Source of the DNA: an uncultured Oscillospiraceae bacterium
GTDB lineage: Bacteria > Bacillota > Clostridia > Oscillospirales > Oscillospiraceae
NCBI GenBank assembly: GCA_951801655.1
Contig: CATONV010000005.1
Location: forward strand, 1 to 61,878
DNA: 61,878 bases
Reading direction: 5' to 3'
Shown here: positions 1-61,878 of the stretch, piece after piece
Position numbering within the stretch: the first letter of the stretch is position 1
How the letters are laid out: each line of letters begins with the position of its first letter
Translations under genes and position numbers: made by a program
Notes under the pieces: generated by a model
What the model was told of the DNA's origin: nothing
Seen by the model: only the letters and a program-made list of their open reading frames with translations
Database searches by the model: none

Positions 1-2
1 AA

Positions 3-1568
3 AAGACCGGCGTCACCTTCCGGGACGTGGCCGGTCAGGACGAGGCCAAGGAGAGTCTGGAGGAGATCATCGACATCCTCCACAACCCCCAGAAGTACAC
101 CGAAATCGGCGCCAAACTGCCCAAGGGCGCACTGCTGGTGGGCCCTCCGGGCACCGGCAAGACCCTTCTCGCCAAGGCCGTGGCCGGCGAGGCCGGGGTG
201 CCCTTCTTCTCCATCAGCGGCTCCGACTTTGTGGAGATGTTTGTGGGCGTGGGCGCCAGCCGTGTCCGCGACCTGTTTAAGGAGGCCAGCAAGATGGCCC
301 CCTGTATCATCTTCATCGACGAGATCGACACCATCGGCAAGTCCCGGGACAACCGTATGGGCGGCAACGATGAGAGAGAACAGACGCTGAACCAGCTGCT
401 GGCCGAGCTGGACGGCTTTGACCCGGGCAAAGGCGTTATCGTTCTTGGGGCCACCAACCGGCCCGAGGTGCTGGATAAGGCCCTTCTCCGTCCCGGCCGC
501 TTCGACCGGCGCATCACCATCGACCGGCCTAACCTGGCCGGACGTCTGGCCACACTCCAGGTCCACACCCGGAAGATCAAGCTAGCCGAGGACGTAGACC
601 TGAAGAAGATCGCCCTGGCCACCGCCGGCACCGTGGGCGCCGACCTGGCCAACCTGGTGAACGAGGCCGCCCTGCGGGCCGTCCGTCACGGCCGAAGGGC
701 CGTCAATCAGGAGGACCTGCTGGCCTCCTTTGAGTTCGTCATCGCCGGTAGCGAGAAGAAAAATTCCGTCCTCACCGAACTGGAGCGCAGGCTGGTGGCC
801 TACCACGAGGTGGGTCACGCCATGGTGGCCTACAAGCAGAAGAACGCCGAGCCGGTACAGAAGATCACCATCGTCCCCCACACGGAGGGGTCCCTGGGCT
901 ACACCCTGTTGATGCCCGAGGAGGACAAGACCAACCTGCGCACCAAGGAGGAACTGATGGCCAAGATTGCCGTCTCCATGGGTGGCCGCGCCGCCGAGGA
1001 GGTGGTTATGGACACCATGACCAACGGCGCCTCCCAAGACATCCAGGAGGCCACCAACATCGCCCGAAACATGGTGGCCATGTACGGTATGAGCGAGGAG
1101 TTCGGTATGATGGCCCTGGGTTCTGTCCGGAACCAGTATCTGGACGGAGGTTACGGCCTGGACTGCGCCCAGGACACCGCCGCCGTCATGGATAAGGCCG
1201 TCAAGGCCATTCTGGACGTGTGCTACAGGGACGCCGTGGAGGTCATCCGGGAAAACCGGGAGGACATGGACAAGGTGGTGGCCTACCTGCTGGAGAAAGA
1301 GACCATTACCGGCGGCGAGATGGTGGCCATTATCGAGGGCCGCGACCCCGCCCTTGTGGAGGACGCTTACGCCTCCACCAAGTCCGGGCCCAAGCCTCTG
1401 CCCGGGGATATTGAACCCCCCGCCAAGTCCATCCATATCGTCAGCGAGGAGATCAAGCCTCCCGCCGCCCTGGAGGAACCGACCGCTGAGGCGGAGGATG
1501 TCCCCAAGGATGAGGAGCCCGCCCCGGTAGAACAGCCTCCGACGGACGGGGAGGAAAAGCCCGAATAA
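3..1568 (+). CDS. ftsH: ATP-dependent zinc metalloprotease FtsH, 5' end outside window
   Basis: Membrane-bound AAA+ protease that unfolds and degrades membrane and short-lived cytosolic proteins. The frame is open from base 3 (KTGVTFRDVAGQDEAKE, the usual start of the AAA domain), so the N-terminal transmembrane part lies upstream of the window; the GTG at 27 is internal. Seen in order: Walker A GPPGTGKT (about 141-164), Walker B IIFIDEID, second region of homology ending RPGRFDRR, and the zinc site HEVGH at 804-818 followed by the peptidase domain. The C-terminus is a Pro/Glu-rich tail of about 70 residues, typical for clostridial FtsH. The stop codon abuts the arm of a GC-rich terminator that has been split by an insert. 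The family call is certain; which ftsH paralogue cannot be told. Confidence 0.97.
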   Translation, partial: KTGVTFRDVAGQDEAKESLEEIIDILHNPQKYTEIGAKLPKGALLVGPPGTGKTLLAKAVAGEAGVPFFSISGSDFVEMFVGVGASRVRDLFKEASKMAPCIIFIDEIDTIGKSRDNRMGGNDEREQTLNQLLAELDGFDPGKGVIVLGATNRPEVLDKALLRPGRFDRRITIDRPNLAGRLATLQVHTRKIKLAEDVDLKKIALATAGTVGADLANLVNEAALRAVRHGRRAVNQEDLLASFEFVIAGSEKKNSVLTELERRLVAYHEVGHAMVAYKQKNAEPVQKITIVPHTEGSLGYTLLMPEEDKTNLRTKEELMAKIAVSMGGRAAEEVVMDTMTNGASQDIQEATNIARNMVAMYGMSEEFGMMALGSVRNQYLDGGYGLDCAQDTAAVMDKAVKAILDVCYRDAVEVIRENREDMDKVVAYLLEKETITGGEMVAIIEGRDPALVEDAYASTKSGPKPLPGDIEPPAKSIHIVSEEIKPPAALEEPTAEAEDVPKDEEPAPVEQPPTDGEEKPE

Positions 1569-1572
1569 CGTA

Positions 1573-1599
1573 CAAGCGCCGCCCGGTCGGGCGGCGCTT
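1573..1599. repeat. Left 27-bp direct repeat; ftsH terminator hairpin
   Basis: A GC-rich hairpin with loop GGTC. The identical 27 bases, in the same orientation, recur at 2205-2231. The non-palindromic loop shows that this is a direct duplication and not just two similar palindromes. The outer left arm ACGTA (1568-1572) has no partner here; its partner TACGT follows the right copy. It still ends in a short T-containing tail, so it probably remains the ftsH terminator. Confidence 0.85.
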
Positions 1600-1605
1600 C
1601 TTCTG

Positions 1606-1809
1606 TCAGACCGTTTTCAGACAAGCGGCCAAACACTGTTTCTGTTCCAAGTCGGCGTCAGAGGGGTATTTCCATATGGCCGACAGAGCGCCGGCATACT
1701 GGCTTCCCAGGCCATCCAGCCCAAGGACCATGATCTGGATAGCCTCCAATCCGTCGGAAATCCGCTGGGCCGCTGTCTCCAATTCATAAAGCTGCACTTG
1801 AATATCCAT
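1606..1809 (-). CDS. Small conserved-looking protein, function unknown
   Basis: A 67-residue acidic protein beginning MDIQVQLYELETAAQRI, probably mostly helical, with a C-terminal KQCLAACL stretch. The ATG at 1809 is preceded by AAGGAG at ideal spacing (AAGGAGTGAAACA), which is why it is preferred over the overlapping frame starting at 1817. It lies about 100 bases downstream of the ribbon-helix-helix gene and is probably co-transcribed from that promoter. It has no toxin motif that I recognise, so I do not call the pair a toxin-antitoxin system. Proteins of this look occur in integrative elements of gut Firmicutes, but that is from memory. Confidence 0.65.
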   Translation of the reverse strand: MDIQVQLYELETAAQRISDGLEAIQIMVLGLDGLGSQYAGALSAIWKYPSDADLEQKQCLAACLKTV

Positions 1810-1915
1810 TGTTTCACTCCTTGCTTTTCTCCAGGAGTTATGGTATTATCAGATTTACCACCCCTCCTTGGTGTGGTTTTTAGAGTGTTGGTAGTTTGTT
1901 AGGGCCGCCAGCACT

Positions 1916-2095
1916 CTATTTTTCTTGGCCGAGTTCTTCATCAACCTTTTCGTTGAGCCACTGAGTTTTTGTCTTGTTCTGCGCTTTCAGCTTTTCCGTC
2001 AGCGCATTCAGTTTCTCGCGGGAGAGAGGAACACTGAACTGTCCGATGGTTTCTCGCCGCTTTCGGTAATACTCGGCCGAATTTGGGGGAGACAA
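1916..2095 (-). CDS. Ribbon-helix-helix-type DNA-binding protein (59 aa)
   Basis: Translation from TTG at 2095 to TAG at 1916 gives 59 residues. The pattern is a basic N-terminus (YYRKRRE), a likely beta-strand QFSVPL, helix 1 SREKLNALTEKLKAQ, and helix 2 starting KTKTQWLNEKVDEEL, which matches the Arc/MetJ-type ribbon-helix-helix fold. AAGGAGG lies 10 bases before the TTG. No in-frame ATG gives a similar product. A perfect sigma-A promoter with two ATTGCTAGC boxes sits immediately upstream, so autoregulation is likely (inference). Typical roles in this family are plasmid or integrative-element regulators and antitoxins. Confidence 0.75.
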   Translation of the reverse strand: MSPPNSAEYYRKRRETIGQFSVPLSREKLNALTEKLKAQNKTKTQWLNEKVDEELGQEK

Positions 2096-2112
2096 AGCTT
2101 CACCGCCTCCTT

Positions 2113-2148
2113 GCTAGCAATTATAGCATTTAGCTAGCAATATGTCAA
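2113..2148 (-). promoter_or_regulatory. Consensus promoter with twin ATTGCTAGC operator boxes
   Basis: Minus-strand -35 TTGACA at 2143-2148, 17-base spacer, -10 TATAAT at 2120-2125. ATTGCTAGC occurs at 2133-2141 (in the spacer) and at 2113-2121 (overlapping the -10 and start site), exactly 20 bases apart. The core GCTAGC is palindromic. The placement would block RNA polymerase, fitting repression by the adjacent ribbon-helix-helix protein. Confidence 0.8.
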
Positions 2149-2204
2149 GTGTTTTTAAAACAGTGTGGGGGCTTGCCATCGAGACAGAAAAACTTTGAAC
2201 ATTG

Positions 2205-2231
2205 CAAGCGCCGCCCGGTCGGGCGGCGCTT
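2205..2231. repeat. Right 27-bp direct repeat; terminator of the S-layer gene
   Basis: Identical copy of the hairpin at 1573-1599. The following TACGTT runs into the minus-strand stop codon of the S-layer-homology gene at 2238, completing the arm missing from the left copy. Confidence 0.85.
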
Positions 2232-2237
2232 GTACGT

Positions 2238-5200
2238 TTAATAGGTTAAAACACGGTGAATAATTTCCGCCATGTCTACCCGGGTCAGGGCCTGGGTAGG
2301 ATTCAGGCGCCCGCCCGCAGTAGGCAGATAGCCCCGCTGAACAGCAAAGGACATGGCCCCCTGGGCATAGCCGGAGACACTGCCGCCGTCGCCGTAGCCG
2401 GACAGCGTGCTGCTGTAGCCGTCGCTGGCGTTCCAGCCCATGGCCCGCATGGCCCGCTGGACCATGCAGATAGCGTCCTGTCTGGTCAGGGTGCTGTCAG
2501 GGGCGTAAAGGCCGCCGCCGATACCGCTGATAATTCCTCTGTCATACAGCGTGTTCACCGCCTGGGCGTAGTAGGCCCCGCCGGGCACGTCCCGGAAGGC
2601 CCCGCTGGACCCCGAGGGGTTCAACTCAAAAGCCTGGTAGAGCATCTGGGCAAAGTCACCGCGGCGGATGGAGTTCTCCGGACCGTATTGGCCGGTGGCC
2701 ATGCCTCGGGTGATGTTGTGGTCATAGAGGAAATCCACCGCCGCCCGCTGGGCGTCGCTGTAGCCCCCCATGTCGTTAAAGTAGGAGGAGCTGTAGGTGG
2801 GCGAGACGGTGATCATCACCTCTCCATCAAAGGTAGAGTTGTTGGATTTGGTGCCTACGTAGGGGATGGTCACCGTGCCTGTGTAGCCCGCCCGGGGGAC
2901 AAAGGTCAAATCGGAGATCAGATCGTTTCCGCTGAGCTGGTAGGACACCCCGGTGCCCGCCTGCCGGCCGTAATGGGCCGGGCTGGCGTATTGGAAGTAC
3001 AGATAACCCTCACTTGCGGCGGGCATCTGGGTAAAGCGGATGGAGCGCAGCGAATAGCTGCCTCCAAAGTCCCCGCCGTAGAAGCTCACCGGGGCGCTCC
3101 GGGTGGAGTACCGCACGGTCACATCTGCCGGCGGCCGATTCACTTCCACCTCTACCGTCCCGGTAAAGGTACTGCCGCTGGTGGGTGTGGCGGTGAAGTC
3201 GATATACACCGTTCCGGTAAAACCGGTAGCGGGAACAAAGGCCACACGGCTCAGCTCACTGGCCGTAATGGAGGTGGAGGAGGAGGTCAACCTGGTGCCC
3301 CGGTCGGAACTGGAGCGGTAGCCGCGGTACAGCGAGCCCTGGCTGGACGAGGGCAGTGTGAAGCGGACAGAGCTCATATCCCGGTCGGTCTCCCACTGGG
3401 AGAGATCGTCAAAATCCCTTCGGTCGAAGACCGCAGCGGATTTTGAGTCTGTAGAATAGCGTATATTGCCCCTGCTGGTGCTTCCGGAGTCGTTGGAACT
3501 GATATGAATTACCCCGTTGAAGGCGGCGCCGCTGGCAGACCGGCCCTCAAAGGGAATATCCACCGCCCCGGAAAAGCTGCTCGAGGCCCGGAAGGACAAA
3601 TTACTGACACGGTAACTGCCGCTGTTGCTGTATCGGGTCCCGGTGATATCAATGCGGCGGTTGCTATAGTACAGGTCCCCCTCCGTACGGTTGGGCAGGG
3701 CCTGGAAGACAATATAGTCCAGTGTGCGGCCCGTCAGGTCCTGACTCAGCCTGGTAAAGTCGCTGGTCCGGAAGGACACCGACCGGCCAGGGGCGCAGGT
3801 GTAGTTGATATCTCCCGCCCCGGTGCCGCCCCGGACATTGATCTCCACGTTGCCGGACAGCCGGGTTCCATCGGTGGCGTAGCCGGTGAAGGGAATCTTG
3901 ATAGTGCCGGTAAAGTTCTGGGCCGGGACAAAGGTCAGCCGGTCGATTCGGGGGGTGCGGGTGCCGTAGTAGTAACTAGTACCCGTTGTGGCTCGGCTCC
4001 CGGTGCTGATGGAGGAGCGGTAATCGTAATACAGCACCCCCTGGCTCTCACTGGGCAGGGAGTCAAAGAGGATAAAGCTGAGGGTGTGTCTGGAGTCCAG
4101 CACGTTCCGGCAGTAGTTGTTGAAGTGGGCGTCGTCAAAGTGGGCCACGCCCCCTTTTGTCACGTCGTAGGTCAGTCCGCCGATGGCGATGTCGTTCTCC
4201 CGGCCCACGTTGATCACCACTTGACCTGAATAAACTGCGCCGCTCTCCACCCCCTGGCCGGTATAGTAGACGGTGACAGTGCCGCTGTAGCCGGGGGCCG
4301 GGACAAACCAGATATCATTCAGGTCGCGGAGGTTGTACTGCCCGCGGGTAGAGACCAGCGTGCCGTAGTTGCCCTCATTCACGTAGTTGGTATACAGCTT
4401 GCCCTGGTTCTCTGAGGGCTGGGAGAAGGTAACATGCTTCAGGTTAACGCCCTTCATCTCCCGGCACACCCGGTTAAAGTCGTCACTGTTGAAGCGAACA
4501 GGGGTGTTGTAGGGCGTGTTGAGGGTGATGCCCGAGTCCTCCTCCACAACGCCCGACTTGCTTACGGTGAGAAGAATCTTGCAGTTGTAATTTTTGTTTT
4601 CTTCTGACACGGCGGTGTACTCAATGACCACCGGGCCCACGTACCCCGCCTTGGGGACAAAGGTGATATCCTCCAGAGACCGCTGGCCGGCGGGAATGCC
4701 GTTTTTCCGGTCGGGGTAGTAGTATATGCCTGATCCCACGCCGGAGCCGGGGGAGGATTCAGAGTTGTACTTGTAGTACAGGGTACCCTGTGTGGGGTCC
4801 ACCCTTATGCCGGTAATGTGGGACAGATTACCGCCGGCCTGAAGTGCAAATCCGGATTGCAGCTTTCCGTAGCGGAAGCTCAGGGTCTCGTCCGGTTTGA
4901 TGACAATGGTCTCTCCCTCAGGGGGGATGGTGGCGTTGGGGTCCGGGATTACCCTCACTTCAAATTCCGCCCGGAACCCAAGCTTGGTGTGGCTGACGGT
5001 AAAGGTGGCGGTGCCGGGGGTGGTGCCCACGATGGAACCTCCCATGTAGCTGGCAATGTTGGACGCGTCGGACCAGCAGGACAGCTCTCCAATGTTGGCG
5101 CCGCCGTAGCATGTAATAATCTTACTATCCTCCAGGCGGATGCTTTCGTTCTCCACAATCTCAAGGGGCAGGACGGCCTTATTCAGTTCGTAGCCGCTGA

Positions 5201-6359
5201 CCATCACCGTCAGTGTGTCTTCCACGCTTCCCCCCTGCCCATCAGCCGCCCGGGCGGTAATAACCGCCTCGCCGGGCTTGGAGGCCGTGAGTTTGTTGCC
5301 GCTGACCGAAGCCACTTCCTTGTTATCGCTGCTGGCGGATACCGCAACGCTGTAGGTCTTGCCCTGCACTTCAAACTGGGCCGTTCCCTTGCCGTTTCGG
5401 TCCCACGCAACATCTTTGGTTTCCGTTCTCTTGTCCGAATACTCAATGGTCACCTTCATCTGCATAGTCACCGAGCCCGGGCCCATCACATACGCCTCAT
5501 CCGGGTCGTCGGGCTTGGGATTGCTGATGGTGATTCCGGTGATCTGGTTCCCCTCCGGGAGAGTATCCCCGGTCGGGGGGGGACCGGGATTGTTCGGGTC
5601 ATCCGGGTCAATGCTGGAGTTGGGCCTGACAATACAGGTCACGGTTGCCGGATCCGCTCCGGGGGCACTGGCGGTAATGGTAACCTCCGTCTCCTGTGTA
5701 ATGTCAGCGGCCGGTATCAGCGTTACGGTAGGGCCCTGGCTTGGGTCCACTCTGACAACCGCAGGGTCGCTGCTGTTCCAGGTAATGCCGCTGGTCTCCT
5801 GCTTTTTTCCGTTCTCTGAGACATAAGCGCCCAGCGTCTTTGAAATGCCGGCGGTGAGATACACCTCGCTCACCGCAGCGGTGCGCTCTGTGATGGTCAC
5901 ATGGACGTCGTCCTCAATTTCAATGGTAAAGTCCATGTTTTCGCTTATGCCCCCGTATGTGGCGGTCACTGTCACCGTGGCTTCTCCCACGCCGACCGCC
6001 CTGATTCCGCCTACCGTACCGATCGGTATATATACGACTTTGGAATCACTGCTGACCCAAGAGTAGTGGGTCTCCTGCGTCACATCTCTCCAGGTTCCGT
6101 TGTCGCCGATTCTTGTGTAGACCTTTACGGCCAGCCGCTTCTCTCCTCCAAATTTCATTGTGTACTCGTCGGTGTCGATTGCCTCCACCTTAAGCTGCCT
6201 GGAATTACTCGAGGTATCCGGGGGTGTCGAGCCGGCATCGGGGCTGCCATCGGCAGCGACAGACCCGGGGGTTGCCAGCGCGATGGTGCCGATGAGTGTG
6301 AGTACCAGGATCGGGGCCAAAAGCAGGGCCGCGCAGCACTGGACCAGGGTTTTCCGCAT
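2238..6359 (-). CDS. Secreted surface protein: Ig-like repeats plus C-terminal S-layer homology domains
   Basis: A cell-surface protein of 1373 residues. The N-terminus MRKTLVQCCAALLLAPIL is a signal peptide. It is followed by bacterial Ig-like (Big_2-type) domains (VTVTATYGG..., TASKPGEAVITARA...), then at least six repeats of about 110 residues. Each repeat contains a variant of 'FVPxxGYTGTVxIxYTG...F.G.V.I.V', like the Ig-like tandem repeats of large adhesins. Three S-layer homology domains at the C-terminus (FNDMGGYSDAQRAAVDFL..., FRDVPGGAYYAQAV..., GYGDGGSVSGYA...) should bind pyruvylated wall polymer. The ATG at 6359 has AAGGAG 8 bases upstream; the GTG at 6368 would overlap the ribosome site and is rejected. 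The gene follows another S-layer-homology gene after a terminator hairpin. Ligand unknown. Confidence 0.88.
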   Translation of the reverse strand: MRKTLVQCCAALLLAPILVLTLIGTIALATPGSVAADGSPDAGSTPPDTSSNSRQLKVEAIDTDEYTMKFGGEKRLAVKVYTRIGDNGTWRDVTQETHYSWVSSDSKVVYIPIGTVGGIRAVGVGEATVTVTATYGGISENMDFTIEIEDDVHVTITERTAAVSEVYLTAGISKTLGAYVSENGKKQETSGITWNSSDPAVVRVDPSQGPTVTLIPAADITQETEVTITASAPGADPATVTCIVRPNSSIDPDDPNNPGPPPTGDTLPEGNQITGITISNPKPDDPDEAYVMGPGSVTMQMKVTIEYSDKRTETKDVAWDRNGKGTAQFEVQGKTYSVAVSASSDNKEVASVSGNKLTASKPGEAVITARAADGQGGSVEDTLTVMVSGYELNKAVLPLEIVENESIRLEDSKIITCYGGANIGELSCWSDASNIASYMGGSIVGTTPGTATFTVSHTKLGFRAEFEVRVIPDPNATIPPEGETIVIKPDETLSFRYGKLQSGFALQAGGNLSHITGIRVDPTQGTLYYKYNSESSPGSGVGSGIYYYPDRKNGIPAGQRSLEDITFVPKAGYVGPVVIEYTAVSEENKNYNCKILLTVSKSGVVEEDSGITLNTPYNTPVRFNSDDFNRVCREMKGVNLKHVTFSQPSENQGKLYTNYVNEGNYGTLVSTRGQYNLRDLNDIWFVPAPGYSGTVTVYYTGQGVESGAVYSGQVVINVGRENDIAIGGLTYDVTKGGVAHFDDAHFNNYCRNVLDSRHTLSFILFDSLPSESQGVLYYDYRSSISTGSRATTGTSYYYGTRTPRIDRLTFVPAQNFTGTIKIPFTGYATDGTRLSGNVEINVRGGTGAGDINYTCAPGRSVSFRTSDFTRLSQDLTGRTLDYIVFQALPNRTEGDLYYSNRRIDITGTRYSNSGSYRVSNLSFRASSSFSGAVDIPFEGRSASGAAFNGVIHISSNDSGSTSRGNIRYSTDSKSAAVFDRRDFDDLSQWETDRDMSSVRFTLPSSSQGSLYRGYRSSSDRGTRLTSSSTSITASELSRVAFVPATGFTGTVYIDFTATPTSGSTFTGTVEVEVNRPPADVTVRYSTRSAPVSFYGGDFGGSYSLRSIRFTQMPAASEGYLYFQYASPAHYGRQAGTGVSYQLSGNDLISDLTFVPRAGYTGTVTIPYVGTKSNNSTFDGEVMITVSPTYSSSYFNDMGGYSDAQRAAVDFLYDHNITRGMATGQYGPENSIRRGDFAQMLYQAFELNPSGSSGAFRDVPGGAYYAQAVNTLYDRGIISGIGGGLYAPDSTLTRQDAICMVQRAMRAMGWNASDGYSSTLSGYGDGGSVSGYAQGAMSFAVQRGYLPTAGGRLNPTQALTRVDMAEIIHRVLTY

Positions 6360-6391
6360 ATAAAGCACTCCTTTTCAGATGGAATAAGAAA

Positions 6392-6422
6392 GCACGGGAG
6401 AGGGCCGGGCCCTCTCCCGTGC
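6392..6422 (-). terminator. Hairpin between the two S-layer-homology genes
   Basis: A 14-base-pair GC-rich stem (GCACGGGAGAGGGC with its complement) followed on the minus strand by TTTCTTATT. It ends the upstream giant gene; only about 30 bases separate it from the next start, so the downstream gene may depend on partial read-through. Confidence 0.75.
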
Positions 6423-6427
6423 CGGGA

Positions 6428-9400
6428 TCAACTATTACGTCCCTTATTTGTCCAGGTCTGACCGCCCCAGGAAATGTCTGTGTAGAAATTCTGGAACGTC
6501 ATGTTGGCCTGACCGCTTTCTTCCCGCTGCTGCACTTTAATGTTCAGCCCGTTGGCCGAAGCCTCGCCGACGGAGTTGGTCAGTCTGCCGGCGGGGATGT
6601 TCAGGGACACATCGCCCACCTTGCCCGAAAGCTTGAGAACCAGCGTTGCGCCGTCCTTGCTGTTGGTCAGCCTGCTCTGGCTGGCGTCGATGCCACCGAA
6701 CTCGTTGGCCGCATTCAGCAGCTCCTGGAGGGTAGCCGGTTGGTCTCCGCCCAGATACAGCGGGGCGTTGAAATGGATGGTGCTGGTTCCGTCCACCGTG
6801 TTGGCCGCGCTTACGCTGAAGTTCGTGCTGGCGCTCTGGGCCTGGGGGATGGCGGTGCGGGTGGTGGGGGGGGTGGCCGCCGGAACCCCCGGACCCGTGC
6901 CCTGGATGGTCCAGCCAGCCGACGCCTCGTTGCCCACATTGATACTCGCGCCCCAGAACACGTTCAGATAGTAGAAACCCTGGGTCGGAGAGGCGGTCGT
7001 CGCGTCTGGCCACCTGTTGGAGTGTACAATCTGCATGCCTTCAGGTCCGGCGATGCCGCTGGAGTTGATCAGCCAGCCATTGCTGATGCCGATGGAAACG
7101 GTGGGCCCCTTCAACGGAAGGGTAACCGTGGAATAGCCGTTTTGGGCGGTCTGGATATCGTGAGTACCGCTCGTCCAGTCCACACCAACAGAGGGGTTAA
7201 ATATGTCCTTCAGATTGTCCTTTGTTACCTTGGTTTTTGTAGTTCCTTTCAAATAGTACAGTTCCTTGTTGAAGGTCAGGGTGATTGATCCGCTTGTCAC
7301 ATTCTTCGCGCCGTTCACATCGGTAACTGTAAAGTTGCCCGTGGCGTTAGTCAGCTGGGGCGGATTCTGGTCGCTCAGCTTGATCTCATTGCCCATAAAG
7401 GAGTAGCGGATACCGGTGGCGCTGTTAGCCATATTGGTGTCCTCCGGCTCCTTACGGGCCATGGAAATCACATAGTAGGGCTGGTCAGCCTGAAGCACAC
7501 GGTCGCTGTACTCCCACGTATTGGCGTTGACAGTCTTCGGTCCGCCCTGGGCGGCCGGCCCAGACGCCTCGTCTCTCTCCAGCCACTCCAGGATATCGTC
7601 CTTAACCGTCTCGCTGGCGTAGATATCAAATACGGAGTACCGCTTGTTGAACCGCTCCGGGTTGCCTGAACCGTCCGTGGGGAAGTAGCCGCTTGTCTGT
7701 GTTCCCTCTTGCGACGCCTTCCGATAGGTGTAGACCTCTTTCAAGGCGTCATAGATGGTGTAATCCTCATAGGCCTTGGGCAGATCGCGTCCGGGATACA
7801 GATGGTCGGAGAGGAGATCCTTATCACTCATATACGGCAGATTGCGAATCGAGGCCTTCGAATAAATCTTATAGGTCAGCTCCGCGCCCATATCAGTGGA
7901 CAGTCCCGCCCGTCCGGGTTCCGTCATCGTGGGGGACTGGCCGACAATGGAAATCACAGGTCTGGCAACCGGATCGGTCTTAAACTTATAAATCTCCACC
8001 TCAGAGGGCTCCATGGCGGACCCCCTGATAACAAAGTAGACATAGTAGGTCCGGTTGGGAGACAAACCGTTGATCTTCTTTGTGGCGCTGGCCACGCCGC
8101 GGTATTCCAGGCTGCCCGGGGGGACGATCTGGCTGCCCTCCGCCCAGTCCGGGTTCTGGATTTCGCCCTTCTGCGGGTTCAGCAGCACCGGCATATCCAT
8201 GATATCCCGGTCCCGGCCGCCCGTAGGCACATCCTTGGGGTTAATCTTCTGGTTGGCCTCTGTAATCGTGCGGATGGAGGGGTTCCACAAGGAGGTGTCC
8301 ATCGGCTCATTTCCCAGCTCATCCGCATAGCCAATGGCGTAGTACACCGTGCCTGGCCGGGTCAGCGTCAGGTTCATGGTCACGGAGTTCTCCGTGGTCT
8401 CAAAGGCGGGGTAGTTGTCCGCAAATTTGGGCTGGACGGAATCCTCCAACGAAATATTCAGGTGCAGCCGCCGGGGGTCCTCCGGATTCTGGGTGGAACC
8501 AATGGACTCACCGCCACCGTTGTTCAGCCCGTTGTCCAGGAACTGCTGCCACTGCGCCTCCTTCAAGCTGCCGGCCAGCTTATAGAGGTCGGAGGAGTTG
8601 CCCGCCGCCACGTCCACATAGAAGTTGATATCGCCGCTCCAGGTGTTGGGGTCGGTCAGGTTGCCGATTCTGCGGATGGACACCGCAAAGTCGTAATAGA
8701 CGTCCTTCCCATCGGGCGTTTTGGAACGCAGGGTATTCAAATCCGGGAAGGGGACCGTCTGCGAGCAGCCGTTAAAGGTGGTATGCAGGCTCTTGCCGGC
8801 CAGCTCGTTGGTACCGGGGTAATACAAGCCGCTGCTGCCCAGCAGAACCCAGCCGCTCTGGTCCTCTATCGCACTCATGTTGGGCATGCCGTAGACAAAC
8901 TTGCCGTCCTCCTCCTTGTGGGTCAGAACGGTAACCGTCTGGTCCTTATCAACGGTGACTGCCCGGTAGTACAGGTCATACTCTATGCCCTTGTCGGTCC
9001 ACAGCAGCAGGTCATAGGCCATGCCGTCCGCCACGTCCTCGGTGCCCTGGGGCATCATACGGAATTTGAAGTCCACGCCGTAGCTCCCGGTGCTGGCCCC
9101 GTCCACGTTCAGGTCCTTAATCCCCTGGGGGATCTGGGCCTCGGGCAGCAGGAAGTCGCCTGTCAGCTTAATCTGCGCGAACACCACTGTGAAGATGGGC
9201 ACATTGTGGCCCTTTTCCACCGACTCCGGCTTATAGTCTACCGTCGTGGGGTCGAGGGCGTGGCCGCTCATGTCCTCAAGGCCGGTGATCTCAAAGCTGT
9301 AGATGCCGCCGCCCTTCAGCTGCAGGCCCTCCTTGAGGAACTTAAGCTGAACTTTGCCGTTGACATTGTCCACTCGGATGTTGTCTACGGAGTAGTCAAT

Positions 9401-12133
9401 TACCCAGTTCTCGCCTACTCCCTGGTCGCCCTTGACATCCGCGGGGGTGTCCATGCCGTACACCCAGACCTTAAAGGTGATGCTGCTCCGCAGGGCCTGT
9501 GTGAATTTGTTCTTATCCTCCTCTGTACCGTTTCGGGCGTTCTCATACAGAGACAGGATATCTCCCCCGCTGAGGAAGCGAACATTTTCGCTGAACTCCA
9601 GCACAATGTCGGTGTCCTGCGTGGGGTTTTGGGTATTGTCTTTGCCGTCGTACTTGGTAAAGAACTGGTGGATGGTAGGCGGGTTGTTATCCAGCGTACG
9701 GATGCCGCCCTCCAGCTTGTAGACCTGGATGGAGTAGTTCCCGGCGGTGTCCCGGGCCAGGTAGTACAGGTCGTAGGACTTCTCCGCCTCCAGACCGGTG
9801 ATGTTCATAGCCGCCTCAGTATTGGCTGTGGCCGCCACCTGGCCGCTGCGGAAGGCGTTCATGCCGTTGGCCACCTGAAGCTTGGCGTAGTCGCTGTTCA
9901 GCAAGGCGGTCTGGCCGTCCTCCGAGTTATCATCCGGGTTGTTGGGGTTGGACTTGGGGTAGAAGGCGCCCGACTCCACCACCACCCAGAAGATGGTGCC
10001 GTTTTCATTCAGGGTGGCCGCCATGGGAACGGAGGCGGCCTGGGCCTCGCCGTTCACATGGGGATAGATCACGAATTCAGGCGGAGTTACGTCCGGAGTG
10101 GTGAACTGCAGCGGGGTGACTGCGGAGCTGTTGGTACCGTCTACGTCGGTAAGCCACAGGTAGAGGGTGTAGTTCTTCATCTCCTCCAGCTTATCGCTGA
10201 CGGTGATGGCCAGATCCGCGTCCCGCACCTCGTTCTTCTCCAGATCGATAATGCCGTAGCCCAGATTGTTGCTGACCGCCGCAGACTTCAGCTCGTCCAC
10301 CGTGGGCGCCGCGGCGCTGCTGGGCAGCACGGTATAGTACATGCGGCAGGTCTTGGTAGCCATGACGGCAACCTGCGCGCTGATATAGGCTGCGCCATCT
10401 TTCTTCCAGATTTTGGACATATAGGGGTAACCCTGGCCAAAGGCGGGGACGGAGTTGTCCGGCGTGGAGAAGGAAACCACCTTCACCGGACTGCGGTTGC
10501 CCTGGTCGTCCACCAGAACGGCGGACAGGTAGTAGGACCCGCCGGTGGTCAGGCCGGTTACCTGGGCGCTGACTACTGTGTCGCCCGTGGGGGCGACAAC
10601 GGAGCCGCTGCTCAGCGCCTTAAAGCCGTAGGTGGGCGGAGTAACCAGCGAATCTTCGTCAATGGAGCCGTCGGTAATATTACTCACCGCCCAGTAGACT
10701 GTGCCCTTCTTGTTTCCGGAGAAGTCGGCCCGGAAGCCCGTGGGAGCAATGTCCTTCGCTGCGGGATAGCCGGCCAGCAGACGCGGGTCCAGAGACCCCT
10801 CCTCCGCCGCTTGGGAGTCCATAACCACCCCGGAGATATTGCCTGTCAGGCCGGGACGGATGTAAATCTTGTCCGGGAGTGGGGAGACCACACAGCCCGA
10901 GGCATTGATATTGAGGTTGTCAATGTCGCCGTCTCCGGTGACGTTGGTAGCCACGTCCAGGTTCATCTCCTTGACATGGGTATTCCGGTCCAGCTGGATC
11001 GCAGAGTCGGTGGCGGCCTCGTCCACGGTGAGTTTGGCCACGGTGCCCTTGGCCACCTGGATCGTGGACACGGGGCTCTTGTTCACCACGTTCTTGATCC
11101 GACCGGCCAGCGTCAGGCGCGTGCCCGGCTCACCGTCCAGCTCAATGTTCATCAGGCCCTTCTCGTCGGTGTTGTTGTCCTCCAGGTAAGCGGAGGTGCG
11201 CACTACCGTCTTGGCGATATCGGTAACGCCGTCCGCCCGGATGGTCACCGTCTTGTTGCGCATATTGTCCACCAGCATCTCCTCGGCAGTGACGTTGCGC
11301 ATGACCACGCTGGCGTCGCCGCTCTCGCTCTCGCCGGTGCCGCTGACAATAATCCGCCCCAGCACATTCACATTTTCCAGCTTAATGCCGCCCAGCCCCA
11401 CGCCGCCGGAGACATACAGGTCGCCGCTGATGGTGGTGTTGCGCAGGGTGACATTGGGGGCGGTAATGGTCACGTTGCCAAACACGCCCCCCAGCTCATA
11501 GGCGCCGCTCTCCCGAACGGGGGTACCGATGCACTGGGTGATCAGCGCGGCCATCTGACCCTTGGACACGGGAGACCGCGGCATAAAGGTGTTGTCTGGG
11601 TAGCCGGAGATGATGTAGTTGTCCACGGCGGTCTTGATGGTCCCCCGGGCCCAGTCGCTCACGTCTCGGCTGTCGGTAAAGGCCAGACTCTCACCGGGCG
11701 TCTCTTTGAGCATCATGTTCCGCCCCAGAATGCACACCGCCTGCTCCCGGGTCAGGGTGTTGTTGGGGGAGGCCGTGTTCTCAGAGGTGCCGGCCATATA
11801 GCCCACCGTGTAGGCAATGGCCACATCATCGTAGAACCAGTCGGTCGGGTTTACGTCGGTAAAGGGGATCTCCCCCTTCTCGGTATAGCCGTAGGCCCGG
11901 TTGATAATGGCCATAAATTCCGCCCGGGTGAGGGCAGCGTTCGGATTGCCCGTCTGGTCCGCCCGCATGACCCCCCAGTCCACCAGCTGATCCAGATAAG
12001 TGTCAGCCCAGTGCTCCGCCGAGGCGGGCAGGGTCATGCCGGGCGCCAGTCCGATCAGCAGGACGGCGGCCAGCAGCAGAGACAGCGCCCTCTCCTGCCA
12101 GGTGCGGCGCTTTATACCGGTTCTTTGGGACAT
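6428..12133 (-). CDS. Giant S-layer-homology surface protein (1901 aa)
   Basis: Signal peptide (basic start, then ALSLLLAAVLLIGLAPGM, cleavage likely after SAEH or before). Three S-layer homology domains follow directly (WADTYLDQLVDWGVM, FTDVNPTDWFYDDVAIAY, FTDSRDVSDWARGTIKTAV). Next is a region with regular GNVTITAPNVTLRNTTISGDLYV-like strands that suggests a right-handed beta-helix. The remaining roughly 1400 residues are fibronectin/Ig-like beta domains with many repeats of the 'F...T...VTPPEF.IYP..' type. ATG at 12133 is chosen because AAAGGAGA lies 7 bases upstream and the signal peptide begins there; the in-frame ATG 57 bases further upstream is not supported. It starts 40 bases after the PilZ gene, same strand, probably one operon. 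Role inferred: wall-anchored adhesin or S-layer-associated protein. Confidence 0.87.
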   Translation of the reverse strand: MSQRTGIKRRTWQERALSLLLAAVLLIGLAPGMTLPASAEHWADTYLDQLVDWGVMRADQTGNPNAALTRAEFMAIINRAYGYTEKGEIPFTDVNPTDWFYDDVAIAYTVGYMAGTSENTASPNNTLTREQAVCILGRNMMLKETPGESLAFTDSRDVSDWARGTIKTAVDNYIISGYPDNTFMPRSPVSKGQMAALITQCIGTPVRESGAYELGGVFGNVTITAPNVTLRNTTISGDLYVSGGVGLGGIKLENVNVLGRIIVSGTGESESGDASVVMRNVTAEEMLVDNMRNKTVTIRADGVTDIAKTVVRTSAYLEDNNTDEKGLMNIELDGEPGTRLTLAGRIKNVVNKSPVSTIQVAKGTVAKLTVDEAATDSAIQLDRNTHVKEMNLDVATNVTGDGDIDNLNINASGCVVSPLPDKIYIRPGLTGNISGVVMDSQAAEEGSLDPRLLAGYPAAKDIAPTGFRADFSGNKKGTVYWAVSNITDGSIDEDSLVTPPTYGFKALSSGSVVAPTGDTVVSAQVTGLTTGGSYYLSAVLVDDQGNRSPVKVVSFSTPDNSVPAFGQGYPYMSKIWKKDGAAYISAQVAVMATKTCRMYYTVLPSSAAAPTVDELKSAAVSNNLGYGIIDLEKNEVRDADLAITVSDKLEEMKNYTLYLWLTDVDGTNSSAVTPLQFTTPDVTPPEFVIYPHVNGEAQAASVPMAATLNENGTIFWVVVESGAFYPKSNPNNPDDNSEDGQTALLNSDYAKLQVANGMNAFRSGQVAATANTEAAMNITGLEAEKSYDLYYLARDTAGNYSIQVYKLEGGIRTLDNNPPTIHQFFTKYDGKDNTQNPTQDTDIVLEFSENVRFLSGGDILSLYENARNGTEEDKNKFTQALRSSITFKVWVYGMDTPADVKGDQGVGENWVIDYSVDNIRVDNVNGKVQLKFLKEGLQLKGGGIYSFEITGLEDMSGHALDPTTVDYKPESVEKGHNVPIFTVVFAQIKLTGDFLLPEAQIPQGIKDLNVDGASTGSYGVDFKFRMMPQGTEDVADGMAYDLLLWTDKGIEYDLYYRAVTVDKDQTVTVLTHKEEDGKFVYGMPNMSAIEDQSGWVLLGSSGLYYPGTNELAGKSLHTTFNGCSQTVPFPDLNTLRSKTPDGKDVYYDFAVSIRRIGNLTDPNTWSGDINFYVDVAAGNSSDLYKLAGSLKEAQWQQFLDNGLNNGGGESIGSTQNPEDPRRLHLNISLEDSVQPKFADNYPAFETTENSVTMNLTLTRPGTVYYAIGYADELGNEPMDTSLWNPSIRTITEANQKINPKDVPTGGRDRDIMDMPVLLNPQKGEIQNPDWAEGSQIVPPGSLEYRGVASATKKINGLSPNRTYYVYFVIRGSAMEPSEVEIYKFKTDPVARPVISIVGQSPTMTEPGRAGLSTDMGAELTYKIYSKASIRNLPYMSDKDLLSDHLYPGRDLPKAYEDYTIYDALKEVYTYRKASQEGTQTSGYFPTDGSGNPERFNKRYSVFDIYASETVKDDILEWLERDEASGPAAQGGPKTVNANTWEYSDRVLQADQPYYVISMARKEPEDTNMANSATGIRYSFMGNEIKLSDQNPPQLTNATGNFTVTDVNGAKNVTSGSITLTFNKELYYLKGTTKTKVTKDNLKDIFNPSVGVDWTSGTHDIQTAQNGYSTVTLPLKGPTVSIGISNGWLINSSGIAGPEGMQIVHSNRWPDATTASPTQGFYYLNVFWGASINVGNEASAGWTIQGTGPGVPAATPPTTRTAIPQAQSASTNFSVSAANTVDGTSTIHFNAPLYLGGDQPATLQELLNAANEFGGIDASQSRLTNSKDGATLVLKLSGKVGDVSLNIPAGRLTNSVGEASANGLNIKVQQREESGQANMTFQNFYTDISWGGQTWTNKGRNS

Positions 12134-12173
12134 ATGCGGTTCTCCTTTCTTGTTCCAACGGGGAAGGCGGGGT

Positions 12174-12758
12174 TCAGTCCGCCGAGTCAATCTGAATGCT
12201 GAATACCGCCTTGCGGATCATGGTCTCCTCATCTTGGATGAGGTCCACAAACTTCGAGGCGTACAGCGGCATTTCCGAGGTATCGTCCTCCAGCTGGCGC
12301 AGCACCTGGGTCTTTACAATCAGCGGAGAGTCGGTGACGGGGAGAACCATCTCCACGATCTCCCGCGCCTCCAGCGGCTTGTCGATCCAAAAGGCGATGC
12401 CGCCGCAGCTCAGGTCCTTAGTCTTAAAGGTCCGCTGCCCCCTCCAGTGCCCGGTGACAGGGTACATGACGCTTTCAAAATCTGTGAGGATACGCAGGTT
12501 TTCCCGGGCGGCGGGCCCCAGGGCGGCGGTGGGCTGGATGACCATTTTGTCCTCCCGCTGGCGGATGATAACACCCACCCGGTTGGGCGTGCTGTCGTCC
12601 ATGCCGATCAGCTGAATCTCCCGGTGGGCCGCCACCGCCTCCTCCTTTCCGCCCAGTATCTTAATCTGGAGAACCTCCGAGTTGGGCGGGGACTCCAGCA
12701 CCGCGTTGGCAAGGGGGGTCCCCTTGCTGTCCAGGATCAAATAGAGGCGTTCTGCCAT
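12174..12758 (-). CDS. PilZ domain protein, likely c-di-GMP receptor
   Basis: 194 residues. The C-terminal half carries the PilZ signature, with DLSCGGIAFWI matching the D-x-S-x-x-G motif. The upstream arginine motif is weaker (ARENLR rather than a clean RxxxR), so nucleotide binding is likely but not certain. The N-terminal half resembles the YcgR-type N domain in layout (QPTAALGPAARE). The start follows AAGGAGA, and the preceding gene's TAA touches the ATG with no gap. Upstream are FliK-like and FlhB-like genes and downstream two S-layer-homology genes. This suggests c-di-GMP control of a surface or export function, which is inference from position. Confidence 0.82.
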   Translation of the reverse strand: MAERLYLILDSKGTPLANAVLESPPNSEVLQIKILGGKEEAVAAHREIQLIGMDDSTPNRVGVIIRQREDKMVIQPTAALGPAARENLRILTDFESVMYPVTGHWRGQRTFKTKDLSCGGIAFWIDKPLEAREIVEMVLPVTDSPLIVKTQVLRQLEDDTSEMPLYASKFVDLIQDEETMIRKAVFSIQIDSAD

Positions 12759-13106
12759 TTAAGACTCTCCTTTCTCTTCCTCAGGGACGGGGGCTGGCTG
12801 GGCCGCCAGGGCCTGGCGCTCCCGCCGGGCCTTGTCCGGGTCGTTAGGGTCAAAGTTCAAAAAGTAGACATAAATTTCCACAATGGCCTGGTACAGCGCG
12901 TCAGGGATTTCCTGTCCCAGGGCCAGCTGGGAAAGCATGGTGGCCAGGGAGTTGTCCTCATACACAGGGACACCGCTCTCGGTGGCCACCTCGATCATCC
13001 TCTCGGCCAGGTAGCCCATTCCGGAGGCCACCACCACCGGGGCCCCCTCTCCCTCGTAGCGCAGGGCTACGGCGCGGTTTGTCGCCCGATTATCATATCG
13101 TGACAT
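12759..13106 (-). CDS. FlhB C-terminal-domain-like small protein (YlqH/FhlB type)
   Basis: 115 residues matching the soluble cytoplasmic domain of the flagellar export-gate protein FlhB: AVALRYEGEGAPVVVASGMGYLAERM, then VPVYEDNSLATMLSQL and IPDALYQAIVEIYVYF. It lacks the membrane part and the NPTH autocleavage motif, as in Bacillus YlqH. The ATG at 13106 overlaps the end of the FliK-like gene by 14 bases, implying translational coupling. In other bacteria such free FlhB-like proteins are of unclear function; partnership with the FliK-like neighbour is inferred from the conserved pair. Confidence 0.85.
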   Translation of the reverse strand: MSRYDNRATNRAVALRYEGEGAPVVVASGMGYLAERMIEVATESGVPVYEDNSLATMLSQLALGQEIPDALYQAIVEIYVYFLNFDPNDPDKARRERQALAAQPAPVPEEEKGES

Positions 13107-14529
13107 TGACGCTGCTCCCCCCCTCAAAGATTTTCGGAAATACCCCGGAGATGGTCAGCGGCCGGCTCATCTGCTGAACCTGCACCGTTTCGGCCTTCAG
13201 ACCGTTGTCCGTTATAATGCGGGACAGCTCCCCCTGGACCAGCTGGGAGAAGGGGGCCACACTCTCCGGACAGAAAACCTGAACATCCACCCTCTCCCCC
13301 TGACAGGTGAGTACCATATCAAAAAAGCCCAGGCTTTGAATGTCGATTTTAAACAGAAAGCGCAGAGTGTTTTCTTTGCCGCCCCGGCCCCGCTTCAGGT
13401 TTTCCTCGGCGTCCGGGTCCACCCACATCTCGGAAAAGGCCATCTTTCCGTCCCACTCCAGGGGAAGAAGGATGTGGTTGAGGGGCATGTGGACACTCTC
13501 GTTCACCAGAAAGGCGGAGACAATGTTCCGGAAGGCCTCCTGCACCTCTTTGCCCGCCCCGCTCTGGAGGGCGGCGTTGGCCGCCTTGGCCAGCTGGGCG
13601 GCAAACTGGTCGCTGTCTGAGGCCTTGGCGAAGTTGGTGCTGTCCAGCAGCCGCAGCAGCGCCTCATCAGACAGGCCGCCCAGCTTCTCCCGCAGGCCGG
13701 GACTGCTGATCATCTGGTGGAACGCCTGGAGAAGACTGTCCTCGCTGCCGTTCTCATAGCGGGAGACGTCCAGGGCCAGCATGGAGATCAGCGTGCGGGA
13801 CAGGCCCATGTCGTTGGTCTTGCTGGTGTAGCTGGACAGGAAGGTGAGAATGCTGCCCTGGAGCAGCTTCAGCGCCCCCGCCCGGTCGCCGGCGTTCATC
13901 TTCTCCTCCAGCTGGGACACCATCGGCAGCAGCTGGCTGCCGTAGCTGGCCGGGATGGCCCGAGTCAGTCGGGTCAGGGTGCGCAGCAGGTTGCCCTGGA
14001 TGTGGCCGGTGGAGGAGAAGTCGCTGTACTTTTTCAAAAATTGCAGGATATTATTGCGCACCGCCTCAGAGTTTCCGGAGGCGTAGGCCTCCCGCAGGAT
14101 GGCGAACAGCGCCCCGCCGAAACGGGTGCCGTTGGCCAGCTGGGAAAACAGAAATTTGCCCAGCGCCCCCTCGTCCATCTTCAGCATGTTGAGCAGAGCA
14201 CCCATCTCGCCGGCCAGCCCCTCTTCAATGCCGGAGGAGACCACCGTCCCCTCGTACATAGCGAAGAGGGTACTCAGACTCTCGCGCAGCTCCGGGGTGT
14301 TGGCCAGCCGCTGAAGGAAGGCGGCAAAGTTGGAGTCGTACCGCAGGGCCTGGCTGCCGGTGGAATCGCCGGCTGTCTGCTTCTCTGTCCGGTTATCCGA
14401 ACGGACCACTCGGTTCAGGTCCGGGGCATTCTGAATGCGGGTATCGTTGGGCGATACCGGAATACTTCGGTTTACGTTGCTGCTGTCATGGCCCGGTACC
14501 GGGTTAGTCACACCAAGCAGATCTGGCAT
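13093..14529 (-). CDS. FliK-like protein (YlqG-type), hook-length-control C-terminal domain
   Basis: 478 residues: a disordered polar N-terminus, a long helical middle (repeated LLxxL segments), and a C-terminal domain LGFFDMVLTCQGERVDVQVFCP...LSRIITDNGLKAETVQV resembling the FliK C-terminal domain that contacts FlhB. The ATG at 14529 is chosen because GGAG lies 8 bases upstream; the GTG at 14538 overlaps that site. It is first gene of a minus-strand run (FliK-like, FlhB-like, PilZ, S-layer homology) and divergent from cheA. No hook, rod or flagellin genes are in the window, so it may be a flagellar accessory or act elsewhere. Confidence 0.75.
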   Translation of the reverse strand: MPDLLGVTNPVPGHDSSNVNRSIPVSPNDTRIQNAPDLNRVVRSDNRTEKQTAGDSTGSQALRYDSNFAAFLQRLANTPELRESLSTLFAMYEGTVVSSGIEEGLAGEMGALLNMLKMDEGALGKFLFSQLANGTRFGGALFAILREAYASGNSEAVRNNILQFLKKYSDFSSTGHIQGNLLRTLTRLTRAIPASYGSQLLPMVSQLEEKMNAGDRAGALKLLQGSILTFLSSYTSKTNDMGLSRTLISMLALDVSRYENGSEDSLLQAFHQMISSPGLREKLGGLSDEALLRLLDSTNFAKASDSDQFAAQLAKAANAALQSGAGKEVQEAFRNIVSAFLVNESVHMPLNHILLPLEWDGKMAFSEMWVDPDAEENLKRGRGGKENTLRFLFKIDIQSLGFFDMVLTCQGERVDVQVFCPESVAPFSQLVQGELSRIITDNGLKAETVQVQQMSRPLTISGVFPKIFEGGSSVNVTI

Positions 14530-14714
14530 TGGCGACACTCCATTTCCAATTCAATGTAGAGGCGGGCTCTCGCGCCCGCCCGGCCAAACACCGGCCTCTG
14601 TGTCCGCCGGCAGAAAACGGGCCGGGACGTCGCCCGGCCCCGCCGGGCTCGGTCAGAATTATTTTAAGCCGGCTCCGGCCAAAAGTCCATCCCCAGTTTT
14701 TTTTCTGGAAAACT
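14530..14714. other. Intergenic region between divergent FliK-like gene and cheA
   Basis: About 185 bases rich in imperfect GC palindromes, including GCGGGC-type arms around 14570-14590 and CCGGGC-type arms around 14625-14660. The first palindrome starts GTAGAGGCGGGC and may be a degenerate member of the TAGGGG repeat family found elsewhere in the window. I find no convincing minus-strand promoter. Confidence 0.4.
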
Positions 14715-14753
14715 TAATTTTTTAATTGACACTGCCGATATATCGAGTATGAT
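14715..14753 (+). promoter_or_regulatory. Overlapping sigma-28-like and sigma-A-like promoters of the che operon
   Basis: GCCGATAT at 14734-14741 is an exact match to the -10 element used by SigD/FliA-type sigma factors; TAAT lies 15 bases upstream at 14715-14718 (consensus TAAA-N15-GCCGATAT). Overlapping it is a sigma-A promoter, TTGACA 14726-14731, 16-base spacer, TATGAT 14748-14753. Confidence 0.7.
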
Positions 14754-14836
14754 TAGATATGGGCGGGTGTATCATGCCTGTATGGCGGCCTCCCCCGCCC
14801 CACATCCAAAACCAAATGAGAAAAGGTGGCGTTTTT

Positions 14837-16933
14837 ATGGGCAGCGGCAACGACAGCATCCTGGACATGTATCTGTATGAGACCAACACCCTCTTGGAGC
14901 AGCTGGATGGCATCCTTCTGGCGGCAGAACAGGCGGATACGTTCTCTGAGGACAGCGTTAATGAGATATTCCGTATCATGCATACAATCAAGGGCTCCTC
15001 CGCCATGATGGAGTTCTCCTCCCTGATGACAGTAGCCCACCGGATCGAGGATTTGTTCTTCCTGGTTCGGGAGAAGGGTATGGATGTGGTCCCGGAGCAA
15101 ACCCGGCCCGACCTGTTCGATATGCTGTTTCAGGCCGTGGACTTTTTCCGCGGTGAGATCGAGAAGGTGGAGAATGATGAACCGCTCTCTCAGTCTATCG
15201 ACCACATTGTAAATAAAATTAATAGCCTGATCGATAAAATTCAGGGTAATCCCACATCTGAGGAACCGGCTGAAGCCGAGAGCGCGCCTGCCAGCGAGAC
15301 GGCCGCCCCTGCGGTGGGCGCCGTCAACCAGGACTACCTCTTCGGCATCCACGTCTTCTTTGACGAGGGCAGCGGAATGGAGAACCTGCGGGCCTTTATG
15401 CTGATCAACAGCGTGAAGGACTACTGCGCCGACTTTATCACCCATCCCACCAACGTGGAGACCGATCCCTCCACCTCCGATATCATCGCGGACCAGGGCT
15501 TCCTGGTCTGGTTCCGCACATCTGAGGAGCGCGACAACGCCATCCACGCCATGAACGGGGCCGGCTCCGTCCGGGAGTATCAGCCCGTGGACGCCGCCAA
15601 GACCTCTCCCGCGCCTGAGGCGCCGCCCGCCGCGTCAGAGACCAAGCCGGCCTCTCCCGCGCCCGCCAAGGAGTCTCCCAAGGCCGACGCGGCTCCCGCG
15701 CCCGCCGCCAAGCCCGCCGCCGCGCCTGCCGCCGGCCAGCAGCACGCCAAGGAGAGTCTCATCAGCGTCAATCTGTCCAAGCTGGACCAGCTGATGGCGG
15801 TGGTCAGCGAAATTGTCATCACGGAATCCATGGTCACCTCCTCCCCCGATCTGAAGGGACTGCGGCTGGACAACTTTACCAAGTCCGCCCGGGACCTGCG
15901 CAAGCTCACCGACGACCTGCAGGACGTGTCCATGTCTCTGCGCATGGTGCCCGTGTCCGGCACCTTCCAGAAGATGAACCGCATTGTCCGGGATATGAGT
16001 AAAAAGCTGGGAAAAAAGGCGAAGCTCACCCTGATTGGTGAGGACACCGAGGTGGATAAGACCATTGTAGACTCCATCGGAGACCCCATCATGCACATCG
16101 TCCGCAACTCCATGGACCACGGCCTGGAGGAGAACGAGGCCGACCGCATCGCCGCCGGCAAGGACCCGGTGGGCGAGGTGATCCTCTCCGCCCGGCACAC
16201 CGGCAGCGAAGTTATTATCGAGATCAAGGACGACGGTCAGGGCGTGGACACTCAGGCGGTGCTGAACAAGGCCATCCGCCAGGGTCTGGCCGCTCCTGAC
16301 CACGATTACAGCCAAAAGGAGATCCTCAACTTCCTTATGATGCCCGGCTTCTCCACCAACACCGAAGTCACCGAGTACTCCGGGCGCGGCGTGGGCATGG
16401 ACGTGGTCAAGAAGAATGTGGCCGACGTGGGCGGCACTGTCTCCATCTCCAGCGAGTGGGGCAAGGGCATGACCACCACCCTGAAAATCCCCCTGACCAT
16501 GGCCATTATGGACGGCATGGAGGTCTCAGTGGGTGAGTCTATGTTCACCATCCCCATCAACAGCATCCACTCCTCCCTGAAGGTGTCTGCAAAGGACGTG
16601 ATTCATGACCCCGCCCAGGGAGAGATGGTCAAGATCCGGGATAATTTCTATCCCATCATCCGGGCCAAGGAGCTGTTCTGCATGGAGCAGGGCTGCGACA
16701 ATATCGAGGACGGCATCCTGATGTGGGTGGAGGCCGGCGAACACTCCTACTGTCTGTTCGTTGACGAGCTCATCGGCGAACACCAGATCGTAGTTAAGCC
16801 CCTGCCCAACTATGTCAACGGCTTCGGCGTGAAAAACTTCGGCATAACCGGCTGCAGTATCCTGGGCGACGGCAGCATCAGCATTATCCTGGACGTGATT
16901 AACGTGTACACCGCCGCCCATAACATCTTTTGA
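14837..16933 (+). CDS. cheA: Chemotaxis histidine kinase CheA
   Basis: Cytoplasmic kinase that receives signals from methyl-accepting receptors through CheW and phosphorylates CheY and CheB. 698 residues in the usual order: Hpt domain with phospho-acceptor His49 in MHTIKGSS; a CheY-binding P2-like domain (about 185-270); a Pro/Ala-rich linker; dimerisation domain (VNLSKLDQLMAVVSEIVI); catalytic domain with N box HIVRNSMDHGLE, G1 DDGQGVD and G2 GRGVGMDVV; and a CheW-like regulatory domain at the end. The ATG at 14837 is preceded by AAAAGGTGG; earlier in-frame ATGs would place that site inside the protein. First gene of cheA-cheW-cheR-cheB. Confidence 0.97.
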   Translation: MGSGNDSILDMYLYETNTLLEQLDGILLAAEQADTFSEDSVNEIFRIMHTIKGSSAMMEFSSLMTVAHRIEDLFFLVREKGMDVVPEQTRPDLFDMLFQAVDFFRGEIEKVENDEPLSQSIDHIVNKINSLIDKIQGNPTSEEPAEAESAPASETAAPAVGAVNQDYLFGIHVFFDEGSGMENLRAFMLINSVKDYCADFITHPTNVETDPSTSDIIADQGFLVWFRTSEERDNAIHAMNGAGSVREYQPVDAAKTSPAPEAPPAASETKPASPAPAKESPKADAAPAPAAKPAAAPAAGQQHAKESLISVNLSKLDQLMAVVSEIVITESMVTSSPDLKGLRLDNFTKSARDLRKLTDDLQDVSMSLRMVPVSGTFQKMNRIVRDMSKKLGKKAKLTLIGEDTEVDKTIVDSIGDPIMHIVRNSMDHGLEENEADRIAAGKDPVGEVILSARHTGSEVIIEIKDDGQGVDTQAVLNKAIRQGLAAPDHDYSQKEILNFLMMPGFSTNTEVTEYSGRGVGMDVVKKNVADVGGTVSISSEWGKGMTTTLKIPLTMAIMDGMEVSVGESMFTIPINSIHSSLKVSAKDVIHDPAQGEMVKIRDNFYPIIRAKELFCMEQGCDNIEDGILMWVEAGEHSYCLFVDELIGEHQIVVKPLPNYVNGFGVKNFGITGCSILGDGSISIILDVINVYTAAHNIF

Positions 16934-16960
16934 GAGGGCGGACAGAAGGGAGAGTCAACT

Positions 16961-17449
16961 ATGGCGCAAATCGCAAAATCTGAGGAAGTCCTGTTCGCCA
17001 GAGAGCAGGAGACGGACGAATACACTGAGCCGCTGTCTGAGATCTCTACGGAAAAATACCTGATCTTCTCCTCCGACAGCCTGATGTACGGCATCAGGGC
17101 TGAGCAGGTGAAGGATATTATTACAGACTACACCATCACCTATCTTCCCCGGGTACCCAACTATGTGCGGGGTGTGATCAATCTGCGGGGCCAGATTATC
17201 CCTGTGGTGGACATCCGTCTGCGTCTGGGCAAGCCGGAGCATGACAACTTCTGCGGCATTGTGGTGGATGTGGACGGCAATATGGTGGGTATTCTGGTGG
17301 ATATGGTAGAGCAGATGGTGGATGTGCCTCTGGACGCCATCCTGCCCGTTCCCACCAGCACCAGCCAGGCTATGGTCTCCGGAATGTGTACCCTGCCTGA
17401 CGGCAACACCATGCTGGAGCTGGACTGTGAGCTGCTGCTCCACGACTGA
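16961..17449 (+). CDS. cheW: Chemotaxis coupling protein CheW
   Basis: 162-residue adaptor linking receptors to CheA. After a 25-residue polar N-terminus the CheW fold is clear: KYLIFSSDSLMYGIRAEQV, then LPRVPNYVRGVINLRGQIIPVVDIR, which is the conserved receptor/kinase-binding segment, and MVGILVDMVEQM. It follows cheA by 27 bases with AAGGGAG before the ATG. Confidence 0.96.
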   Translation: MAQIAKSEEVLFAREQETDEYTEPLSEISTEKYLIFSSDSLMYGIRAEQVKDIITDYTITYLPRVPNYVRGVINLRGQIIPVVDIRLRLGKPEHDNFCGIVVDVDGNMVGILVDMVEQMVDVPLDAILPVPTSTSQAMVSGMCTLPDGNTMLELDCELLLHD

Positions 17450-17485
17450 TTTTGACCATACCGCCGAAAAGGGGGGAACTCTGAG

Positions 17486-18292
17486 ATGATACAGCCCATC
17501 TCGGATAAGGATTTCCACACACTGACCAGCTTCATCAAAGCGCAATACGGGATCACCCTGGATCAGAAACGGCAGCTGGTCACCAGCCGCCTGTCCACCA
17601 TGCTCACCGAGCAGGGGTACAGTAATTTTTCTGACTTTGTCTCCCAGCTGCTGAGGGAAAGAGACCCCCAGAAGATCGAGCAGGTTCTCAACCGCCTGAC
17701 CACCAACTACACCTTTTTCATGCGGGAGACAGAGCACTTCGATTTCTTTTCCAGGGTCATTCTGCCCGAACTGGTACGCAAATACCAGAAAAAGAAATCC
17801 CTGGCCATTTGGAGCGCCGGCTGCTCCAGCGGCGAGGAACCCTACAATCTCTCTATGTACATCAAGGATTATCTCGGAATGCAGGCTAGCCAGTGGGACA
17901 CCCGCATTCTGGCCACCGATATTTCCCAAAAGGCCCTGGCCACTGCCAAAAAGGGCATCTACGAGGTGCCCGATACTGTGCCCGAGACTTGGCGCAGAAA
18001 GTACTTCAAAAAGGTGGAGGGAAGCCGGTACGCCGTCTCTCCTGAGATCCGCAACAACGTAATCTTCCAAACCTTTAACCTGATGGACCCCATCCGGTTC
18101 CGTACCAAATTCGACGTGATTTTCTGCCGCAACGTGATGATCTACTTCGACCAGCCCACCAAGGACGCCCTGGTGCGCCGGTTCTTCGATGCCACCGTCC
18201 CCGGCGGCTACCTGATGATCAGTCACTCGGAAAATCTCAGCAAGGATACCCCCTACACAACGGTAGCTCCGTCTACCTTCCAAAAAAAATAA
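17486..18292 (+). CDS. cheR: Chemoreceptor glutamate methyltransferase CheR
   Basis: SAM-dependent enzyme that methylates receptor glutamates for adaptation. 268 residues. The N-terminal helical domain includes LNRLTTNYTFFMRETEHF, which carries the conserved T-x-FFRE-type active segment. The SAM-binding motif is IWSAGCSSGEEPYNLSM, the acidic loop is ILATDIS, and FDVIFCRNVMIYFD is present. The end is short after MISHSENL; the last residues FQKK are slightly truncated compared with long CheR proteins but the fold is complete. AAAAGGGGGG lies before the ATG. Same operon as cheW, 36 bases downstream. Confidence 0.95.
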   Translation: MIQPISDKDFHTLTSFIKAQYGITLDQKRQLVTSRLSTMLTEQGYSNFSDFVSQLLRERDPQKIEQVLNRLTTNYTFFMRETEHFDFFSRVILPELVRKYQKKKSLAIWSAGCSSGEEPYNLSMYIKDYLGMQASQWDTRILATDISQKALATAKKGIYEVPDTVPETWRRKYFKKVEGSRYAVSPEIRNNVIFQTFNLMDPIRFRTKFDVIFCRNVMIYFDQPTKDALVRRFFDATVPGGYLMISHSENLSKDTPYTTVAPSTFQKK

Positions 18293-18357
18293 ACCTCTTC
18301 CGCCCCGGTCTCCCCGGGGCAGGATGAGTTTCAGCCTCTGCTAAAGGAGCGAATGCC

Positions 18358-19458
18358 ATGTGGCCATCCAATAAGAAAATCCGCGTCATGGTGGTGGACG
18401 ACTCTATCCTCGCCCGCACCATGATTTCCAATGGGCTGAACACTTCCCCTCAAATCGAGGTGGTCGCCACCAGCTTTAACGCCAAGGATGCCCGGGCCAA
18501 GGTGGACCAGGTCAAACCCGACGTCATGACCCTGGACGTGGAGATGCCCGGGATGAATGGAATTGACTTTTTAAAGCAGCTGCTGCCCGTCGTCCCCCTG
18601 CCCGTCATCCTGGTGTCTTCTCTGGACCTGCGGGTGTTTGACGCTCTGTCTGCCGGCGCGGTAGACTTTGTCCACAAGCCGGAACCCGGGAAAAACGAGG
18701 CCTTCATCCGCGCCCTCACCAGCAAGGTGATCGCCGCCGCCGGCGCGAAGGTACGCCCCCGACCGGGCGCCCCCACCCTGTCCGCCGCAAAGACTGGACC
18801 AGCCCTGGGCAGCGTACGTATGCCCACCACAGGAAACAAGCCTGCCCTCCCCGCCCCCCCGCTGCTGGGCAACCGGCCCTCCCTGGACAATGTCATCATT
18901 GGACTGGGGGCCTCCACCGGCGGCACTGAGGCCACCCTGGAGGTAATGAAGCGGCTGCCCGCCGATATCCCGGGCATGCTCATCGTCCAGCACATGCCCG
19001 TGGGCTTTACCCAGATGTACGCTGAACGTCTCAACCGCCTGTGCCATATGGAGGTGCGGGAGGCAAAGAGCGGTGACGAGCTCCACCGGGGATTGGCCCT
19101 GTTGGCCCCGGCGGACCTGCAGATGCGCATTGTCCGCTCCGGTTCCCGCTACACCGTGGCTTGCCTGCCCGGTGAAAAGGTCAGCGGACACCGGCCTTCG
19201 GTGGACGCCCTGTTCTTCTCTATGGCTGAACAGGTGAAATGTAAGATGGCCGGTATCATTATGACCGGCATGGGCCGTGACGGCGCGGACGGCCTGCTGA
19301 AAATGCGTCAGGCCGGGGCCTACACCATCGGCCAGGACAAGGAGTCCTGTGTGGTGTACGGCATGCCCATGGTAGCCTACAATATTGGCGCCGTCCAAAT
19401 TCAGGGCTCCTGCGAGGACATCGCCAGCATCCTGCTGCGGCAGCTGCAAAAGTGGTAG
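18358..19458 (+). CDS. cheB: Chemotaxis response regulator / methylesterase CheB
   Basis: 366 residues. The N-terminal receiver domain has the acidic pair in VVDD (14-15), phospho-acceptor Asp60 in LDVEMPG and the Lys in HKPEP. After a Pro/Ala-rich linker the methylesterase domain has the catalytic triad Ser186 (GASTGGTEA), His212 (QHMPVGFT) and Asp308 (GMGRDGADG). It demethylates or deamidates receptors when phosphorylated by CheA. It is separated from cheR by a 65-base gap holding a GCCCCGG/CCGGGGC stem, and ends just before a strong terminator, so it is the last gene of the che operon here. CheY, CheC/D and receptors are not in the window. Confidence 0.96.
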   Translation: MWPSNKKIRVMVVDDSILARTMISNGLNTSPQIEVVATSFNAKDARAKVDQVKPDVMTLDVEMPGMNGIDFLKQLLPVVPLPVILVSSLDLRVFDALSAGAVDFVHKPEPGKNEAFIRALTSKVIAAAGAKVRPRPGAPTLSAAKTGPALGSVRMPTTGNKPALPAPPLLGNRPSLDNVIIGLGASTGGTEATLEVMKRLPADIPGMLIVQHMPVGFTQMYAERLNRLCHMEVREAKSGDELHRGLALLAPADLQMRIVRSGSRYTVACLPGEKVSGHRPSVDALFFSMAEQVKCKMAGIIMTGMGRDGADGLLKMRQAGAYTIGQDKESCVVYGMPMVAYNIGAVQIQGSCEDIASILLRQLQKW

Positions 19459-19481
19459 CGCCCAAAAAACCTTATTAAAAA

Positions 19482-19516
19482 AACAAGCGCCGGGAAATTT
19501 CCCGGCGCTTGTTTTT
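19482..19516. terminator. Bidirectional terminator between cheB and asp23
   Basis: Perfect 16-base inverted repeat (AACAAGCGCCGGGAAA and its complement, 19482-19513) with T runs on both strands; the genes converge on it. Confidence 0.95.
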
Positions 19517-19866
19517 TACTGTTCTTTGACGGGGAAGACAATTCCGCCTACACTGACGTTGACGGCGGCCACTTCCAGCCCGCTCATGGACTCGATGGCG
19601 TTCTTTACCGCCTCCTGGACAGCCCGGCCCATCTCAGGGATAGTATGGCCGTAAGCCATGAGAACGGACATGGTGACCACCACCTTCTCCTCCTCCAGCT
19701 TGATATGAACGCCCTTCGCCGCGTTCTTTTTGCTCGGGTTGGTCAAACTGCTGACTCCCTCCACCTCCAGAGCAGCAGCGGCGGAAATGGCTGCCAGCAC
19801 CTCCTCCGAGATGTGAATGTTGCCCAGCTCATCAGAGCGGGAGACGTAATCTTTGCTTTCGCCCAT
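19516..19866 (-). CDS. Asp23/Gls24 family envelope stress protein
   Basis: 116 residues with the Asp23 pattern: GNIHISEEVLAAISAAAALEVEGVSSL, then KGVHIKLEEEKVVVTMSVLMAYG, and the C-terminal VQEAVKNAIESMSGLEVAAVNVSVGGIVF. Family members are small cytosolic or membrane-associated proteins linked to cell-envelope homeostasis in Firmicutes; the exact role is not known. GGAG lies 9 bases before the ATG. It is transcribed alone, converging with cheB. Confidence 0.92.
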   Translation of the reverse strand: MGESKDYVSRSDELGNIHISEEVLAAISAAAALEVEGVSSLTNPSKKNAAKGVHIKLEEEKVVVTMSVLMAYGHTIPEMGRAVQEAVKNAIESMSGLEVAAVNVSVGGIVFPVKEQ

Positions 19867-19971
19867 GTGTTACCACTCCTGTTCCCAGTTTTGTAACGGT
19901 CAGTATTATTTTACCACACTCTTTCCCGTTTGACAACCGCGACGGCGAAAAACTTTAGAGAGTCTCCCGTT

Positions 19972-21657
19972 TTACCCCCTCTTTGCCCGGTTGATGGCGG
20001 CCAGGATGGCCCGAAGGGGGGCCAGGTTGATGTTGTGACTGAGTCCCACGCCCCAGTACTGCTTGCCGGTGCGCCGGTCCTGGAGGAGAATATAGGCCAC
20101 GCCCTGGGAGTCAGAGCCGTCGGTGATAGCGTGGGAGGAATAGTCCAGGAAGGTGAAGCGGTCAATCTTCTCCCCTTGAATGGCGTTGAAGAAGGCGTCA
20201 ATGGGGCCGTTGCCCTCGCCGGACACCTCAAATACGGTGTCGGTGTGCCGCAGCGTGCCCTGGAAGGCCACGTGGGAGTGCCCTCCCTCGTCGATGGTCT
20301 CGTGGAAGGAGTGCTTAAGCAGCTGGTAGGGCTGCTTTACGTCCACATACTCCTGGTGGAACAGTTCGTTGATCCTCTCCGGCAAGATCTCCGTGCCCAC
20401 CTTGTCGGTCTCCACCTGAACGATGTGGCCAAACTCCGGGTGCATGGACTTGGGCAGGTCAAATCCGAAGTCGTTCTCCATAATATAGGCCGCGCCCCCC
20501 TTGCCCGACTGGGAGTTGATACGGATGATGGGCTCGTACTCCCTGCCCACGTCGGCGGGGTCGATGGGCAGGTAGGGGATCTCCCAGTATTCGGTGCCCG
20601 AGGATTTCATATACTGTACGCCCTTGTTGATAGCGTCCTGGTGGCTGCCGGAGAAAGCGGTGAAGACCAGCTTGCCGGCGTAGGGCTGACGGTCGCCCAC
20701 AGGCATTTTGGTACATCTCTCGAACATCTCCTTGATCTTGTTGATCTGGGAGAAGTCCAGCTCCGGGTCAACGCCCTGGGTGTACATGTTCATGGCCAGG
20801 GTGACCATGTCCACATTGCCGGTGCGTTCGCCGTTGCCGAAGAGGGTGGCCTCCACCCGGTCGGCCCCAGCCAGCAGGCCCATCTCGGTGGTGGCCACAC
20901 CGCAGCCCCGGTCATTGTGGGGATGGAGGGAGATGATGGCGCAGTCCCGGCCGGGAATTTTTCGGCAGAAGTACTCCAGCATGTCGGCGAACTGGTTGGG
21001 CATGCAGTTCTCCACAGTGGTGGGCAGGTTGAGGATGACCTTATTGTCCGGGGTGGCGTGGAGGTGGTCCAGTACCGCCTGGCATATCTCCACGGCATAG
21101 TCCATCTCGGTGCCCATAAACGATTCCGGAGAGTATTCAAAGCGCAGATTCATACCGGATTCAATCATAGGCTGGCTCATCTCGTAGATCAGATCGGCGG
21201 CGTCGGTGGCAATCTTGGTGATGCCGTCACAATCCATGTGGAAGACTACCTTGCGCTGGAGAGTGGAGGTGGAGTTGTAGAAGTGGAGGATGACATTCTT
21301 GGCCCCCTGGATAGCCTCGAACGTCTTTTTGATGAGGTGCTCCCGGGCCTGGACCAGCACCTGGATGGTCACGTCGTCGGGGATGTGGCCCCCCTCGATG
21401 AGTTCCCGGCAGATCTCGTACTCCGTCTCGCTGGCGGAGGGGAAGCCGATTTCAATCTCCTTTACGCCGATATCAACAAGGGTATGGAAATACTCCAGCT
21501 TCTCAGCCAGGTTCATGGGGTCCACCAGGGCCTGGTTGCCATCCCGCAGGTCTACAGAGCACCAGACGGGGGCTTTGGTGATGACCCGGTCAGGCCAGGT
21601 GCGGCCCCGGATAGGCTGAGGCATAAAGGGAATGTACTTTTCAAATTTAGGTTTCAT
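19972..21657 (-). CDS. leuA: 2-isopropylmalate synthase (long type)
   Basis: Condenses acetyl-CoA with 2-oxoisovalerate, the first committed step of leucine synthesis. 561 residues. The motif TWPDRVITKAPVWCSVDLRDGNQALVDPM places it with the long LeuA form known from actinobacteria. Metal ligands are in LRDGNQ and in the SLHPHNDRG motif. The C-terminal LeuA regulatory domain (FEVSGEGNGPIDAFFNAI) indicates feedback control by leucine. The ATG at 21657 has AAGGAG 9 bases upstream; the open frame continues into the leader but lacks signals there. A T-box leader controls it. It is a single gene here; the other leu genes are not in the window. Confidence 0.95.
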   Translation of the reverse strand: MKPKFEKYIPFMPQPIRGRTWPDRVITKAPVWCSVDLRDGNQALVDPMNLAEKLEYFHTLVDIGVKEIEIGFPSASETEYEICRELIEGGHIPDDVTIQVLVQAREHLIKKTFEAIQGAKNVILHFYNSTSTLQRKVVFHMDCDGITKIATDAADLIYEMSQPMIESGMNLRFEYSPESFMGTEMDYAVEICQAVLDHLHATPDNKVILNLPTTVENCMPNQFADMLEYFCRKIPGRDCAIISLHPHNDRGCGVATTEMGLLAGADRVEATLFGNGERTGNVDMVTLAMNMYTQGVDPELDFSQINKIKEMFERCTKMPVGDRQPYAGKLVFTAFSGSHQDAINKGVQYMKSSGTEYWEIPYLPIDPADVGREYEPIIRINSQSGKGGAAYIMENDFGFDLPKSMHPEFGHIVQVETDKVGTEILPERINELFHQEYVDVKQPYQLLKHSFHETIDEGGHSHVAFQGTLRHTDTVFEVSGEGNGPIDAFFNAIQGEKIDRFTFLDYSSHAITDGSDSQGVAYILLQDRRTGKQYWGVGLSHNINLAPLRAILAAINRAKRG

Positions 21658-21762
21658 AGCGGCGTTCTCCTTAACAAAATGTGTGTTCTCTCCCGCTTTT
21701 CGTCGTATTGCCGTCCGCAGACCGGGAATATCAAACGGGAAACTGTTGGATACGTCAGGGGA

Positions 21763-22031
21763 CAGCAAAAAGCCCCTGACTTTTTCAAGTCAGGGGCGTG
21801 TCAATCACACGCGGTACCACCCTGGTTCAGCTGACAGTCACCTGCCAGCCCTCGCAGCCTCCAACAAGGCTCCGGTCAATAACGAGACCAGCCGTCCCGC
21901 CCTACTGCAACCGTTCAAGCGGACTGCTCAGGGGCCAGTTATCCACAGCTGCTCCTCACACCGGCTCGCACCACCCGCCGGCTCTCTGCGTGGGAGGAAG
22001 CTGTCTTTTTCCCCTTCATCGCATTTGCTTG
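21763..22031 (-). promoter_or_regulatory. T-box riboswitch leader of leuA
   Basis: The minus strand carries the T-box core AGGGTGGTACCGCG (plus-strand 21810-21823), which pairs with the uncharged tRNA acceptor end. It is followed by an intrinsic terminator stem CCCCTGACTT/AAGTCAGGGG and TTTTT (about 21767-21797). The stem I region contains AGAGAGCCGG and GCGAGCCGG apical motifs. Folding the ACAGCT/AGCTGT helix leaves a loop that contains CTG, a leucine codon, as probable specifier. Uncharged tRNA-Leu should therefore favour the antiterminator. The specifier choice is inference; the T-box itself is clear. Confidence 0.93.
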
Positions 22032-22037
22032 TTGGGT

Positions 22038-22066
22038 ATTTTAACGGATGGCCAGCCTTTTGTCAA
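22038..22066 (-). promoter_or_regulatory. leuA promoter
   Basis: Minus-strand TTGACA (22061-22066), 17-base spacer, TAAAAT (22038-22043), immediately before the T-box leader; the predicted start is near 22031. Confidence 0.88.
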
Positions 22067-22101
22067 GCAGAAAATTTGTACAGCGGAATTTGAAAAAACT
22101 G

Positions 22102-22130
22102 TTGATTTTCTCTCAAAACTATGTTATGAT
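22102..22130 (+). promoter_or_regulatory. rpmE promoter
   Basis: TTGATT at 22102-22107, 17-base spacer, TATGAT at 22125-22130; divergent from the leuA promoter. Confidence 0.8.
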
Positions 22131-22182
22131 ACCAGTTGCGTTTACAAGAATACCCTCATGAGGAGAAAGAGGTGAAGATAAA

Positions 22183-22386
22183 ATGAAGGAAGGCCTCCAC
22201 CCCAACTATCAACAGACCACCATCCGGTGCGCCTGCGGCAATGTGATTGAGACCGGCTCCACCAAGAAGGACATCCGCGTAGAAGTTTGCTCCAAGTGTC
22301 ATCCCTTCTACACCGGCAAGCAGAAGATGGTGGACACCGGTGGCCGTGTCAGCCGCTTCAACAAGAAGTTCGGTTTCGACAAGTAA
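22183..22386 (+). CDS. rpmE: 50S ribosomal protein L31, zinc-binding form
   Basis: 67 residues, full length for L31. [21 protein letters not shown] and [15 protein letters not shown] supply the four cysteines (CxC and CxxC) of the zinc-binding type, and the end [10 protein letters not shown] is canonical. AGAGGTGAAGATAAA precedes the ATG. It has its own promoter and terminator. Confidence 0.98.
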
Positions 22387-22402
22387 GTCCCTGTATGCAA
22401 AA

Positions 22403-22431
22403 GCCGCACCGTGTATTCGGTGCGGTTTTTT
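22403..22431 (+). terminator. rpmE terminator
   Basis: Stem CCGCACCG/CGGTGCGG (22404-22425) followed by TTTTTT. Confidence 0.93.
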
Positions 22432-22476
22432 GTGCATATACTAATTTATATTTTATGATTTGAGGAGGACACCCCC

Positions 22477-22977
22477 ATGCGTAACATCGACCCCAAAGAG
22501 TTGGATAAAAACGTCTTTTCCGCCATCGGAGACCAGTGGATGCTCATCACCGCCGGGACCGCCGAAAAGTGCAACACTATGACCGCCTCCTGGGGCGGGC
22601 TGGGTGTGATCTGGGGGGCTCCGTCAGCCACCTGCTACATCCGCCCCCAGCGGTACACTAAGGAGTTCGTCGACCGGGAAGACTGCTTTACTCTGGCCTT
22701 CTTTGGTGAGGAAAGCCGACAGGCTTTACAGCTATGCGGTTCCAAAAGCGGCCGGGACATCGACAAGATAAAGGAGTGCGGCTTTACAGTAAAGGCCGCC
22801 GAGTGCGGCGCTCCCTACTTCGAACAGGCCGAGCTGGTGCTGGTGTGCCGCAAACGGTTTGCCCAGCCTATGGACCCAGACAATATCTCGGAGGAAATCA
22901 AAACAAAATGGTATCCCAAGGAGGATTATCACACCCTGTATATCGGAGAGATCGTGGAAGTTCTGGTGAAGGACTGA
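22477..22977 (+). CDS. Flavin reductase-like (FMN-binding) domain protein
   Basis: 166 residues of the flavin-reductase-like split beta-barrel family: GDQWMLITAGTAEKCNTMTASWGGLGVIW, then CYIRPQRYTKEFVDREDCFTLAFF, which is the usual FMN contact region. Such proteins bind FMN and reduce flavins or substrates with NAD(P)H, or act as flavoredoxins; the substrate is unknown. AGGAGG lies before the ATG. The gene is monocistronic, running tail-to-tail into the radical SAM gene with only one base between stops. Confidence 0.9.
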   Translation: MRNIDPKELDKNVFSAIGDQWMLITAGTAEKCNTMTASWGGLGVIWGAPSATCYIRPQRYTKEFVDREDCFTLAFFGEESRQALQLCGSKSGRDIDKIKECGFTVKAAECGAPYFEQAELVLVCRKRFAQPMDPDNISEEIKTKWYPKEDYHTLYIGEIVEVLVKD

Positions 22978-22978
22978 T

Positions 22979-23914
22979 TTACAGGTGGGGCAGTGTGGTT
23001 CGATAGGACCGCAGCCTGTCCTCGTTCTCCCGCCGGATAATTCTGTCTAAGGCAGCCAGGAGAGCTTCCCGATCCTCTGGCAGCTGCCCCTGAAACTGGT
23101 AGGCGTTAGATGCCCCCAGGGCGGCGAAGGTGACGGGAATCTCCAGGCGGAAGATCAGAGCTCTCATCTCTTCGTATTTTTCCACTTCTCCAGCCTCCGC
23201 CCAATTCTCTGCCTTTATCTCTTGGTACAGCTGTGAATCGGGGTAAACTGTAAGCATAGAGGAACCAATCAGCCGGGGGTGAAGTCGGTTGAACACCTCC
23301 GCGCTGGCAATGGCGTTCCTCTCCCCCTGCCCCGCCCCAGCGACGCCGGTGAGATAGAAGAAGTTGTAGCCGATGCCCGCCCGGTCCAGGCGGCAGCACT
23401 GAGTCAAAATGTCCCCCGGAGTATAGCCCTTGTCCATAAAGGCCAGAGAGGGACCGTCCCCCGTCTCTACGCCGATGGTGAGGCCATCGTACCCGGCGTC
23501 CTGGAGTTGTTCCAGCTCTTCGTCGGTTTTCAGGCTGACGTCGGTAATGCGGGCAAAGCAGCCGATGGTGTGAACAGTAGGGAAATAGCGTTCAATCAGC
23601 CGGGCAATCTCCAGCAGCCGGTCTGTTTTCAGGACGAATGGGTTGGCTCCCGTCAGAAAGACCCGGTCGGGCCCTTCCCGGACGGGCAAGCCCTGGAGGG
23701 CGACGCTCAGCTTCCCGATTGGGGAGTGCAGGGCTGTCTGGACCTCCAGCAGGTCGGCCTCCACTTCTTCTGGCGGGGACACGCGGAAGGGAAAGGGCAG
23801 GTCATTGTAGAGGGTACAGAATTTGCAGCGGTGGTGGGTACAGCCCGCTGTTGCTTGGATAAGCAGGGATGCGGCCTCATAGGGCGGCCGCCAGATGGTT
23901 CCGGTAAAGTGCAT
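22979..23914 (-). CDS. Radical SAM protein of unknown substrate
   Basis: 311 residues. The [4Fe-4S] motif is CTHHRCKFC near residue 25 (C-x4-C-x2-C, a variant of CxxxCxxC). It is followed by a TIM-barrel pattern with GANPFVL, DGLTIGVETGDG (the GxExG-type SAM site) and YNFFYLTGVAGAG. No accessory iron-sulfur domain is seen. AAGGAGC precedes the ATG at 23914. It is divergent from an HxlR-type regulator gene. The family is certain; the reaction cannot be deduced. Confidence 0.88.
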   Translation of the reverse strand: MHFTGTIWRPPYEAASLLIQATAGCTHHRCKFCTLYNDLPFPFRVSPPEEVEADLLEVQTALHSPIGKLSVALQGLPVREGPDRVFLTGANPFVLKTDRLLEIARLIERYFPTVHTIGCFARITDVSLKTDEELEQLQDAGYDGLTIGVETGDGPSLAFMDKGYTPGDILTQCCRLDRAGIGYNFFYLTGVAGAGQGERNAIASAEVFNRLHPRLIGSSMLTVYPDSQLYQEIKAENWAEAGEVEKYEEMRALIFRLEIPVTFAALGASNAYQFQGQLPEDREALLAALDRIIRRENEDRLRSYRTTLPHL

Positions 23915-23996
23915 AGCAGACGCTCCTTTCGTTGTTGTGGCCTACGGGGGCCCTCCGCAGGTCAGGTCCACTCTACAGCAAAAGGGGGCAATGCAC

Positions 23997-24025
23997 AAGT
24001 ACGGTCTTTTTTTGGAAAAAGTACG
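23997..24025. promoter_or_regulatory. Candidate HxlR operator: twin AAGTACG boxes
   Basis: AAGTACG occurs at 23997-24003 and 24019-24025, 22 bases apart, each with T-rich sequence after it, in the space between the divergent radical SAM and HxlR genes. GTAC cores resemble sites bound by MarR/DUF24-type regulators; binding is inferred. On the minus strand TTGTGC-17-TAGAGT (about 23969-23997) may be the promoter of the radical SAM gene. Confidence 0.45.
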
Positions 24026-24053
24026 TTTTTTGATACCACAGGGGGGATGCCAC

Positions 24054-24416
24054 ATGGCAGATAACAAATTTACTTCTCCGGAAACCCTGGCCCGATGCGA
24101 GGCCATGGGCCGGCTCCAGTCGATGCTGGGGGGCAAGTGGAAAATCCTGATCCTGTGGTATGTGGCCTTCTATCAGGTCCAGCGGTTTGGCGAGCTGCGC
24201 CGCCGGCTGGATGGCATCACCCAGTCCACCTTGACCAAGCAGCTCCGGGAGCTGGAGGAGGACGGCTTTCTCCATCGGGAAGTCTACGGCGAGGTGCCGC
24301 CCCGGGTGGAGTACACCCTCACCCCCCTGGGAGAGAGCTTCGCCCCGCTGCTCCACACCATGCTGGAGTGGAGTCGGGAACACCTGGCCCGGGAGGACGG
24401 ACATGGAGACCCGTGA
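24054..24416 (+). CDS. HxlR family transcriptional regulator
   Basis: 120 residues of winged-helix HxlR/DUF24 type: MLGGKWKILILWYV, FGELRRRLDGITQSTLTKQLRELEEDGFLHREVY, then PPRVEYTLTPLGESF. These MarR-like dimers often sense electrophiles or redox change and usually regulate themselves and a divergent neighbour. There is no conserved N-terminal Cys of the YodB type, but Cys13-like CEAMG is present. ATG at 24054 follows a G-rich ribosome site and begins the conserved domain. The 3' end overlaps the next start by 14 bases. Confidence 0.92.
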   Translation: MADNKFTSPETLARCEAMGRLQSMLGGKWKILILWYVAFYQVQRFGELRRRLDGITQSTLTKQLRELEEDGFLHREVYGEVPPRVEYTLTPLGESFAPLLHTMLEWSREHLAREDGHGDP

Positions 24417-26268
24417 CCTGATTCTGGACAAAGCCCGCTTTGAGGACTGGGAGGACCTGTACCGCAATGTGTGGTCCCGGCCCGAGACCGCTCGGTATAT
24501 GCTGTGGGCTGTCACGGACATCGAGGAGGAGGCCAGGGCCCGGATGGAGAGGACCATTTCCTGGCAGAGAGGCCACGACGTCTGGACAGTCTATGAGAAG
24601 TCCAGCGGTCAGGCCATCGGCTGGGCTGGGCTGGCGGAGCTGTCCCCCGGCATTTGGCAGGAAACCAGCATCGCCCTGGGGCCAGACTTTGTGGGCCGTG
24701 GTTTCGGCCGGCAGATATTGGGACTGTTGATGGAGCTGGCCCGGGAGCGAGGCGGAACCGAGTTCCGCTGTTCCGCCTGGTCGGAAAATACGGCTTCCAA
24801 AGCGCTGATTACTTCCTGCGGGTTTACATTGGCGGCAGCGGGGCCCTGTATTGACCGGCGGAACGGCAGGCCCTATGTGCTGGAAATTTATACACGGAAG
24901 CTGCCACAACAGGCGGGTAATACCCGCCTCTACACGCCGATTTCACCGCAATTCAAACAGAAACGAGGAATTTTAACCTGTATGCCAGATATTGAGAAAA
25001 CACAATTTAACCGCGCCGTCCTGGTGGGGCTGAACGCCTTCAGTCTCAGCCGGGAGGAGAACGCGGACGAGGAGAGCATGGAGGAGCTGGCCGCCCTGCT
25101 GGAGACGGCGGGGGGCGAGACGGTGGGGGTGGTGACCCAGTCCAAGGACAGCCCCGACCCCCGCACCTTTATCGGTGAAGGCAAGGTGGCCGAGGTAAAG
25201 CAGCTGGTGGAGGCCACCGACGCCGATCTGGTCATCTTTGACAACCCCCTCTCCCCCTCCCAGCAGCGCAACCTGGCCGAGGAGCTGAAGGTAGGGGTTC
25301 TGGATCGGTCGGCGCTGATTCTGGACATCTTCGCCCAGCGGGCAAGGACCCGCGAGGGGCGTCTCCAGGTGGAGCTGGCCCAGTACAAGTATCTGCTGCC
25401 CCGTCTGCTGGGCATGTGGAAGCACCTGGAACGCCAGGAGGGCGCCATCGGCACCCGCGGCCCCGGCGAAACTCAGCTGGAGTCTGACCGCCGGGTACTG
25501 CGGCGAAAAATCGCCAAGTTGGAAGACGAGCTGAAGAACGTGCGCCGGGTCCGGGCCACTCAGCGGGAGAGGCGTATTAAAAACGAGGTTCCTGTGGTTG
25601 CCATTGTGGGCTACACCAATGCGGGGAAATCGACCCTTCTCAACTACCTCACCGGGGCGGACATCCCCGCCAACAATCGGCTGTTCGACACCCTGGACAC
25701 CACCACCCGGACGCTGGAGATCTCCGACACCTGCACCGTTCTGCTGTCTGACACAGTGGGCTTTATCCGAAAGCTCCCCCACCACCTTGTGGAGGCCTTT
25801 AAGGCTACCCTGGAGGAGCTGGAGTACGCCGACCTTCTTCTCCATGTCATCGACGCCTCCAGCCCCCAGTGGCGAGAACAGGCCCAGGTGGTAGACCAGC
25901 TGATCCACGAGCTGGGCGCGGAACAGACCCCTCGCATCGAGGTATTTAACAAGTGCGACCTGTGGACCGGCGACATCCGCCCCCATGGAGAAGGAAAGGT
26001 GTCCATCTCCGCCAAGACCGGCGAGGGCATCCCCGACCTTCTCTCTGCCATTGGAACGGCGCTGGACAACGGCGCCCGGCGGGTAACCATCCATCTGCCC
26101 TACGACAAGGGCGGCCTGCTGGACAGGCTCTACCTGGAGGCCAAGGTGGATAACGTGGACTACGGCCAGACCATTGATGTGACAGCCATCTGCACTCCAA
26201 AGGTCATTGGTCAGCTGGGCCCCCTGGTGGAGGGCTGGAAGCCCCACAAGGAATTTTGGGAGGACTAA
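24403..26268 (+). CDS. hflX: GNAT acetyltransferase fused in frame to ribosome-associated GTPase HflX
   Basis: One open frame of 621 residues. Residues 1-168 are a GNAT N-acetyltransferase (RDLILDKARFEDWEDL; acetyl-CoA loop GPDFVGRGFGRQILG). From about 194 the sequence is complete HflX: N-terminal domain FIGEGKVAEVKQL, glycine-rich GTRGPGETQLESDRR, then the G domain with GYTNAGKSTLLN, DTVGFIRKLPH and NKCD. HflX splits stalled or stress-hibernating ribosomes. The joining 25 residues (QAGNTRLYTPISPQFKQKRG) look like translated intergenic DNA, with an AT-rich third position and a GGCGGGT/ACCCGCC hairpin. HflX could also start alone at ATG 24982, where GAGGA lies 12 bases upstream. No stop codon separates the halves. 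The GNAT start overlaps the HxlR gene. Confidence 0.85.
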   Translation: METRDLILDKARFEDWEDLYRNVWSRPETARYMLWAVTDIEEEARARMERTISWQRGHDVWTVYEKSSGQAIGWAGLAELSPGIWQETSIALGPDFVGRGFGRQILGLLMELARERGGTEFRCSAWSENTASKALITSCGFTLAAAGPCIDRRNGRPYVLEIYTRKLPQQAGNTRLYTPISPQFKQKRGILTCMPDIEKTQFNRAVLVGLNAFSLSREENADEESMEELAALLETAGGETVGVVTQSKDSPDPRTFIGEGKVAEVKQLVEATDADLVIFDNPLSPSQQRNLAEELKVGVLDRSALILDIFAQRARTREGRLQVELAQYKYLLPRLLGMWKHLERQEGAIGTRGPGETQLESDRRVLRRKIAKLEDELKNVRRVRATQRERRIKNEVPVVAIVGYTNAGKSTLLNYLTGADIPANNRLFDTLDTTTRTLEISDTCTVLLSDTVGFIRKLPHHLVEAFKATLEELEYADLLLHVIDASSPQWREQAQVVDQLIHELGAEQTPRIEVFNKCDLWTGDIRPHGEGKVSISAKTGEGIPDLLSAIGTALDNGARRVTIHLPYDKGGLLDRLYLEAKVDNVDYGQTIDVTAICTPKVIGQLGPLVEGWKPHKEFWED

Positions 26269-26270
26269 AC

Positions 26271-26786
26271 ATGGACTTTATTCTGAGAGAGTGGCGGCAG
26301 TCAGACGCCGCCGACGTGGTCCGGTACGCCAATAACGACAAGATCGCCCGCAACCTGCGGGACGTGTTTCCCCACCCCTATACCTTGGCCGACGCTGAGA
26401 ATTTTATAAACAGCTGTCTGGAGGCGGACGAGACCTGTCAGCTATTCCGGGCCATCACGGTAGACGGCCATGCGGTGGGCAGCGTAGGCCTGCTTCTGGG
26501 AAGAGATGTATACCAAAAAAACGCTGAGCTGGGCTACTGGCTGGCGGAGGACTTTTGGGGCCGGGGCATCATGACGCAGACTGTCCGGCAGATCTGTCGG
26601 GAGGGCTTCTCCCGCTGGGACATCCAGCGCATCTACGCCGAGCCCTTCGCCTACAACATCGCCTCCCGCCGGGTACTGGAGAAAGCCGGCTTCACCCTGG
26701 AGGGCATCATGCGCCAGGGGGTGTTCAAACGGGGGCAGGTCTGCGACTCCTGCATGTACGCCCTGCTGCGGGAGAGTCTAGCTTAG
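26271..26786 (+). CDS. GNAT family N-acetyltransferase (RimJ/RimL type)
   Basis: 171 residues: FILREWRQSDAADVVRYANN, LGYWLAEDFWGRGIMTQTV with the acetyl-CoA pyrophosphate loop (Q/R-x-x-G-x-G/A form), and YAEPFAYNIASRRVLEKAGFTLEG, typical of ribosomal-protein-acetylating or general protein acetyltransferases. The ATG at 26271 uses GGGAGGA located in the last codons of hflX, two bases after its stop, so the genes are coupled. Substrate unknown. Confidence 0.9.
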   Translation: MDFILREWRQSDAADVVRYANNDKIARNLRDVFPHPYTLADAENFINSCLEADETCQLFRAITVDGHAVGSVGLLLGRDVYQKNAELGYWLAEDFWGRGIMTQTVRQICREGFSRWDIQRIYAEPFAYNIASRRVLEKAGFTLEGIMRQGVFKRGQVCDSCMYALLRESLA

Positions 26787-26829
26787 AGACACACTCTCCG
26801 CAGCTTTTGGGAAAAAGCGTCTGAGACTC

Positions 26830-26858
26830 TTGCTTTTTGTCAGTAAAATCCATATAAT
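26830..26858 (+). promoter_or_regulatory. ridA promoter
   Basis: TTGCTT at 26830-26835, 17-base spacer, TATAAT at 26853-26858, 30 bases before the start codon. Confidence 0.8.
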
Positions 26859-26890
26859 ATTCTCATCCATATGATGAAGGAGGTCTTTCT

Positions 26891-27265
26891 ATGAACAAAA
26901 CAATCACTGCCCAGAACGCTCCCGCCGCAGTCGGCCCCTACTGCCACGCCAAGCTGGCGGGCAGCACCCTGTACACCTCCGGTCAGCTGGGCCTGATCCC
27001 CGCCACCGGCGAGCTGCCCCAGGGCGTGGAGGCCCAGGCCACTCAGGCCCTTGACAACCTGAAGGCAGTTCTGGCCGCCGCCGGCATGGGCTGCGAGGAT
27101 GTGGTGAAAACCACCGTATTCCTGGCGGATATGAACGACTTTGCCGCTATTAACGCCATCTACGCCAAGTACTTCCCCGGCGAGGCCCCCGCCCGCTCCT
27201 GCGTTCAGGTGGCGGCCCTGCCCAAGGGTGCCCTGTTTGAGATCGAGGCAGTGGCGGTTCGGTAA
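26891..27265 (+). CDS. RidA family enamine/imine deaminase
   Basis: 124 residues, the normal size of RidA (YjgF/YER057c/UK114). These trimeric cytosolic enzymes hydrolyse reactive 2-aminoacrylate and related enamines to keto acids and ammonia. Seen: AVGPYCHAKLAGSTLYTSGQLGLIP, VVKTTVFLADMNDFAAINAIYAKYF, and PARSCVQVAALPKGALFEIEAVAV, which includes the conserved arginine and glutamate of the active site. AAGGAGG precedes the ATG. Monocistronic. Confidence 0.95.
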   Translation: MNKTITAQNAPAAVGPYCHAKLAGSTLYTSGQLGLIPATGELPQGVEAQATQALDNLKAVLAAAGMGCEDVVKTTVFLADMNDFAAINAIYAKYFPGEAPARSCVQVAALPKGALFEIEAVAVR

Positions 27266-27299
27266 GCCCCGGTTCCTCCGGATCGGGAAACCTGCGGTA

Positions 27300-27347
27300 A
27301 AAAACAGCGGATCAAAGGGATCTTCTCCCCTTTGATCCGCTGTTTTT
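27300..27347. terminator. Terminator shared by ridA and the dipeptidase gene
   Basis: A long stem (AACAGCGGATCAAAGGG with its complement) followed by TTTTTT; the strand-symmetric A run allows it to act on the minus strand too. Confidence 0.95.
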
Positions 27348-27380
27348 TGCCGTATCCGCCATGTACTTCGCGGCCACTCC

Positions 27381-28400
27381 TCAAAGCAGCCTGCTTTTGA
27401 AGAAATCCAGGCTGTTTTTCCAAAAAATCCTATCCGCCACAGTGGGAGTAAGTCCCCTCTCCAAAACATACTGGTACAGCCGGGCAAATTTTTCCGGACA
27501 GTCCAAGTCCTGGGGGATGTCGGCGCCGTCGGCGTCAGATCCCAGGGCCAGACATCTCTCCGCTCCCAACTCCAGGAAGTGTTCCACATGGCGCCACAGG
27601 TCTTCTAAAACGGCGGGGCGCTGGCCAGTGCGCAGAAAGTTTCGGCAGAAATTCAGCCCAATGAGACAGCCCCGGCGGGCCATTTCCCCAATTTGCTCGT
27701 CGGTGAGATTGCGGCGGTGTCCGCAGACGGACCGGGCGTTGGAGTGACTGGCCGCGAAGGGTTTTGTCGCCGTCTCCAGCAGATCGTCAAAGCCCCGGTC
27801 GTTCAGGTGGGATACGTCAAGGATGATCCCGGCCCTCTCCAGCTCCCGGACGGCCTCCCGGCCAAAATCGGACAGGCCGTGATCCGTCACATGCCCGGAC
27901 CCCAGCTCGTTCTCCCCGTTCCAGGTGAGGGTAAGCATTCTCACCCCGTCCCGGGCCAGAGTCTCCACCCGGTCCAGCCGCCCAGCCAGGGCGGAGCCGT
28001 TCTCCACTGTGAGAACGGTCGCCGTCCTGCCCGCCGCCCAGGCGGCCTCAATTTCCCCGGCGGTGCGGCAGGGCAGGACTTTTTCCGAAAGCGCCTCCAT
28101 CTGCCGGACAAAATTGCGCTGGTGGAGGTCATAGTAGGCCACAGCTTCCTCCTGAGACAGCCCGTCAGGGATAAAAATGGCGCAGAACTGGCACCAATTT
28201 ACCCCCTTCGAAACGGCGGACAGGGAGAAGTGCCGTCCGGGCAGGTCCAGCGTGTTGGTGTTTTGGACGCGCTGCGCAAAAATGCGGACGGCTTTGTCTC
28301 TTTGCGCCGGATCCCGGAGGGAGGAGAGAAGAGGGGCGTCCTCCGGTGTCAGGGCGGTGAGGGTGTCGCAGTGCAGATCGATGAGAGCGTAGGGGTACAT
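27381..28400 (-). CDS. Membrane dipeptidase-type peptidase, family M19
   Basis: 339 residues. Zinc ligands of the M19 (renal-dipeptidase-like) amidohydrolase fold are visible: LIDLHCDTL at the start (HxD), VLTVENGSAL (bridging Glu), DVSHLND and AASHSNAR (His ligands), and LGSDADGA. It hydrolyses dipeptides, often with D- or dehydro-residues at the C-terminal side. There is no signal peptide, so it is likely cytosolic. ATG at 28400 has AAAGGAGA upstream; the longer open frame above it lies in a palindromic repeat and is rejected. Confidence 0.93.
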   Translation of the reverse strand: MYPYALIDLHCDTLTALTPEDAPLLSSLRDPAQRDKAVRIFAQRVQNTNTLDLPGRHFSLSAVSKGVNWCQFCAIFIPDGLSQEEAVAYYDLHQRNFVRQMEALSEKVLPCRTAGEIEAAWAAGRTATVLTVENGSALAGRLDRVETLARDGVRMLTLTWNGENELGSGHVTDHGLSDFGREAVRELERAGIILDVSHLNDRGFDDLLETATKPFAASHSNARSVCGHRRNLTDEQIGEMARRGCLIGLNFCRNFLRTGQRPAVLEDLWRHVEHFLELGAERCLALGSDADGADIPQDLDCPEKFARLYQYVLERGLTPTVADRIFWKNSLDFFKSRLL

Positions 28401-28418
28401 GGCGGTCTCCTTTCCGAA

Positions 28419-28501
28419 TATAGGGCGCAACGGCCTCGGCGCGCCGTTTGATTGGATGTCTGCCGTCAAGGGCGGGCCGCCGGTGTGGTCGGCCCCTACA
28501 G
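28419..28501. repeat. TAGGG-type palindromic repeat, copy 1 (composite)
   Basis: Begins ATAGGGCGCAACGGC...GGCGCGCCG like copy 3 and ends GGTCGGCCCCTACAG like copies 2 and 4, so it looks like halves of two related repeats joined. It fills most of the gap between the tex stop and the dipeptidase start. Confidence 0.65.
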
Positions 28502-28515
28502 AATATGCGCAGCGA

Positions 28516-30663
28516 TCACGGTTTCTTCATCGTCAGTGAAATACGTTTCTTTTGTTCATCCACCTCCACCACCCACACGGTGACCACGTCCCCCACGCTG
28601 AGCAGTTCAGCGGGGTGGCAGACCCGGCGGGGCAGCTTGGAGATGTGGACCAGCCCGTCCTGGTGGACGCCGATGTCTACAAACACGCCAAAGTCAATCA
28701 CATTGCGGACCGTCCCCTGAAGCTCCATGCCGGGCTTTAAGTCCTTGGCCTCCATCACGTCGGTGCGCAGGATGGGGGGCGGCAGCTCATCCCGGGGGTC
28801 CCGGCCCGGCTTGGACAGCTCCTTCACGATATCCGTCAGGGTGGGCGCGCCCGCCCCGCAGATCTCGGACAGGGCCTCGTAGCCGAGGGTCTCCGCCTTG
28901 GTTTTCAGCTGCGCGATGTTTCCGGCCTTCACATCTTCCAGCGTACAGCCGCAGGCGGCGAGGAGTTTTTCCGCCACGCCGTAACTCTCCGGATGGACGC
29001 CGGTGTTGTCCAGCACGGATTTACTCTCCGGCACCCGGATGAAGCCGGCGCACTGTTCAAAGGCCTTGGGCCCCAGCTTGGGCACCTTGAGCAGCTGCTT
29101 CCGGGCGGTGAAGACTCCGTTCTCCTCCCGGTATTTCACCAGATTCCTGGCGGTGGCGGCACTCAGGCCGCTCACCCGCTGCAGCAGCGACGGCGACGCG
29201 GTGTTGGCGTCCACCCCCACAGTGTTGACGCAGTCCTCCACCACCCCGTCCAGGGTCTCCCCCAGCCTGGCCTGGGGCATGTCGTGCTGGTACTGACCCA
29301 CGCCGATGGCCTTGGGGTCGATCTTCACCAGTTCGGCCAGGGGGTCCTGGAGGCGCCGGGCGATGGACACGGCGGAGCGCAGGTTCACGTCGAACTGAGG
29401 GAACTCCTCGGCGGCCAGCTTGGAGGCGGAGTAGACGCTGGCTCCCGCCTCGCTGACGATCATGTAGGACACATTGCCCCCGACCTTCTTGATGAGCTCC
29501 ACCGTCATCTGCTCGGTCTCCCGGCTGGCGGTGCCGTTGCCGATCGCGATGTTCTCCACCCCGTGTTTCCTGATCATGGCGGACAGCTTGGCGATGCACT
29601 CCTCCTTCTGCCGCTGGCCGTGGGTGGGGTAGACCACTGTGGTGTCCAGCACCTTTCCGGTGGGATCCACCACCGCCACCTTGCAGCCCATGCGGTAACC
29701 CGGGTCCAGGCCCATGGTTACCCTGCCCTTCACCGGGGGCTGCATAAGAAGGGGCTTCAAATTCAGGGCGAACATGTGGATGGCCCCCTCGTTGGCCTGG
29801 TCGGTGAGGGTACTCCGAATCTCCCTCTCCATAGAGGGCTGAATGAGGCGGTCGTAGGCGTCGTCCGCCGCCGAGCGGACAAAGTCCATGGCCGCCCGGC
29901 CGGGCACGGTCATCCGGCGCACGGCGACGTGGGCGGTTTCCGGGTCCAGCTCCACAGATACCTTAAGGACCGCCTCCCTCTCTCCCCGGTTGATGGCCAG
30001 CACCTGGTAGCCCTGGACCCGGCTTACCGGCTGCCTGAAGTCGTAGTACAGCCGGTAAACGGTGTCCTCTGGTTCCTTGTCGGCAGCCTTGGACACCAGC
30101 ACAGCCCGGCGCAGATACAGCTCCCGCAGCTCCTTGCGGATGTCGGCGTCGTCGGAGATGATCTCGGCGACGATGTCGCTGGCCCCCTGAAGGGCTTCCT
30201 GGACCGTCTTCACCCCCTTTTCGGGGGCAATATAATCCAGTGCCGCCTTCTCCATATTGACTGCGGGCCCACGGGCGAAGGCCAGGGCGGCCAGGGGTTC
30301 CAGCCCTCTTTCCCGGGCGACGGTGGCCCGGGTGCGCCGCTTTTGCTTATAGGGGCGGTACAGGTCCTCCACCTCGGCCAGGGTAGCGGCGGAATCGATG
30401 GCGGCGGACAGCTCTTCGGTGAGTTTGCCCTGGTTCTCGATGGAGGTCTTCACCTCCCCCTTCCGGGCGTCCAGATTACGCAGATACTGCAGCCGGTCGG
30501 CCAGCTGACGCAGCAGCTGGTCGTCCATGGAGCCGTGCAGCTCCTTGCGGTAGCGGGCGATAAAGGGAATGGTGGCCCCCTCGTCAATCAGGGTGACCAC
30601 GTTTTGTACATTCTCTTCCGTACGGCCCAGCTCTCGGGCCAAAGTTTGAATCATTGGGTCCAT
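28516..30663 (-). CDS. tex: RNA-binding transcription accessory protein Tex
   Basis: 715 residues, normal length. N-terminal helical domain (IPFIARYRKELHG, YRPYKQKRRTRAT), a YqgF/RuvX-like nuclease-fold domain (MGLDPGYRMGCKVAVVD), helix-hairpin-helix motifs (VNTVGVDANTASPSLL) and a C-terminal S1 RNA-binding domain (GTVRNVIDFGVFVDIGVHQDGLVHIS). Tex binds nucleic acid and RNA polymerase-associated complexes; its precise task is not settled. AAGGAG precedes the ATG at 30663; upstream in-frame ATGs fall in the divergent promoter region. Confidence 0.96.
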   Translation of the reverse strand: MDPMIQTLARELGRTEENVQNVVTLIDEGATIPFIARYRKELHGSMDDQLLRQLADRLQYLRNLDARKGEVKTSIENQGKLTEELSAAIDSAATLAEVEDLYRPYKQKRRTRATVARERGLEPLAALAFARGPAVNMEKAALDYIAPEKGVKTVQEALQGASDIVAEIISDDADIRKELRELYLRRAVLVSKAADKEPEDTVYRLYYDFRQPVSRVQGYQVLAINRGEREAVLKVSVELDPETAHVAVRRMTVPGRAAMDFVRSAADDAYDRLIQPSMEREIRSTLTDQANEGAIHMFALNLKPLLMQPPVKGRVTMGLDPGYRMGCKVAVVDPTGKVLDTTVVYPTHGQRQKEECIAKLSAMIRKHGVENIAIGNGTASRETEQMTVELIKKVGGNVSYMIVSEAGASVYSASKLAAEEFPQFDVNLRSAVSIARRLQDPLAELVKIDPKAIGVGQYQHDMPQARLGETLDGVVEDCVNTVGVDANTASPSLLQRVSGLSAATARNLVKYREENGVFTARKQLLKVPKLGPKAFEQCAGFIRVPESKSVLDNTGVHPESYGVAEKLLAACGCTLEDVKAGNIAQLKTKAETLGYEALSEICGAGAPTLTDIVKELSKPGRDPRDELPPPILRTDVMEAKDLKPGMELQGTVRNVIDFGVFVDIGVHQDGLVHISKLPRRVCHPAELLSVGDVVTVWVVEVDEQKKRISLTMKKP

Positions 30664-30724
30664 TGTTCTTCTCCTTGGAATAAAGTCAAGGGACAGTTTA
30701 CCGCAAAATCTGAAAAAAGTCCAG

Positions 30725-30753
30725 TTGGCTTTTTGCCCAAGCTGTGATATAAT
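30725..30753 (+). promoter_or_regulatory. Promoter of the cobalamin-riboswitch operon
   Basis: TTGGCT at 30725-30730, 17-base spacer, TATAAT at 30748-30753, directly before the riboswitch. Confidence 0.85.
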
Positions 30754-30760
30754 CACTCCG

Positions 30761-30908
30761 CCTCAGGTGCCCGGGTAAAACATTCGGGAGAATAGGGAAG
30801 AAATACACGGTCCCGCCGCTGTGAGAGGGGAGCCGGGCTTATAAACGCCACTGGGAGACCGGGAAGGCAAAGCCGGGCCTTGATCCTCGAGTCAGAAGAC
30901 CTGCCTGG
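30761..30908 (+). promoter_or_regulatory. Cobalamin (AdoCbl-type) riboswitch
   Basis: The aptamer starts CAGGTGCCCGGGTAAAAC and includes GGGAAGAAATACACGG, GCTGTGAGAGGGGAGCCGGG, the B12 box GCCACTG at 30847-30853, GACCGGGAAGGC and the closing GTCAGAAGACCTGCCTG. The ends CAGG and CCTG pair as P1. The downstream stem CACTC/GAGTG just before AAGGAGG suggests control of translation, or of a short terminator-like structure, with B12 lowering expression. Confidence 0.96.
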
Positions 30909-30954
30909 GGAACACACACACTCATGTTGCGAGTGACAACAAGGAGGTCTATTT

Positions 30955-31347
30955 ATGAAAGGAAACAAAAAAACACTGTATGCCATAGCCTCTCTGGCGG
31001 TGGCAGCCGCCCTGCTGCTGGGCATCTGGTACTTTACCAGGCCCCAGCCCCAGGAGGGGGCCAAGACGGTGGCGGTAGAGGTGGTCCACGGGGACGGGTC
31101 TCAAAAAGCCTTTGAGTTCCACACCGACGCGGAATACCTGGGCCAGGTGCTGATGGAGGAGGAGCTGATCCAGGGGGAACAGGGCGCCTACGGTCTGTTT
31201 ATCACCGTCGTGGACGGAGAAACCGCACAGGATAGCCTGCGGCAGTGGTGGTGCATTACCAAGGAGGGGGAGAGAGTAGACACCGGAGCGGACGCCACCC
31301 CCATCGCGGACGGCGACCGCTTTGAGCTGACCCTGTCCACCTACTGA
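30955..31347 (+). CDS. DUF4430 (transcobalamin-like) membrane-anchored protein
   Basis: 130 residues. An N-terminal membrane anchor (basic start, LYAIASLAVAAALLLGIWYF) without a lipobox cysteine, then an extracytoplasmic DUF4430 domain: LGQVLMEEELIQGEQGAYGLFITVV and QWWCITKEGERVDTGADATPIADGDRFELT. DUF4430 is related to the C-terminal domain of animal cobalamin carriers. AAGGAGG precedes the ATG. With the riboswitch upstream and the ECF S component 5 bases downstream, it is most likely a surface cobalamin- or corrinoid-binding partner for uptake; this is inference from context. Confidence 0.88.
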   Translation: MKGNKKTLYAIASLAVAAALLLGIWYFTRPQPQEGAKTVAVEVVHGDGSQKAFEFHTDAEYLGQVLMEEELIQGEQGAYGLFITVVDGETAQDSLRQWWCITKEGERVDTGADATPIADGDRFELTLSTY

Positions 31348-31352
31348 CGGCA

Positions 31353-31862
31353 ATGAACAGTCTGCGGACAACCAGCCGCCGCTTGGTGCTGTGCGCCCTG
31401 CTTGCCGCCGTTATGACGGTCCTCCAGCTGGCCCTGGCCCCCCTGCCCAATATCGAGCCGGTGTCCCTGCTGGTGCTGGTGTACGCCCTGGTCTTCGGCC
31501 GGGACGTGTTCTATATCGTCTTCACCTTTATCCTGCTGGAGGGACTGGTCTTCGGCTTCCATCTGTGGTGGATGAGCTACCTGTACATCTGGCCCCTGTG
31601 GGCGGCTGTCGTACTGCTGCTGAGACGGGGGGGTGAAAAGCCGCCCCTGGTGTGGGCGGCGGCCAGCGGCGCCTTCGGTCTCAGCTTCGGGGCCCTGTGC
31701 GCCCTGCCCTACCTGGCTGGAGGTCCCTGGGCCGCCTTCTCCTACTGGACAGCCGGCATCCCCTTTGACCTGCTTCACTGCGCAGGAAACTTTATCCTGT
31801 CTCTCACGCTGGAGAGTCCCCTGCGGCGCGCCCTTCTGGAGGCAAAAAACAAAATACGGTGA
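31353..31862 (+). CDS. ECF transporter S component, probable corrinoid uptake
   Basis: 169 residues, about six hydrophobic helices with the ECF S-component look: LVLCALLAAVMTVLQLALAPLPNIEPVSLLVLVYALVFGRD, where the first helix carries the AxxxA-like pattern used to contact EcfT, and HLWWMSYLYIWPLWAAVVLLL. No ATPase or EcfT is nearby, so it probably shares a general ECF module. The start has no clear ribosome site and probably depends on translation of the DUF4430 gene. Substrate assignment to cobalamin or precursor rests on the riboswitch. Confidence 0.85.
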   Translation: MNSLRTTSRRLVLCALLAAVMTVLQLALAPLPNIEPVSLLVLVYALVFGRDVFYIVFTFILLEGLVFGFHLWWMSYLYIWPLWAAVVLLLRRGGEKPPLVWAAASGAFGLSFGALCALPYLAGGPWAAFSYWTAGIPFDLLHCAGNFILSLTLESPLRRALLEAKNKIR

Positions 31863-31873
31863 TAAAAATACCA

Positions 31874-31911
31874 AAAATGGGGCGCGGCTGTGGGCTGCGT
31901 CCCATTTTTTG
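31874..31911 (+). terminator. Terminator of the cobalamin operon
   Basis: AAAATGGG...CCCATTTTTT with an imperfect GC-rich stem between, 12 bases after the S-component stop. Confidence 0.85.
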
Positions 31912-31985
31912 GAATGTTTTCTGGAAGAAGTTACGAGTGCAGGCAGAAAAATGAAAAATATTTTTAAAAAAATAACAAATACCTC

Positions 31986-32014
31986 TTGACAAATTTCTCA
32001 AATGGGTTTACAAT
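31986..32014 (+). promoter_or_regulatory. Promoter of a small-protein transcription unit
   Basis: TTGACA 31986-31991, 17-base spacer, TACAAT 32009-32014. Downstream to 32473 there are only very short genes and a terminator. Confidence 0.82.
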
Positions 32015-32092
32015 AACACCATCAGCAGGGAGTTGATTTGATTGCGGTTCCCCAGCTGAGACAATATTCTGCAGGAAAAGAGGTGGGCACAG

Positions 32093-32252
32093 ATGCAAGA
32101 GCGTTATGTCACCCAGGGGGCACTCTTACTTTGCGAGCGATGGAAGCATACTGTGCGCGTCTCTGCGGCCTGACGGGGCCGTGTTTCAGCCTTTATCTCC
32201 ATCGTTTGCAAGGGCAGACGGTGGTATTTTTATACCCATTTTTCAGATATAA
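32093..32252 (+). pseudogene. Small gene of 26 aa, or 52 aa across a +1 shift at TGA-C
   Basis: AGAGGTGGGCACAG precedes ATG 32093. The first frame reads MQERYVTQGALLLCERWKHT and ends at TGA (32171-32173). If one base is skipped at that TGA, the next frame continues DGAVFQPLSPSFARADGGIF and stops at 32250, 20 bases before the next gene, giving a protein-like 52-residue product. Either a frameshift mutation has broken the gene, or the 26-residue form is the product, or there is +1 recoding (UGA followed by C is a weak stop). The product resembles nothing I know. Confidence 0.45.
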
Positions 32253-32271
32253 CAGAAAGGAGTTGGCAACT

Positions 32272-32400
32272 ATGACAATGCCAAAACGGGAAATAAACAG
32301 CATCTGGTCCAAGGTTCGGGAGGACCGGGACATTGATGACCTGATCTTTAACTATGAAGCCTATCATACCAGCGAAGACGACACTGGCAGCGACCGGTGA
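32272..32400 (+). CDS. Small acidic protein, function unknown (42 aa)
   Basis: ATG 32272 is preceded by AAAGGAG at 9 bases. The product starts MTMPKREINSIWSKVRED and ends in a strongly acidic tail (SEDDTGSDR). The frame is open up to a TTG at 32038, but the upstream 78 codons read like non-coding DNA, while the short form has the best ribosome site. It follows the preceding small gene in one transcription unit and is followed by a terminator. No family is recognised. Confidence 0.55.
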   Translation: MTMPKREINSIWSKVREDRDIDDLIFNYEAYHTSEDDTGSDR

Positions 32401-32440
32401 GGGACACCTGTACTCAGCGGGCGTGGATAAGACAGGATAA

Positions 32441-32471
32441 AACACTGCGGCAGAGCCGCGGTGTTTTTTTG
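32441..32471 (+). terminator. Terminator of the small-protein unit
   Basis: ACACTGCGGC/GCCGCGGTGT stem (32442-32464) followed by seven T. Confidence 0.92.
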
Positions 32472-32517
32472 CACAAGAAACCACAGAAAAAAGGTCAGAA
32501 TATTCCAAAGGAGGGGC

Positions 32518-32674
32518 TTGCTTTCTTTGCGGGATTATACTAAAATATAGGGCAAGCGACTAAAACGTCCGCCCCAAGGGGCAAATTACCCCCGACAGAC
32601 CCGCTACGCGGCCCCGGCAGGGGGCCCGCAAGCGCAGGGAAACGCTCCGGGGAGCAATATGGAGGTTAAACATT
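32518..32674 (+). promoter_or_regulatory. Promoter and long structured leader of the decarboxylase gene
   Basis: TTGCTT 32518-32523, 17-base spacer, TAAAAT 32541-32546. The leader of about 120 bases contains several GC-rich stems (GCCCC/GGGGC near 32572-32583, GGCCCC/GGGGGCC near 32610-32630, GCGCAGG...CTCCGGGGAGC near 32633-32657), then GGAGG before the ATG. It matches no riboswitch class I know. Confidence 0.6.
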
Positions 32675-34630
32675 ATGAGCAAGACAAGAAAAGTAGGCTT
32701 TACCGAAACCGTCCTGCGCGACGCCAACCAGTCCCTGATCGCCACCCGCCTGCCCTACAGCAAGTTTGAGCCCATCCTGGAGACCATCGACAAGGCCGGC
32801 TACTACTCCGCCGAGGTCTGGGGCGGGGCCACATTCGACGTCTGCCTGCGCTATTTGCAGGAGGATCCCTGGGACCGGCTGCGGAAGATCCGCAAGAAGA
32901 TGCCCAATACCAAGCTGCAAATGCTGCTGCGGGGCCAGAACATCCTGGGCTACAAGCATTACCCCGACGACGTGGTGCGTAAATTCGTGGAGTACTCCAT
33001 TAAGAACGGCATTGACATTATCCGTATTTTCGACGCCCTGAACGACGTGCGCAACCTTCAGGTGGCCATTGAGGAGACCGTCAAGCGGGGCGGCCACGCT
33101 TCCGGCACCATCTGCTTCACCACCAGCCCTGTCCACACCCTGGAGAAAAATGTCCAGATGGTGAAGGAGCTCAAGCAGATGGGCGTGAAGTCCATCTGCA
33201 TCAAGGACATGGCCGGCATCATGGGCCCCAAGGAGTCCTACGACCTGGTGTCCGCCATCAAGGACGCCGTGCCCGAACTGCCCCTGGTCATCCACACCCA
33301 CTGCACCACCGGCCTGGCCTTCATGACCTGCCTGAAGGGGGTGGAGGCGGGCGCCGACGTGCTTGACACCGCCATCTCCCCCATGTCCGGCGGCACCGCC
33401 CAGCCCGCCACCGAGACCCTGGCCTACGCCCTGCGCTCCCTGGGCTACCAGGTGGACCTGGACGACAAGGTGCTCATTAAGATGGCCGACTTCTTCAAGG
33501 GCGTCCGGGCCGACTTCATCAAGGACGGCACCCTGGACCCCATCTCCATGGCCACCGATACCCAGTGCCTCAACTATCAGATTCCCGGCGGCATGCTGTC
33601 CAACCTGATCTCCCAGCTGAAGATGATGAACGCCATCGACAAGCTGGACCAGGCTCTGGCCGAGACCCCCAAGGTCCGGGCCGACCTGGGCTATCCTCCC
33701 CTGGTCACCCCCACCAGCCAGATGGTGGGCTCTCAGGCCGTGCAGAACGTGCTGGCCGGCGAGCGCTACAAGGTGGTGGGTAAGGAGATCAAGGCCTACT
33801 GCCGCGGCGAGTACGGCCGCACCCCCGCCCCCATTGACCCCAAGATTCAGAAGAAGATTCTGGGCGACACCCCCGTGGTGAAGGGCCGCTTTGCCGACTC
33901 TCTGAAGCCCGAGTTCGAGAAGACCAAGAAGGAGCTGGGCGCCACCGCCAAGAGCGACGAGGACGTGCTGAGCTATATTGCCTTCCCCCAGGTGGCCATG
34001 GCCTTCTTTAAGGATCGGGAGGCCGGCTTCCCCAAGAAGGACGCCCCCAAGAAAGATACCGCTGCCCCCGCCGCCAAGAAGGAGTCCGACCTGCCCCCCA
34101 TGCCCGCCTGGCAGGGCCACGTGTACTACGCCAACGTGCCCGCCTCTTTGTCCAACGGAGTGAACACCCGGCCCATCCAGCCCTTCGCCGCCAGCTATCA
34201 GCCCCCGCACCTGGTTCTGGCCCCCAAGGACACCACCCCCGGCACCTACACCATCACCATCGACGGCAAGCCCTACGCAGTGTCCGTAGCTGCCGCTGAC
34301 GGCCCCGCGCCTGCCGCGGCTCCTGTGGCTGCCGCGCCCGCTCCCTCTCCGGCGCCTGCCCCCGTTGCCGCTCCCGCCCCTGCGGCTGTTCCCGCCCCCG
34401 CCGCCCCTGCCGCCGGCGAGACCCCCGTGCCCAGCCCCATGCCCGGCAATGTGTTCAAGGTGGAGTGCAAGCCCGGCCAGGCCGTAAAGGCCGGCGACGT
34501 GCTGGTGGTCCTGGAGGCCATGAAGATGGAGATTGAGGTCACCGCTCCCGTGGACGGCACCGTCAAGTCCGTGGTCGTCGCAGTCGGCACTGCTGTCAAC
34601 ACCGACGACCTGCTGGTCACTCTGAGCTAA
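32675..34630 (+). CDS. Oxaloacetate decarboxylase alpha / pyruvate carboxylase subunit B
   Basis: 651 residues. N-terminal HMG-CoA-lyase-like carboxyltransferase domain with the metal site in ETVLRDANQSL and HTHCTTG, the catalytic-lysine region GVKSICIKDMAG, then the conserved PYC/OADA domain (to about 470). An Ala/Pro-rich linker (about 555-580) joins it to a biotinyl domain with Lys617 in EAMKMEIE. The enzyme moves CO2 between carboxybiotin and oxaloacetate/pyruvate. Without a biotin carboxylase or the sodium-pump beta subunit nearby, I cannot decide between Na+-pumping oxaloacetate decarboxylase alpha, pyruvate carboxylase subunit B and a transcarboxylase 5S-like role. GGAGG precedes the ATG. 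Single gene with its own terminator. Confidence 0.9.
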   Translation: MSKTRKVGFTETVLRDANQSLIATRLPYSKFEPILETIDKAGYYSAEVWGGATFDVCLRYLQEDPWDRLRKIRKKMPNTKLQMLLRGQNILGYKHYPDDVVRKFVEYSIKNGIDIIRIFDALNDVRNLQVAIEETVKRGGHASGTICFTTSPVHTLEKNVQMVKELKQMGVKSICIKDMAGIMGPKESYDLVSAIKDAVPELPLVIHTHCTTGLAFMTCLKGVEAGADVLDTAISPMSGGTAQPATETLAYALRSLGYQVDLDDKVLIKMADFFKGVRADFIKDGTLDPISMATDTQCLNYQIPGGMLSNLISQLKMMNAIDKLDQALAETPKVRADLGYPPLVTPTSQMVGSQAVQNVLAGERYKVVGKEIKAYCRGEYGRTPAPIDPKIQKKILGDTPVVKGRFADSLKPEFEKTKKELGATAKSDEDVLSYIAFPQVAMAFFKDREAGFPKKDAPKKDTAAPAAKKESDLPPMPAWQGHVYYANVPASLSNGVNTRPIQPFAASYQPPHLVLAPKDTTPGTYTITIDGKPYAVSVAAADGPAPAAAPVAAAPAPSPAPAPVAAPAPAAVPAPAAPAAGETPVPSPMPGNVFKVECKPGQAVKAGDVLVVLEAMKMEIEVTAPVDGTVKSVVVAVGTAVNTDDLLVTLS

Positions 34631-34648
34631 TTCTTCCCCAGTCATTTC

Positions 34649-34679
34649 AGCCCCCGGCCTTGTGGCCGGGGGCTTTTTA
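34649..34679 (+). terminator. Terminator after the decarboxylase gene
   Basis: AGCCCCCGGCC/GGCCGGGGGCT stem with TTGT loop, then TTTTT. Confidence 0.95.
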
Positions 34680-34838
34680 TCCCGCCTCCGGCGGAGAAAA
34701 CCAGGTCCACTCTCTGCGCCGGAGGCACTCCCCAAAAATCGGCGTTCTTGACATTTTCACCGGCGGAGTATATGATAGAGGGCAACATTGAGAATCGCTT
34801 GTTTTTCAAGCGAAAAACCACCAAAGCAGGAGGCAGAG

Positions 34839-35546
34839 ATGGACGTATCGCTGGTGATTCCCGCCTACAATGAGGGGGCGATCATTCCGGACACCATCCG
34901 GACCGCCTCCGCCGGGCTGGCCGGACTGGCGGAGGAATATGAGGTGCTCATCGTGGACGACGGAAGCTCCGACAGCACAGCGCAGCTGGTACGCAGCTGC
35001 GGCGATCCCCATGTCCGGCTGGAGAGCTACACCCCTAACCGCGGAAAGGGCTGCGCCGTTCGCACCGGAATGCTGGCCGCCCGGGGCGAGCTTGTCCTGT
35101 GTACCGACGCCGATCTGGCCTACGGTGTGGATGTCTTCGCCCCCCTTCTGGAACGGCTGCGGACCGGACAGGCCGACCTGGTCATCGGCTCCCGCCGTCT
35201 GGGCGGCACGGGCTATCAAAACTATCCCCCTTTGCGGATTGCCGCCTCCAAATGCTTTGGGCTTCTCTCCCGCACCATTTCCGGTCTGCCCTACGACACC
35301 CAGTGCGGCATCAAGGGTTACCGCCGGCAGGCGGCTCAGACCATTTTTTCCCGGTGCGCCACCGACGGCTTCTCCTTTGACTTTGAGGTTCTCATGCGGG
35401 CGGACAGGCTGGGGCTGCGGGTGGAACAGCTCCCGGTATCCGTCATTAATTTCCGGGCCTCCAAGGTGAATCTTGTCAAAGACAGCCTTCGAATGTTTGG
35501 GGACGTGTTCCGTATCCGCCGAGCCGTCCGGGGAGAGACGGCATGA
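34839..35546 (+). CDS. Family 2 glycosyltransferase, polyprenyl-phosphate sugar synthase type (GtrB/DPM1-like)
   Basis: 235 residues of GT-A fold: LVIPAYNEGAII, VLIVDDGSSDST, NRGKGCAVRTGM, TDADLAYG (DxD metal site) and IGSRRLGG. There is no long C-terminal membrane region, so it resembles soluble dolichyl-phosphate glucosyl/mannosyltransferases. It should load a sugar onto undecaprenyl phosphate at the inner membrane face. ATG 34839 has AGGAGG 5 bases upstream. The stop overlaps the next ATG (ATGA). First of a three-gene operon with a GT-C-like transferase and a GtrA flippase. Confidence 0.9.
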   Translation: MDVSLVIPAYNEGAIIPDTIRTASAGLAGLAEEYEVLIVDDGSSDSTAQLVRSCGDPHVRLESYTPNRGKGCAVRTGMLAARGELVLCTDADLAYGVDVFAPLLERLRTGQADLVIGSRRLGGTGYQNYPPLRIAASKCFGLLSRTISGLPYDTQCGIKGYRRQAAQTIFSRCATDGFSFDFEVLMRADRLGLRVEQLPVSVINFRASKVNLVKDSLRMFGDVFRIRRAVRGETA

Positions 35547-37165
35547 CGCGCCGCCCCGACAGCCGGGCCGGGATGGCCTGTTTTTTCCTCCTTTTTGGCC
35601 TGATTTTTGTCCGCTTCTGCTGCTATGGTCTGACATACTTCCCCCAGCTGGACGACTACATCCAGCTGCACAACTACACCGCCTACCACCCGGACGTGTG
35701 GGACTTCATCCGGCGATTGGGCCTGCTGGCCGCCCGACCCGCCGCCGGACTGCTGGACATTTTCTTCTGGGGCCGGCTGTGGCCGGCGCTGATCGTCGGC
35801 TGCGCCCTGATCGCCGGGCTGTATGCCGCCTCGGCGGTGCTGTTTCGCCGGGTGTGGAGCAAGTACTTCCCCGTGGGCTGGCCCTTTCTGGTGCTGTACG
35901 CCCTTCTGCCCCTGGGGATGGAGGGCACCTACTGGCTGTCCGCCGCCAACCGGGTGGTGCCCAGCCTGTTTTTCGTCTCACTGTCCATGGTGCTGTTTCA
36001 GCAGTGGTGCGAGAGAGGTCAAAAGCGGTTTTTGGCCGCATACTTCCTTGTTCAGCTGCTCTCTATGTCCTTCTATGAACAGGGACTGGTCCTCGCGGTC
36101 ACCGGAGTGCTGCTCATCGCCCTCCTGGAACTGCGGGAGAACCGTCGCCGCCCTCTCTGGGCCCTGCTCACCTTCGTCAGTGCGGGCGTCTACTTCGCCT
36201 TTACCTCCGCCTTCGCGGACAGCGCCCTTTATGCCGACCGGACGTCGGTGGTTCTCCCCTGGCAGGATGGCTGGTGGGGCTGGGTCTTCCTCCCGGTGCT
36301 GAGGCAGATCCGGGACGCCTTTGTGAAGGGCGGCATCCGCACCGCCATCAAGGGCTTTTGCAGGGGGGCGGGCCTGATTGCCGCCGAAGGGCACTGGCTT
36401 TGGCTGGTTCTGGTACTGGCACTGTGCGCGGGGCTGTTCCTGCTGGCCCGGGAGGAGAGGTTCGACCGCTCCCGGGGCCGGGAGGTCCTTCCGGCCCTGA
36501 TTGCGGGCTTTTTGATGTCTCTGGCCCCGGTGACCATTTTCTTTGTTCTGGCCAATCCCTGGTTCTCCCTGCGAGGGACGGTGGCCTCCTTCTGCGGCCT
36601 GGCCCTGATGGGAGACGCCGTGATCGGCTGGCTGCTGAGTCGGCTGAAGGACGGAGAAACCGTCGCCGCCGGACTGTGTGGGGCGCTGGCGCTGGTGTTC
36701 TGCGTGGCGGCTGTGAGCGAGCTTCACGATTACAGGGCCGCCTGGGAGGCCGACCAGGCGGTGATGGCCGCCATTCTGGAGGGGACGAACAGCGGCGCGT
36801 CCCTGCCCTCGGAGGGAGAAATTCTCATTCTTGGTGTAGAACCCTGTTATCTGGAGGAGCAGAATTTTTACTTCCATGAGCACATTCACGGCGTCACAGA
36901 GAGCCGGTGGGCCCTCACCGGCGGCTTGCAGTGCGTCAGCGGACGGGGGGACTTCCCCTATGTGACTCCCCTGCCCGCCGCCGTGAACGCCCAAACCTTT
37001 AGAGGGATGGACTGCGCTTCCCTCTGGCTTTACGAACCGGACCGCCAAACTGTCCGGGCCGTCACCGCCCGGCCGGCGGCGGACGGAAGCTACGACCTTC
37101 TGGCCGGCGACGGCTCCATGGCGGGCCGGGTGACGGCCCAGGGACTTGTCAGGAGAGAAACATGA
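35543..37165 (+). CDS. Polytopic membrane glycosyltransferase (GtrC / GT-C-like)
   Basis: 540 residues with about ten hydrophobic helices and a C-terminal soluble tail of roughly 130 residues. The first extracytoplasmic loop has TYFPQLDDYIQLHNY; an acidic pair at this place is the usual catalytic feature of GT-C enzymes that use polyprenyl-phosphate sugars. Other marks are LYALLPLGMEGTYWLSAANR and SMSFYEQGLVLAV. It probably transfers the sugar made by the upstream enzyme to a wall polymer or protein outside the membrane. It overlaps both neighbours by ATGA. The exact family is unrecognised; the role is inferred from operon and topology. Confidence 0.78.
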   Translation: MTRRPDSRAGMACFFLLFGLIFVRFCCYGLTYFPQLDDYIQLHNYTAYHPDVWDFIRRLGLLAARPAAGLLDIFFWGRLWPALIVGCALIAGLYAASAVLFRRVWSKYFPVGWPFLVLYALLPLGMEGTYWLSAANRVVPSLFFVSLSMVLFQQWCERGQKRFLAAYFLVQLLSMSFYEQGLVLAVTGVLLIALLELRENRRRPLWALLTFVSAGVYFAFTSAFADSALYADRTSVVLPWQDGWWGWVFLPVLRQIRDAFVKGGIRTAIKGFCRGAGLIAAEGHWLWLVLVLALCAGLFLLAREERFDRSRGREVLPALIAGFLMSLAPVTIFFVLANPWFSLRGTVASFCGLALMGDAVIGWLLSRLKDGETVAAGLCGALALVFCVAAVSELHDYRAAWEADQAVMAAILEGTNSGASLPSEGEILILGVEPCYLEEQNFYFHEHIHGVTESRWALTGGLQCVSGRGDFPYVTPLPAAVNAQTFRGMDCASLWLYEPDRQTVRAVTARPAADGSYDLLAGDGSMAGRVTAQGLVRRET

Positions 37166-37647
37166 AAGAAACGCTTATCCATTTTCTCCAAATCTTTGAC
37201 CTGAAAAAGTTTGTTAAATTTGGCCTCATAGGCATACTCAACACCCTAGTGGACTTCTGCGTGTTCTACGTAATGGACCGCTGGGTGATCCGGGAGGGAC
37301 CAACGCTGGCCTTGCTAGGGATGGCCATTGTAACTGGGCCTTACATCTCCAACGCCATCGCCTATGTGGTGGCCAATGTCCACTCCTTCGTGTGGAACAA
37401 GCTGTGGACCTTTGAGAAGCGGGACCGGGTGACAAAGGGAGAGGCCCTGCGGTATCTGGCTACCAGCGCAGGGTATGTGCTGATCTCCACAGTGAGCCTG
37501 GCAATTTGCATCCGCATTCTGTCTCTGCCCGTGATCGCCCCGCTGGTGCCCCAGGGCTGGACCAACCTGCTGGCCAAGCTGCCCACCGCCTGCGTCACCA
37601 TCTTCTACAACTACCTGATGAATAAGTTTTGGGTGTTCAAAGCCTGA
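37162..37647 (+). CDS. GtrA family membrane protein
   Basis: 161 residues, four membrane helices of GtrA type: KFVKFGLIGILNTLVDFCVFYV, ISNAIAYVVANVHSFVWNKLWTF and a final NYLMNKFWVFKA. GtrA proteins are thought to flip polyprenyl-phosphate sugars across the membrane. Its start overlaps the GT-C gene (ATGA), completing a GtrB - GT-C - GtrA set. Confidence 0.94.
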   Translation: MKETLIHFLQIFDLKKFVKFGLIGILNTLVDFCVFYVMDRWVIREGPTLALLGMAIVTGPYISNAIAYVVANVHSFVWNKLWTFEKRDRVTKGEALRYLATSAGYVLISTVSLAICIRILSLPVIAPLVPQGWTNLLAKLPTACVTIFYNYLMNKFWVFKA

Positions 37648-37654
37648 AAAAGTT

Positions 37655-37690
37655 CCGGCCCGGAGGGTATCCCTCCGGACCGGTTTTTTG
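37655..37690. terminator. Bidirectional terminator between GtrA and the sensor-like gene array
   Basis: Stem CCGG-CCGGAGGG/CCCTCCGG-CCGG (37655-37683) followed by TTTTTT. The A-rich other side lets it serve the convergent minus-strand operon. Confidence 0.9.
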
Positions 37691-38791
37691 TCAGTTGAAC
37701 ATATCCACCATTTGAATCATATAGACAGTATCGTCCGCAAAGAAGAAGTACAGGCATGGTCCCAAGCCGTTCTCGTTGGCACAGTACCAGAGATAATCGT
37801 CCGGATAGGCCCAGGTCCAATTTTTCTCGTCGGAGAGCAGGCCGGGGTAGGCGGCCAGCACCTCTTCCCGGGTGGCCCCCACCCGGATGCCCCGGGGGGT
37901 GACCATGTCGGCGCGGCCCGTCTCCAGACGCTGGAGACTCCAGCGATTCTCTGCGGCGATATAGTATCGCAGAGCGGAGACCCCGCCATTGTCGCCGCCG
38001 CCACCTATGGACCAGTTCTCCCAGTAGTCCCCAGGCTGATAGATGGGTTCGCCCTCCTCAAAAACCGATACCTCCGGTTCAAAATCCAGGAACATGGGCT
38101 CCACCCAGTTGCCGGGGCCGATTGGGGTAGAGAAGCCGTCCCGGAACAGGCAGACCTCCAGGTCTGTCAGGCCCCAGACTGCCTGGCGGATGGCGTCCCC
38201 TGGGTCCATCCCTTCCCGGTAGTAGTCAAAGCGGACCAGGAACTCTGCGGGGCTGCCGTCTGCGTACATGCGGGACACCAGGTAAGCGGGCGACCATGCC
38301 GACCACTCCAGCGCACCTGAGCTTTGCGCATAAACGCCGCTGTAGTTGATTTGATAAAGGCCCAGAAGCTCTCCATCCAGAGTATCCGTTCCCAACAGAA
38401 TAGCGGAGTCCAGACGGTAATCCCCATCCTGAGGCGTGTCCGGGGCGTCCGCCGCCAGGTAGATGGTGGCGTTGTACATCGCCCGCAGGTATTCCAGCAC
38501 CATCTCATTAAGCCGCGCATCAGGGTCCTGGTCCGCCGGAGTACTCTGCCCGGTATTGGAGGAGGAGACAGCGGAGCCGTTTGGGGAGGAGATATCCGGG
38601 GGCGTCTCTTCCTTCATCTGGCAGGACACAATATTGCCGCAGAAAATGCACACGGAGAACATTAGGATCAAAAAGGGAATCGGCGGCCGCTTTTTGGGCC
38701 CTGAGAAAAGATTGCGGATACGGATTTCCGTCTCCTTCGCCGACCCGGACAGCTGGGTGGAAAAGGGAGTGCGGGGCATGTGTCGATTCAT
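37691..38791 (-). CDS. Array gene 5: 59-residue anchor module plus unknown ectodomain
   Basis: 366 residues. Residues 1-59 are the shared module: MPRTPFSTQLSGSAKETEIR, a basic KKRPP, a membrane helix and CGNIVSCQM. The ectodomain starts with a Ser/Pro linker, followed by LNEMVLEYLRAMYNATIYLA (resembling a lipoprotein-type alpha/beta domain) and ends with TPRGIRVGATREEVLAAYPG...YLWY...LYFFFADDTVYMIQM. That end domain is also present at the end of array gene 1. IVSC could serve as a lipobox, so it may be lipid-anchored after cleavage instead of having a retained helix. ATG 38791 has GGAGG 7 bases upstream. Last gene of the operon; function unknown. Confidence 0.82.
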   Translation of the reverse strand: MNRHMPRTPFSTQLSGSAKETEIRIRNLFSGPKKRPPIPFLILMFSVCIFCGNIVSCQMKEETPPDISSPNGSAVSSSNTGQSTPADQDPDARLNEMVLEYLRAMYNATIYLAADAPDTPQDGDYRLDSAILLGTDTLDGELLGLYQINYSGVYAQSSGALEWSAWSPAYLVSRMYADGSPAEFLVRFDYYREGMDPGDAIRQAVWGLTDLEVCLFRDGFSTPIGPGNWVEPMFLDFEPEVSVFEEGEPIYQPGDYWENWSIGGGGDNGGVSALRYYIAAENRWSLQRLETGRADMVTPRGIRVGATREEVLAAYPGLLSDEKNWTWAYPDDYLWYCANENGLGPCLYFFFADDTVYMIQMVDMFN

Positions 38792-38819
38792 AAGTACCTC
38801 CATAAGCGGCGGAAAACCG

Positions 38820-39887
38820 TCAGCGGTTTTCGGTCTTGTCAAGTTCGGGCAGGTTCATATCCTCCAAAGTCAGCTCCTGGGTGTAGGGGTTGAGCAGGCG
38901 GTTGACCAGCTCCAGGACCGGCTCCGGGTCGGGCGCTTCGCCCAGAGAGCGGTTCTCGGATACAACAGTCTCCCCAAGGGGCAGGGTGGCCGTCTCCAGG
39001 CCGGCGGACAGGTCCAGATTCACAGCCCGGCGGGCAAAGTAGAGCATGTCCGCCATAGACAGGTCGGTGTCCACATTTTGGCTGAAAATATCCACAAAGG
39101 CGTCGATTTTGGTGACGCTGTCCCAGGACAGCATTTTTTTGACCAGCGCCTCCACCAGCTGCTGCTGGGTCTGAACCCGGCTGAGATCGCCGTAGGAGAC
39201 GCCGCCGCTGTTCTTGCGGAAGCGGGTCACCTCCATGGCCGCCTGTCCGCTCAGATGGGCCGGGCCCTGCTGAAAGTGAATGGACAGGTTCTGGGCGGGG
39301 TCGTCGTAGTCCATGTCACAGGGAATGTAGAAGTCGATCCCGCCCAGCTCGTCCACCAGGGCGGCAAAACCGCCGGTGTCCACGTCGATGGAGTAGTCGA
39401 TGGGAATGCCCAGGGTGTGGGAGAGGCACTGCTCCAGGCCGCTTTCCACCCGGTTTAGGCGGACGGCCTGGCCGTCCAGGCTGACCAGGGTGTCCCGGGG
39501 TATGGAGACCAGACCGGCGGTCTGGCGCTGGGTATCGTAGCACAGCACCATAAAGGCGTCGGCGGGAGCGCCCTCGCCGGTGCCGGCAGTGAGGAGGAAG
39601 GTGTACGCCCCGTCCCGCCTCTCCAGGCGGGGAACGGCGCTGCCTTTTACGGCGGGGGCGGTTTCCTCCTGCCGGGAACCGTCCGGGGCGGAGAGGTCCG
39701 CCGGAGGGGCCATCTGGCAGGACACAATGTTGCCGCAGAAAATGCACAGAGAGAACACCAGGAGCAAAAAGGGCAGCGGCGGCCTCCTCTTGGGCCCGGA
39801 CATAATATTTTGAATGCGCAGCTCGGTTTCCCGGGCGGAGCGGGACAGAGAGGTGGAAAGGGGGGTGGGGGGCATGTTGTTGTTCAT
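38820..39887 (-). CDS. Array gene 4: anchor module plus LCP (LytR-CpsA-Psr) domain
   Basis: 355 residues with the shared N-terminal 59-residue module, then an LCP domain: DAFMVLCYDTQRQTAGLVSIPRDTLV, LNRVESGLEQCL, IDYSIDVDTGGFAALVDELGGID, and VTRFRKNSGGVSYGDLSRVQTQQQLV, which keeps the Arg/Asp residues that bind polyprenyl-pyrophosphate in LCP enzymes. LCP proteins normally transfer wall teichoic acid or capsule polymers to peptidoglycan. Here the domain is fused to the same anchor as four unrelated ectodomains in a BlaI/M56 operon, so it may act as a ligand-sensing domain, as a ligase controlled by the system, or both. Usual LCP proteins have a different anchor. ATG 39887 is preceded by AAAGGAAA. 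Confidence 0.88.
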   Translation of the reverse strand: MNNNMPPTPLSTSLSRSARETELRIQNIMSGPKRRPPLPFLLLVFSLCIFCGNIVSCQMAPPADLSAPDGSRQEETAPAVKGSAVPRLERRDGAYTFLLTAGTGEGAPADAFMVLCYDTQRQTAGLVSIPRDTLVSLDGQAVRLNRVESGLEQCLSHTLGIPIDYSIDVDTGGFAALVDELGGIDFYIPCDMDYDDPAQNLSIHFQQGPAHLSGQAAMEVTRFRKNSGGVSYGDLSRVQTQQQLVEALVKKMLSWDSVTKIDAFVDIFSQNVDTDLSMADMLYFARRAVNLDLSAGLETATLPLGETVVSENRSLGEAPDPEPVLELVNRLLNPYTQELTLEDMNLPELDKTENR

Positions 39888-39900
39888 AACGGTTTCCTTT

Positions 39901-41004
39901 CTATTCGTAAAGAATGTCGCCCAGCCACACAGCCGGGCCCAATTTATACCCGCCGTCCTCATAGATGATGGGGAAATGGGCGCTGGCCAGGTACTCCAGG
40001 GTCATGCAGGAGAAGTCCAGGCCCAGGTCACAGACAAGCCGGCCGTCTTGTTTCAGGAAACGTACCTGATTGCCTGCCTCCACCGTCCCCTTGAAGGGCT
40101 CCGCCAGCTGGGTCAGGTCCACCGTCCACTCCTGCTCTCCGCTGACAAGGCGGGCGGTGGTCCCGTCAGGGCTGGCGGTAATTTCCAGGGGGACCTCCGA
40201 GAGGTCCGGGACGGCGCAGGTCATGGTGTCCAGGTCGAAAATGTACAGGGACTGCGCATAGACCCCGGTGCCCCAGCCGTCGGTCAGGACCAGGGCCGCC
40301 TCCGGCTGGCCGTCGCCGTCCAGGTCGTCTGCCAGCAGCGTGGGATTGCTGGCAAAGTGGGCGTTTCCGTCCCAGCACAGGTGGAAGTACTCGGCCCGGT
40401 CCCCGTGCCTCAGGACGATACCCCGCCGCTGGTCCAGGTCTCCTCCCCACAGGATAGGGCTGACCAGAGTCTCCACGTCAGGCACGCTGTCCGGGTCCAC
40501 CACAAAGTAGACGGTGACATCCGTTCCCTCGTCATAGGCCACCGGCAGGAGGGTATCCCGCCAGTAGTCCCGGCGCGGGGCGCTGTATACCTCCACCGCC
40601 TCCCGGGGCAGCTCGTCCGCCGGGAGATTTTCCAGCAGGGCCATCTCCTGCTCCGTTGGAAAGTAATCCTCATAGAACCAGTCCCCGGTCTGCCCGACAT
40701 ATTTCATCAGCCCGGCGTCCAGTTCCACCGGGGTCCACCCCTCGGGCGGCCCCTCCGGAGCGGAGGCGTCCGGGGGCGCGGAGACAGACGCGGAGGAATC
40801 GCCGCTGTCAGGTACCTCCGCCTCCGCCATCTGGCAGGACACAATGTTGCCGCAGAAAATGCAGATAGAGAACATCAGAAGCAAAAAGGGCAGCGGCGGG
40901 CGCCTCTTGGGCCCGGACATGATATTGCGGATGCGGATTTCCGTCTCTCGGGCCGACCCGGAAAGGGGAGTGGAAAAGGGCGTGCGGGGCATTTTTTCGT
41001 TCAT
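39901..41004 (-). CDS. Array gene 3: anchor module plus FG-GAP-like ectodomain
   Basis: 367 residues. After the shared module and an acidic Ser/Pro linker, the ectodomain contains a segment with a calcium-binding-loop look, ADDLDGDGQPEAALVLTDG (DxDGDGxxE), as in FG-GAP/VCBS repeats, preceded by LRHGDRAEYFHLCWDG. It also has TPVELDAGLMKYVGQTGDWF and WTVDLTQLAEPFKG. No enzyme motif is seen. ATG 41004 is preceded by AAAGGAAA; 13 bases separate it from the previous stop. Likely an extracytoplasmic sensor or binding protein (inference). Confidence 0.82.
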   Translation of the reverse strand: MNEKMPRTPFSTPLSGSARETEIRIRNIMSGPKRRPPLPFLLLMFSICIFCGNIVSCQMAEAEVPDSGDSSASVSAPPDASAPEGPPEGWTPVELDAGLMKYVGQTGDWFYEDYFPTEQEMALLENLPADELPREAVEVYSAPRRDYWRDTLLPVAYDEGTDVTVYFVVDPDSVPDVETLVSPILWGGDLDQRRGIVLRHGDRAEYFHLCWDGNAHFASNPTLLADDLDGDGQPEAALVLTDGWGTGVYAQSLYIFDLDTMTCAVPDLSEVPLEITASPDGTTARLVSGEQEWTVDLTQLAEPFKGTVEAGNQVRFLKQDGRLVCDLGLDFSCMTLEYLASAHFPIIYEDGGYKLGPAVWLGDILYE

Positions 41005-41017
41005 AGCGGTTTCCTTT

Positions 41018-42352
41018 CTATCTGTCGGAGAAAAATCCGTAACCAGTCTCCAGATTGTGCAGTCCGTAGCGGCCCAGGGTGTCAGAGGAGTCCTGGAAGA
41101 TATGGCGGTCAGGCCACCAGGTCCAGAACTCGTACGCGCCGTACAGCTCGGTGCCCGGCTCATGTCCGGTAGCTCCCGGGCAGTAGAGGATGAATCCCGC
41201 GCCGGGCTCCAGGGCCTTGCCGTCTGTGCCGTTGAAGCCGTAGGGCTCGCTGGAAATATAGTGGTAGGGCTTCTCGTCCCACTCCGCGCCTACGGGGTAT
41301 TTGGTGTCCAGCGCCAGTTCCTTCAGGACCAAATACCAGGAGTTGTCGCTGAGTTGGACCATGTCCCCAAACCGCCCGTGGAACTGGCAGACATATTGAA
41401 TTTCCATGTCGGCGTCGCAGTAATCTCCTTGGAAGGTTCCGTCGCCGTGGAGGGTGAGGACAGTCTGCCAGGCCCCCGCGCCGCTGGCAAAGGTCATCTC
41501 CATAGGCTGGTCGAACAGCAGCTTCACGTCGTCCTCCGGAGCGGGCGGCGTCCAGTCCGGGGGCATAGCCGCCTGGAAGTCCCGCAGATTTTCCACCAGG
41601 GATTTTTCCGGGTCCCGGGTGAAAATTCCCGGGTAGTTGTCCAGCCAGGGCAGGCCCTCGGGCTGACATTCCTCCGCCGTCAGCTCCCCGGCCCTGTTAT
41701 CCAGGCGGATGCTGTGGGAGAGCAGCTCGTTCAGCTCCTCCATAAAGACAGCGATTTTCTCCGGATCGAAGTCCTTGTGAAAGGGGGCGTTGAAGTTGGT
41801 GTCGAACCGGACGCTGTTCCACACCGGGTTTTCCTCAAACTCGCCGCTGAAATCGGCGACGCGATAGGAGTAGTCAAAGTCGCCCTGATGCTCAAACAGG
41901 GTATAGTACAGAAGGTAGTCCTTCCCGTCCTGGGTGTACAGGCAGACGCCGGGACTTTTCCAGAGAATCCTCTCCCCGTTTTCCCAAAATTCCACGTCCC
42001 AATCAGCCCCGTAGCTGTGGTCGTGTTTGACCAGGCGGAGCTCCTCTGGAACGCCGTTGCGGTTCAGGTCTGGCTTCAGGTCCTGGACGGACAGCGGTTC
42101 GGGTCCCTTCGTCTCCGGCCGAGAGACGGCTTCCGACGGCACGGAAACCTCGGGCGGCTCCTGTTCCGTCTCCTTCATCTGACAGGACACGATATTGCCG
42201 CACAGCAGGATCATCAGGGCGGTAAATACCATCAGAGGGACCGGCGGCCGCCTCTTTGGGCCGGAGAAGATATTGCGGATGCGTATTTCCGTCTCCTTCG
42301 CCGACCCGGACAGACCGGTGGAAAAGGGGGTACGGGGCATGTTCTCTTTCAT
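41018..42352 (-). CDS. Array gene 2: anchor module plus two-part ectodomain
   Basis: 444 residues. The second of two adjacent ATGs (42352) is chosen because it makes the module 59 residues long as in the other four, with AGGAG 7 bases upstream. The ectodomain begins with DLNRNGVPEELRLV (a DxNxxGxxE loop like array gene 3), WDVEFWENGERILW and DGKDYLLYYTLFEHQGDFDY. A second domain follows with VLTLHGDGTFQGDYCDADME, a beta-rich lipocalin-like look. From memory, ectodomains of the first kind occur at the C-terminus of complete clostridial M56/BlaR1-like proteins. Function unknown. Confidence 0.82.
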   Translation of the reverse strand: MKENMPRTPFSTGLSGSAKETEIRIRNIFSGPKRRPPVPLMVFTALMILLCGNIVSCQMKETEQEPPEVSVPSEAVSRPETKGPEPLSVQDLKPDLNRNGVPEELRLVKHDHSYGADWDVEFWENGERILWKSPGVCLYTQDGKDYLLYYTLFEHQGDFDYSYRVADFSGEFEENPVWNSVRFDTNFNAPFHKDFDPEKIAVFMEELNELLSHSIRLDNRAGELTAEECQPEGLPWLDNYPGIFTRDPEKSLVENLRDFQAAMPPDWTPPAPEDDVKLLFDQPMEMTFASGAGAWQTVLTLHGDGTFQGDYCDADMEIQYVCQFHGRFGDMVQLSDNSWYLVLKELALDTKYPVGAEWDEKPYHYISSEPYGFNGTDGKALEPGAGFILYCPGATGHEPGTELYGAYEFWTWWPDRHIFQDSSDTLGRYGLHNLETGYGFFSDR

Positions 42353-42365
42353 CATCAGGCTCCTC

Positions 42366-44324
42366 TCAGGATTCCGCTTCCTTCAGCACCAGGCGGCTGA
42401 CGGCGTCGTGTTCAAAGAAGAAGATCAGGTCGGCTCCCCGGCCCTGATACCAAAGGACGTCCCCCTCCATGCCTGGGTAGGGGCCCTCTTTGATCTCCGG
42501 GTAGGCGGCGAGAACCCTGGCCCGGCTGTCCCCCATCTTAACGCCCCGGGTGGTGGGCAGGCGGCGGGTGGTGTCCAGCCAGGTGCAGAACCGGCCGTTC
42601 CAGCCGCCACGGCGGTAGCGGGCCTCGTAGCGGTCTCCGTACTCCGTCCAGGTGTCGCTGTTCTCCATCGTACCCTGGGCGGTGAACACCCCATCGTAGT
42701 TTCCCGGGCCGTAGGCGGTGGGAAAGTCGGGGTATTGCAGGTCCCACAGAGCCACGTCGTAGTCCACCAGGCCGTGGGCGGCGGCCCGGGTCTGTTTTTC
42801 GATGTCTGTTACCTCCGTTTCCGGGAGCATATAGACACACATTTCAAATTGCCGGAAGGAGGACAGCTTGAAGAAAGCCAGCTGCGTGGGCTGTTTTACT
42901 CCGTCTTTGGAACCCTCCAGGGCATAGGCTCCCATCCAGTGGGGCTCCTCCACGCAGAAGAAGCGGGGCTCCATGGCGGTGACGGTGTCTCCCGGGTCGT
43001 TTTCATCCAGCCAGGTCCGGGCCAGGTCCAACGCCTGCCGGGGGGCGGGGACTTTGGTAAAGATATTAGCCAGCTTGGGCCGGGCGGTGAGGTAGCCCGC
43101 GTCATACAGGGCCTCCACGGCATACCAGTTGTAGGGGGACAGCCCGGCCAGCAGACCCTGCTCCGGGGCGCCCTCCAGAGGGTGGTCGTAGAAGGTAGTG
43201 AGGAAGGTCATCTCCTCCCCGTCCCGGAGGAAGAGCAGATGGGTATAACCCGTGTAGTAGGAGCTTTCGCCAGGGTCACCAAACTCCACGTCCCAGGCGG
43301 AGAGGGTCAGGTTTTCCCTGTTCTTCCACGCATTGCACAGGGAGAGATGAGAGAAGTCGTTCCACTCCCCCCTCTCCTCCAGCCTTTGGATGGGCGTTCC
43401 GGCGGTAGGCATAGGGCTGGACCAATCCCCGGAGAGAGTGGCGTTCAGGACATACTCCCGGGCCGCGTCCCGCACGGCGGCGGGGACAGGGTCCACGTTC
43501 CGGGCGGTGGTGAGGGGGACCGTCCCCTGATACTCCCACTGGGGTACGGCCTGCCACTCAGGGCTCATGTTGTCCCAGCCCGGCGTGCGGCGGTAGACCT
43601 CCACCGCCCCGGGGATGGGCAGGTATTTGCAGTCCAGTTCGTCCCACTCCGATAGCTTTTGGGGCATGGCCGGGGCGGACATGGGGCTGGGGGGAAGGTT
43701 GTCCACCACCTCCAGGGTCCTGCCGTCAAAGCGGAAGTGCATGGGGGCCCCGCTACTCTCCCAACCTTGGTAAGTGGTGGAATTGGTGCAGACCAGGTGC
43801 ATCCCGTCCGCCTCCTCCCAGGTGGAGTACAGCCCGGCGTCGCCGGCGATGTTGTAGTAGTCCACCGGCTCACATTCCTGGTCGAAGGTGCCCACAAGCA
43901 GGTTGTAGAACCCCCCGGCGTGGGCCCCGGGGGTCCACATGAGCAGGAGCAGGTTCAGGTCCTCCCCCGTGGCGTCGAGGATGATCTCGCTGTAGCCGGG
44001 ACCGTCGGGCTCGGGGGAGTAGTCGTCCCGCTGCTCCAGCAGCTTGGGGACCGCCTCCTCCCAGTAGAGAGTCCACCGGGCTCTCTCGTCGGCGGGCTCC
44101 GCGGCGGAGGCATCCGGAGCGGAGATGTCGGGCACGTCCGCCTCCGCCATCTGGCAGGATACAATATTGCCGCAGAACAGGATCAGCAGGACGGTAAGCA
44201 CCATAACCGGAACCGGCGGCCGCTTTTTGGGCCCGGAGAAGATGTTGCGAATGCGCAGTTCCGTCTCCCGGGCCGAACCAGACAGCCCGGTGGAGAAGGG
44301 GGTGCGTGGCATCTTGTTACTCAT
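42366..44324 (-). CDS. Array gene 1: anchor module plus long ectodomain
   Basis: 652 residues, the longest of the five. The shared module (MSNKMPRTPFSTGLSGSARE, helix, CGNIVSCQM) leads into an Asp/Ala/Ser linker. A region rich in aromatic beta strands follows (YSEIILDATGEDLNLLLLMW, AWDVEFGDPGESSYYTGYTH), then an RGVKMGDSRARVLAAYP end domain shared with array gene 5. The ATG at 44324 lies inside the 3' end of the M56 protease gene: ATGAGTAA holds both this start and the protease stop, so the two are translationally coupled. AAAGGAGAG precedes it. The gene order places it where a BlaR1 sensor domain would be if the protein were continuous. Confidence 0.84.
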   Translation of the reverse strand: MSNKMPRTPFSTGLSGSARETELRIRNIFSGPKKRPPVPVMVLTVLLILFCGNIVSCQMAEADVPDISAPDASAAEPADERARWTLYWEEAVPKLLEQRDDYSPEPDGPGYSEIILDATGEDLNLLLLMWTPGAHAGGFYNLLVGTFDQECEPVDYYNIAGDAGLYSTWEEADGMHLVCTNSTTYQGWESSGAPMHFRFDGRTLEVVDNLPPSPMSAPAMPQKLSEWDELDCKYLPIPGAVEVYRRTPGWDNMSPEWQAVPQWEYQGTVPLTTARNVDPVPAAVRDAAREYVLNATLSGDWSSPMPTAGTPIQRLEERGEWNDFSHLSLCNAWKNRENLTLSAWDVEFGDPGESSYYTGYTHLLFLRDGEEMTFLTTFYDHPLEGAPEQGLLAGLSPYNWYAVEALYDAGYLTARPKLANIFTKVPAPRQALDLARTWLDENDPGDTVTAMEPRFFCVEEPHWMGAYALEGSKDGVKQPTQLAFFKLSSFRQFEMCVYMLPETEVTDIEKQTRAAAHGLVDYDVALWDLQYPDFPTAYGPGNYDGVFTAQGTMENSDTWTEYGDRYEARYRRGGWNGRFCTWLDTTRRLPTTRGVKMGDSRARVLAAYPEIKEGPYPGMEGDVLWYQGRGADLIFFFEHDAVSRLVLKEAES

Positions 44325-45243
44325 CGGATACTCTCCTTTCTTTGTCCTGCAATCTGGCCACAGCGGCCAGGATGGTCTGGCCGTAGGCGGAGTAATCCTG
44401 GGGAGACAACAGGCGCAAGGCGTCTTCATCGCAGGCCAGCTCGGTGTCCCTCTCCACCAGGCGGACCATAAGCCACATCAGGGGGTTGAACCAGTACAGG
44501 GCGTTAACCCACATGGCCCAGGTTTTGAGCCAGATATCTCCCCGGCGGTAGTGGGTAAGCTCATGGAGAAGGGAGAACCCCAGTTCCTCGCCGGTAATCT
44601 TCCCCTGGGGCAGAAGAATGGCAGGACGGAGGGTTCCGGCCAGTATGGGCACCTTCAGCCCCTGGCACATCAGCAGCCGGGGCCGCCGGTGAAGCCCCAG
44701 CTGGTCGCCCAAGTGGTTGAAGGCGTCCACTGCGTCCCAATTGTCCACTGGAGAGGACCAGCGGTGCAGCCAGCGAAGAAACCGCAGATGGGCCGCCCCG
44801 TTCCAAACCAGCATCACTGCCGCCCCGGTCAGCCAAACTGCGATCAGAATGAGGGAGAGGTCAGCACTCCTCCATTTTCCAGGGGCGGGAGATATTGGGG
44901 GCGGGGCGGCGGAGTCCTCCCCGGAGGGGCCGGGCTGGGCCTGTCCATGCTGCGGGGCGTCGGGGAGAACGGGGGTACTCTCGCTGCCGGGAGAGTTGGG
45001 TGCGGTGGGCTGCTGGACAACGGCCGGCGGATTGGGGACGTCCACCTGGATCGGGGCCCGGGCCTCCCCCTGGAAAGCCAGGGGCAGGGGGACGGCCAGC
45101 CGCAGGCAGAGCAGCAGCCAGCCCCAGCACCGCCATTTGGCGCCGTATCGGGCCCTGGTGGACCGACCCGCCCAGGCCAGCAAAAAAACGGCGGCGGAGC
45201 CGCCTAGAGTGAGAGTCCCCAGGATGAGCAGAATTTGGTCCAT
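44317..45243 (-). CDS. BlaR1/MecR1-type M56 membrane metalloprotease lacking a sensor domain
   Basis: 308 residues. N-terminal membrane helices (ILLILGTLTLGGSAAVFLLA and WGWLLLCLRLAVPLPL), a Pro/Ser-rich extracytoplasmic loop (about 65-122), a third helix (LSLILIAVWLTGAAVMLV), then the zinc protease domain with HELTHYRRGD (227-236) and ERDTELACDEDAL (third ligand Glu near 268). The protein stops at ERRVSDE, just after the protease domain. Classical BlaR1 continues with a fourth helix and an external sensor, and autocleaves at Arg293-Arg294; here Arg303-Arg304 is the natural end. It probably cleaves the BlaI-like repressor. ATG 45243 shares its A with the BlaI-gene TGA; GTG 45246 is the alternative. 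Confidence 0.9.
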   Translation of the reverse strand: MDQILLILGTLTLGGSAAVFLLAWAGRSTRARYGAKWRCWGWLLLCLRLAVPLPLAFQGEARAPIQVDVPNPPAVVQQPTAPNSPGSESTPVLPDAPQHGQAQPGPSGEDSAAPPPISPAPGKWRSADLSLILIAVWLTGAAVMLVWNGAAHLRFLRWLHRWSSPVDNWDAVDAFNHLGDQLGLHRRPRLLMCQGLKVPILAGTLRPAILLPQGKITGEELGFSLLHELTHYRRGDIWLKTWAMWVNALYWFNPLMWLMVRLVERDTELACDEDALRLLSPQDYSAYGQTILAAVARLQDKERRVSDE

Positions 45244-45611
45244 CACCGCTGCCCTCCGTTCAGCTGATTCAAAAGGGCCTGGAGCTCCTCCAGTTCCCCC
45301 CTGCTCATCCCCTCCCGGGCCAGGGCGGCCACAAAGTTCCGTGGGGAGCCGTACAGCCGGTCCAGCACCGCCCGGCTGTCAAAGGACTGGTAGTCCTCCC
45401 GGTCCACCAGAGGGGTGTATAGATTACTCTTGCCCTCCCGGCGCACGGCTACAAAGCCCTTATCCGCCAGGCGGGAGAGGTAGGTGTTGATGGTGTTGGC
45501 GGCCCAGCCGAAGGGGGCAAGTCTGTCCTCCAAAAGGGCGCGGGGGGTATCGGGCCCGGTGGCCCACAGGGCCTTCATAACCTCCAGCTCGGTATCGGGC
45601 AGTCGTTTCAT
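45243..45611 (-). CDS. BlaI/MecI family repressor
   Basis: 122 residues of winged-helix BlaI type: LPDTELEVMKALWATG, APFGWAANTINTYLSRLADKGFVAVRREG, then a C-terminal dimerisation region. Asn92-Phe93 in SPRNFVAALARE matches the Asn-Phe dipeptide at which BlaI and MecI are cut by the BlaR1/MecR1 system (Asn101-Phe102 in staphylococci). It should repress the operon through the two dyads upstream. The ribosome site before ATG 45611 is weak (AAGTGG), consistent with low repressor levels. No beta-lactamase gene is nearby, so the inducing signal need not be a beta-lactam. Confidence 0.93.
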   Translation of the reverse strand: MKRLPDTELEVMKALWATGPDTPRALLEDRLAPFGWAANTINTYLSRLADKGFVAVRREGKSNLYTPLVDREDYQSFDSRAVLDRLYGSPRNFVAALAREGMSRGELEELQALLNQLNGGQR

Positions 45612-45623
45612 ACAATCACATCC

Positions 45624-45674
45624 ACTTCAAATGTAGTTAAATATTATACTACGCTTGAAGTAGATGAGCGTCAA
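45624..45674 (-). promoter_or_regulatory. Promoter of the blaI-like operon with two BlaI-type operators
   Basis: Minus-strand -35 TTGACG (45669-45674), 17-base spacer, -10 TAGTAT (45646-45651). The plus strand reads ACTTCAAATGTAGT at 45624-45637 and, inverted, ACTACGCTTGAAGT at 45648-45661; the two differ at only two central bases, and their centres are 24 bases apart. The ACTAC/GTAGT half-sites resemble the TACTACA/TGTAGTA dyads of BlaI and MecI operators. One copy covers the spacer/-10, the other lies just past the start site. Confidence 0.75.
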
Positions 45675-45895
45675 GTTACAGTATGGTTACAAAAGCAACA
45701 ACTTTTGACCGCATCTTAAAAAAACCTTCACGGATTTTTCATAGACTTTTCTTCCAGGCCATGGTAGAATATCATGTAGTATAAGGAAAAGTGTATCCAC
45801 CTCTGTTTGAGCGACTGTCTGCTGGGGAATCATCACTTCGGGGGCAAAACAGCGGCGGAGACGGACGCGCCTTGGGGCGCACAATGGAGGTAGGT
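45662..45895. other. Intergenic region between the blaI-like gene and the TagA-type gene
   Basis: Holds the -35 region of the blaI-like promoter. Near 45743-45771 is a weak plus-strand promoter candidate TAGACT-17-TAGAAT. A single ATGTAGTAT, similar to one operator half, lies at 45774-45782. No other gene is supported. Confidence 0.4.
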
Positions 45896-46615
45896 TTGAA
45901 AAAAGAGATTCTAGGCGTCAATTTTGATGACCTCACCCGGGAGGAGGCCGCCCAGGCGGGCGCCGCCCTTCTGGAGGAAGACAGGTTCCACTATGTGGTC
46001 ACCCCCAATCCGGAATTTATCCTGGCCGCGGAGAAAGACCGGGAGTTTCTTCAGGTTCTCAACGGGGCTGATCTGGTGCTGGCCGACGGCATCGGGGTAG
46101 TCTATTCCGCCAAAATTCAGGGCACCCCTCTGAAAGGCCGAGTGCCCGGCATCGAGTTCGCTACGGACATGCTCCGCGTTTTAGACGGGATGGGCGGGCG
46201 GCTCTATCTGCTGGGGTCCAAACCCGGCGTGGCCGAGGAGGCCGGCCGGCGCATCACCGAGCAGCACCCCAATATCGTGCTGTGCGGCACCCAGGACGGT
46301 TACTTCAAGGATGAGGAGGCGTCCCTGCTTAAGGTGGCCGCCGCCCGGCCCGACCTTCTCTTTGTCTGCCTGGGCGCCCCCAAGCAGGAGAAGTGGATGG
46401 CCCGATGGGGCAGGCATACCGGCGCACGGCTGGCCATCGGCCTGGGCGGGGCGCTGGACGTCTTCGCCGGCAAGGTGGAGAGGGCTCCCGAGTCCTGGCA
46501 GAAGCTAGGTCTGGAGTGGGCCTACCGCCTGAAAAAGGAGCCCCAGCGGGCCGGCCGCATGGCCAGGCTCCCCCTGGTTCTAGTTAAGGCGGCGGGGAAG
46601 CGGTTTAAGAAGTAG
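45896..46615 (+). CDS. WecG/TagA/CpsF family glycosyltransferase
   Basis: 239 residues from TTG 45896, chosen because GGAGG ends 5 bases before it and the product then starts MKKEILGVNFDDL like other family members; ATG 45884 is an alternative. Family marks: VVTPNPEFILAAEKD, ADLVLADGIGVVYSAK, and LFVCLGAPKQEKWMARW...IGLGGALDVFAGKVERAPE. The Bacillus homologue TagA adds N-acetylmannosamine to undecaprenyl-PP-GlcNAc, the linkage unit of wall teichoic acid. The short C-terminal amphipathic tail, rich in Lys/Arg, fits membrane attachment. Its stop TAG is the first base triplet of a palindromic repeat. Confidence 0.92.
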   Translation: MKKEILGVNFDDLTREEAAQAGAALLEEDRFHYVVTPNPEFILAAEKDREFLQVLNGADLVLADGIGVVYSAKIQGTPLKGRVPGIEFATDMLRVLDGMGGRLYLLGSKPGVAEEAGRRITEQHPNIVLCGTQDGYFKDEEASLLKVAAARPDLLFVCLGAPKQEKWMARWGRHTGARLAIGLGGALDVFAGKVERAPESWQKLGLEWAYRLKKEPQRAGRMARLPLVLVKAAGKRFKK

Positions 46616-46679
46616 GGGGCAGTGCCTTCGCCGCCCCGAGTTCCTGATCAGCGGGCCGCCGAAGACGGCGGCCCCTACA
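46613..46679. repeat. TAGGG-type palindromic repeat, copy 2
   Basis: TAGGGGGCAGTGCCTTCGCC...GGCGGCCCCTACA, an imperfect inverted repeat. Its first TAG is the stop codon of the TagA-type gene. Confidence 0.75.
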
Positions 46680-46695
46680 AAAGGAGGACAAAAAC

Positions 46696-47235
46696 ATGGT
46701 ATATATCCTGTTGGCCCCCGGCTTTGAGGAGGCGGAGGCCCTGGTGCCCGCCGACCTTCTCCGCCGGGCAAACATTGAAACAGCCCTGGTATCCCTCAGC
46801 GGGGAGACCGTCACCGGCAGCCACGGCATTGCCGTGACCGCCGACATGACTCTGAAGGGGGTCGACCTCTCCCAAGCGGACATGGTGGTGCTGCCCGGCG
46901 GCGGCACTGGGGTGCAGAACCTGGGCGCCGACCCCGCCGTGGAAAAGCTGGTCCGGGAGGCCGCCCGGCGGAATATTCGCCTGGCCGCCATCTGCGCCGC
47001 TCCCACCCTGCTGGGCCGCTGGGGCCTTCTGGAAGGGAAGCAGGCGGTATGCTACCCCGGCATGGAGGAGAGCCTTACCGGCTCTCAGGTCCAAATGGCC
47101 CGGGGCGTGGTGGCAGACGGAACCGTCATCACCGGACGGGCCGCCGGCTCCGCCTTCGACTTCGGCCTGGCCCTGGTAACCGCCCTGGCCGGCCGGGACG
47201 AGGCCGACCGGGTGGGCGGCGGCATCTATTACTGA
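46696..47235 (+). CDS. DJ-1/PfpI family protein
   Basis: 179 residues, typical DJ-1 length. MVYILLAPGFEEAEALVPAD gives the conserved acidic residue, and Cys100 in IRLAAICAAPTLLG is the reactive nucleophile-elbow cysteine. The end GGGIYY resembles DJ-1 members. Such proteins are linked to glyoxalase/deglycase activity and thiol stress, but activity cannot be told from sequence. AAAGGAGG precedes the ATG. The gene starts right after a palindromic repeat and ends before a GC-rich stem near 47265. Confidence 0.93.
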   Translation: MVYILLAPGFEEAEALVPADLLRRANIETALVSLSGETVTGSHGIAVTADMTLKGVDLSQADMVVLPGGGTGVQNLGADPAVEKLVREAARRNIRLAAICAAPTLLGRWGLLEGKQAVCYPGMEESLTGSQVQMARGVVADGTVITGRAAGSAFDFGLALVTALAGRDEADRVGGGIYY

Positions 47236-47311
47236 CAGCCTGTCTCCTCTCAGGGACGGGAAACGGGCGGGAGATCTCTCCCCCGCCCCTTCCGCTGTGT
47301 AGGGCTGTGCC

Positions 47312-47494
47312 TCAGCAGCCGCAGTCGTTGTTGCAGCCGCAGTCATTGTTACAGCCACAGCCGTTGTTGCAGCCGCAGCCACAGTTGTTGCAGCCGCATC
47401 CATTGTTATTGCCGCCCCAGCCGAACAGAATGATGATCAAAATGATGATCCACAGCGCGCTGTTGCCGCCCCAACCGTTGTTCCCACAGAACAT
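47312..47494 (-). CDS. Cys/Asn/Gly-rich mini-protein with a membrane helix (60 aa)
   Basis: MFCGNNGWGGNSALWIIILI opens the protein; the hydrophobic run WIIILIIILFGW could span the membrane. The last 30 residues are a regular array of CGCNN/CGC units (NGCGCNNGCGCNNDCGC pattern) with 11 cysteines. AGAGGTGAAG precedes the ATG at good spacing, which supports a real gene rather than a low-complexity shadow. The layout of short hydrophobic segment plus Gly-rich stretch recalls small YjcZ-like spore proteins, but the Cys array is unusual and suggests metal binding or disulfide-linked coat or wall material. No firm family. Confidence 0.68.
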   Translation of the reverse strand: MFCGNNGWGGNSALWIIILIIILFGWGGNNNGCGCNNCGCGCNNGCGCNNDCGCNNDCGC

Positions 47495-47612
47495 GATACT
47501 TCACCTCTCTTAAAATCGCGCCGGGACAATGTCCCTGCGTTCTGTACCATTCTATGGTCCTCTCTTGTCCCTGGTGACAGGAGTCAGGAAAAATTTGTTA
47601 GGAGCTGACCCT

Positions 47613-48767
47613 ATGCCTCAGGATAGTTATTACGAGAACCGGGAGCGGCGAACCGAGAGGGACCCCTATTCTTCCCCCCGGCAGGAACACGACGCCCCCC
47701 GCCCCCGCAGAAAAAAGAAACACCGTTCCGCCGGCCGCACCGCCGCTCTGGTGCTGCTGTATGTGGCGGCAGTAATTGGCGTTTCCATCCTTCTGGCCTG
47801 TATCGGCTGGACCGCCGCGGGCGACGTGCTGGCCCTGAACAAGCCGGAAAAGTCCATAACCTTTACCATCAGCCCCGACGAGGACTTTGACAGCGTGGTG
47901 GAGAGGCTGCACAAGGAGGGAATGATCGAATATCAGTTCCTTTTTAAACTCTTCGCCTCCTTCACCCATAAAAAAGACGAGATCATCGCCGGCAGCTACA
48001 CGCTGAATACCGACATGGATTACCGGGCCCTGCTGGCCGGCATGAGCGCCAACTCCGCCAACCGCTCGGAGGTAACGGTGGCCATCCCGGAGGGCTACAA
48101 CATCGATCAGATCTTCTCCCTGCTGGAGGAAAAGGGCGTGTCCACCGTGGAAAAGCTGCGCCAGACCGCCGCTGAGCACGACTACGCCTTCTCCTTCCTC
48201 CAGGAGATTCCCTTGGGGGACTATCACCGGCTGGAGGGTTACCTTATGCCCGCCACCTACGATTTCTACGTCAACCACGACCCGATTTTCGCCATCAACA
48301 AGCTGCTGGTCCACTTCGACAGCCAGGTGAAGGACGACTTCCGGGCGAAGGTGGCCGAAAGCGACTTCACCCTGCGGGAAGTTCTTACCATCGCCTCCCT
48401 GATCGAGAGGGAAACCACCGGCGAGGACCGCACCGACATTGCCGCCGTCATCTACAACCGGCTGAACAACCCAAGCGCCGGAACCCAGGGCTACCTCCAG
48501 ATCGACGCCACCCTGGTCTATATCAACGGCGGCAAGGAACCCACTGAGGCGGACAAGTCCATCGACTCCCCCTACAACACCTACCTGTATAAGGGGCTGC
48601 CCCCCGGACCCATCGCCAATCCGGGCATGGAGTCCATTATCGCCGCCATGAACCCCTCAGACAGCAAGGACTACTATTATGCTCTGGGCGACGACGGCGC
48701 CCACCACTTCTTCCGCACCTACGACCAGCTGCAAAAATTCATCAGCAGCCAGGACCGGTATAAGTAA
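47613..48767 (+). CDS. mltG: Endolytic transglycosylase MltG
   Basis: 384 residues. A basic, Pro/Arg-rich cytoplasmic N-terminus (RRKKKHRSAGR), one membrane helix (AALVLLYVAAVIGVSILLA), a LysM-like domain and the YceG/MltG catalytic domain with VLTIASLIERETTGEDRTDIAAVIYNRL (catalytic Glu) and GLPPGPIANPGMESIIAAMNP. MltG cuts nascent glycan strands and helps set their length. ATG 47613 is preceded by TTAGGAG. Ends at a strong terminator-like stem. Confidence 0.95.
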   Translation: MPQDSYYENRERRTERDPYSSPRQEHDAPRPRRKKKHRSAGRTAALVLLYVAAVIGVSILLACIGWTAAGDVLALNKPEKSITFTISPDEDFDSVVERLHKEGMIEYQFLFKLFASFTHKKDEIIAGSYTLNTDMDYRALLAGMSANSANRSEVTVAIPEGYNIDQIFSLLEEKGVSTVEKLRQTAAEHDYAFSFLQEIPLGDYHRLEGYLMPATYDFYVNHDPIFAINKLLVHFDSQVKDDFRAKVAESDFTLREVLTIASLIERETTGEDRTDIAAVIYNRLNNPSAGTQGYLQIDATLVYINGGKEPTEADKSIDSPYNTYLYKGLPPGPIANPGMESIIAAMNPSDSKDYYYALGDDGAHHFFRTYDQLQKFISSQDRYK

Positions 48768-48773
48768 GAAAAA

Positions 48774-48804
48774 ATATCCACCGGCATCGCCGGTGGATAT
48801 TTTT
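48774..48804 (+). terminator. Hairpin after mltG
   Basis: ATATCCACCGGC/GCCGGTGGATAT perfect stem (48774-48800) followed by TTTT; the next gene begins 14 bases later, so read-through may occur. Confidence 0.85.
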
Positions 48805-48817
48805 AAGGAGAGATACC

Positions 48818-50035
48818 ATGAACAAGATCGAACTGCTCGCCCCTGCGGGGGACATGGAGAGACTGCAGATGGCGGTGGCTTACGGGGCCGACGCCGTCTA
48901 CCTGGCGGGGAACACCTTTGGAATGCGCTCCTTCGCCGGCAACTTCACCCCGGAGGAGATGAAAGCCGCCGTGGAGCTGTGCCGGGCCCACGGGGTACGT
49001 GTCCACGTCACCTGCAACACCATGCCTCGAAACGAGGAGGTGGCCCGACTTCCGGAGTGGCTGGAATATTTGGAGGAGTTGGGGGTAGATGCGGTGATCC
49101 TGGCAGATGTGGGGACGCTGGCCCTGGCCAGGCAGTACGCCCCCCATGTCCCCTGCCACATCTCCACCCAGGCCAGCATTGTCAATTACCAGTCCGCCCG
49201 GGCCTGGCACGACCTGGGAGCAAGCCGGATCATCCTGGCCCGGGAGCTGTCTTTGGAGGAGATCCGAGAAATTCGGGCCAAAACATCCCCCGAGCTGGAG
49301 ATTGAGGTTTTTGCTCACGGGGCCATGTGCGTCAGCTACTCCGGGCGGTGCCTGCTGTCCAACTACATGACGGGCCGGGACTCCAACCGGGGCGCCTGCG
49401 CCCAGCCCTGCCGCTACCAATACGCCCTGATGGAGGAAAAACGCCCTGGAGAGTACTTCCCCGTCTACGAGGAGAACGCAGAGACCTTCATCATGAACTC
49501 CCGGGACATGTGCATGATCGACCACGTGCCCGATCTGATGCAGGCCGGCGTGGACTCCATCAAGCTGGAGGGTCGAGCCAAGTCGGCCTACTACGCCGCC
49601 ATCGTCACCGGGGCCTACCGCCACGCCGTGGACGCGGCGGCGGCGGGCGTCCCCCTTGATCCGGTGTGGCGGGACGAGGTGGAGCACATCAGCCACCGGC
49701 ACTACTCCACCGGCTTCTTCTACGGCCAGCCGGGGCAATTTACTCAAAACGCCCGCTATGTACGGGACTGGCAGATCGTGGCCAAGGTGATCGCCTGCGA
49801 CGGGGATGGAAACGCCCTTCTCACCCTGAACAACAAGTTCTCCGCAGGCGATGAGCTGGAGCTGGTGGGCCCCGACGTCCGGCCCCAGCCCCTCACCGTA
49901 CAGGGGCTGGAGGACGGGGATGGTCTTCCTTTGGAGGAAGTCCGCACCCCCCAGATGGTTTTCCGTATGCGGCTGCCTCAACAGGTTCCGCCCCTGTCCC
50001 TGCTGCGACGAAAGGCGGATTTATCCCCGGCGTAG
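48818..50035 (+). CDS. U32 family protein (TrhP/YegQ-like)
   Basis: 405 residues. KIELLAPAGDMERLQMAVAYGADAVYLAG is the canonical N-terminus. The U32 signature is EVFAHGAMCVSYSGRCLLSNYMTGRDSNRGACAQPCRYQY, with cysteines likely to bind an iron-sulfur cluster, and SIKLEGRAKSAYYAA follows. Characterised members hydroxylate RNA (TrhP: tRNA uridine 34; RlhA: 23S rRNA); older records call them collagenase-like peptidases. Length and motifs fit the TrhP group. GGAGAG precedes the ATG. Confidence 0.92.
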   Translation: MNKIELLAPAGDMERLQMAVAYGADAVYLAGNTFGMRSFAGNFTPEEMKAAVELCRAHGVRVHVTCNTMPRNEEVARLPEWLEYLEELGVDAVILADVGTLALARQYAPHVPCHISTQASIVNYQSARAWHDLGASRIILARELSLEEIREIRAKTSPELEIEVFAHGAMCVSYSGRCLLSNYMTGRDSNRGACAQPCRYQYALMEEKRPGEYFPVYEENAETFIMNSRDMCMIDHVPDLMQAGVDSIKLEGRAKSAYYAAIVTGAYRHAVDAAAAGVPLDPVWRDEVEHISHRHYSTGFFYGQPGQFTQNARYVRDWQIVAKVIACDGDGNALLTLNNKFSAGDELELVGPDVRPQPLTVQGLEDGDGLPLEEVRTPQMVFRMRLPQQVPPLSLLRRKADLSPA

Positions 50036-50095
50036 CAAGCCTCACGCCCGCTGACCCCCCAAGATTCTCGCCGCGCCTCCCTTTTACGTTTGGGA

Positions 50096-50124
50096 TTGTT
50101 TTTCTGTGTCAGAGAGTGTATAAT
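50096..50124 (+). promoter_or_regulatory. Promoter of the Lrp-type regulator/aminotransferase operon
   Basis: TTGTTT 50096-50101, 17-base spacer, TATAAT 50119-50124. Confidence 0.8.
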
Positions 50125-50167
50125 GTAAACTGTTGAATTATTAACCCTACTATCTAGGAGGAAAATC

Positions 50168-50647
50168 ATGGAAAAACTGCTGGAGCTGCTGGAGCAGGAC
50201 TGCACCATGCCAATCTCGGCGCTGGCCGCCGCCGCCGGAGTCAGTCAGGAGGAGGCAAAGTCCGCCATCAAGAAGTATGAGGACGACCGGACCATTCTGG
50301 GCTATCAGGCCATTGTGGACTGGGACCGGATACACAAGGAAAATGTGACCGCCCTCATCGAGGTCAATGTCACTCCCCAGTCCATTGACGGCTTTGACCG
50401 CATTGCCGAGCGCATCTACCAGTATGACGAGGTGGAGAGTATGTACCTCATGAGCGGCTCCTTCGACCTGACCGTGATTATTTCGGGCCGCACTCTGCGG
50501 GAGGTGGCCCAGTTTGTGGGCGAGAGGCTGGCCCCCATTCAGGGCGTCACCGGTACGGCCACCCACTTCATTTTGAAAAAATATAAAGAGAAGCATCTGG
50601 TGTTCCGCCCCCAGGACCCGGAGGAAAGGGAGTATATCTTCGTATGA
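50168..50647 (+). CDS. Lrp/AsnC family transcriptional regulator
   Basis: 159 residues. N-terminal winged helix-turn-helix (LLELLEQDCTMPISALAAAAG, then KKYEDDRTILGYQAIVDW) and a C-terminal RAM ligand domain (TALIEVNVTPQSIDGFDRIAER, VESMYLMSGSFDLTVII). These octameric regulators sense amino acids. AGGAGG precedes the ATG. Its stop overlaps the ATG of the aminotransferase (ATGA), so it probably regulates that gene in response to its substrate. Confidence 0.94.
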   Translation: MEKLLELLEQDCTMPISALAAAAGVSQEEAKSAIKKYEDDRTILGYQAIVDWDRIHKENVTALIEVNVTPQSIDGFDRIAERIYQYDEVESMYLMSGSFDLTVIISGRTLREVAQFVGERLAPIQGVTGTATHFILKKYKEKHLVFRPQDPEEREYIFV

Positions 50648-51831
50648 ACTACGACAGCATTCTCAATGACAAGATCCAAAACATCAAGCCCTCCGGCATT
50701 CGGAAATTCTTTGACATCCTGGAGGAGATGACCGACGCCATCTCCCTGGGCATCGGCGAGCCCGATTTTGTCACTCCTTGGCACATTCGGGACGCGGGCA
50801 TCTACTCCCTGGAGAGGGGCCACACCAAGTATACTTCCAACGCCGGCATGCTCCAGCTGCGGCGGGAAATCGCCGCCTACCTCAACCGTCGGTTTGACCT
50901 GCAATACGACTACGCCGGGGAAATCCTGGTCACCGTGGGCGGCAGCGAGGCCATTGACCTGGCCCTGCGGGTGCTCGTCAACCCGGGGGACGAGGTCATC
51001 GTCCCCACCCCCTCCTTCGTCTGCTACGGACCCCTGGCGGAGATGGCGGGGGGCGTACCCAAATACTTGGAGCTGAAGGCGGAAAATCAGTTCCGTCTCA
51101 CCCCTGAAGAGCTGCGCTCCGCCATTACCGACAAGACCAAGGTGCTGGTGCTGCCCTTCCCCTGCAACCCCACCGGAGGGACCATGGACCGCAAAGACCT
51201 GGAGGCCATTGCCCAAGTGCTGGAGGGCACCAACATTATGGTCATCTCCGACGAAATTTACGCCGAGCTGACCTACGGCCGCCGCCACGTCTCCCCGGCC
51301 AACCTCACCAGCCTGTACGACCGCACCGTAGTGGTCAACGGCTTCTCCAAAAGTCACGCCATGACCGGCTGGCGCATGGGCTACATCTGCGCCCCCAAGC
51401 CCATTGTGGCCGCCATGACCAAGCTGCACCAGTTCGGCATTATGTCCGCCCCCACCACCAGCCAGTACGCCGCCGTGGAGGCCATGCGCAACGGCGATGG
51501 AGACATTGAGCACATGCGGGAGGAGTACGACCGCCGCCGCCGGTATCTGGTGGAGAACCTGAACCGCATCGGCCTAAGCTGCTTCGAGCCCAAGGGAGCC
51601 TTCTACGTGTTCCCGGACATCCGCTCCACCGGGCTGACCAGTGAGGAATTCTGCGAGAAATTTCTCCTGGAGGAGAAGGTGGCCGTTATCCCCGGTTCCG
51701 CCTTCGGGCCGGGCGGCGAGGGCTTCGTCCGCGCCTGCTACGCCGCCTCCATGAAGGACATCGCCGAGGCCGTGGCCCGGATGGACAATTTCCTCACCAA
51801 CCTGCGGAGAAAGCAGGAGATGGAGGGCTGA
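50644..51831 (+). CDS. Class I/II PLP-dependent aminotransferase
   Basis: 395 residues of fold type I: SLGIGEPDFVTPWHIRDAG, TVGGSEAIDLALR, PFPCNPTGGTM, VISDEIYAELTYG, and NGFSKSHAMTGWRMGY with the PLP lysine, then a final Arg-containing GFVRACYAAS. Probably an aspartate-family, aromatic or branched-chain aminotransferase of the PatA/AspC group; the substrate is undetermined. Coupled to the Lrp-type regulator. Confidence 0.93.
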   Translation: MNYDSILNDKIQNIKPSGIRKFFDILEEMTDAISLGIGEPDFVTPWHIRDAGIYSLERGHTKYTSNAGMLQLRREIAAYLNRRFDLQYDYAGEILVTVGGSEAIDLALRVLVNPGDEVIVPTPSFVCYGPLAEMAGGVPKYLELKAENQFRLTPEELRSAITDKTKVLVLPFPCNPTGGTMDRKDLEAIAQVLEGTNIMVISDEIYAELTYGRRHVSPANLTSLYDRTVVVNGFSKSHAMTGWRMGYICAPKPIVAAMTKLHQFGIMSAPTTSQYAAVEAMRNGDGDIEHMREEYDRRRRYLVENLNRIGLSCFEPKGAFYVFPDIRSTGLTSEEFCEKFLLEEKVAVIPGSAFGPGGEGFVRACYAASMKDIAEAVARMDNFLTNLRRKQEMEG

Positions 51832-51833
51832 TC

Positions 51834-51911
51834 TGTAGGGCGCGACAACCCCGGCGCGCCGTTATGAGGATTTTGTAATTTTTCGGCGCGCCCGGTGGTC
51901 GCGCCCTACAC
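51834..51911. repeat. TAGGG-type palindromic repeat, copy 3
   Basis: The most regular copy: arms of about 28 bases (TGTAGGGCGCGAC...GGCGCGCCG and the complement) around an AT-rich centre of about 20 bases, three bases after the aminotransferase stop. Confidence 0.85.
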
Positions 51912-51935
51912 AACGACACAAAGGATGTATGTATC

Positions 51936-52535
51936 ATGAACATCGTATGCTTAGACATGGAGGGCGTGCTGGTCCCTGAAATCTGGATTGCCTTCTCGGA
52001 GGAGAGCGGCATTCCCGAGCTGCGGCGTACCACCCGGGACGAGCCCGACTACGACAAGCTGATGCAATGGCGGCTGGGCATTCTCAAAGAGAACGGCTTG
52101 GGCCTGAAGGAAATTCAGGCGGTCATCGCCAAGATCGACCCCCTGCCCGGGGCGAAGGCGTTTTTGGACAGGCTTCGGGCTGAGGCCCAAGTGGTCATTT
52201 TAAGCGACACCTTTGAGCAGTTCGCAAAGCCCCTGATGGAGAAGCTGAACTGGCCCACTATCTTCTGCAACACCCTGGAGGTGGCGGAGGATGGGACTAT
52301 CACTGGCTACAAGATGCGCTGTGAGAAGTCCAAGCTGACCACGGTACGCGCCCTGCAGTCCATGGGCTACGACACCATCGCCGCCGGGGACAGTTTTAAC
52401 GACCTGGCTATGATCCAAGCCAGCAAGGCAGGCTTCCTGTTTAAGTCCACCGAGGCCATCAAGGCCGCTCACCCCGAGCTGCCCGCCTTTGAGGAGTTTG
52501 ACCATCTGCTCGCCGCCATTGAGGGGGCGCTGTAG
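51936..52535 (+). CDS. thrH: ThrH-type phosphoserine phosphatase / phosphoserine:homoserine phosphotransferase
   Basis: 199 residues of HAD superfamily. The start MNIVCLDMEGVLVPEIWIAF is characteristic of ThrH (nucleophile Asp7, acid Glu9), followed by ILSDTFEQFAKPLM, and AAGDSFNDLAMI for the metal-binding acidic residues. ThrH can dephosphorylate phosphoserine or pass the phosphate to homoserine, linking serine and threonine synthesis. AAAGGATG precedes the ATG. The stop TAG lies inside the first bases of repeat copy 4. Confidence 0.92.
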   Translation: MNIVCLDMEGVLVPEIWIAFSEESGIPELRRTTRDEPDYDKLMQWRLGILKENGLGLKEIQAVIAKIDPLPGAKAFLDRLRAEAQVVILSDTFEQFAKPLMEKLNWPTIFCNTLEVAEDGTITGYKMRCEKSKLTTVRALQSMGYDTIAAGDSFNDLAMIQASKAGFLFKSTEAIKAAHPELPAFEEFDHLLAAIEGAL

Positions 52536-52592
52536 GGGGCGGCGCCCTCGCCGCCCCGCCGTAATACGGGCCGCCGAAGGCGGCGGCCCCTA
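52531..52592. repeat. TAGGG-type palindromic repeat, copy 4
   Basis: TGTAGGGGGCGGCGCCCTCG...CGGCGGCCCCTAA. The TAG at 52533-52535 is the thrH stop codon. Confidence 0.8.
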
Positions 52593-52620
52593 AGCTGATT
52601 GATCCAGAGGAGATGGTGTT

Positions 52621-52896
52621 ATGCTTGGAATTGTTATTGTGGCTGGGGCCTATGCAGCCGCCTTGGCGGTAGTCTGGCTCTTTCTGGACAACTTTTTATA
52701 CAGCACAACACTCAAGCTCGTTTTCATGGTGGCTGGAGTGGTTCTGGTTGCGGCGGGGTTTTTGTACCTGGCCTTTGCCGGGCGATACACCAGCGTGGAA
52801 CATCGGCTGAACAGCCTGGAGAAGCAGGTGGAAAACCTGGAAAAGCGGCTGCAGGAACTGTCACAAGGAAAAGAAGGTGACCACTTTGTACAATAA
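52621..52896 (+). CDS. Small membrane protein with C-terminal coiled coil
   Basis: 91 residues. Two hydrophobic helices (LGIVIVAGAYAAALAVVWLF and FMVAGVVLVAAGFLYLAFA), then a heptad-type stretch HRLNSLEKQVENLEKRLQEL that should dimerise. GAGGAG lies before the ATG. Its 3' end overlaps the DUF1015 gene by 20 bases, indicating co-expression. No family recognised. Confidence 0.78.
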   Translation: MLGIVIVAGAYAAALAVVWLFLDNFLYSTTLKLVFMVAGVVLVAAGFLYLAFAGRYTSVEHRLNSLEKQVENLEKRLQELSQGKEGDHFVQ

Positions 52897-54157
52897 TTTT
52901 AAAGGGCTTCCCTTTCGGCCGGCAGACATTCTCCTGCCCCGGGACTGCGACTTGTCCCTGTGGTCGGTGGTGGCCTGCGACCAGTACACCTCCCGGCCGG
53001 AGTACTGGCAGCGGGTGGAGGAACGGGTGGGCCGGGCGCCGTCGTCCCTGCGGCTGATTCTGCCCGAAAGCTGCCTGGAGGGCCCCAGCGTGGAAACGGA
53101 CATCATGGAGATCAACAACACCATGAGCCGATACCTCCGTGAGGGCCGCTTTCAGGAGTACCCCGACGCCCTGATCTACGTGGAGAGGACGCTGGACAGC
53201 GGTAAGATCCGCCGGGGGCTGATGGGCGCGGTGGACCTGGAGCAGTATGACTACGAGTCGGGGGCCGTCTCCGCAGTCCGGGCCACCGAGGGGACCGTCA
53301 TGTCCCGCATCCCGCCCCGGGTAGCGGTGCGGAAGAACGCCCCCGTCGAGCTACCCCATGTGATGCTGCTGGTGGACGACCCTCACCGCATGATCCTCGA
53401 GCCCCTGTCCGCCCGGACGGGGGAGATGGAATGTCTCTACGACTTCGACCTAATGGAGAAGGGAGGCCATATCAGGGGCTGGCTTCTCACCCGGGAGATG
53501 CAGGACCAGGTTCTCCAGGCGCTGAACACCCGGAGAGTTCAGGTGAAACAGGACCTGGACGGCCTTCTCTTCGCTGTGGGAGATGGTAACCACTCCCTGG
53601 CCGCCGCCAAGGAGTGCTACGAGCGCCGCAAGGGGCTAACCGATGAGTCGCAGTGGCCCGATCTGCCCTCCCGGTACGCCCTGTGCGAGCTGGTCAACCT
53701 CCACGACGAGGGAGTGGAGTTCGAGTCCATCCATCGGGTGGTCTTCGGCGTGAAGCCGGAGGAACTGCTGGACGCCCTGCTGAACTACTACCCCTCCGCC
53801 GTTCAGGGCAGAGGCGAGGGACACGTGATTCCCTTTGTCATCAACCGCTGGAGTCGGGGGGAGATCACCGTCACCGATCCCGAAGCCCGGCTTCCGGCGG
53901 GTACACTCCAGAATTTTTTGGATAGCTACCTGGCCGCGCACTCCCGGGTCCGTGTGGACTACATTCACGGCCGGGAGGAGGCGGAACAGCTGGCCGAGGA
54001 ACGGGAGGATGCCGTGGCCTTCCTGCTGCCGGCCATTGACAAAAACGAGCTGTTCTCTACCATCATCCACGACGGGGTGCTTCCCCGGAAGACCTTCTCC
54101 ATGGGGGAGGCCCACGACAAGCGGTTTTACTTAGAGGCCCGGAAAATACGCAGGTAG
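52877..54157 (+). CDS. DUF1015 family protein
   Basis: 426 residues. Contains the family hallmark LFAVGDGNHSLAAAKECYE and the early FKGLPFRPADILLP; the C-terminal part FLLPAIDKNELFSTIIHDGVLPRKTFSMGEAHDKRFY is also typical. DUF1015 proteins resemble SerC-associated or kinase-like cytosolic proteins; in several bacteria they lie near serine genes, and ThrH two genes upstream is in line with that. GTG 52877 follows AAGGAAAAGAAG; TTG 52886 is a possible alternative. The stop TAG opens repeat copy 5. Function unproven. Confidence 0.88.
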   Translation: MTTLYNNFKGLPFRPADILLPRDCDLSLWSVVACDQYTSRPEYWQRVEERVGRAPSSLRLILPESCLEGPSVETDIMEINNTMSRYLREGRFQEYPDALIYVERTLDSGKIRRGLMGAVDLEQYDYESGAVSAVRATEGTVMSRIPPRVAVRKNAPVELPHVMLLVDDPHRMILEPLSARTGEMECLYDFDLMEKGGHIRGWLLTREMQDQVLQALNTRRVQVKQDLDGLLFAVGDGNHSLAAAKECYERRKGLTDESQWPDLPSRYALCELVNLHDEGVEFESIHRVVFGVKPEELLDALLNYYPSAVQGRGEGHVIPFVINRWSRGEITVTDPEARLPAGTLQNFLDSYLAAHSRVRVDYIHGREEAEQLAEEREDAVAFLLPAIDKNELFSTIIHDGVLPRKTFSMGEAHDKRFYLEARKIRR

Positions 54158-54224
54158 GGGCGGCTATGATCCGCCCATCATAGCCGGGCCCTTGTCCCAC
54201 GGGCGGATGATATCCGTCCCTACG
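54154..54224. repeat. TAGGG-type palindromic repeat, copy 5
   Basis: GTAGGGGCGGCTATGATCCGCCC, then ...GGGCGGATGATATCCGTCCCTACG. The TAG at 54155-54157 is the stop codon of the DUF1015 gene. Confidence 0.75.
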
Positions 54225-54253
54225 CAATAAAAGCAGGAAGGGGGGCGTCCGTT

Positions 54254-55105
54254 ATGGAGGTCCGGGCCTATGCCAAATTGAATCTGACCCTGGACGTGCT
54301 GGGCAAGCGCCCCGACGGCTACCACGACCTGCGGATGATCATGCAGTCCATCGACCTGGCGGACACCATCACCCTGGAAGAGAACAGCATTGGGGCCCTG
54401 CAGGTGCGCACCAATCTGCACTTTCTGCCCGACAACGAGAAGAACCTTGCCTCTCAGGCCTCTCTGCGCTGGTGGGAGGCCAAAGGCGTGCCGCCCAGAG
54501 GACTGAATATCTCCATCGACAAAAAAATCCCTGTCTGCGCTGGAATGGCCGGGGGGAGCAGCGACGCCGCCGCCGTCCTCCGGGCGCTGAACCAGATGGA
54601 GGGGGACGCCCTGTCTCTCCGGGAGCTGGCCAAGATCGGGGCCCAGGTGGGCTCCGATGTGCCCTACTGCGTTTTGGGCGGCACCGCCCTTGCGGAGGGA
54701 CGGGGCGATCTCCTCACTCCCCTGCCCCCCCTGCCCAAATGCTGGGTAGTGCTGTGCAAGCCAGAGTTCTCCATCTCCACCCCCGCCCTCTTCGCCAAAA
54801 TCGACAGCGTGCGCCTGCGCTGCCGCCCCGACACACAGGGCGCCGTCGCCGCCCTGGAAGCGGGAGACCTGCACGGGGTAGCCCGGCGGATGTACAATGT
54901 CTTCGAGGACGCCCTCCCGGATCACCGCCGCTCCCGGGTGAATGACATCAAAAATATCCTGATCCAGTGCGGCGCGCTGGGGGCCAGCATGAGCGGCACC
55001 GGCCCCACCGCCTTCGGCCTGTTCGACAGCGAGGGCTGCGCCCGGGAAGCCCTGGAGCAGCTGCGGGATCTCAGCGGCGAGGTTTTTTTGTCTCAGACGG
55101 TATAA
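54254..55105 (+). CDS. ispE: 4-diphosphocytidyl-2-C-methyl-D-erythritol kinase
   Basis: GHMP kinase of the non-mevalonate (MEP) isoprenoid pathway, phosphorylating CDP-methylerythritol. 283 residues: AYAKLNLTLDVLGKRPDGYHDL (substrate-binding N-terminus), PVCAGMAGGSSDAAAVLRAL (ATP loop), GSDVPYCVLGGTAL and the C-terminal GASMSGTGPTAFGLF. Start at ATG 54254 after AGGAAGGGGGG. Complete. Confidence 0.96.
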   Translation: MEVRAYAKLNLTLDVLGKRPDGYHDLRMIMQSIDLADTITLEENSIGALQVRTNLHFLPDNEKNLASQASLRWWEAKGVPPRGLNISIDKKIPVCAGMAGGSSDAAAVLRALNQMEGDALSLRELAKIGAQVGSDVPYCVLGGTALAEGRGDLLTPLPPLPKCWVVLCKPEFSISTPALFAKIDSVRLRCRPDTQGAVAALEAGDLHGVARRMYNVFEDALPDHRRSRVNDIKNILIQCGALGASMSGTGPTAFGLFDSEGCAREALEQLRDLSGEVFLSQTV

Positions 55106-55114
55106 AAAAGCAAG

Positions 55115-55151
55115 GCCCGGCCAGCGAAAGCACTGGCCGGGCACATTTTTT
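55115..55151 (+). terminator. ispE terminator
   Basis: GCCCGGCCAG (55115-55124) pairs with CTGGCCGGGC (55133-55142), followed by ACATTTTTT. Confidence 0.93.
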
Positions 55152-55152
55152 C

Positions 55153-55181
55153 TTGACTTTCGCCCCACAATCTCATACTCT
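55153..55181 (+). promoter_or_regulatory. cca promoter
   Basis: TTGACT 55153-55158, 17-base spacer, TACTCT 55176-55181, just after the ispE terminator. Confidence 0.65.
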
Positions 55182-55213
55182 GAACATACTGGAACAAGTG
55201 AGGTGACGGCAAA

Positions 55214-56605
55214 ATGGAATATTGCATCTCCCCCGGCGCAAGGCGCATTCTTCAGTCTCTTGTCCGCGGGGGCCACGAGGCCTATCTGGTAGGCGGCTGT
55301 GTGCGGGATCTGCTGCGGGGCGTTGCGCCTCACGACTGGGATATCTGCACCTCCGCCCGCCCGGAGGAGACGCAACGCTGCTTTCGGGGCCGGCGGGTCC
55401 TTGAAACCGGCCTGAAGCACGGCACCATCACGGTGCTGGAGAGGGGCGAAGCCTACGAAATCACCACCTACCGCGCCGAGGGCCCCTACTCCGACAGCCG
55501 GCGACCGGACTATGTGCGCTTCGTCTCCAGCCTGGAGGACGACCTGGCCCGGCGGGATTTTACCATGAACGCCATTGCCATGGGGCTGGACGGCAGTCTG
55601 CGCGACCCCTTCGACGGCGTGCAGGACATTCAGGCCGGTCTGATCCGCTGTGTGGGGTCGCCTGACCGCCGTTTTCAGGAGGACGGTCTGCGGGTTATGC
55701 GGGCGCTGCGATTTGCGGCGGTATTCGGCTTCGCCCTGGAGGAAAAAACCGCCCAGGCCATTCACGATAACCGGGCGGTACTGAAGCGCGTGGCGGCCGA
55801 GAGGATCAACGCAGAGCTGTGCAGACTGCTGACAGGCGGACACGCGGGAGACATCCTGCGGCAGTACCCCGATGTCCTTGGCCAGTTCTGGCCTGAACTG
55901 CTGCCGCTGACCACCTTGGAGCAGAACACCCCCTGGCACTGCTGGGACGGCTGGGAGCACACCGTCCGTACGGTGGAGGCGGCCCCAGCCGACGTAATTT
56001 TGAGATTGACCATGCTCCTCCATGATATTGGCAAGCCCCTGTGCAGGTCCACCGATGAAAATGGCATTGATCACTTTTACGGCCATCCCTCTCTCGGTGC
56101 CCGGCTGGCTGACGAGATGCTCCAGACCCTGAAATTTGACCACAAGACCCGGGAACAGGTGACCGCGCTGGTGAACTGCCACGGCGTGCAGATTCCCTGC
56201 CGGTCTGTGCGCAGATGGCTTAATCGGCTGGGCCTGGAGGTCTTTTTCCGCCTGTTGCAGGTCAAGCGGGCGGACACCATGGGGCAGGCACGGGAGCTGG
56301 CCAGGGACCGCCTGGCGCAGCTGGACCAACTCCAGGAAACGGCGGAGGCGTTGATCGCGGAGGGGCAGTGCTTTACCCTGAAGGACCTGGCCGTTCACGG
56401 CCGGGATGTCCTCGCCGCCGGTATTTCTCCGGGTCCGGAGGTGGGCCGTACGCTGAATTCGCTGCTGGAAAAGGTTCTCAACGGCGAACTGCCCAATGAC
56501 AGGCAGGTCCTGCTGGAGCAATTGCGGCCTGCGCCCTCCCCGGCTGCCCCCTGCCCTCCCCTGCCGGGACCCTGCGGAGAGTTTCCAAAGTCGAAGTGTC
56601 TGTGA
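55214..56605 (+). CDS. cca: CCA tRNA nucleotidyltransferase
   Basis: Adds or repairs the 3' CCA of tRNAs. 463 residues of class II type: YLVGGCVRDLLRGVAPHDWDI (G-rich loop and DxD), the RRDFTMNAIAMG motif, and GDILRQYPDV. An HD domain (LTMLLHDIGKP, with H at GWEHT) gives possible phosphatase activity. The last 30 residues are Pro/Cys-rich, without conservation I recognise, so the true functional end is earlier. GAGGTGACGG precedes the ATG. Confidence 0.95.
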   Translation: MEYCISPGARRILQSLVRGGHEAYLVGGCVRDLLRGVAPHDWDICTSARPEETQRCFRGRRVLETGLKHGTITVLERGEAYEITTYRAEGPYSDSRRPDYVRFVSSLEDDLARRDFTMNAIAMGLDGSLRDPFDGVQDIQAGLIRCVGSPDRRFQEDGLRVMRALRFAAVFGFALEEKTAQAIHDNRAVLKRVAAERINAELCRLLTGGHAGDILRQYPDVLGQFWPELLPLTTLEQNTPWHCWDGWEHTVRTVEAAPADVILRLTMLLHDIGKPLCRSTDENGIDHFYGHPSLGARLADEMLQTLKFDHKTREQVTALVNCHGVQIPCRSVRRWLNRLGLEVFFRLLQVKRADTMGQARELARDRLAQLDQLQETAEALIAEGQCFTLKDLAVHGRDVLAAGISPGPEVGRTLNSLLEKVLNGELPNDRQVLLEQLRPAPSPAAPCPPLPGPCGEFPKSKCL

Positions 56606-56656
56606 TATCCGCGTCTTCTTTCGTCTGTTTCCTTGCGTTCTCAGTCCTCCAGCTAA

Positions 56657-57907
56657 TTACTCCTTCTGCGCCTGAACCGTCTCCCGGTGGGCGGTGCTGC
56701 TCACCACGGCGACGCGTCCAATCAGGTCGGCCACCTGCCCCAGGTCTTCGGGGCTTGCACAGGTGGCGGTGAGGAAAAAGAGGGACGGGCCGGCGACGAC
56801 CTCGCACTGCGCCTGATACAGCCGCTGGCCGTCCTCTCTGATCTCATGCCAGCCCCAGCGCAGCGCCCCTCCCTTCAGCTCCCTCTGCTCCACTCCGTGA
56901 AGGGTGTTCAGCTGGTCGGTGAAACGGGCGTCCCCCTCCCGCATCCGGTAGGCGTTCACCCGCCAGACGGGGCCGTCTCCGTCGGTCCACAGGTGGGCGC
57001 CGCCCGTCTCCCAGCGTTCCCACTGATAGCGGTAGGCCCCGGGCAGAGTAAGGCGCAAAGCGCCAATCGCGTGGGTGACCGGGTCCTTCCGGTAGCCGGG
57101 GAGAAACTCCTCCTTCAGCTCAGGCCCCTGGGGCAGCGCGGGCTTGCGTCCGGCCAGGGCGCACACCTCCTCATAGGAGCCGCGGGGCAGAGGCAGGGCG
57201 GGGTCCAGCCGGGCGGCCCTCTCCAGATCATCCAGGATGGCGTCGTTGACGGCGGCGTCCTGCGCACTGCGCATCGAGGGGGCAAAGCAGCAGTTCTCCC
57301 ACAGGGCGTTGATGGCCCGGTTGCGGTAAAAGCGGGCGTCCCGGGTGCGGCCGTTCCAGAGAAAGAACCGCCCCGCCAGGCACTCAATGCCCCCCTCCTC
57401 CACCATGCGCACCAGCTCAGCCACGCGGAAGCGGCCCACAGGGGTAATCACCGTATCGGGAATCTCCTTGGGGGCGTACTGCTCCAGGTCCCAACACAGC
57501 TGCATGTTCCCCCTCTCCCGACTGCACACGTCCACCAAGGTGCGCAGCCAGGGATAGAAGTGCTCCTCCTTCATGCGCTGAAAGTCTCTTTGGCGGTAAA
57601 AGCCGGTCTCGTCCTTCACCGCCAAAGCGTGTATGGGAAGGCTGTCCAGCAGCTCTACAGCCGCCCGGTGCAGCCCTGCCCCGGCAGGGGTGGACACGCA
57701 CTCTCCCCGTATCAGCCAGGGACCGGACGGGGCCCCCTCGGGCCGCCACAGAACACTTACCTCGCCCCCCAGAGGACACAAAACCACCTTCATACCGGCC
57801 TCCCCCGCGCCCAAGCGGTAGTCTCTCTCCTCCGCCAGAGTCTTTGCCGCCTCTAAAAGGGCCTTTGGGCTGTCTATTTTACCGGTAAAGCTTAATCCGA
57901 TACTCAT
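56657..57907 (-). CDS. Unrecognised protein (416 aa), probably cytosolic
   Basis: No family recognised. The protein is soluble-looking with no signal peptide or membrane helix. It starts MSIGLSFTGKIDSPKALLEA and contains a helical middle rich in Arg and Trp (RFFLWNGRTRDARFYRNRAI, NALWENCCFAP), and later GALRLTLPGAYRYQWERWET with strand-rich ends (AQCEVVAGPSLFFLTATCA). Codon use and length look normal for the host and the frame is intact over 1.25 kb. It ends 51 bases from the convergent cca stop and starts 70 bases downstream of the fumarase beta gene, same strand, so it may be co-transcribed with fumarase. Confidence 0.75.
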   Translation of the reverse strand: MSIGLSFTGKIDSPKALLEAAKTLAEERDYRLGAGEAGMKVVLCPLGGEVSVLWRPEGAPSGPWLIRGECVSTPAGAGLHRAAVELLDSLPIHALAVKDETGFYRQRDFQRMKEEHFYPWLRTLVDVCSRERGNMQLCWDLEQYAPKEIPDTVITPVGRFRVAELVRMVEEGGIECLAGRFFLWNGRTRDARFYRNRAINALWENCCFAPSMRSAQDAAVNDAILDDLERAARLDPALPLPRGSYEEVCALAGRKPALPQGPELKEEFLPGYRKDPVTHAIGALRLTLPGAYRYQWERWETGGAHLWTDGDGPVWRVNAYRMREGDARFTDQLNTLHGVEQRELKGGALRWGWHEIREDGQRLYQAQCEVVAGPSLFFLTATCASPEDLGQVADLIGRVAVVSSTAHRETVQAQKE

Positions 57908-57977
57908 GCGTTCTCTTCCCCCGTTTCAATCCAATGATCCAGGTACCAAATCGGACGGTCATGAGGCATATTCCCCT

Positions 57978-58535
57978 CTAATTCAGGCTGGCCAGATAGG
58001 CAGCTGGACCTCTCTCATACAGATCGCCCCCATGGGCGTCCAGAACGACGGTAAGGGGCATGTTCTCCACCTCCAGCCGGCGCACCGCCTCACAGCCCAA
58101 GTCCTCCCAGCAGACAATCTCCAGCTTTTTCACGCATGCCGCCATCAGCGCTCCGGCGCCCCCCAGGGCGGCCAGATAAACCGCGCCGTTTCTTACAACT
58201 GCGTCCTTGACGGCCTGGTTCCGGGCCCCCTTACCGATCATAACAGACTGACCCAGGTCCAGCAGCCTGGGAGCGTAGGCGTCCATTCGCCCGCTGGTGG
58301 TAGGGCCGGCGGAGCCAATCACTTCCCCCGGCCTCTCCGGGGTGGGCCCCACGTAGTATATGACAGAGTTCTCAAGCAGGAAGGGCGGCTTCTCTCCCCG
58401 GTCCAGCAGCTCCATCAGCCGCTTGTGGGCGGCGTCCCGGGCGGTGTATATCACGCCGGACAGCAGCACCGTGTCCCCCTCTCTCAGCTGCTTCAGGTCC
58501 TCTTTCAGAACAGGCGTCGTCAATTTACACTGCAT
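57978..58535 (-). CDS. Fumarate hydratase, beta subunit ([4Fe-4S] class I type)
   Basis: 185 residues matching the C-terminal half of class I fumarase: LKEDLKQLREGDTVLLSGVIYTARDAAHKR, GPTTSGRMDAYAP, MIGKGARN and the final VVLDAHGGDLYERG. Together with the alpha subunit it interconverts fumarate and malate, usually in a two-subunit form in clostridia and archaea. Its ATG directly follows the alpha-subunit TAA with no gap. Confidence 0.94.
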   Translation of the reverse strand: MQCKLTTPVLKEDLKQLREGDTVLLSGVIYTARDAAHKRLMELLDRGEKPPFLLENSVIYYVGPTPERPGEVIGSAGPTTSGRMDAYAPRLLDLGQSVMIGKGARNQAVKDAVVRNGAVYLAALGGAGALMAACVKKLEIVCWEDLGCEAVRRLEVENMPLTVVLDAHGGDLYERGPAAYLASLN

Positions 58536-59375
58536 TTACAGCACCTCCGTCGCTCTCCGGGTGACATGACAGCTCACATTTACCGCCACCGGCAGACCGG
58601 CCACGTGGGTAGGGGCAGTCTCGATGGCCAACCCCAGGCAAGTGGTCTTCCCGCCAAATCCCTGAGGGCCAATGCCCAAGGCGTTGATCTTCTCCAGCAG
58701 TTCCCCCTCCAGGGCGGCATAGTAGGAGTCGGGATTTGCCTCGCCTAGGGGACGCAGCAGGGCGTGCTTGGCCAGGGCAGCCACCTTGTCGAAGGACCCG
58801 CCGATCCCTACGCCCAGTACAATGGGCGGACAGGGATTGGGCCCGGCCAAGCGGACGGTCTCCACCACAAAGTTTTTCACACCCTCCACCCCATCGGCGG
58901 GCTTGAGCATGGCCAGCCGGCTCATGTTCTCCGACCCGAAGCCCTTGGGGGCCACGGTGAGGACGCACTGATCCCCGGCAACTATGCGCACCGTAATGGA
59001 GGCCGGGGTGTTGTCCTGGGTATTCACCCGGCGCAGGGGGTCGGCTACCATGGACTTGCGCAGGTAGCCCTCGCCGTAGCCCCGGCGGACCCCCTCATGG
59101 ATAGCCCGCTCAAAGTCCCCCTCGATGTGTACCTCCTGGCCCAGCTCCACAAACACACAGGCCATTCCTGTGTCCTGACAGATGGGCAGGTCTCTCTCCC
59201 CGGCCCGGACCAGGTTGTCCTGGAGCAGTCCCAGCGTCTCACGGGCCAGGGGCCAGGGCTCAGATGCCCGGCACGCATCCAGAGAGGCGGCCACGTCGGC
59301 GGGCAGTACTGTGTTGGCCCGAACGCAAAGTCGGGCAACGGCGCGGATAATCTCGTCGGCGGAAATGGTTCGCAT
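58536..59375 (-). CDS. Fumarate hydratase, alpha subunit ([4Fe-4S] class I type)
   Basis: 279 residues, the iron-sulfur half of class I fumarase (or a tartrate-dehydratase-like paralogue). Likely cluster cysteines are in ICQDTGMACVF, LAGPNPCPPIVLGVGIGG and near the end. RVNTQDNTPASI and the motif GIGGSFDKVA are typical. Promoter seen upstream on the minus strand: TTGAAA (59435-59440), 17-base spacer, TAGAAT (59412-59417). AAGGAAG lies before the ATG. Operon with the beta subunit. Confidence 0.94.
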   Translation of the reverse strand: MRTISADEIIRAVARLCVRANTVLPADVAASLDACRASEPWPLARETLGLLQDNLVRAGERDLPICQDTGMACVFVELGQEVHIEGDFERAIHEGVRRGYGEGYLRKSMVADPLRRVNTQDNTPASITVRIVAGDQCVLTVAPKGFGSENMSRLAMLKPADGVEGVKNFVVETVRLAGPNPCPPIVLGVGIGGSFDKVAALAKHALLRPLGEANPDSYYAALEGELLEKINALGIGPQGFGGKTTCLGLAIETAPTHVAGLPVAVNVSCHVTRRATEVL

Positions 59376-59627
59376 AACGGAAAACTTCCTTCTGAAAAAT
59401 ATTTCGTCCTTATTCTACCACACACACTGGCCGCTTTCAACGAAGAAAATAAAAGACTTGCGCGCCGTGTGCAGGCGCTGCAATAAATTGGCACACCTGA
59501 ATGAAGCCGCCTTCGTTTTCTCCTTCCATTTTTTCTTGATCTGTGATATACTGTCCCTTACTGTCATAAACCGGGCGCGCTCCTTCCCCAGTGGAGGGGG
59601 CGCAGATTTGATTGGAGGAACACAAGT
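59376..59627. other. Intergenic region between fumarase and MATE genes
   Basis: Contains the minus-strand fumarase promoter (59412-59440). On the plus side a TATACT at about 59546-59551 could be a -10 for the exporter, but its -35 is poor. No further gene or repeat is supported. Confidence 0.5.
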
Positions 59628-60992
59628 TTGTCTCAGTCCCACAGAAGCGAGGAGGCGTTGGCCAACGCCCCTGTTGGCCCGCTGATGGTAAAGCTGGCTC
59701 TGCCCGCAGTGGCAGCCCAGCTCATCAATGTGCTGTATAACATTGTGGACCGCATCTACATCGGCCACATCCCGGAGGTGGGGCGAACCGCCCTTACCGG
59801 CCTGGGTGTCACTTTTCCCATCCTTATGCTCATTTCCGCCTTTACCGCCTTCGCCGGCATGGGAGGCGCTCCCCTGGCCTCCATCCGCCTGGGTGCGGGA
59901 GACCGGGAGGGGGCGGAAAAGATTCTGGGCAATTCTACCACCCTGCTGCTGATTCTGGCGGCCGTGCTGACGGCGGTGTTCTCCGTCATAAAGCGGCCCT
60001 CTCTCATGGCCTTCGGCGCCTCGGAGGCCACCATCGGCTACGCCTTGGATTATATCTCCATTTACCTGGCGGGCACCGTCTTTGTCCAGCTGGCCCTGGG
60101 TCTCAACGCCTATATTACCGCCCAGGGCCAGGCCCTGGTGGCCATGTTCTCGGTACTCATCGGGGCGGTGCTGAACATCATCCTGGACCCGGTGTTTATC
60201 TTCACCCTGCGCATGGGGGTGAAGGGCGCGGCCCTGGCCACCATCATCTCCCAGGGAGTAAGCGCCTGCTGGGTAGTGGGCTTTTTGTCCTCCCGCCGGT
60301 CCGGTCTGCGCATCCGGTGGAAAAACATGGGGCTTGATTGGTCGGAGGTGAGTAAAATCGCCGCCCTGGGGGTGGCCCCCTTTATCATGCAGTCCACGGA
60401 GAGTCTGGTGACGGTGGTCCTCAACTCCGGACTTCAGTTCTACGGCGGGGACCTGTACGTGGGCACTGTCACCGTCATGCAGAGTGTAATGCAGATGGTG
60501 GTCATGCCTGTCCAGGGGATCGTCCAGGGCGTGCAGCCCATCATGAGCTACAACTTTGGGGCCGGCAACTATCGGCGGGTACGGCAGGTCTTCCGTCTGC
60601 TGCTGCGGGTCACCCTTACGGTGACCATCACCGCCTGTCTGGTAGTCCTCCTCCTGCCCGAACAGCTGGCCCTCATCTTTAACGACAACCAGGAGCTCGT
60701 GTCGCTGGTGGGCAAGGTTATGCCCATATTCTTTGGCGGCATTTGGGCCTTTGGGGCGCAGATGGCCTGTCAGTCCGCCTTTATGGCCATGGGACAGGCC
60801 AAAACCAGCCTCTTTCTGGCCCTGCTGCGAAAGGTAATCCTGCTGGTCCCACTGGCCATTCTTCTGCCCATGATTTTCCAAAATGTTATGGGCATTTATG
60901 TGGCCGAGCCGGTGGCCGACATCCTGGCCTCCGCCACCACGCTGACCCTCTTCCTGCATAAGCGGAAAAGCCTTCTGCCCGAGGTTCCATAA
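59628..60992 (+). CDS. MATE family multidrug exporter
   Basis: 454 residues with 12 membrane helices in two MATE halves. PLMVKLALPAVAAQLINVLYNIVDRIYIG is the family N-terminus, with FAGMGGAPLASIRLG and the mirrored GIVQGVQPIMSYNFGAGNYRR in the second half. It exports cationic compounds using Na+ or H+. TTG 59628 is chosen because TTGGAGGA lies 9 bases upstream and no in-frame ATG precedes the conserved start. Confidence 0.94.
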   Translation: MSQSHRSEEALANAPVGPLMVKLALPAVAAQLINVLYNIVDRIYIGHIPEVGRTALTGLGVTFPILMLISAFTAFAGMGGAPLASIRLGAGDREGAEKILGNSTTLLLILAAVLTAVFSVIKRPSLMAFGASEATIGYALDYISIYLAGTVFVQLALGLNAYITAQGQALVAMFSVLIGAVLNIILDPVFIFTLRMGVKGAALATIISQGVSACWVVGFLSSRRSGLRIRWKNMGLDWSEVSKIAALGVAPFIMQSTESLVTVVLNSGLQFYGGDLYVGTVTVMQSVMQMVVMPVQGIVQGVQPIMSYNFGAGNYRRVRQVFRLLLRVTLTVTITACLVVLLLPEQLALIFNDNQELVSLVGKVMPIFFGGIWAFGAQMACQSAFMAMGQAKTSLFLALLRKVILLVPLAILLPMIFQNVMGIYVAEPVADILASATTLTLFLHKRKSLLPEVP

Positions 60993-61031
60993 TAAGGAAG
61001 TCCATTCTCTTGGAAAAATAGGGTTTTGGCC

Positions 61032-61059
61032 TTGCTTTTTTCAGGAAATGCGGTACAAT
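61032..61059 (+). promoter_or_regulatory. Promoter of the small S-layer-homology gene
   Basis: TTGCTT 61032-61037, 16-base spacer, TACAAT 61054-61059. Confidence 0.7.
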
Positions 61060-61100
61060 ATAAGAAGATGAAACGGGGAACAGCGAGAGGAGGAGCGGTA

Positions 61101-61796
61101 ATGAAAAAACGTTTGCTGGCGGCACTGCTGGCCGCCTGTCTTACCCTGGCGCCTATGACAGCCCTGGCTGCCGTGAGCGCCCCGGGCACATCCGATAACA
61201 CACAGTCTGAGGAGGAAAAGGCCTGGGCTGAGAAACGGCAGCAGGATATGAACCGACTTCTGTGGTTTGGCTGGATCTACCAGCGGTATGCTCCAATTCC
61301 CTTCACGGATGTGCCTAACGGCAGCTGGTACTACCCCGGAATATGCTACGCCTGGCAGAACCTGCTGATGAGCGGTGTGTCAGACAGCAGCTTTGCCCCT
61401 ATGGAACCCACCACACGCGCCATGGTCTGGACTGTGCTGGCCCGTATGGGCGGCGCGTCCGTACAGGAAGGGGAAGGCGAGTGGTACGAGCCGGGAGCAG
61501 CTTGGGCGGTGAGTCAGGGGCTGACCGACGGCACGGACCCCATGGGCGGCATCACCCGAGAGTGCCTGGCCGAGATTCTCTGGAAACGGGCGGGCAGCCC
61601 CCTTGTCCAAGCGGACCTGAGTGCCTTTTCTGACAGTGGATCGGTGAGTGCTTACGCGGAAAACGCCGTGCGCTGGGCGGTAAACCGGGGAGTTCTCTGC
61701 GGGAGTGACGGCCAGCTGTCTCCCCAGGGCGGCGTCACCCGGGCGGAACTGGCCGCCATGGTAATGCGCTGTGCCTCGGACATTCGTTCAGCATAA
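61101..61796 (+). CDS. Secreted S-layer-homology domain protein (231 aa)
   Basis: Signal peptide MKKRLLAALLAACLTLAPMT with cleavage likely at ALAA. After a short Ser/Glu linker almost the whole protein is three S-layer homology domains: PFTDVPNGSWYYPGICYAW, SFAPMEPTTRAMVWTVLARMG, then ITRECLAEILWKRAG and GGVTRAELAAMVMRCA. There is no extra domain, so it may be a wall-bound S-layer-like or accessory protein. ATG 61101 is preceded by GAGAGGAGG. It ends before a strong terminator. Confidence 0.92.
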   Translation: MKKRLLAALLAACLTLAPMTALAAVSAPGTSDNTQSEEEKAWAEKRQQDMNRLLWFGWIYQRYAPIPFTDVPNGSWYYPGICYAWQNLLMSGVSDSSFAPMEPTTRAMVWTVLARMGGASVQEGEGEWYEPGAAWAVSQGLTDGTDPMGGITRECLAEILWKRAGSPLVQADLSAFSDSGSVSAYAENAVRWAVNRGVLCGSDGQLSPQGGVTRAELAAMVMRCASDIRSA

Positions 61797-61824
61797 AATC
61801 TATTACCTGTTTTTTCCTAAACTA

Positions 61825-61864
61825 AAATCCCCCGCAGGCCCGTTTGGGTCTGCGGGGGATTTGT
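61825..61864 (+). terminator. Terminator after the S-layer-homology gene
   Basis: AATCCCCCGCAG/CTGCGGGGGATT stem with a further CCC/GGG step and GTTT loop. Confidence 0.9.
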
Positions 61865-61878
61865 GGTTATGAGGAAAG

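Follow-up and report, generated by a model that had tools for sequence, protein, structure and literature searches.

Organization of the blaI-M56 gene cluster

The window, a stretch of 61,878 nucleotides from an uncultured Oscillospiraceae bacterium, contains a minus-strand cluster of seven genes. Behind blaI and a gene for a short M56 protease come five genes, g1 to g5, whose products begin with a common 59-residue module (Table 1). The cluster has the appearance of one operon and is presumably co-transcribed. A preliminary description had named a BlaI-type repressor, an M56 protease ending behind its zinc domain and five further genes on the same strand, and this was confirmed by the matches to PF03965 and PF05569 and by the frame ends. 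The promoter, both operator half-sites and the terminator lie slightly beyond the region 37691..45611 covered there.

Table 1. Features of the blaI-M56 gene cluster and its flanking signals.
Feature	Coordinates	Strand	Evidence or remarks
Direct repeat TGTAAC-N5-TGTAAC, abutting the -35 box	45675..45691	-	Sequence
-35 box TTGACG	45669..45674	-	Sequence; layout conserved among relatives
-10 box TAGTAT	end at 45646	-	Sequence; layout conserved among relatives
BlaI operator half 1, ACTTCAAGCGTAGT on the minus strand	45648..45661	-	Sits between -35 and -10
BlaI operator half 2, ACTACATTTGAAGT on the minus strand	45624..45637	-	Best match in the genome
blaI, BlaI/MecI-type repressor, 122 aa	45243..45611	-	PF03965, E 8.6e-26; MecI 1okr, E 7e-10
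M56 protease, 309 aa	44317..45246	-	PF05569, E 2.9e-42, profile positions 3-270 of 296
g1, module (44148-44324) and 593-residue ectodomain, fold not assigned	42366..44324	-	Module alignment
g2, module (42176-42352) and ectodomain with two apparent domains in the model	41018..42355	-	Distal part predicted as a beta-barrel in the model
g3, module (40828-41004) and ectodomain with one DLDGDGQPE stretch	39901..41004	-	Module alignment
g4, module (39711-39887) and LytR-CpsA-Psr (LCP) ectodomain	38820..39887	-	PF03816, E 1.9e-28
g5, module (38615-38791) and ectodomain with a C-terminal domain in common with g1	37691..38791	-	Module alignment, BLAST
Intrinsic-terminator-like site with a 13-pair stem, directly 3' of g5	37655..37683	-	Sequence

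The stop codon of the M56 gene overlaps the ATG of g1 at ATGAGTAA. We read the two as separate genes because of this overlap, the ribosome-binding-like AAAGGAG upstream of it and the 55 split M56 proteins that end shortly behind one motif (see below). The alternative of a programmed frameshift that fuses M56 and g1, whose frames differ by +1, was rejected. A sixth module match in the genome (E 0.002 and 1.2e-4) was discarded as well; it lies in a frame of 75 residues that runs antisense to another open frame, judged transporter-like by eye. Since this is the sole other match, we take the five modules to be the only real copies found in this genome, the assembly of which is 89% complete.

The M56 protein ends before the autocleavage loop

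The hallmarks of the BlaR1/MecR1 zinc proteases, i.e., HExxH, ExxxD and the equivalents of Asp210 and Tyr261, are present in the window, and so is the adjoining BlaI/MecI-type repressor. The window M56 protein, which matched BlaR1 (PDB 8exp) with E 0.011, has intact HELTH...D, ELACD and AYG motifs and terminates 16 residues past AYGQTIL. It contains neither the autocleavage loop nor helix alpha9 nor the last membrane helix; these pieces sit in separate genes. Among 60 non-fused M56 frames of module loci, 56 kept HExxH, Asp210, ExxxD and Tyr261, and 55 of these 56 stop 6-23 residues past the Tyr motif. The remaining one was taken as a second M56 protein in locus L184. A Pfam model search revealed two further M56 proteins in the genome under study. 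Both carry loop, arginine and helix in one chain according to an alignment made by eye, the module profile having missed them.

From its sequence, the window M56 protein is a candidate for the protease that cleaves BlaI. The near-invariant Phe found at P1' where BlaI is cut is not retained, the MecI-aligned residue of the window BlaI being Leu. Leu also occupies this position in nearly all BlaI sequences from split and fused loci alike, in a weakly conserved region of the alignment.

The module corresponds to the missing part of the receptor

The first 59 residues of g1 to g5 aligned without gaps, with 69-81% identity to the first and 34 invariant columns, as expected from the common module reported before. 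It is homologous to the BlaR1 stretch behind the zinc domain that comprises the autocleavage loop, alpha9 and the last membrane helix. Comparison of the profiles of split modules and fused linkers by hhalign gave a probability of 98.8 (E 6e-17), and the fused relatives described below bear out the earlier equation of the module with the BlaR1-type linker and last helix. The point of breakage had been placed at about the natural cleavage site, given as Arg293-Arg294. That position is an older assignment (PMC3356374), now outdated; cleavage occurs at Ser283-Phe284 (PMC9834060). The chain is indeed split behind the zinc domain, but the break precedes the autocleavage loop, so that loop, scissile site and catalytic arginine have all moved with the module.

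Residue Arg24 of the module aligns with Arg294 of BlaR1. It was invariant in 137 of 137 modules and in 16 of 16 fused proteins, the latter count being partly selected because module matches had led to most of the fused proteins. Among 86 full-length module proteins, no other column was invariant. In BlaR1 the autocleavage loop sits in the active site, alpha9 and alpha10 are domain-swapped in the dimer, and Arg294' of the partner chain pairs with Asp246; double mutation of both arginines severely reduced activity in B. licheniformis (PMC9834060). The scissile-site pattern is also retained: all 137 modules have L, F or M at the P1' equivalent (column 14) and F or L at the P4 equivalent (column 10).

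The membrane helix ends in a lipobox, which in the five window modules reads IVSC. The strict form [LVI][ASTVI][GAS]C was present in 128 of 137 modules (loose form in 133) and in 13 of 16 fused proteins, and a Pro/Ala/Glu/Ser-rich stretch follows. With this lipobox after an N-terminal hydrophobic helix, g1 to g5 are predicted lipoproteins, and the module could be cut off as a signal peptide. In AlphaFold models of g2 and g5 the module was of low confidence (28-64 in ten-residue blocks), with helices at about residues 18-30 and 38-54 in both.

In 23 genus arrays, modules were 81% identical within an array and 69% identical when they preceded the same ectodomain family in different arrays, the same-family ectodomains themselves being 52% identical. 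Such homogeneity is expected for modules sharing a docking partner. Fourfold sites were likewise more alike within arrays (0.73 versus 0.61), so that part of the homogeneity can be put down to gene conversion or recent duplication, without docking.

Split arrays are conserved and have fused relatives

The gene order BlaI, M56 and one to seven modules was found again in ten genera sampled. Carriers with a name are to date of the Oscillospiraceae type (Flintibacter, Lawsonibacter, Pseudoflavonifractor), and Flintibacter muris DSM 110149 has an array of seven modules. An M56 gene was present in 58 of 66 fetched module loci, and the array is thus conserved beside blaI and M56 in relatives. Of the other eight loci, four sit at contig ends, one has an M56 gene about 1.5 kb away and three are true exceptions; G045, G030 and G035 lack M56 away from contig ends.

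The profile search proposed in the preliminary description detected the module fused behind M56 in 16 of 18 fetched loci, which had been chosen by eye among weaker module matches, mostly for long frames, and in 9 of 11 loci of another fetched set, eight of them in other families. The alignment of one fused relative, L073, to BlaR1 (8exp) covers the autocleavage loop and extends past Arg294 (E 1.4e-7). A Peptidase_M23 domain was found in one of 16 fused proteins scanned, by eye the C28 protein of the genome under study. Among the matches listed in a search of the open-access literature on BlaR1, BlaI and M56, none described a split BlaR1 with several partners.

The exact BlaI operator is confined to the operon

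The exact operator pattern gave 46 matches in 64 genomes, compared to 12 for a reversed control, and all 46 were located 13-60 bp upstream of the blaI start in a fetched locus. As this pattern was built from these same promoters and scanned allowing no mismatches, degenerate BlaI targets would escape it. Within the 64 genomes the exact operator is confined to its own operon, which is therefore the only BlaI target found. The five proteins would then also be regulated output of the system, as had been suggested as one of two possibilities.

OmpR-type regulators other than WalR bind repeats similar to the one that abuts the -35 box. The window repeat fits the WalR consensus TGTWAH-N5-TGTWAH (PMC9210968) and represents a candidate WalR site. 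The consensus was present 5' of 22 of 38 blaI genes in module-bearing loci (a related pattern in 26, a loose pattern in 32), and a WalR-like repeat upstream of blaI occurred in none of 14 fused loci.

The ectodomains are diverse

The ectodomains had been described as completely divergent, which does not hold throughout. A C-terminal domain is common to g1 and g5 (28.8% identity over 177 residues, E 2.5e-6); it was detected by BLAST, a regular expression for the shared tail having found nothing. The g4 ectodomain is a recognisable LCP domain (PF03816, 99.9 bits, cut-off 24.6; TIGR00350, 94.6, cut-off 62.3) with similarity to PDB 3nxh (E 4.5e-25) and TagV 6uf3 (E 4.6e-25). It belongs by domain to the LCP glycopolymer transferase family, and transferase activity is predicted.

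For g1, Pfam, NCBIfam and PDB sequence searches yielded no match at E 1, and g3 had no Pfam match. Searches of PDB sequences with profiles of g1, g2 and g5 gave nothing at E 0.1 or better, and Foldseek found no match to the g2 model at E 0.001. A match to VtrC/ToxS lay under the caution level of the tool, and the model of g5 was poor (pLDDT 55.5). A penicillin-binding (class D beta-lactamase-like) sensor domain was found neither in the five window proteins (Pfam, NCBIfam) nor in the 86 module proteins that were scanned out of a collection of about 137. Few of the ectodomains scanned matched curated families, and the outside proteins of the carriers are mostly without known function. Single-linkage clustering merged 121 of 137 ectodomains, and a stricter split gave 36 communities, a number that depends on the threshold.

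XAC2610-like matches occurred in 8 of 86 module proteins (best E 7.9e-13). Of ten proteins checked singly, four scored 21.6-34.4 bits, below the cut-off of 35, which the best of the 86 may exceed. As no window protein matched XAC2610, a function in lysozyme inhibition is a lead for the sister arrays only.

A split receptor that may regulate its own surface proteins

The best explanation, which we consider probable, is a split BlaR1-type receptor in which module proteins dock on the M56 protease and plug it, the whole acting as a self-regulating homeostat. The receptor chain would have been split, probably once and long ago, between the zinc-domain helix alpha8 and the autocleavage loop. M56 would have kept the zinc site, and the loop, alpha9 with the Arg294 equivalent and the last membrane helix would have gone to the five module proteins. 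Any of these could dock on the single M56 protein, because each bears loop, alpha9 and last membrane helix at its N-terminus. As the split M56 protein keeps the other catalytic residues and ends before the loop, the module proteins should contribute in trans both the plug and the arginine that it lacks. On docking, the cuttable loop would enter the active site as a plug and the arginine would be provided in trans, by analogy with the swapped alpha9 between the chains of the BlaR1 dimer. Withdrawal of the plug, or its cleavage and expulsion, would leave M56 to cleave BlaI, and the operon would be induced. Since BlaI appears to control only its own operon, induction yields more of the same surface proteins. 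Proteins that are occupied or lost at the envelope would thereby leave M56 unplugged and the operon on until the free pool is restored. More tentatively, we propose a combinatorial envelope homeostat: swappable surface lipoproteins would give the autoinhibitory plug and one catalytic residue in trans, and one protease and one repressor would read the free pool of several envelope proteins and restore it by inducing the same operon. This fuller version is possible but less likely than not to hold in all its parts.

With identical parts and docking, the emphasis could be the opposite: the ectodomains would be dedicated sensors, each binding its own external cue and activating the shared M56 protein through its module, so that BlaI is cleaved. 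We regard such sensing of five cues as rather unlikely. The penicillin-binding sensor domain was in none of the ectodomains scanned, few of these match curated families, and the VtrC/ToxS match lies under the caution level. Moreover, with no separate BlaI target gene found, the sensing of a pure hub would serve only to build more sensors. We therefore prefer the homeostat.

The module proteins might also be substrates rather than subunits, M56 cutting their loops so that surface lipoproteins are released or matured, with the module serving only as recognition tag and lipoprotein signal peptide. The conserved scissile-site pattern and the lipobox closing the membrane helix, with its Pro/Ala/Glu/Ser-rich sequel, would suit this role, but the lipobox is not specific to it, being nearly as common in fused receptors. 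A substrate tag has no obvious need for the Arg294 equivalent, the single invariant residue, and most arrays retain repressor and operators, which makes this reading improbable. Most improbable is a co-regulated lipoprotein cassette, in which duplication and gene conversion spread a single N-terminal export segment among unrelated surface proteins that just happen to share the BlaI/M56 operon: homogenised fourfold sites, the lipobox, ectodomain turnover and decayed remnants agree with it, but it leaves unexplained the homology of the segment to the M56 tail, the absence of that tail from nearly all split M56 proteins with complete motifs, and the invariance of Arg24.

Comparison with known systems

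The split system shares with S. aureus BlaR1/BlaI (PDB 8exp; PMC9834060) the repressor type, the M56 catalytic residues, the loop, the alpha9 with Arg294 and the last membrane helix before an outside domain. In BlaR1, signal peptidase cuts just past the last helix (PMC9834060), at about the place where the modules have their lipobox. BlaR1 is one chain with one penicillin-binding sensor, whereas in the split system the break precedes the loop and each protease has one to seven partners, with no penicillin-binding domain found in the proteins scanned and no separate target gene in the operator scan. For BlaR1, the coupling between sensing on the outside and cleavage of BlaI within the cell is an outstanding question (PMC9834060). 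BlaR1 signals by direct proteolysis of the repressor; in the split arrays the protease is apart from plug, arginine and outside domain, which makes each part a genetic unit open to gain, loss or exchange. Should docking be confirmed, the roles of the autocleavage loop and of Arg294 would become directly testable by mixing subunits, and it would follow that one-component proteolytic signalling can turn into a many-to-one device, in which a single protease may monitor several surface proteins simultaneously.

Within the same family and order, fused BlaI-M56 receptors (e.g., L069-L077, L196-L204) have the same gene pair and, directly behind M56, the same linker, arginine and helix, mostly with a lipobox. 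They differ in carrying one ectodomain in the same chain, and the operators upstream of their blaI genes look different.

The RsgI-type anti-sigma factors of cellulolytic clostridia form a set of paralogues with a conserved cytoplasmic and membrane part and varied outside domains, each paired with its own sigma factor. The module proteins are similar in plan, but here the whole set is served by one protease and one repressor.

A compact unit of blaI, M56 and five module genes

The stop codon of the gene for the BlaR1-type zinc protease (M56) overlaps the start codon of the first module gene, g1, and from the spacing, the promoter and the terminator-like site we infer a single transcript of seven genes. 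The N-terminal 59 residues are common to all five module proteins, with 34 invariant columns in the alignment of the five, and no further convincing module copy was found in the genome assembly (89% complete). The preliminary description, according to which the five proteins share this module and then diverge completely, was right about the sharing but not about the divergence: g1 and g5 have a common C-terminal domain, though the ectodomains otherwise differ. The sole curated family among the five ectodomains is an LCP glycopolymer transferase domain in g4. Elsewhere in the window, a 60-residue frame on the minus strand (47312-47494) encodes a hydrophobic stretch, behind which come Cys-Gly-Cys-Asn-Asn repeats.

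Features located in the window
Feature	Position	Strand	Remark
Promoter and operators	45624-45691	minus	one compact unit with blaI, M56 and module genes
blaI	45243-45611	minus	
M56	44317-45246	minus	
Five module genes	reaching down to 37691	minus	
Terminator-like site	37655-37683	minus	
T-box leader	21789-22028	minus	above Rfam gathering score
Cobalamin riboswitch	30748-30922	plus	above Rfam gathering score

The module as the missing half of M56

By sequence comparison, the module is the half that is missing from the split M56. In fused receptors, which carry both in one chain, the module sequence follows immediately behind the zinc domain. M56 and module formed a single frame in 16 of 18 loci of a first fetch, chosen by eye from weaker module matches, mostly long frames, with the remaining weak matches, chiefly short frames, left out; L078 and L084 were split arrays. 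From an order-wide draw, 11 loci were fetched, 10 of them belonging to other families and one, L204, to the same family; nine were fused (eight of these in other families), one was a split array (L195) and one a short unrelated frame (L205). Comparison of profiles from 16 modules and 15 fused linkers gave a probability of 98.8 (E 6e-17, 54 columns), and the alignment of the fused relative L073 with S. aureus BlaR1 (E 1.4e-7) spans the scissile-bond loop and continues beyond Arg294. The earlier equation of the module with the BlaR1 linker and helix behind the zinc domain is thereby supported, and the profile search suggested at that time did reveal fusions in relatives. The Pfam model identified two further M56 proteins in this genome, which the module profile did not detect; judged by eye, each still contains the loop, the arginine and the helix in its own chain. 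This genome also has, at C28 (L007), a fused BlaI-M56 receptor with an outside part that resembles a Peptidase_M23 (LytM) domain.

According to PMC9834060, the autocleavage loop of BlaR1 (residues 271-289) lies between helices alpha8 and alpha9, is cut at Ser283/Phe284 and, cut or uncut, is incompatible with BlaI binding; the two chains of the dimer exchange alpha9 and alpha10, and Arg294 of alpha9 contacts Asp246 in the partner's active site. Autocleavage at Arg293-Arg294, as initially stated for BlaR1, is an older assignment (PMC3356374) and has to be replaced by this cut. Aligned with BlaR1, the module starts about a dozen residues ahead of the scissile bond. Columns 10 and 14, corresponding to P4 and P1', are F or L and L, F or M, respectively, in all 137 modules. 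Column 24, the counterpart of Arg294, is Arg in 137/137 modules and 16/16 fused proteins and the sole invariant column in 86 full-length module proteins sampled across families.

The module loci contain 60 M56 frames that carry no fused module, and a motif search showed that 56 of them keep the catalytic set. All but one of these 56 end 6-23 residues past the Tyr motif; the exception, with a 403-residue tail, was taken as the second M56 of L184. Of the four failures, L181 departs from the motif by one residue and has a different end, L093 and L123 are truncated at contig ends, and L113 is a degenerate second M56. The split protease has thus retained all parts but those found in the modules.

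Distribution and conservation of the arrays

Module matches (E 0.01) occurred in 47 of 64 genomes of the genus, some being fused or chance matches, and in 37 of 300 family-drawn genomes (22 of 106 genera). The inspected split arrays came from ten genera of the family (genus handles g1, g20, g21, g23, g50, g64, g66, g74, g87 and g89) and one genome of another family. Arrays are present in the named isolate Flintibacter muris DSM 110149 and several Lawsonibacter assemblies and are therefore no assembly artefact. The proposed check for conservation beside blaI and M56 turned out positive: M56 was present in 58 of 66 fetched module loci and BlaI plus M56 in 54, these with 1-7 modules. The counted loci include pieces of one and the same array, and G011:C324 stands outside the count. 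Among the eight loci without M56, four lie at contig ends (L103, L177, L180, L182), and at L122, where none was seen, the first module is about 1.5 kb from the contig end; L166, L175 and L176 are true exceptions.

L175 (G030) and L166 (G045) are orphan modules, one from a single-contig genome in which the 13 kb fetched hold neither BlaI nor M56, the other directly after BlaI with M56 absent. At L176 (genome G035, frame 4489-5742), the first 34 residues of BlaI are naturally fused to a module, which looks like removal of M56 by deletion at a common DTPR-like stretch. At L121, L123, L126 and L185, blaI and M56 are separated by one or two module genes; gene order is thus variable. L181 has a partial module on the opposite strand at a contig end.

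Evolution of the split and the array

A tree of 76 M56 domains (54 split, 22 fused; L195 omitted as too short) required three split/fused changes compared to a mean of 19 in shuffles, and one clade (100/99) holds 49 of the 54 split rows. A single change was obtained in 18% of bootstrap trees, on which basis the split state may have originated once.

Across 23 genus arrays, modules preceding different ectodomains within an array were 81% identical (151 pairs). Identity was 69% where the modules precede the same ectodomain family but belong to different arrays (352 pairs), and 66% where neither family nor array is shared (3677 pairs); same-family ectodomains were 52% identical (349 pairs with BLAST match). 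For 54 of 92 modules the closest module was in the same array before a different ectodomain family. Fourfold-site identity followed the same trend (0.73, 0.61 and 0.60; 0.65 in the window array itself), which argues that DNA-level copying contributes to module likeness. The ectodomains of 137 proteins fell into 36 groups, and most arrays combine different groups. Outside the array, L133:12568-13461 and L140:14605-14844 look like the decayed remains of a g5-like gene, suggesting gene loss.

Promoter, operators and control

The promoters share one layout, a consensus from 36 of 38 upstream regions: after the direct repeats comes TTGAC, and the two operator halves stand before and behind the -10 box. 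Exact ACTACANNTGAAGT matched 46 times in 64 genomes, compared to 12 matches for the reversed pattern. Every one of the 46 precedes a blaI start by 13-60 bp, and 68/68 exact matches in the fetched loci lie ≤90 bp upstream of blaI; the pattern was derived from these same promoters, and its absence elsewhere is the informative part. When one mismatch is allowed, this genome (89% complete) has just two matches, both at this promoter; eight further matches have two mismatches, fewer than the control's 28. Because operator matches are confined to blaI promoters, BlaI seems to control its own operon only, the scan of the 64 genomes being an exact one that leaves room for degenerate sites. Fused loci have different palindromes upstream. 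Of 38 upstream regions, 22 have direct repeats that agree with the WalR consensus and 32 have repeats that do so at least loosely, against 0/14 fused loci; cell-envelope genes are under WalR control (PMC9210968).

Proposed mechanism and membrane anchor

Module proteins would dock on M56 in trans and supply the loop, the arginine and the last helix, a core claim that we consider highly probable. The full statement, a homeostat in which the surface proteins would plug M56 and would themselves be the BlaI-controlled output, is one we favour with more reserve; its weakest step is the direction of the signal. The main rival is that the ectodomains act as sensors through which one protease would listen to different external cues. 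Both readings predict that M56 alone is no regulated BlaI protease.

A strict lipobox stands at the end of the last helix in 128 of 137 modules and 13 of 16 fused proteins. Because of this lipobox and the cut that BlaR1 receives after the same helix, the outside parts may become lipoproteins, with the module staying in the membrane. In BlaR1, signal peptidase SpsB cuts just past the corresponding helix (Gly331; PMC9834060).
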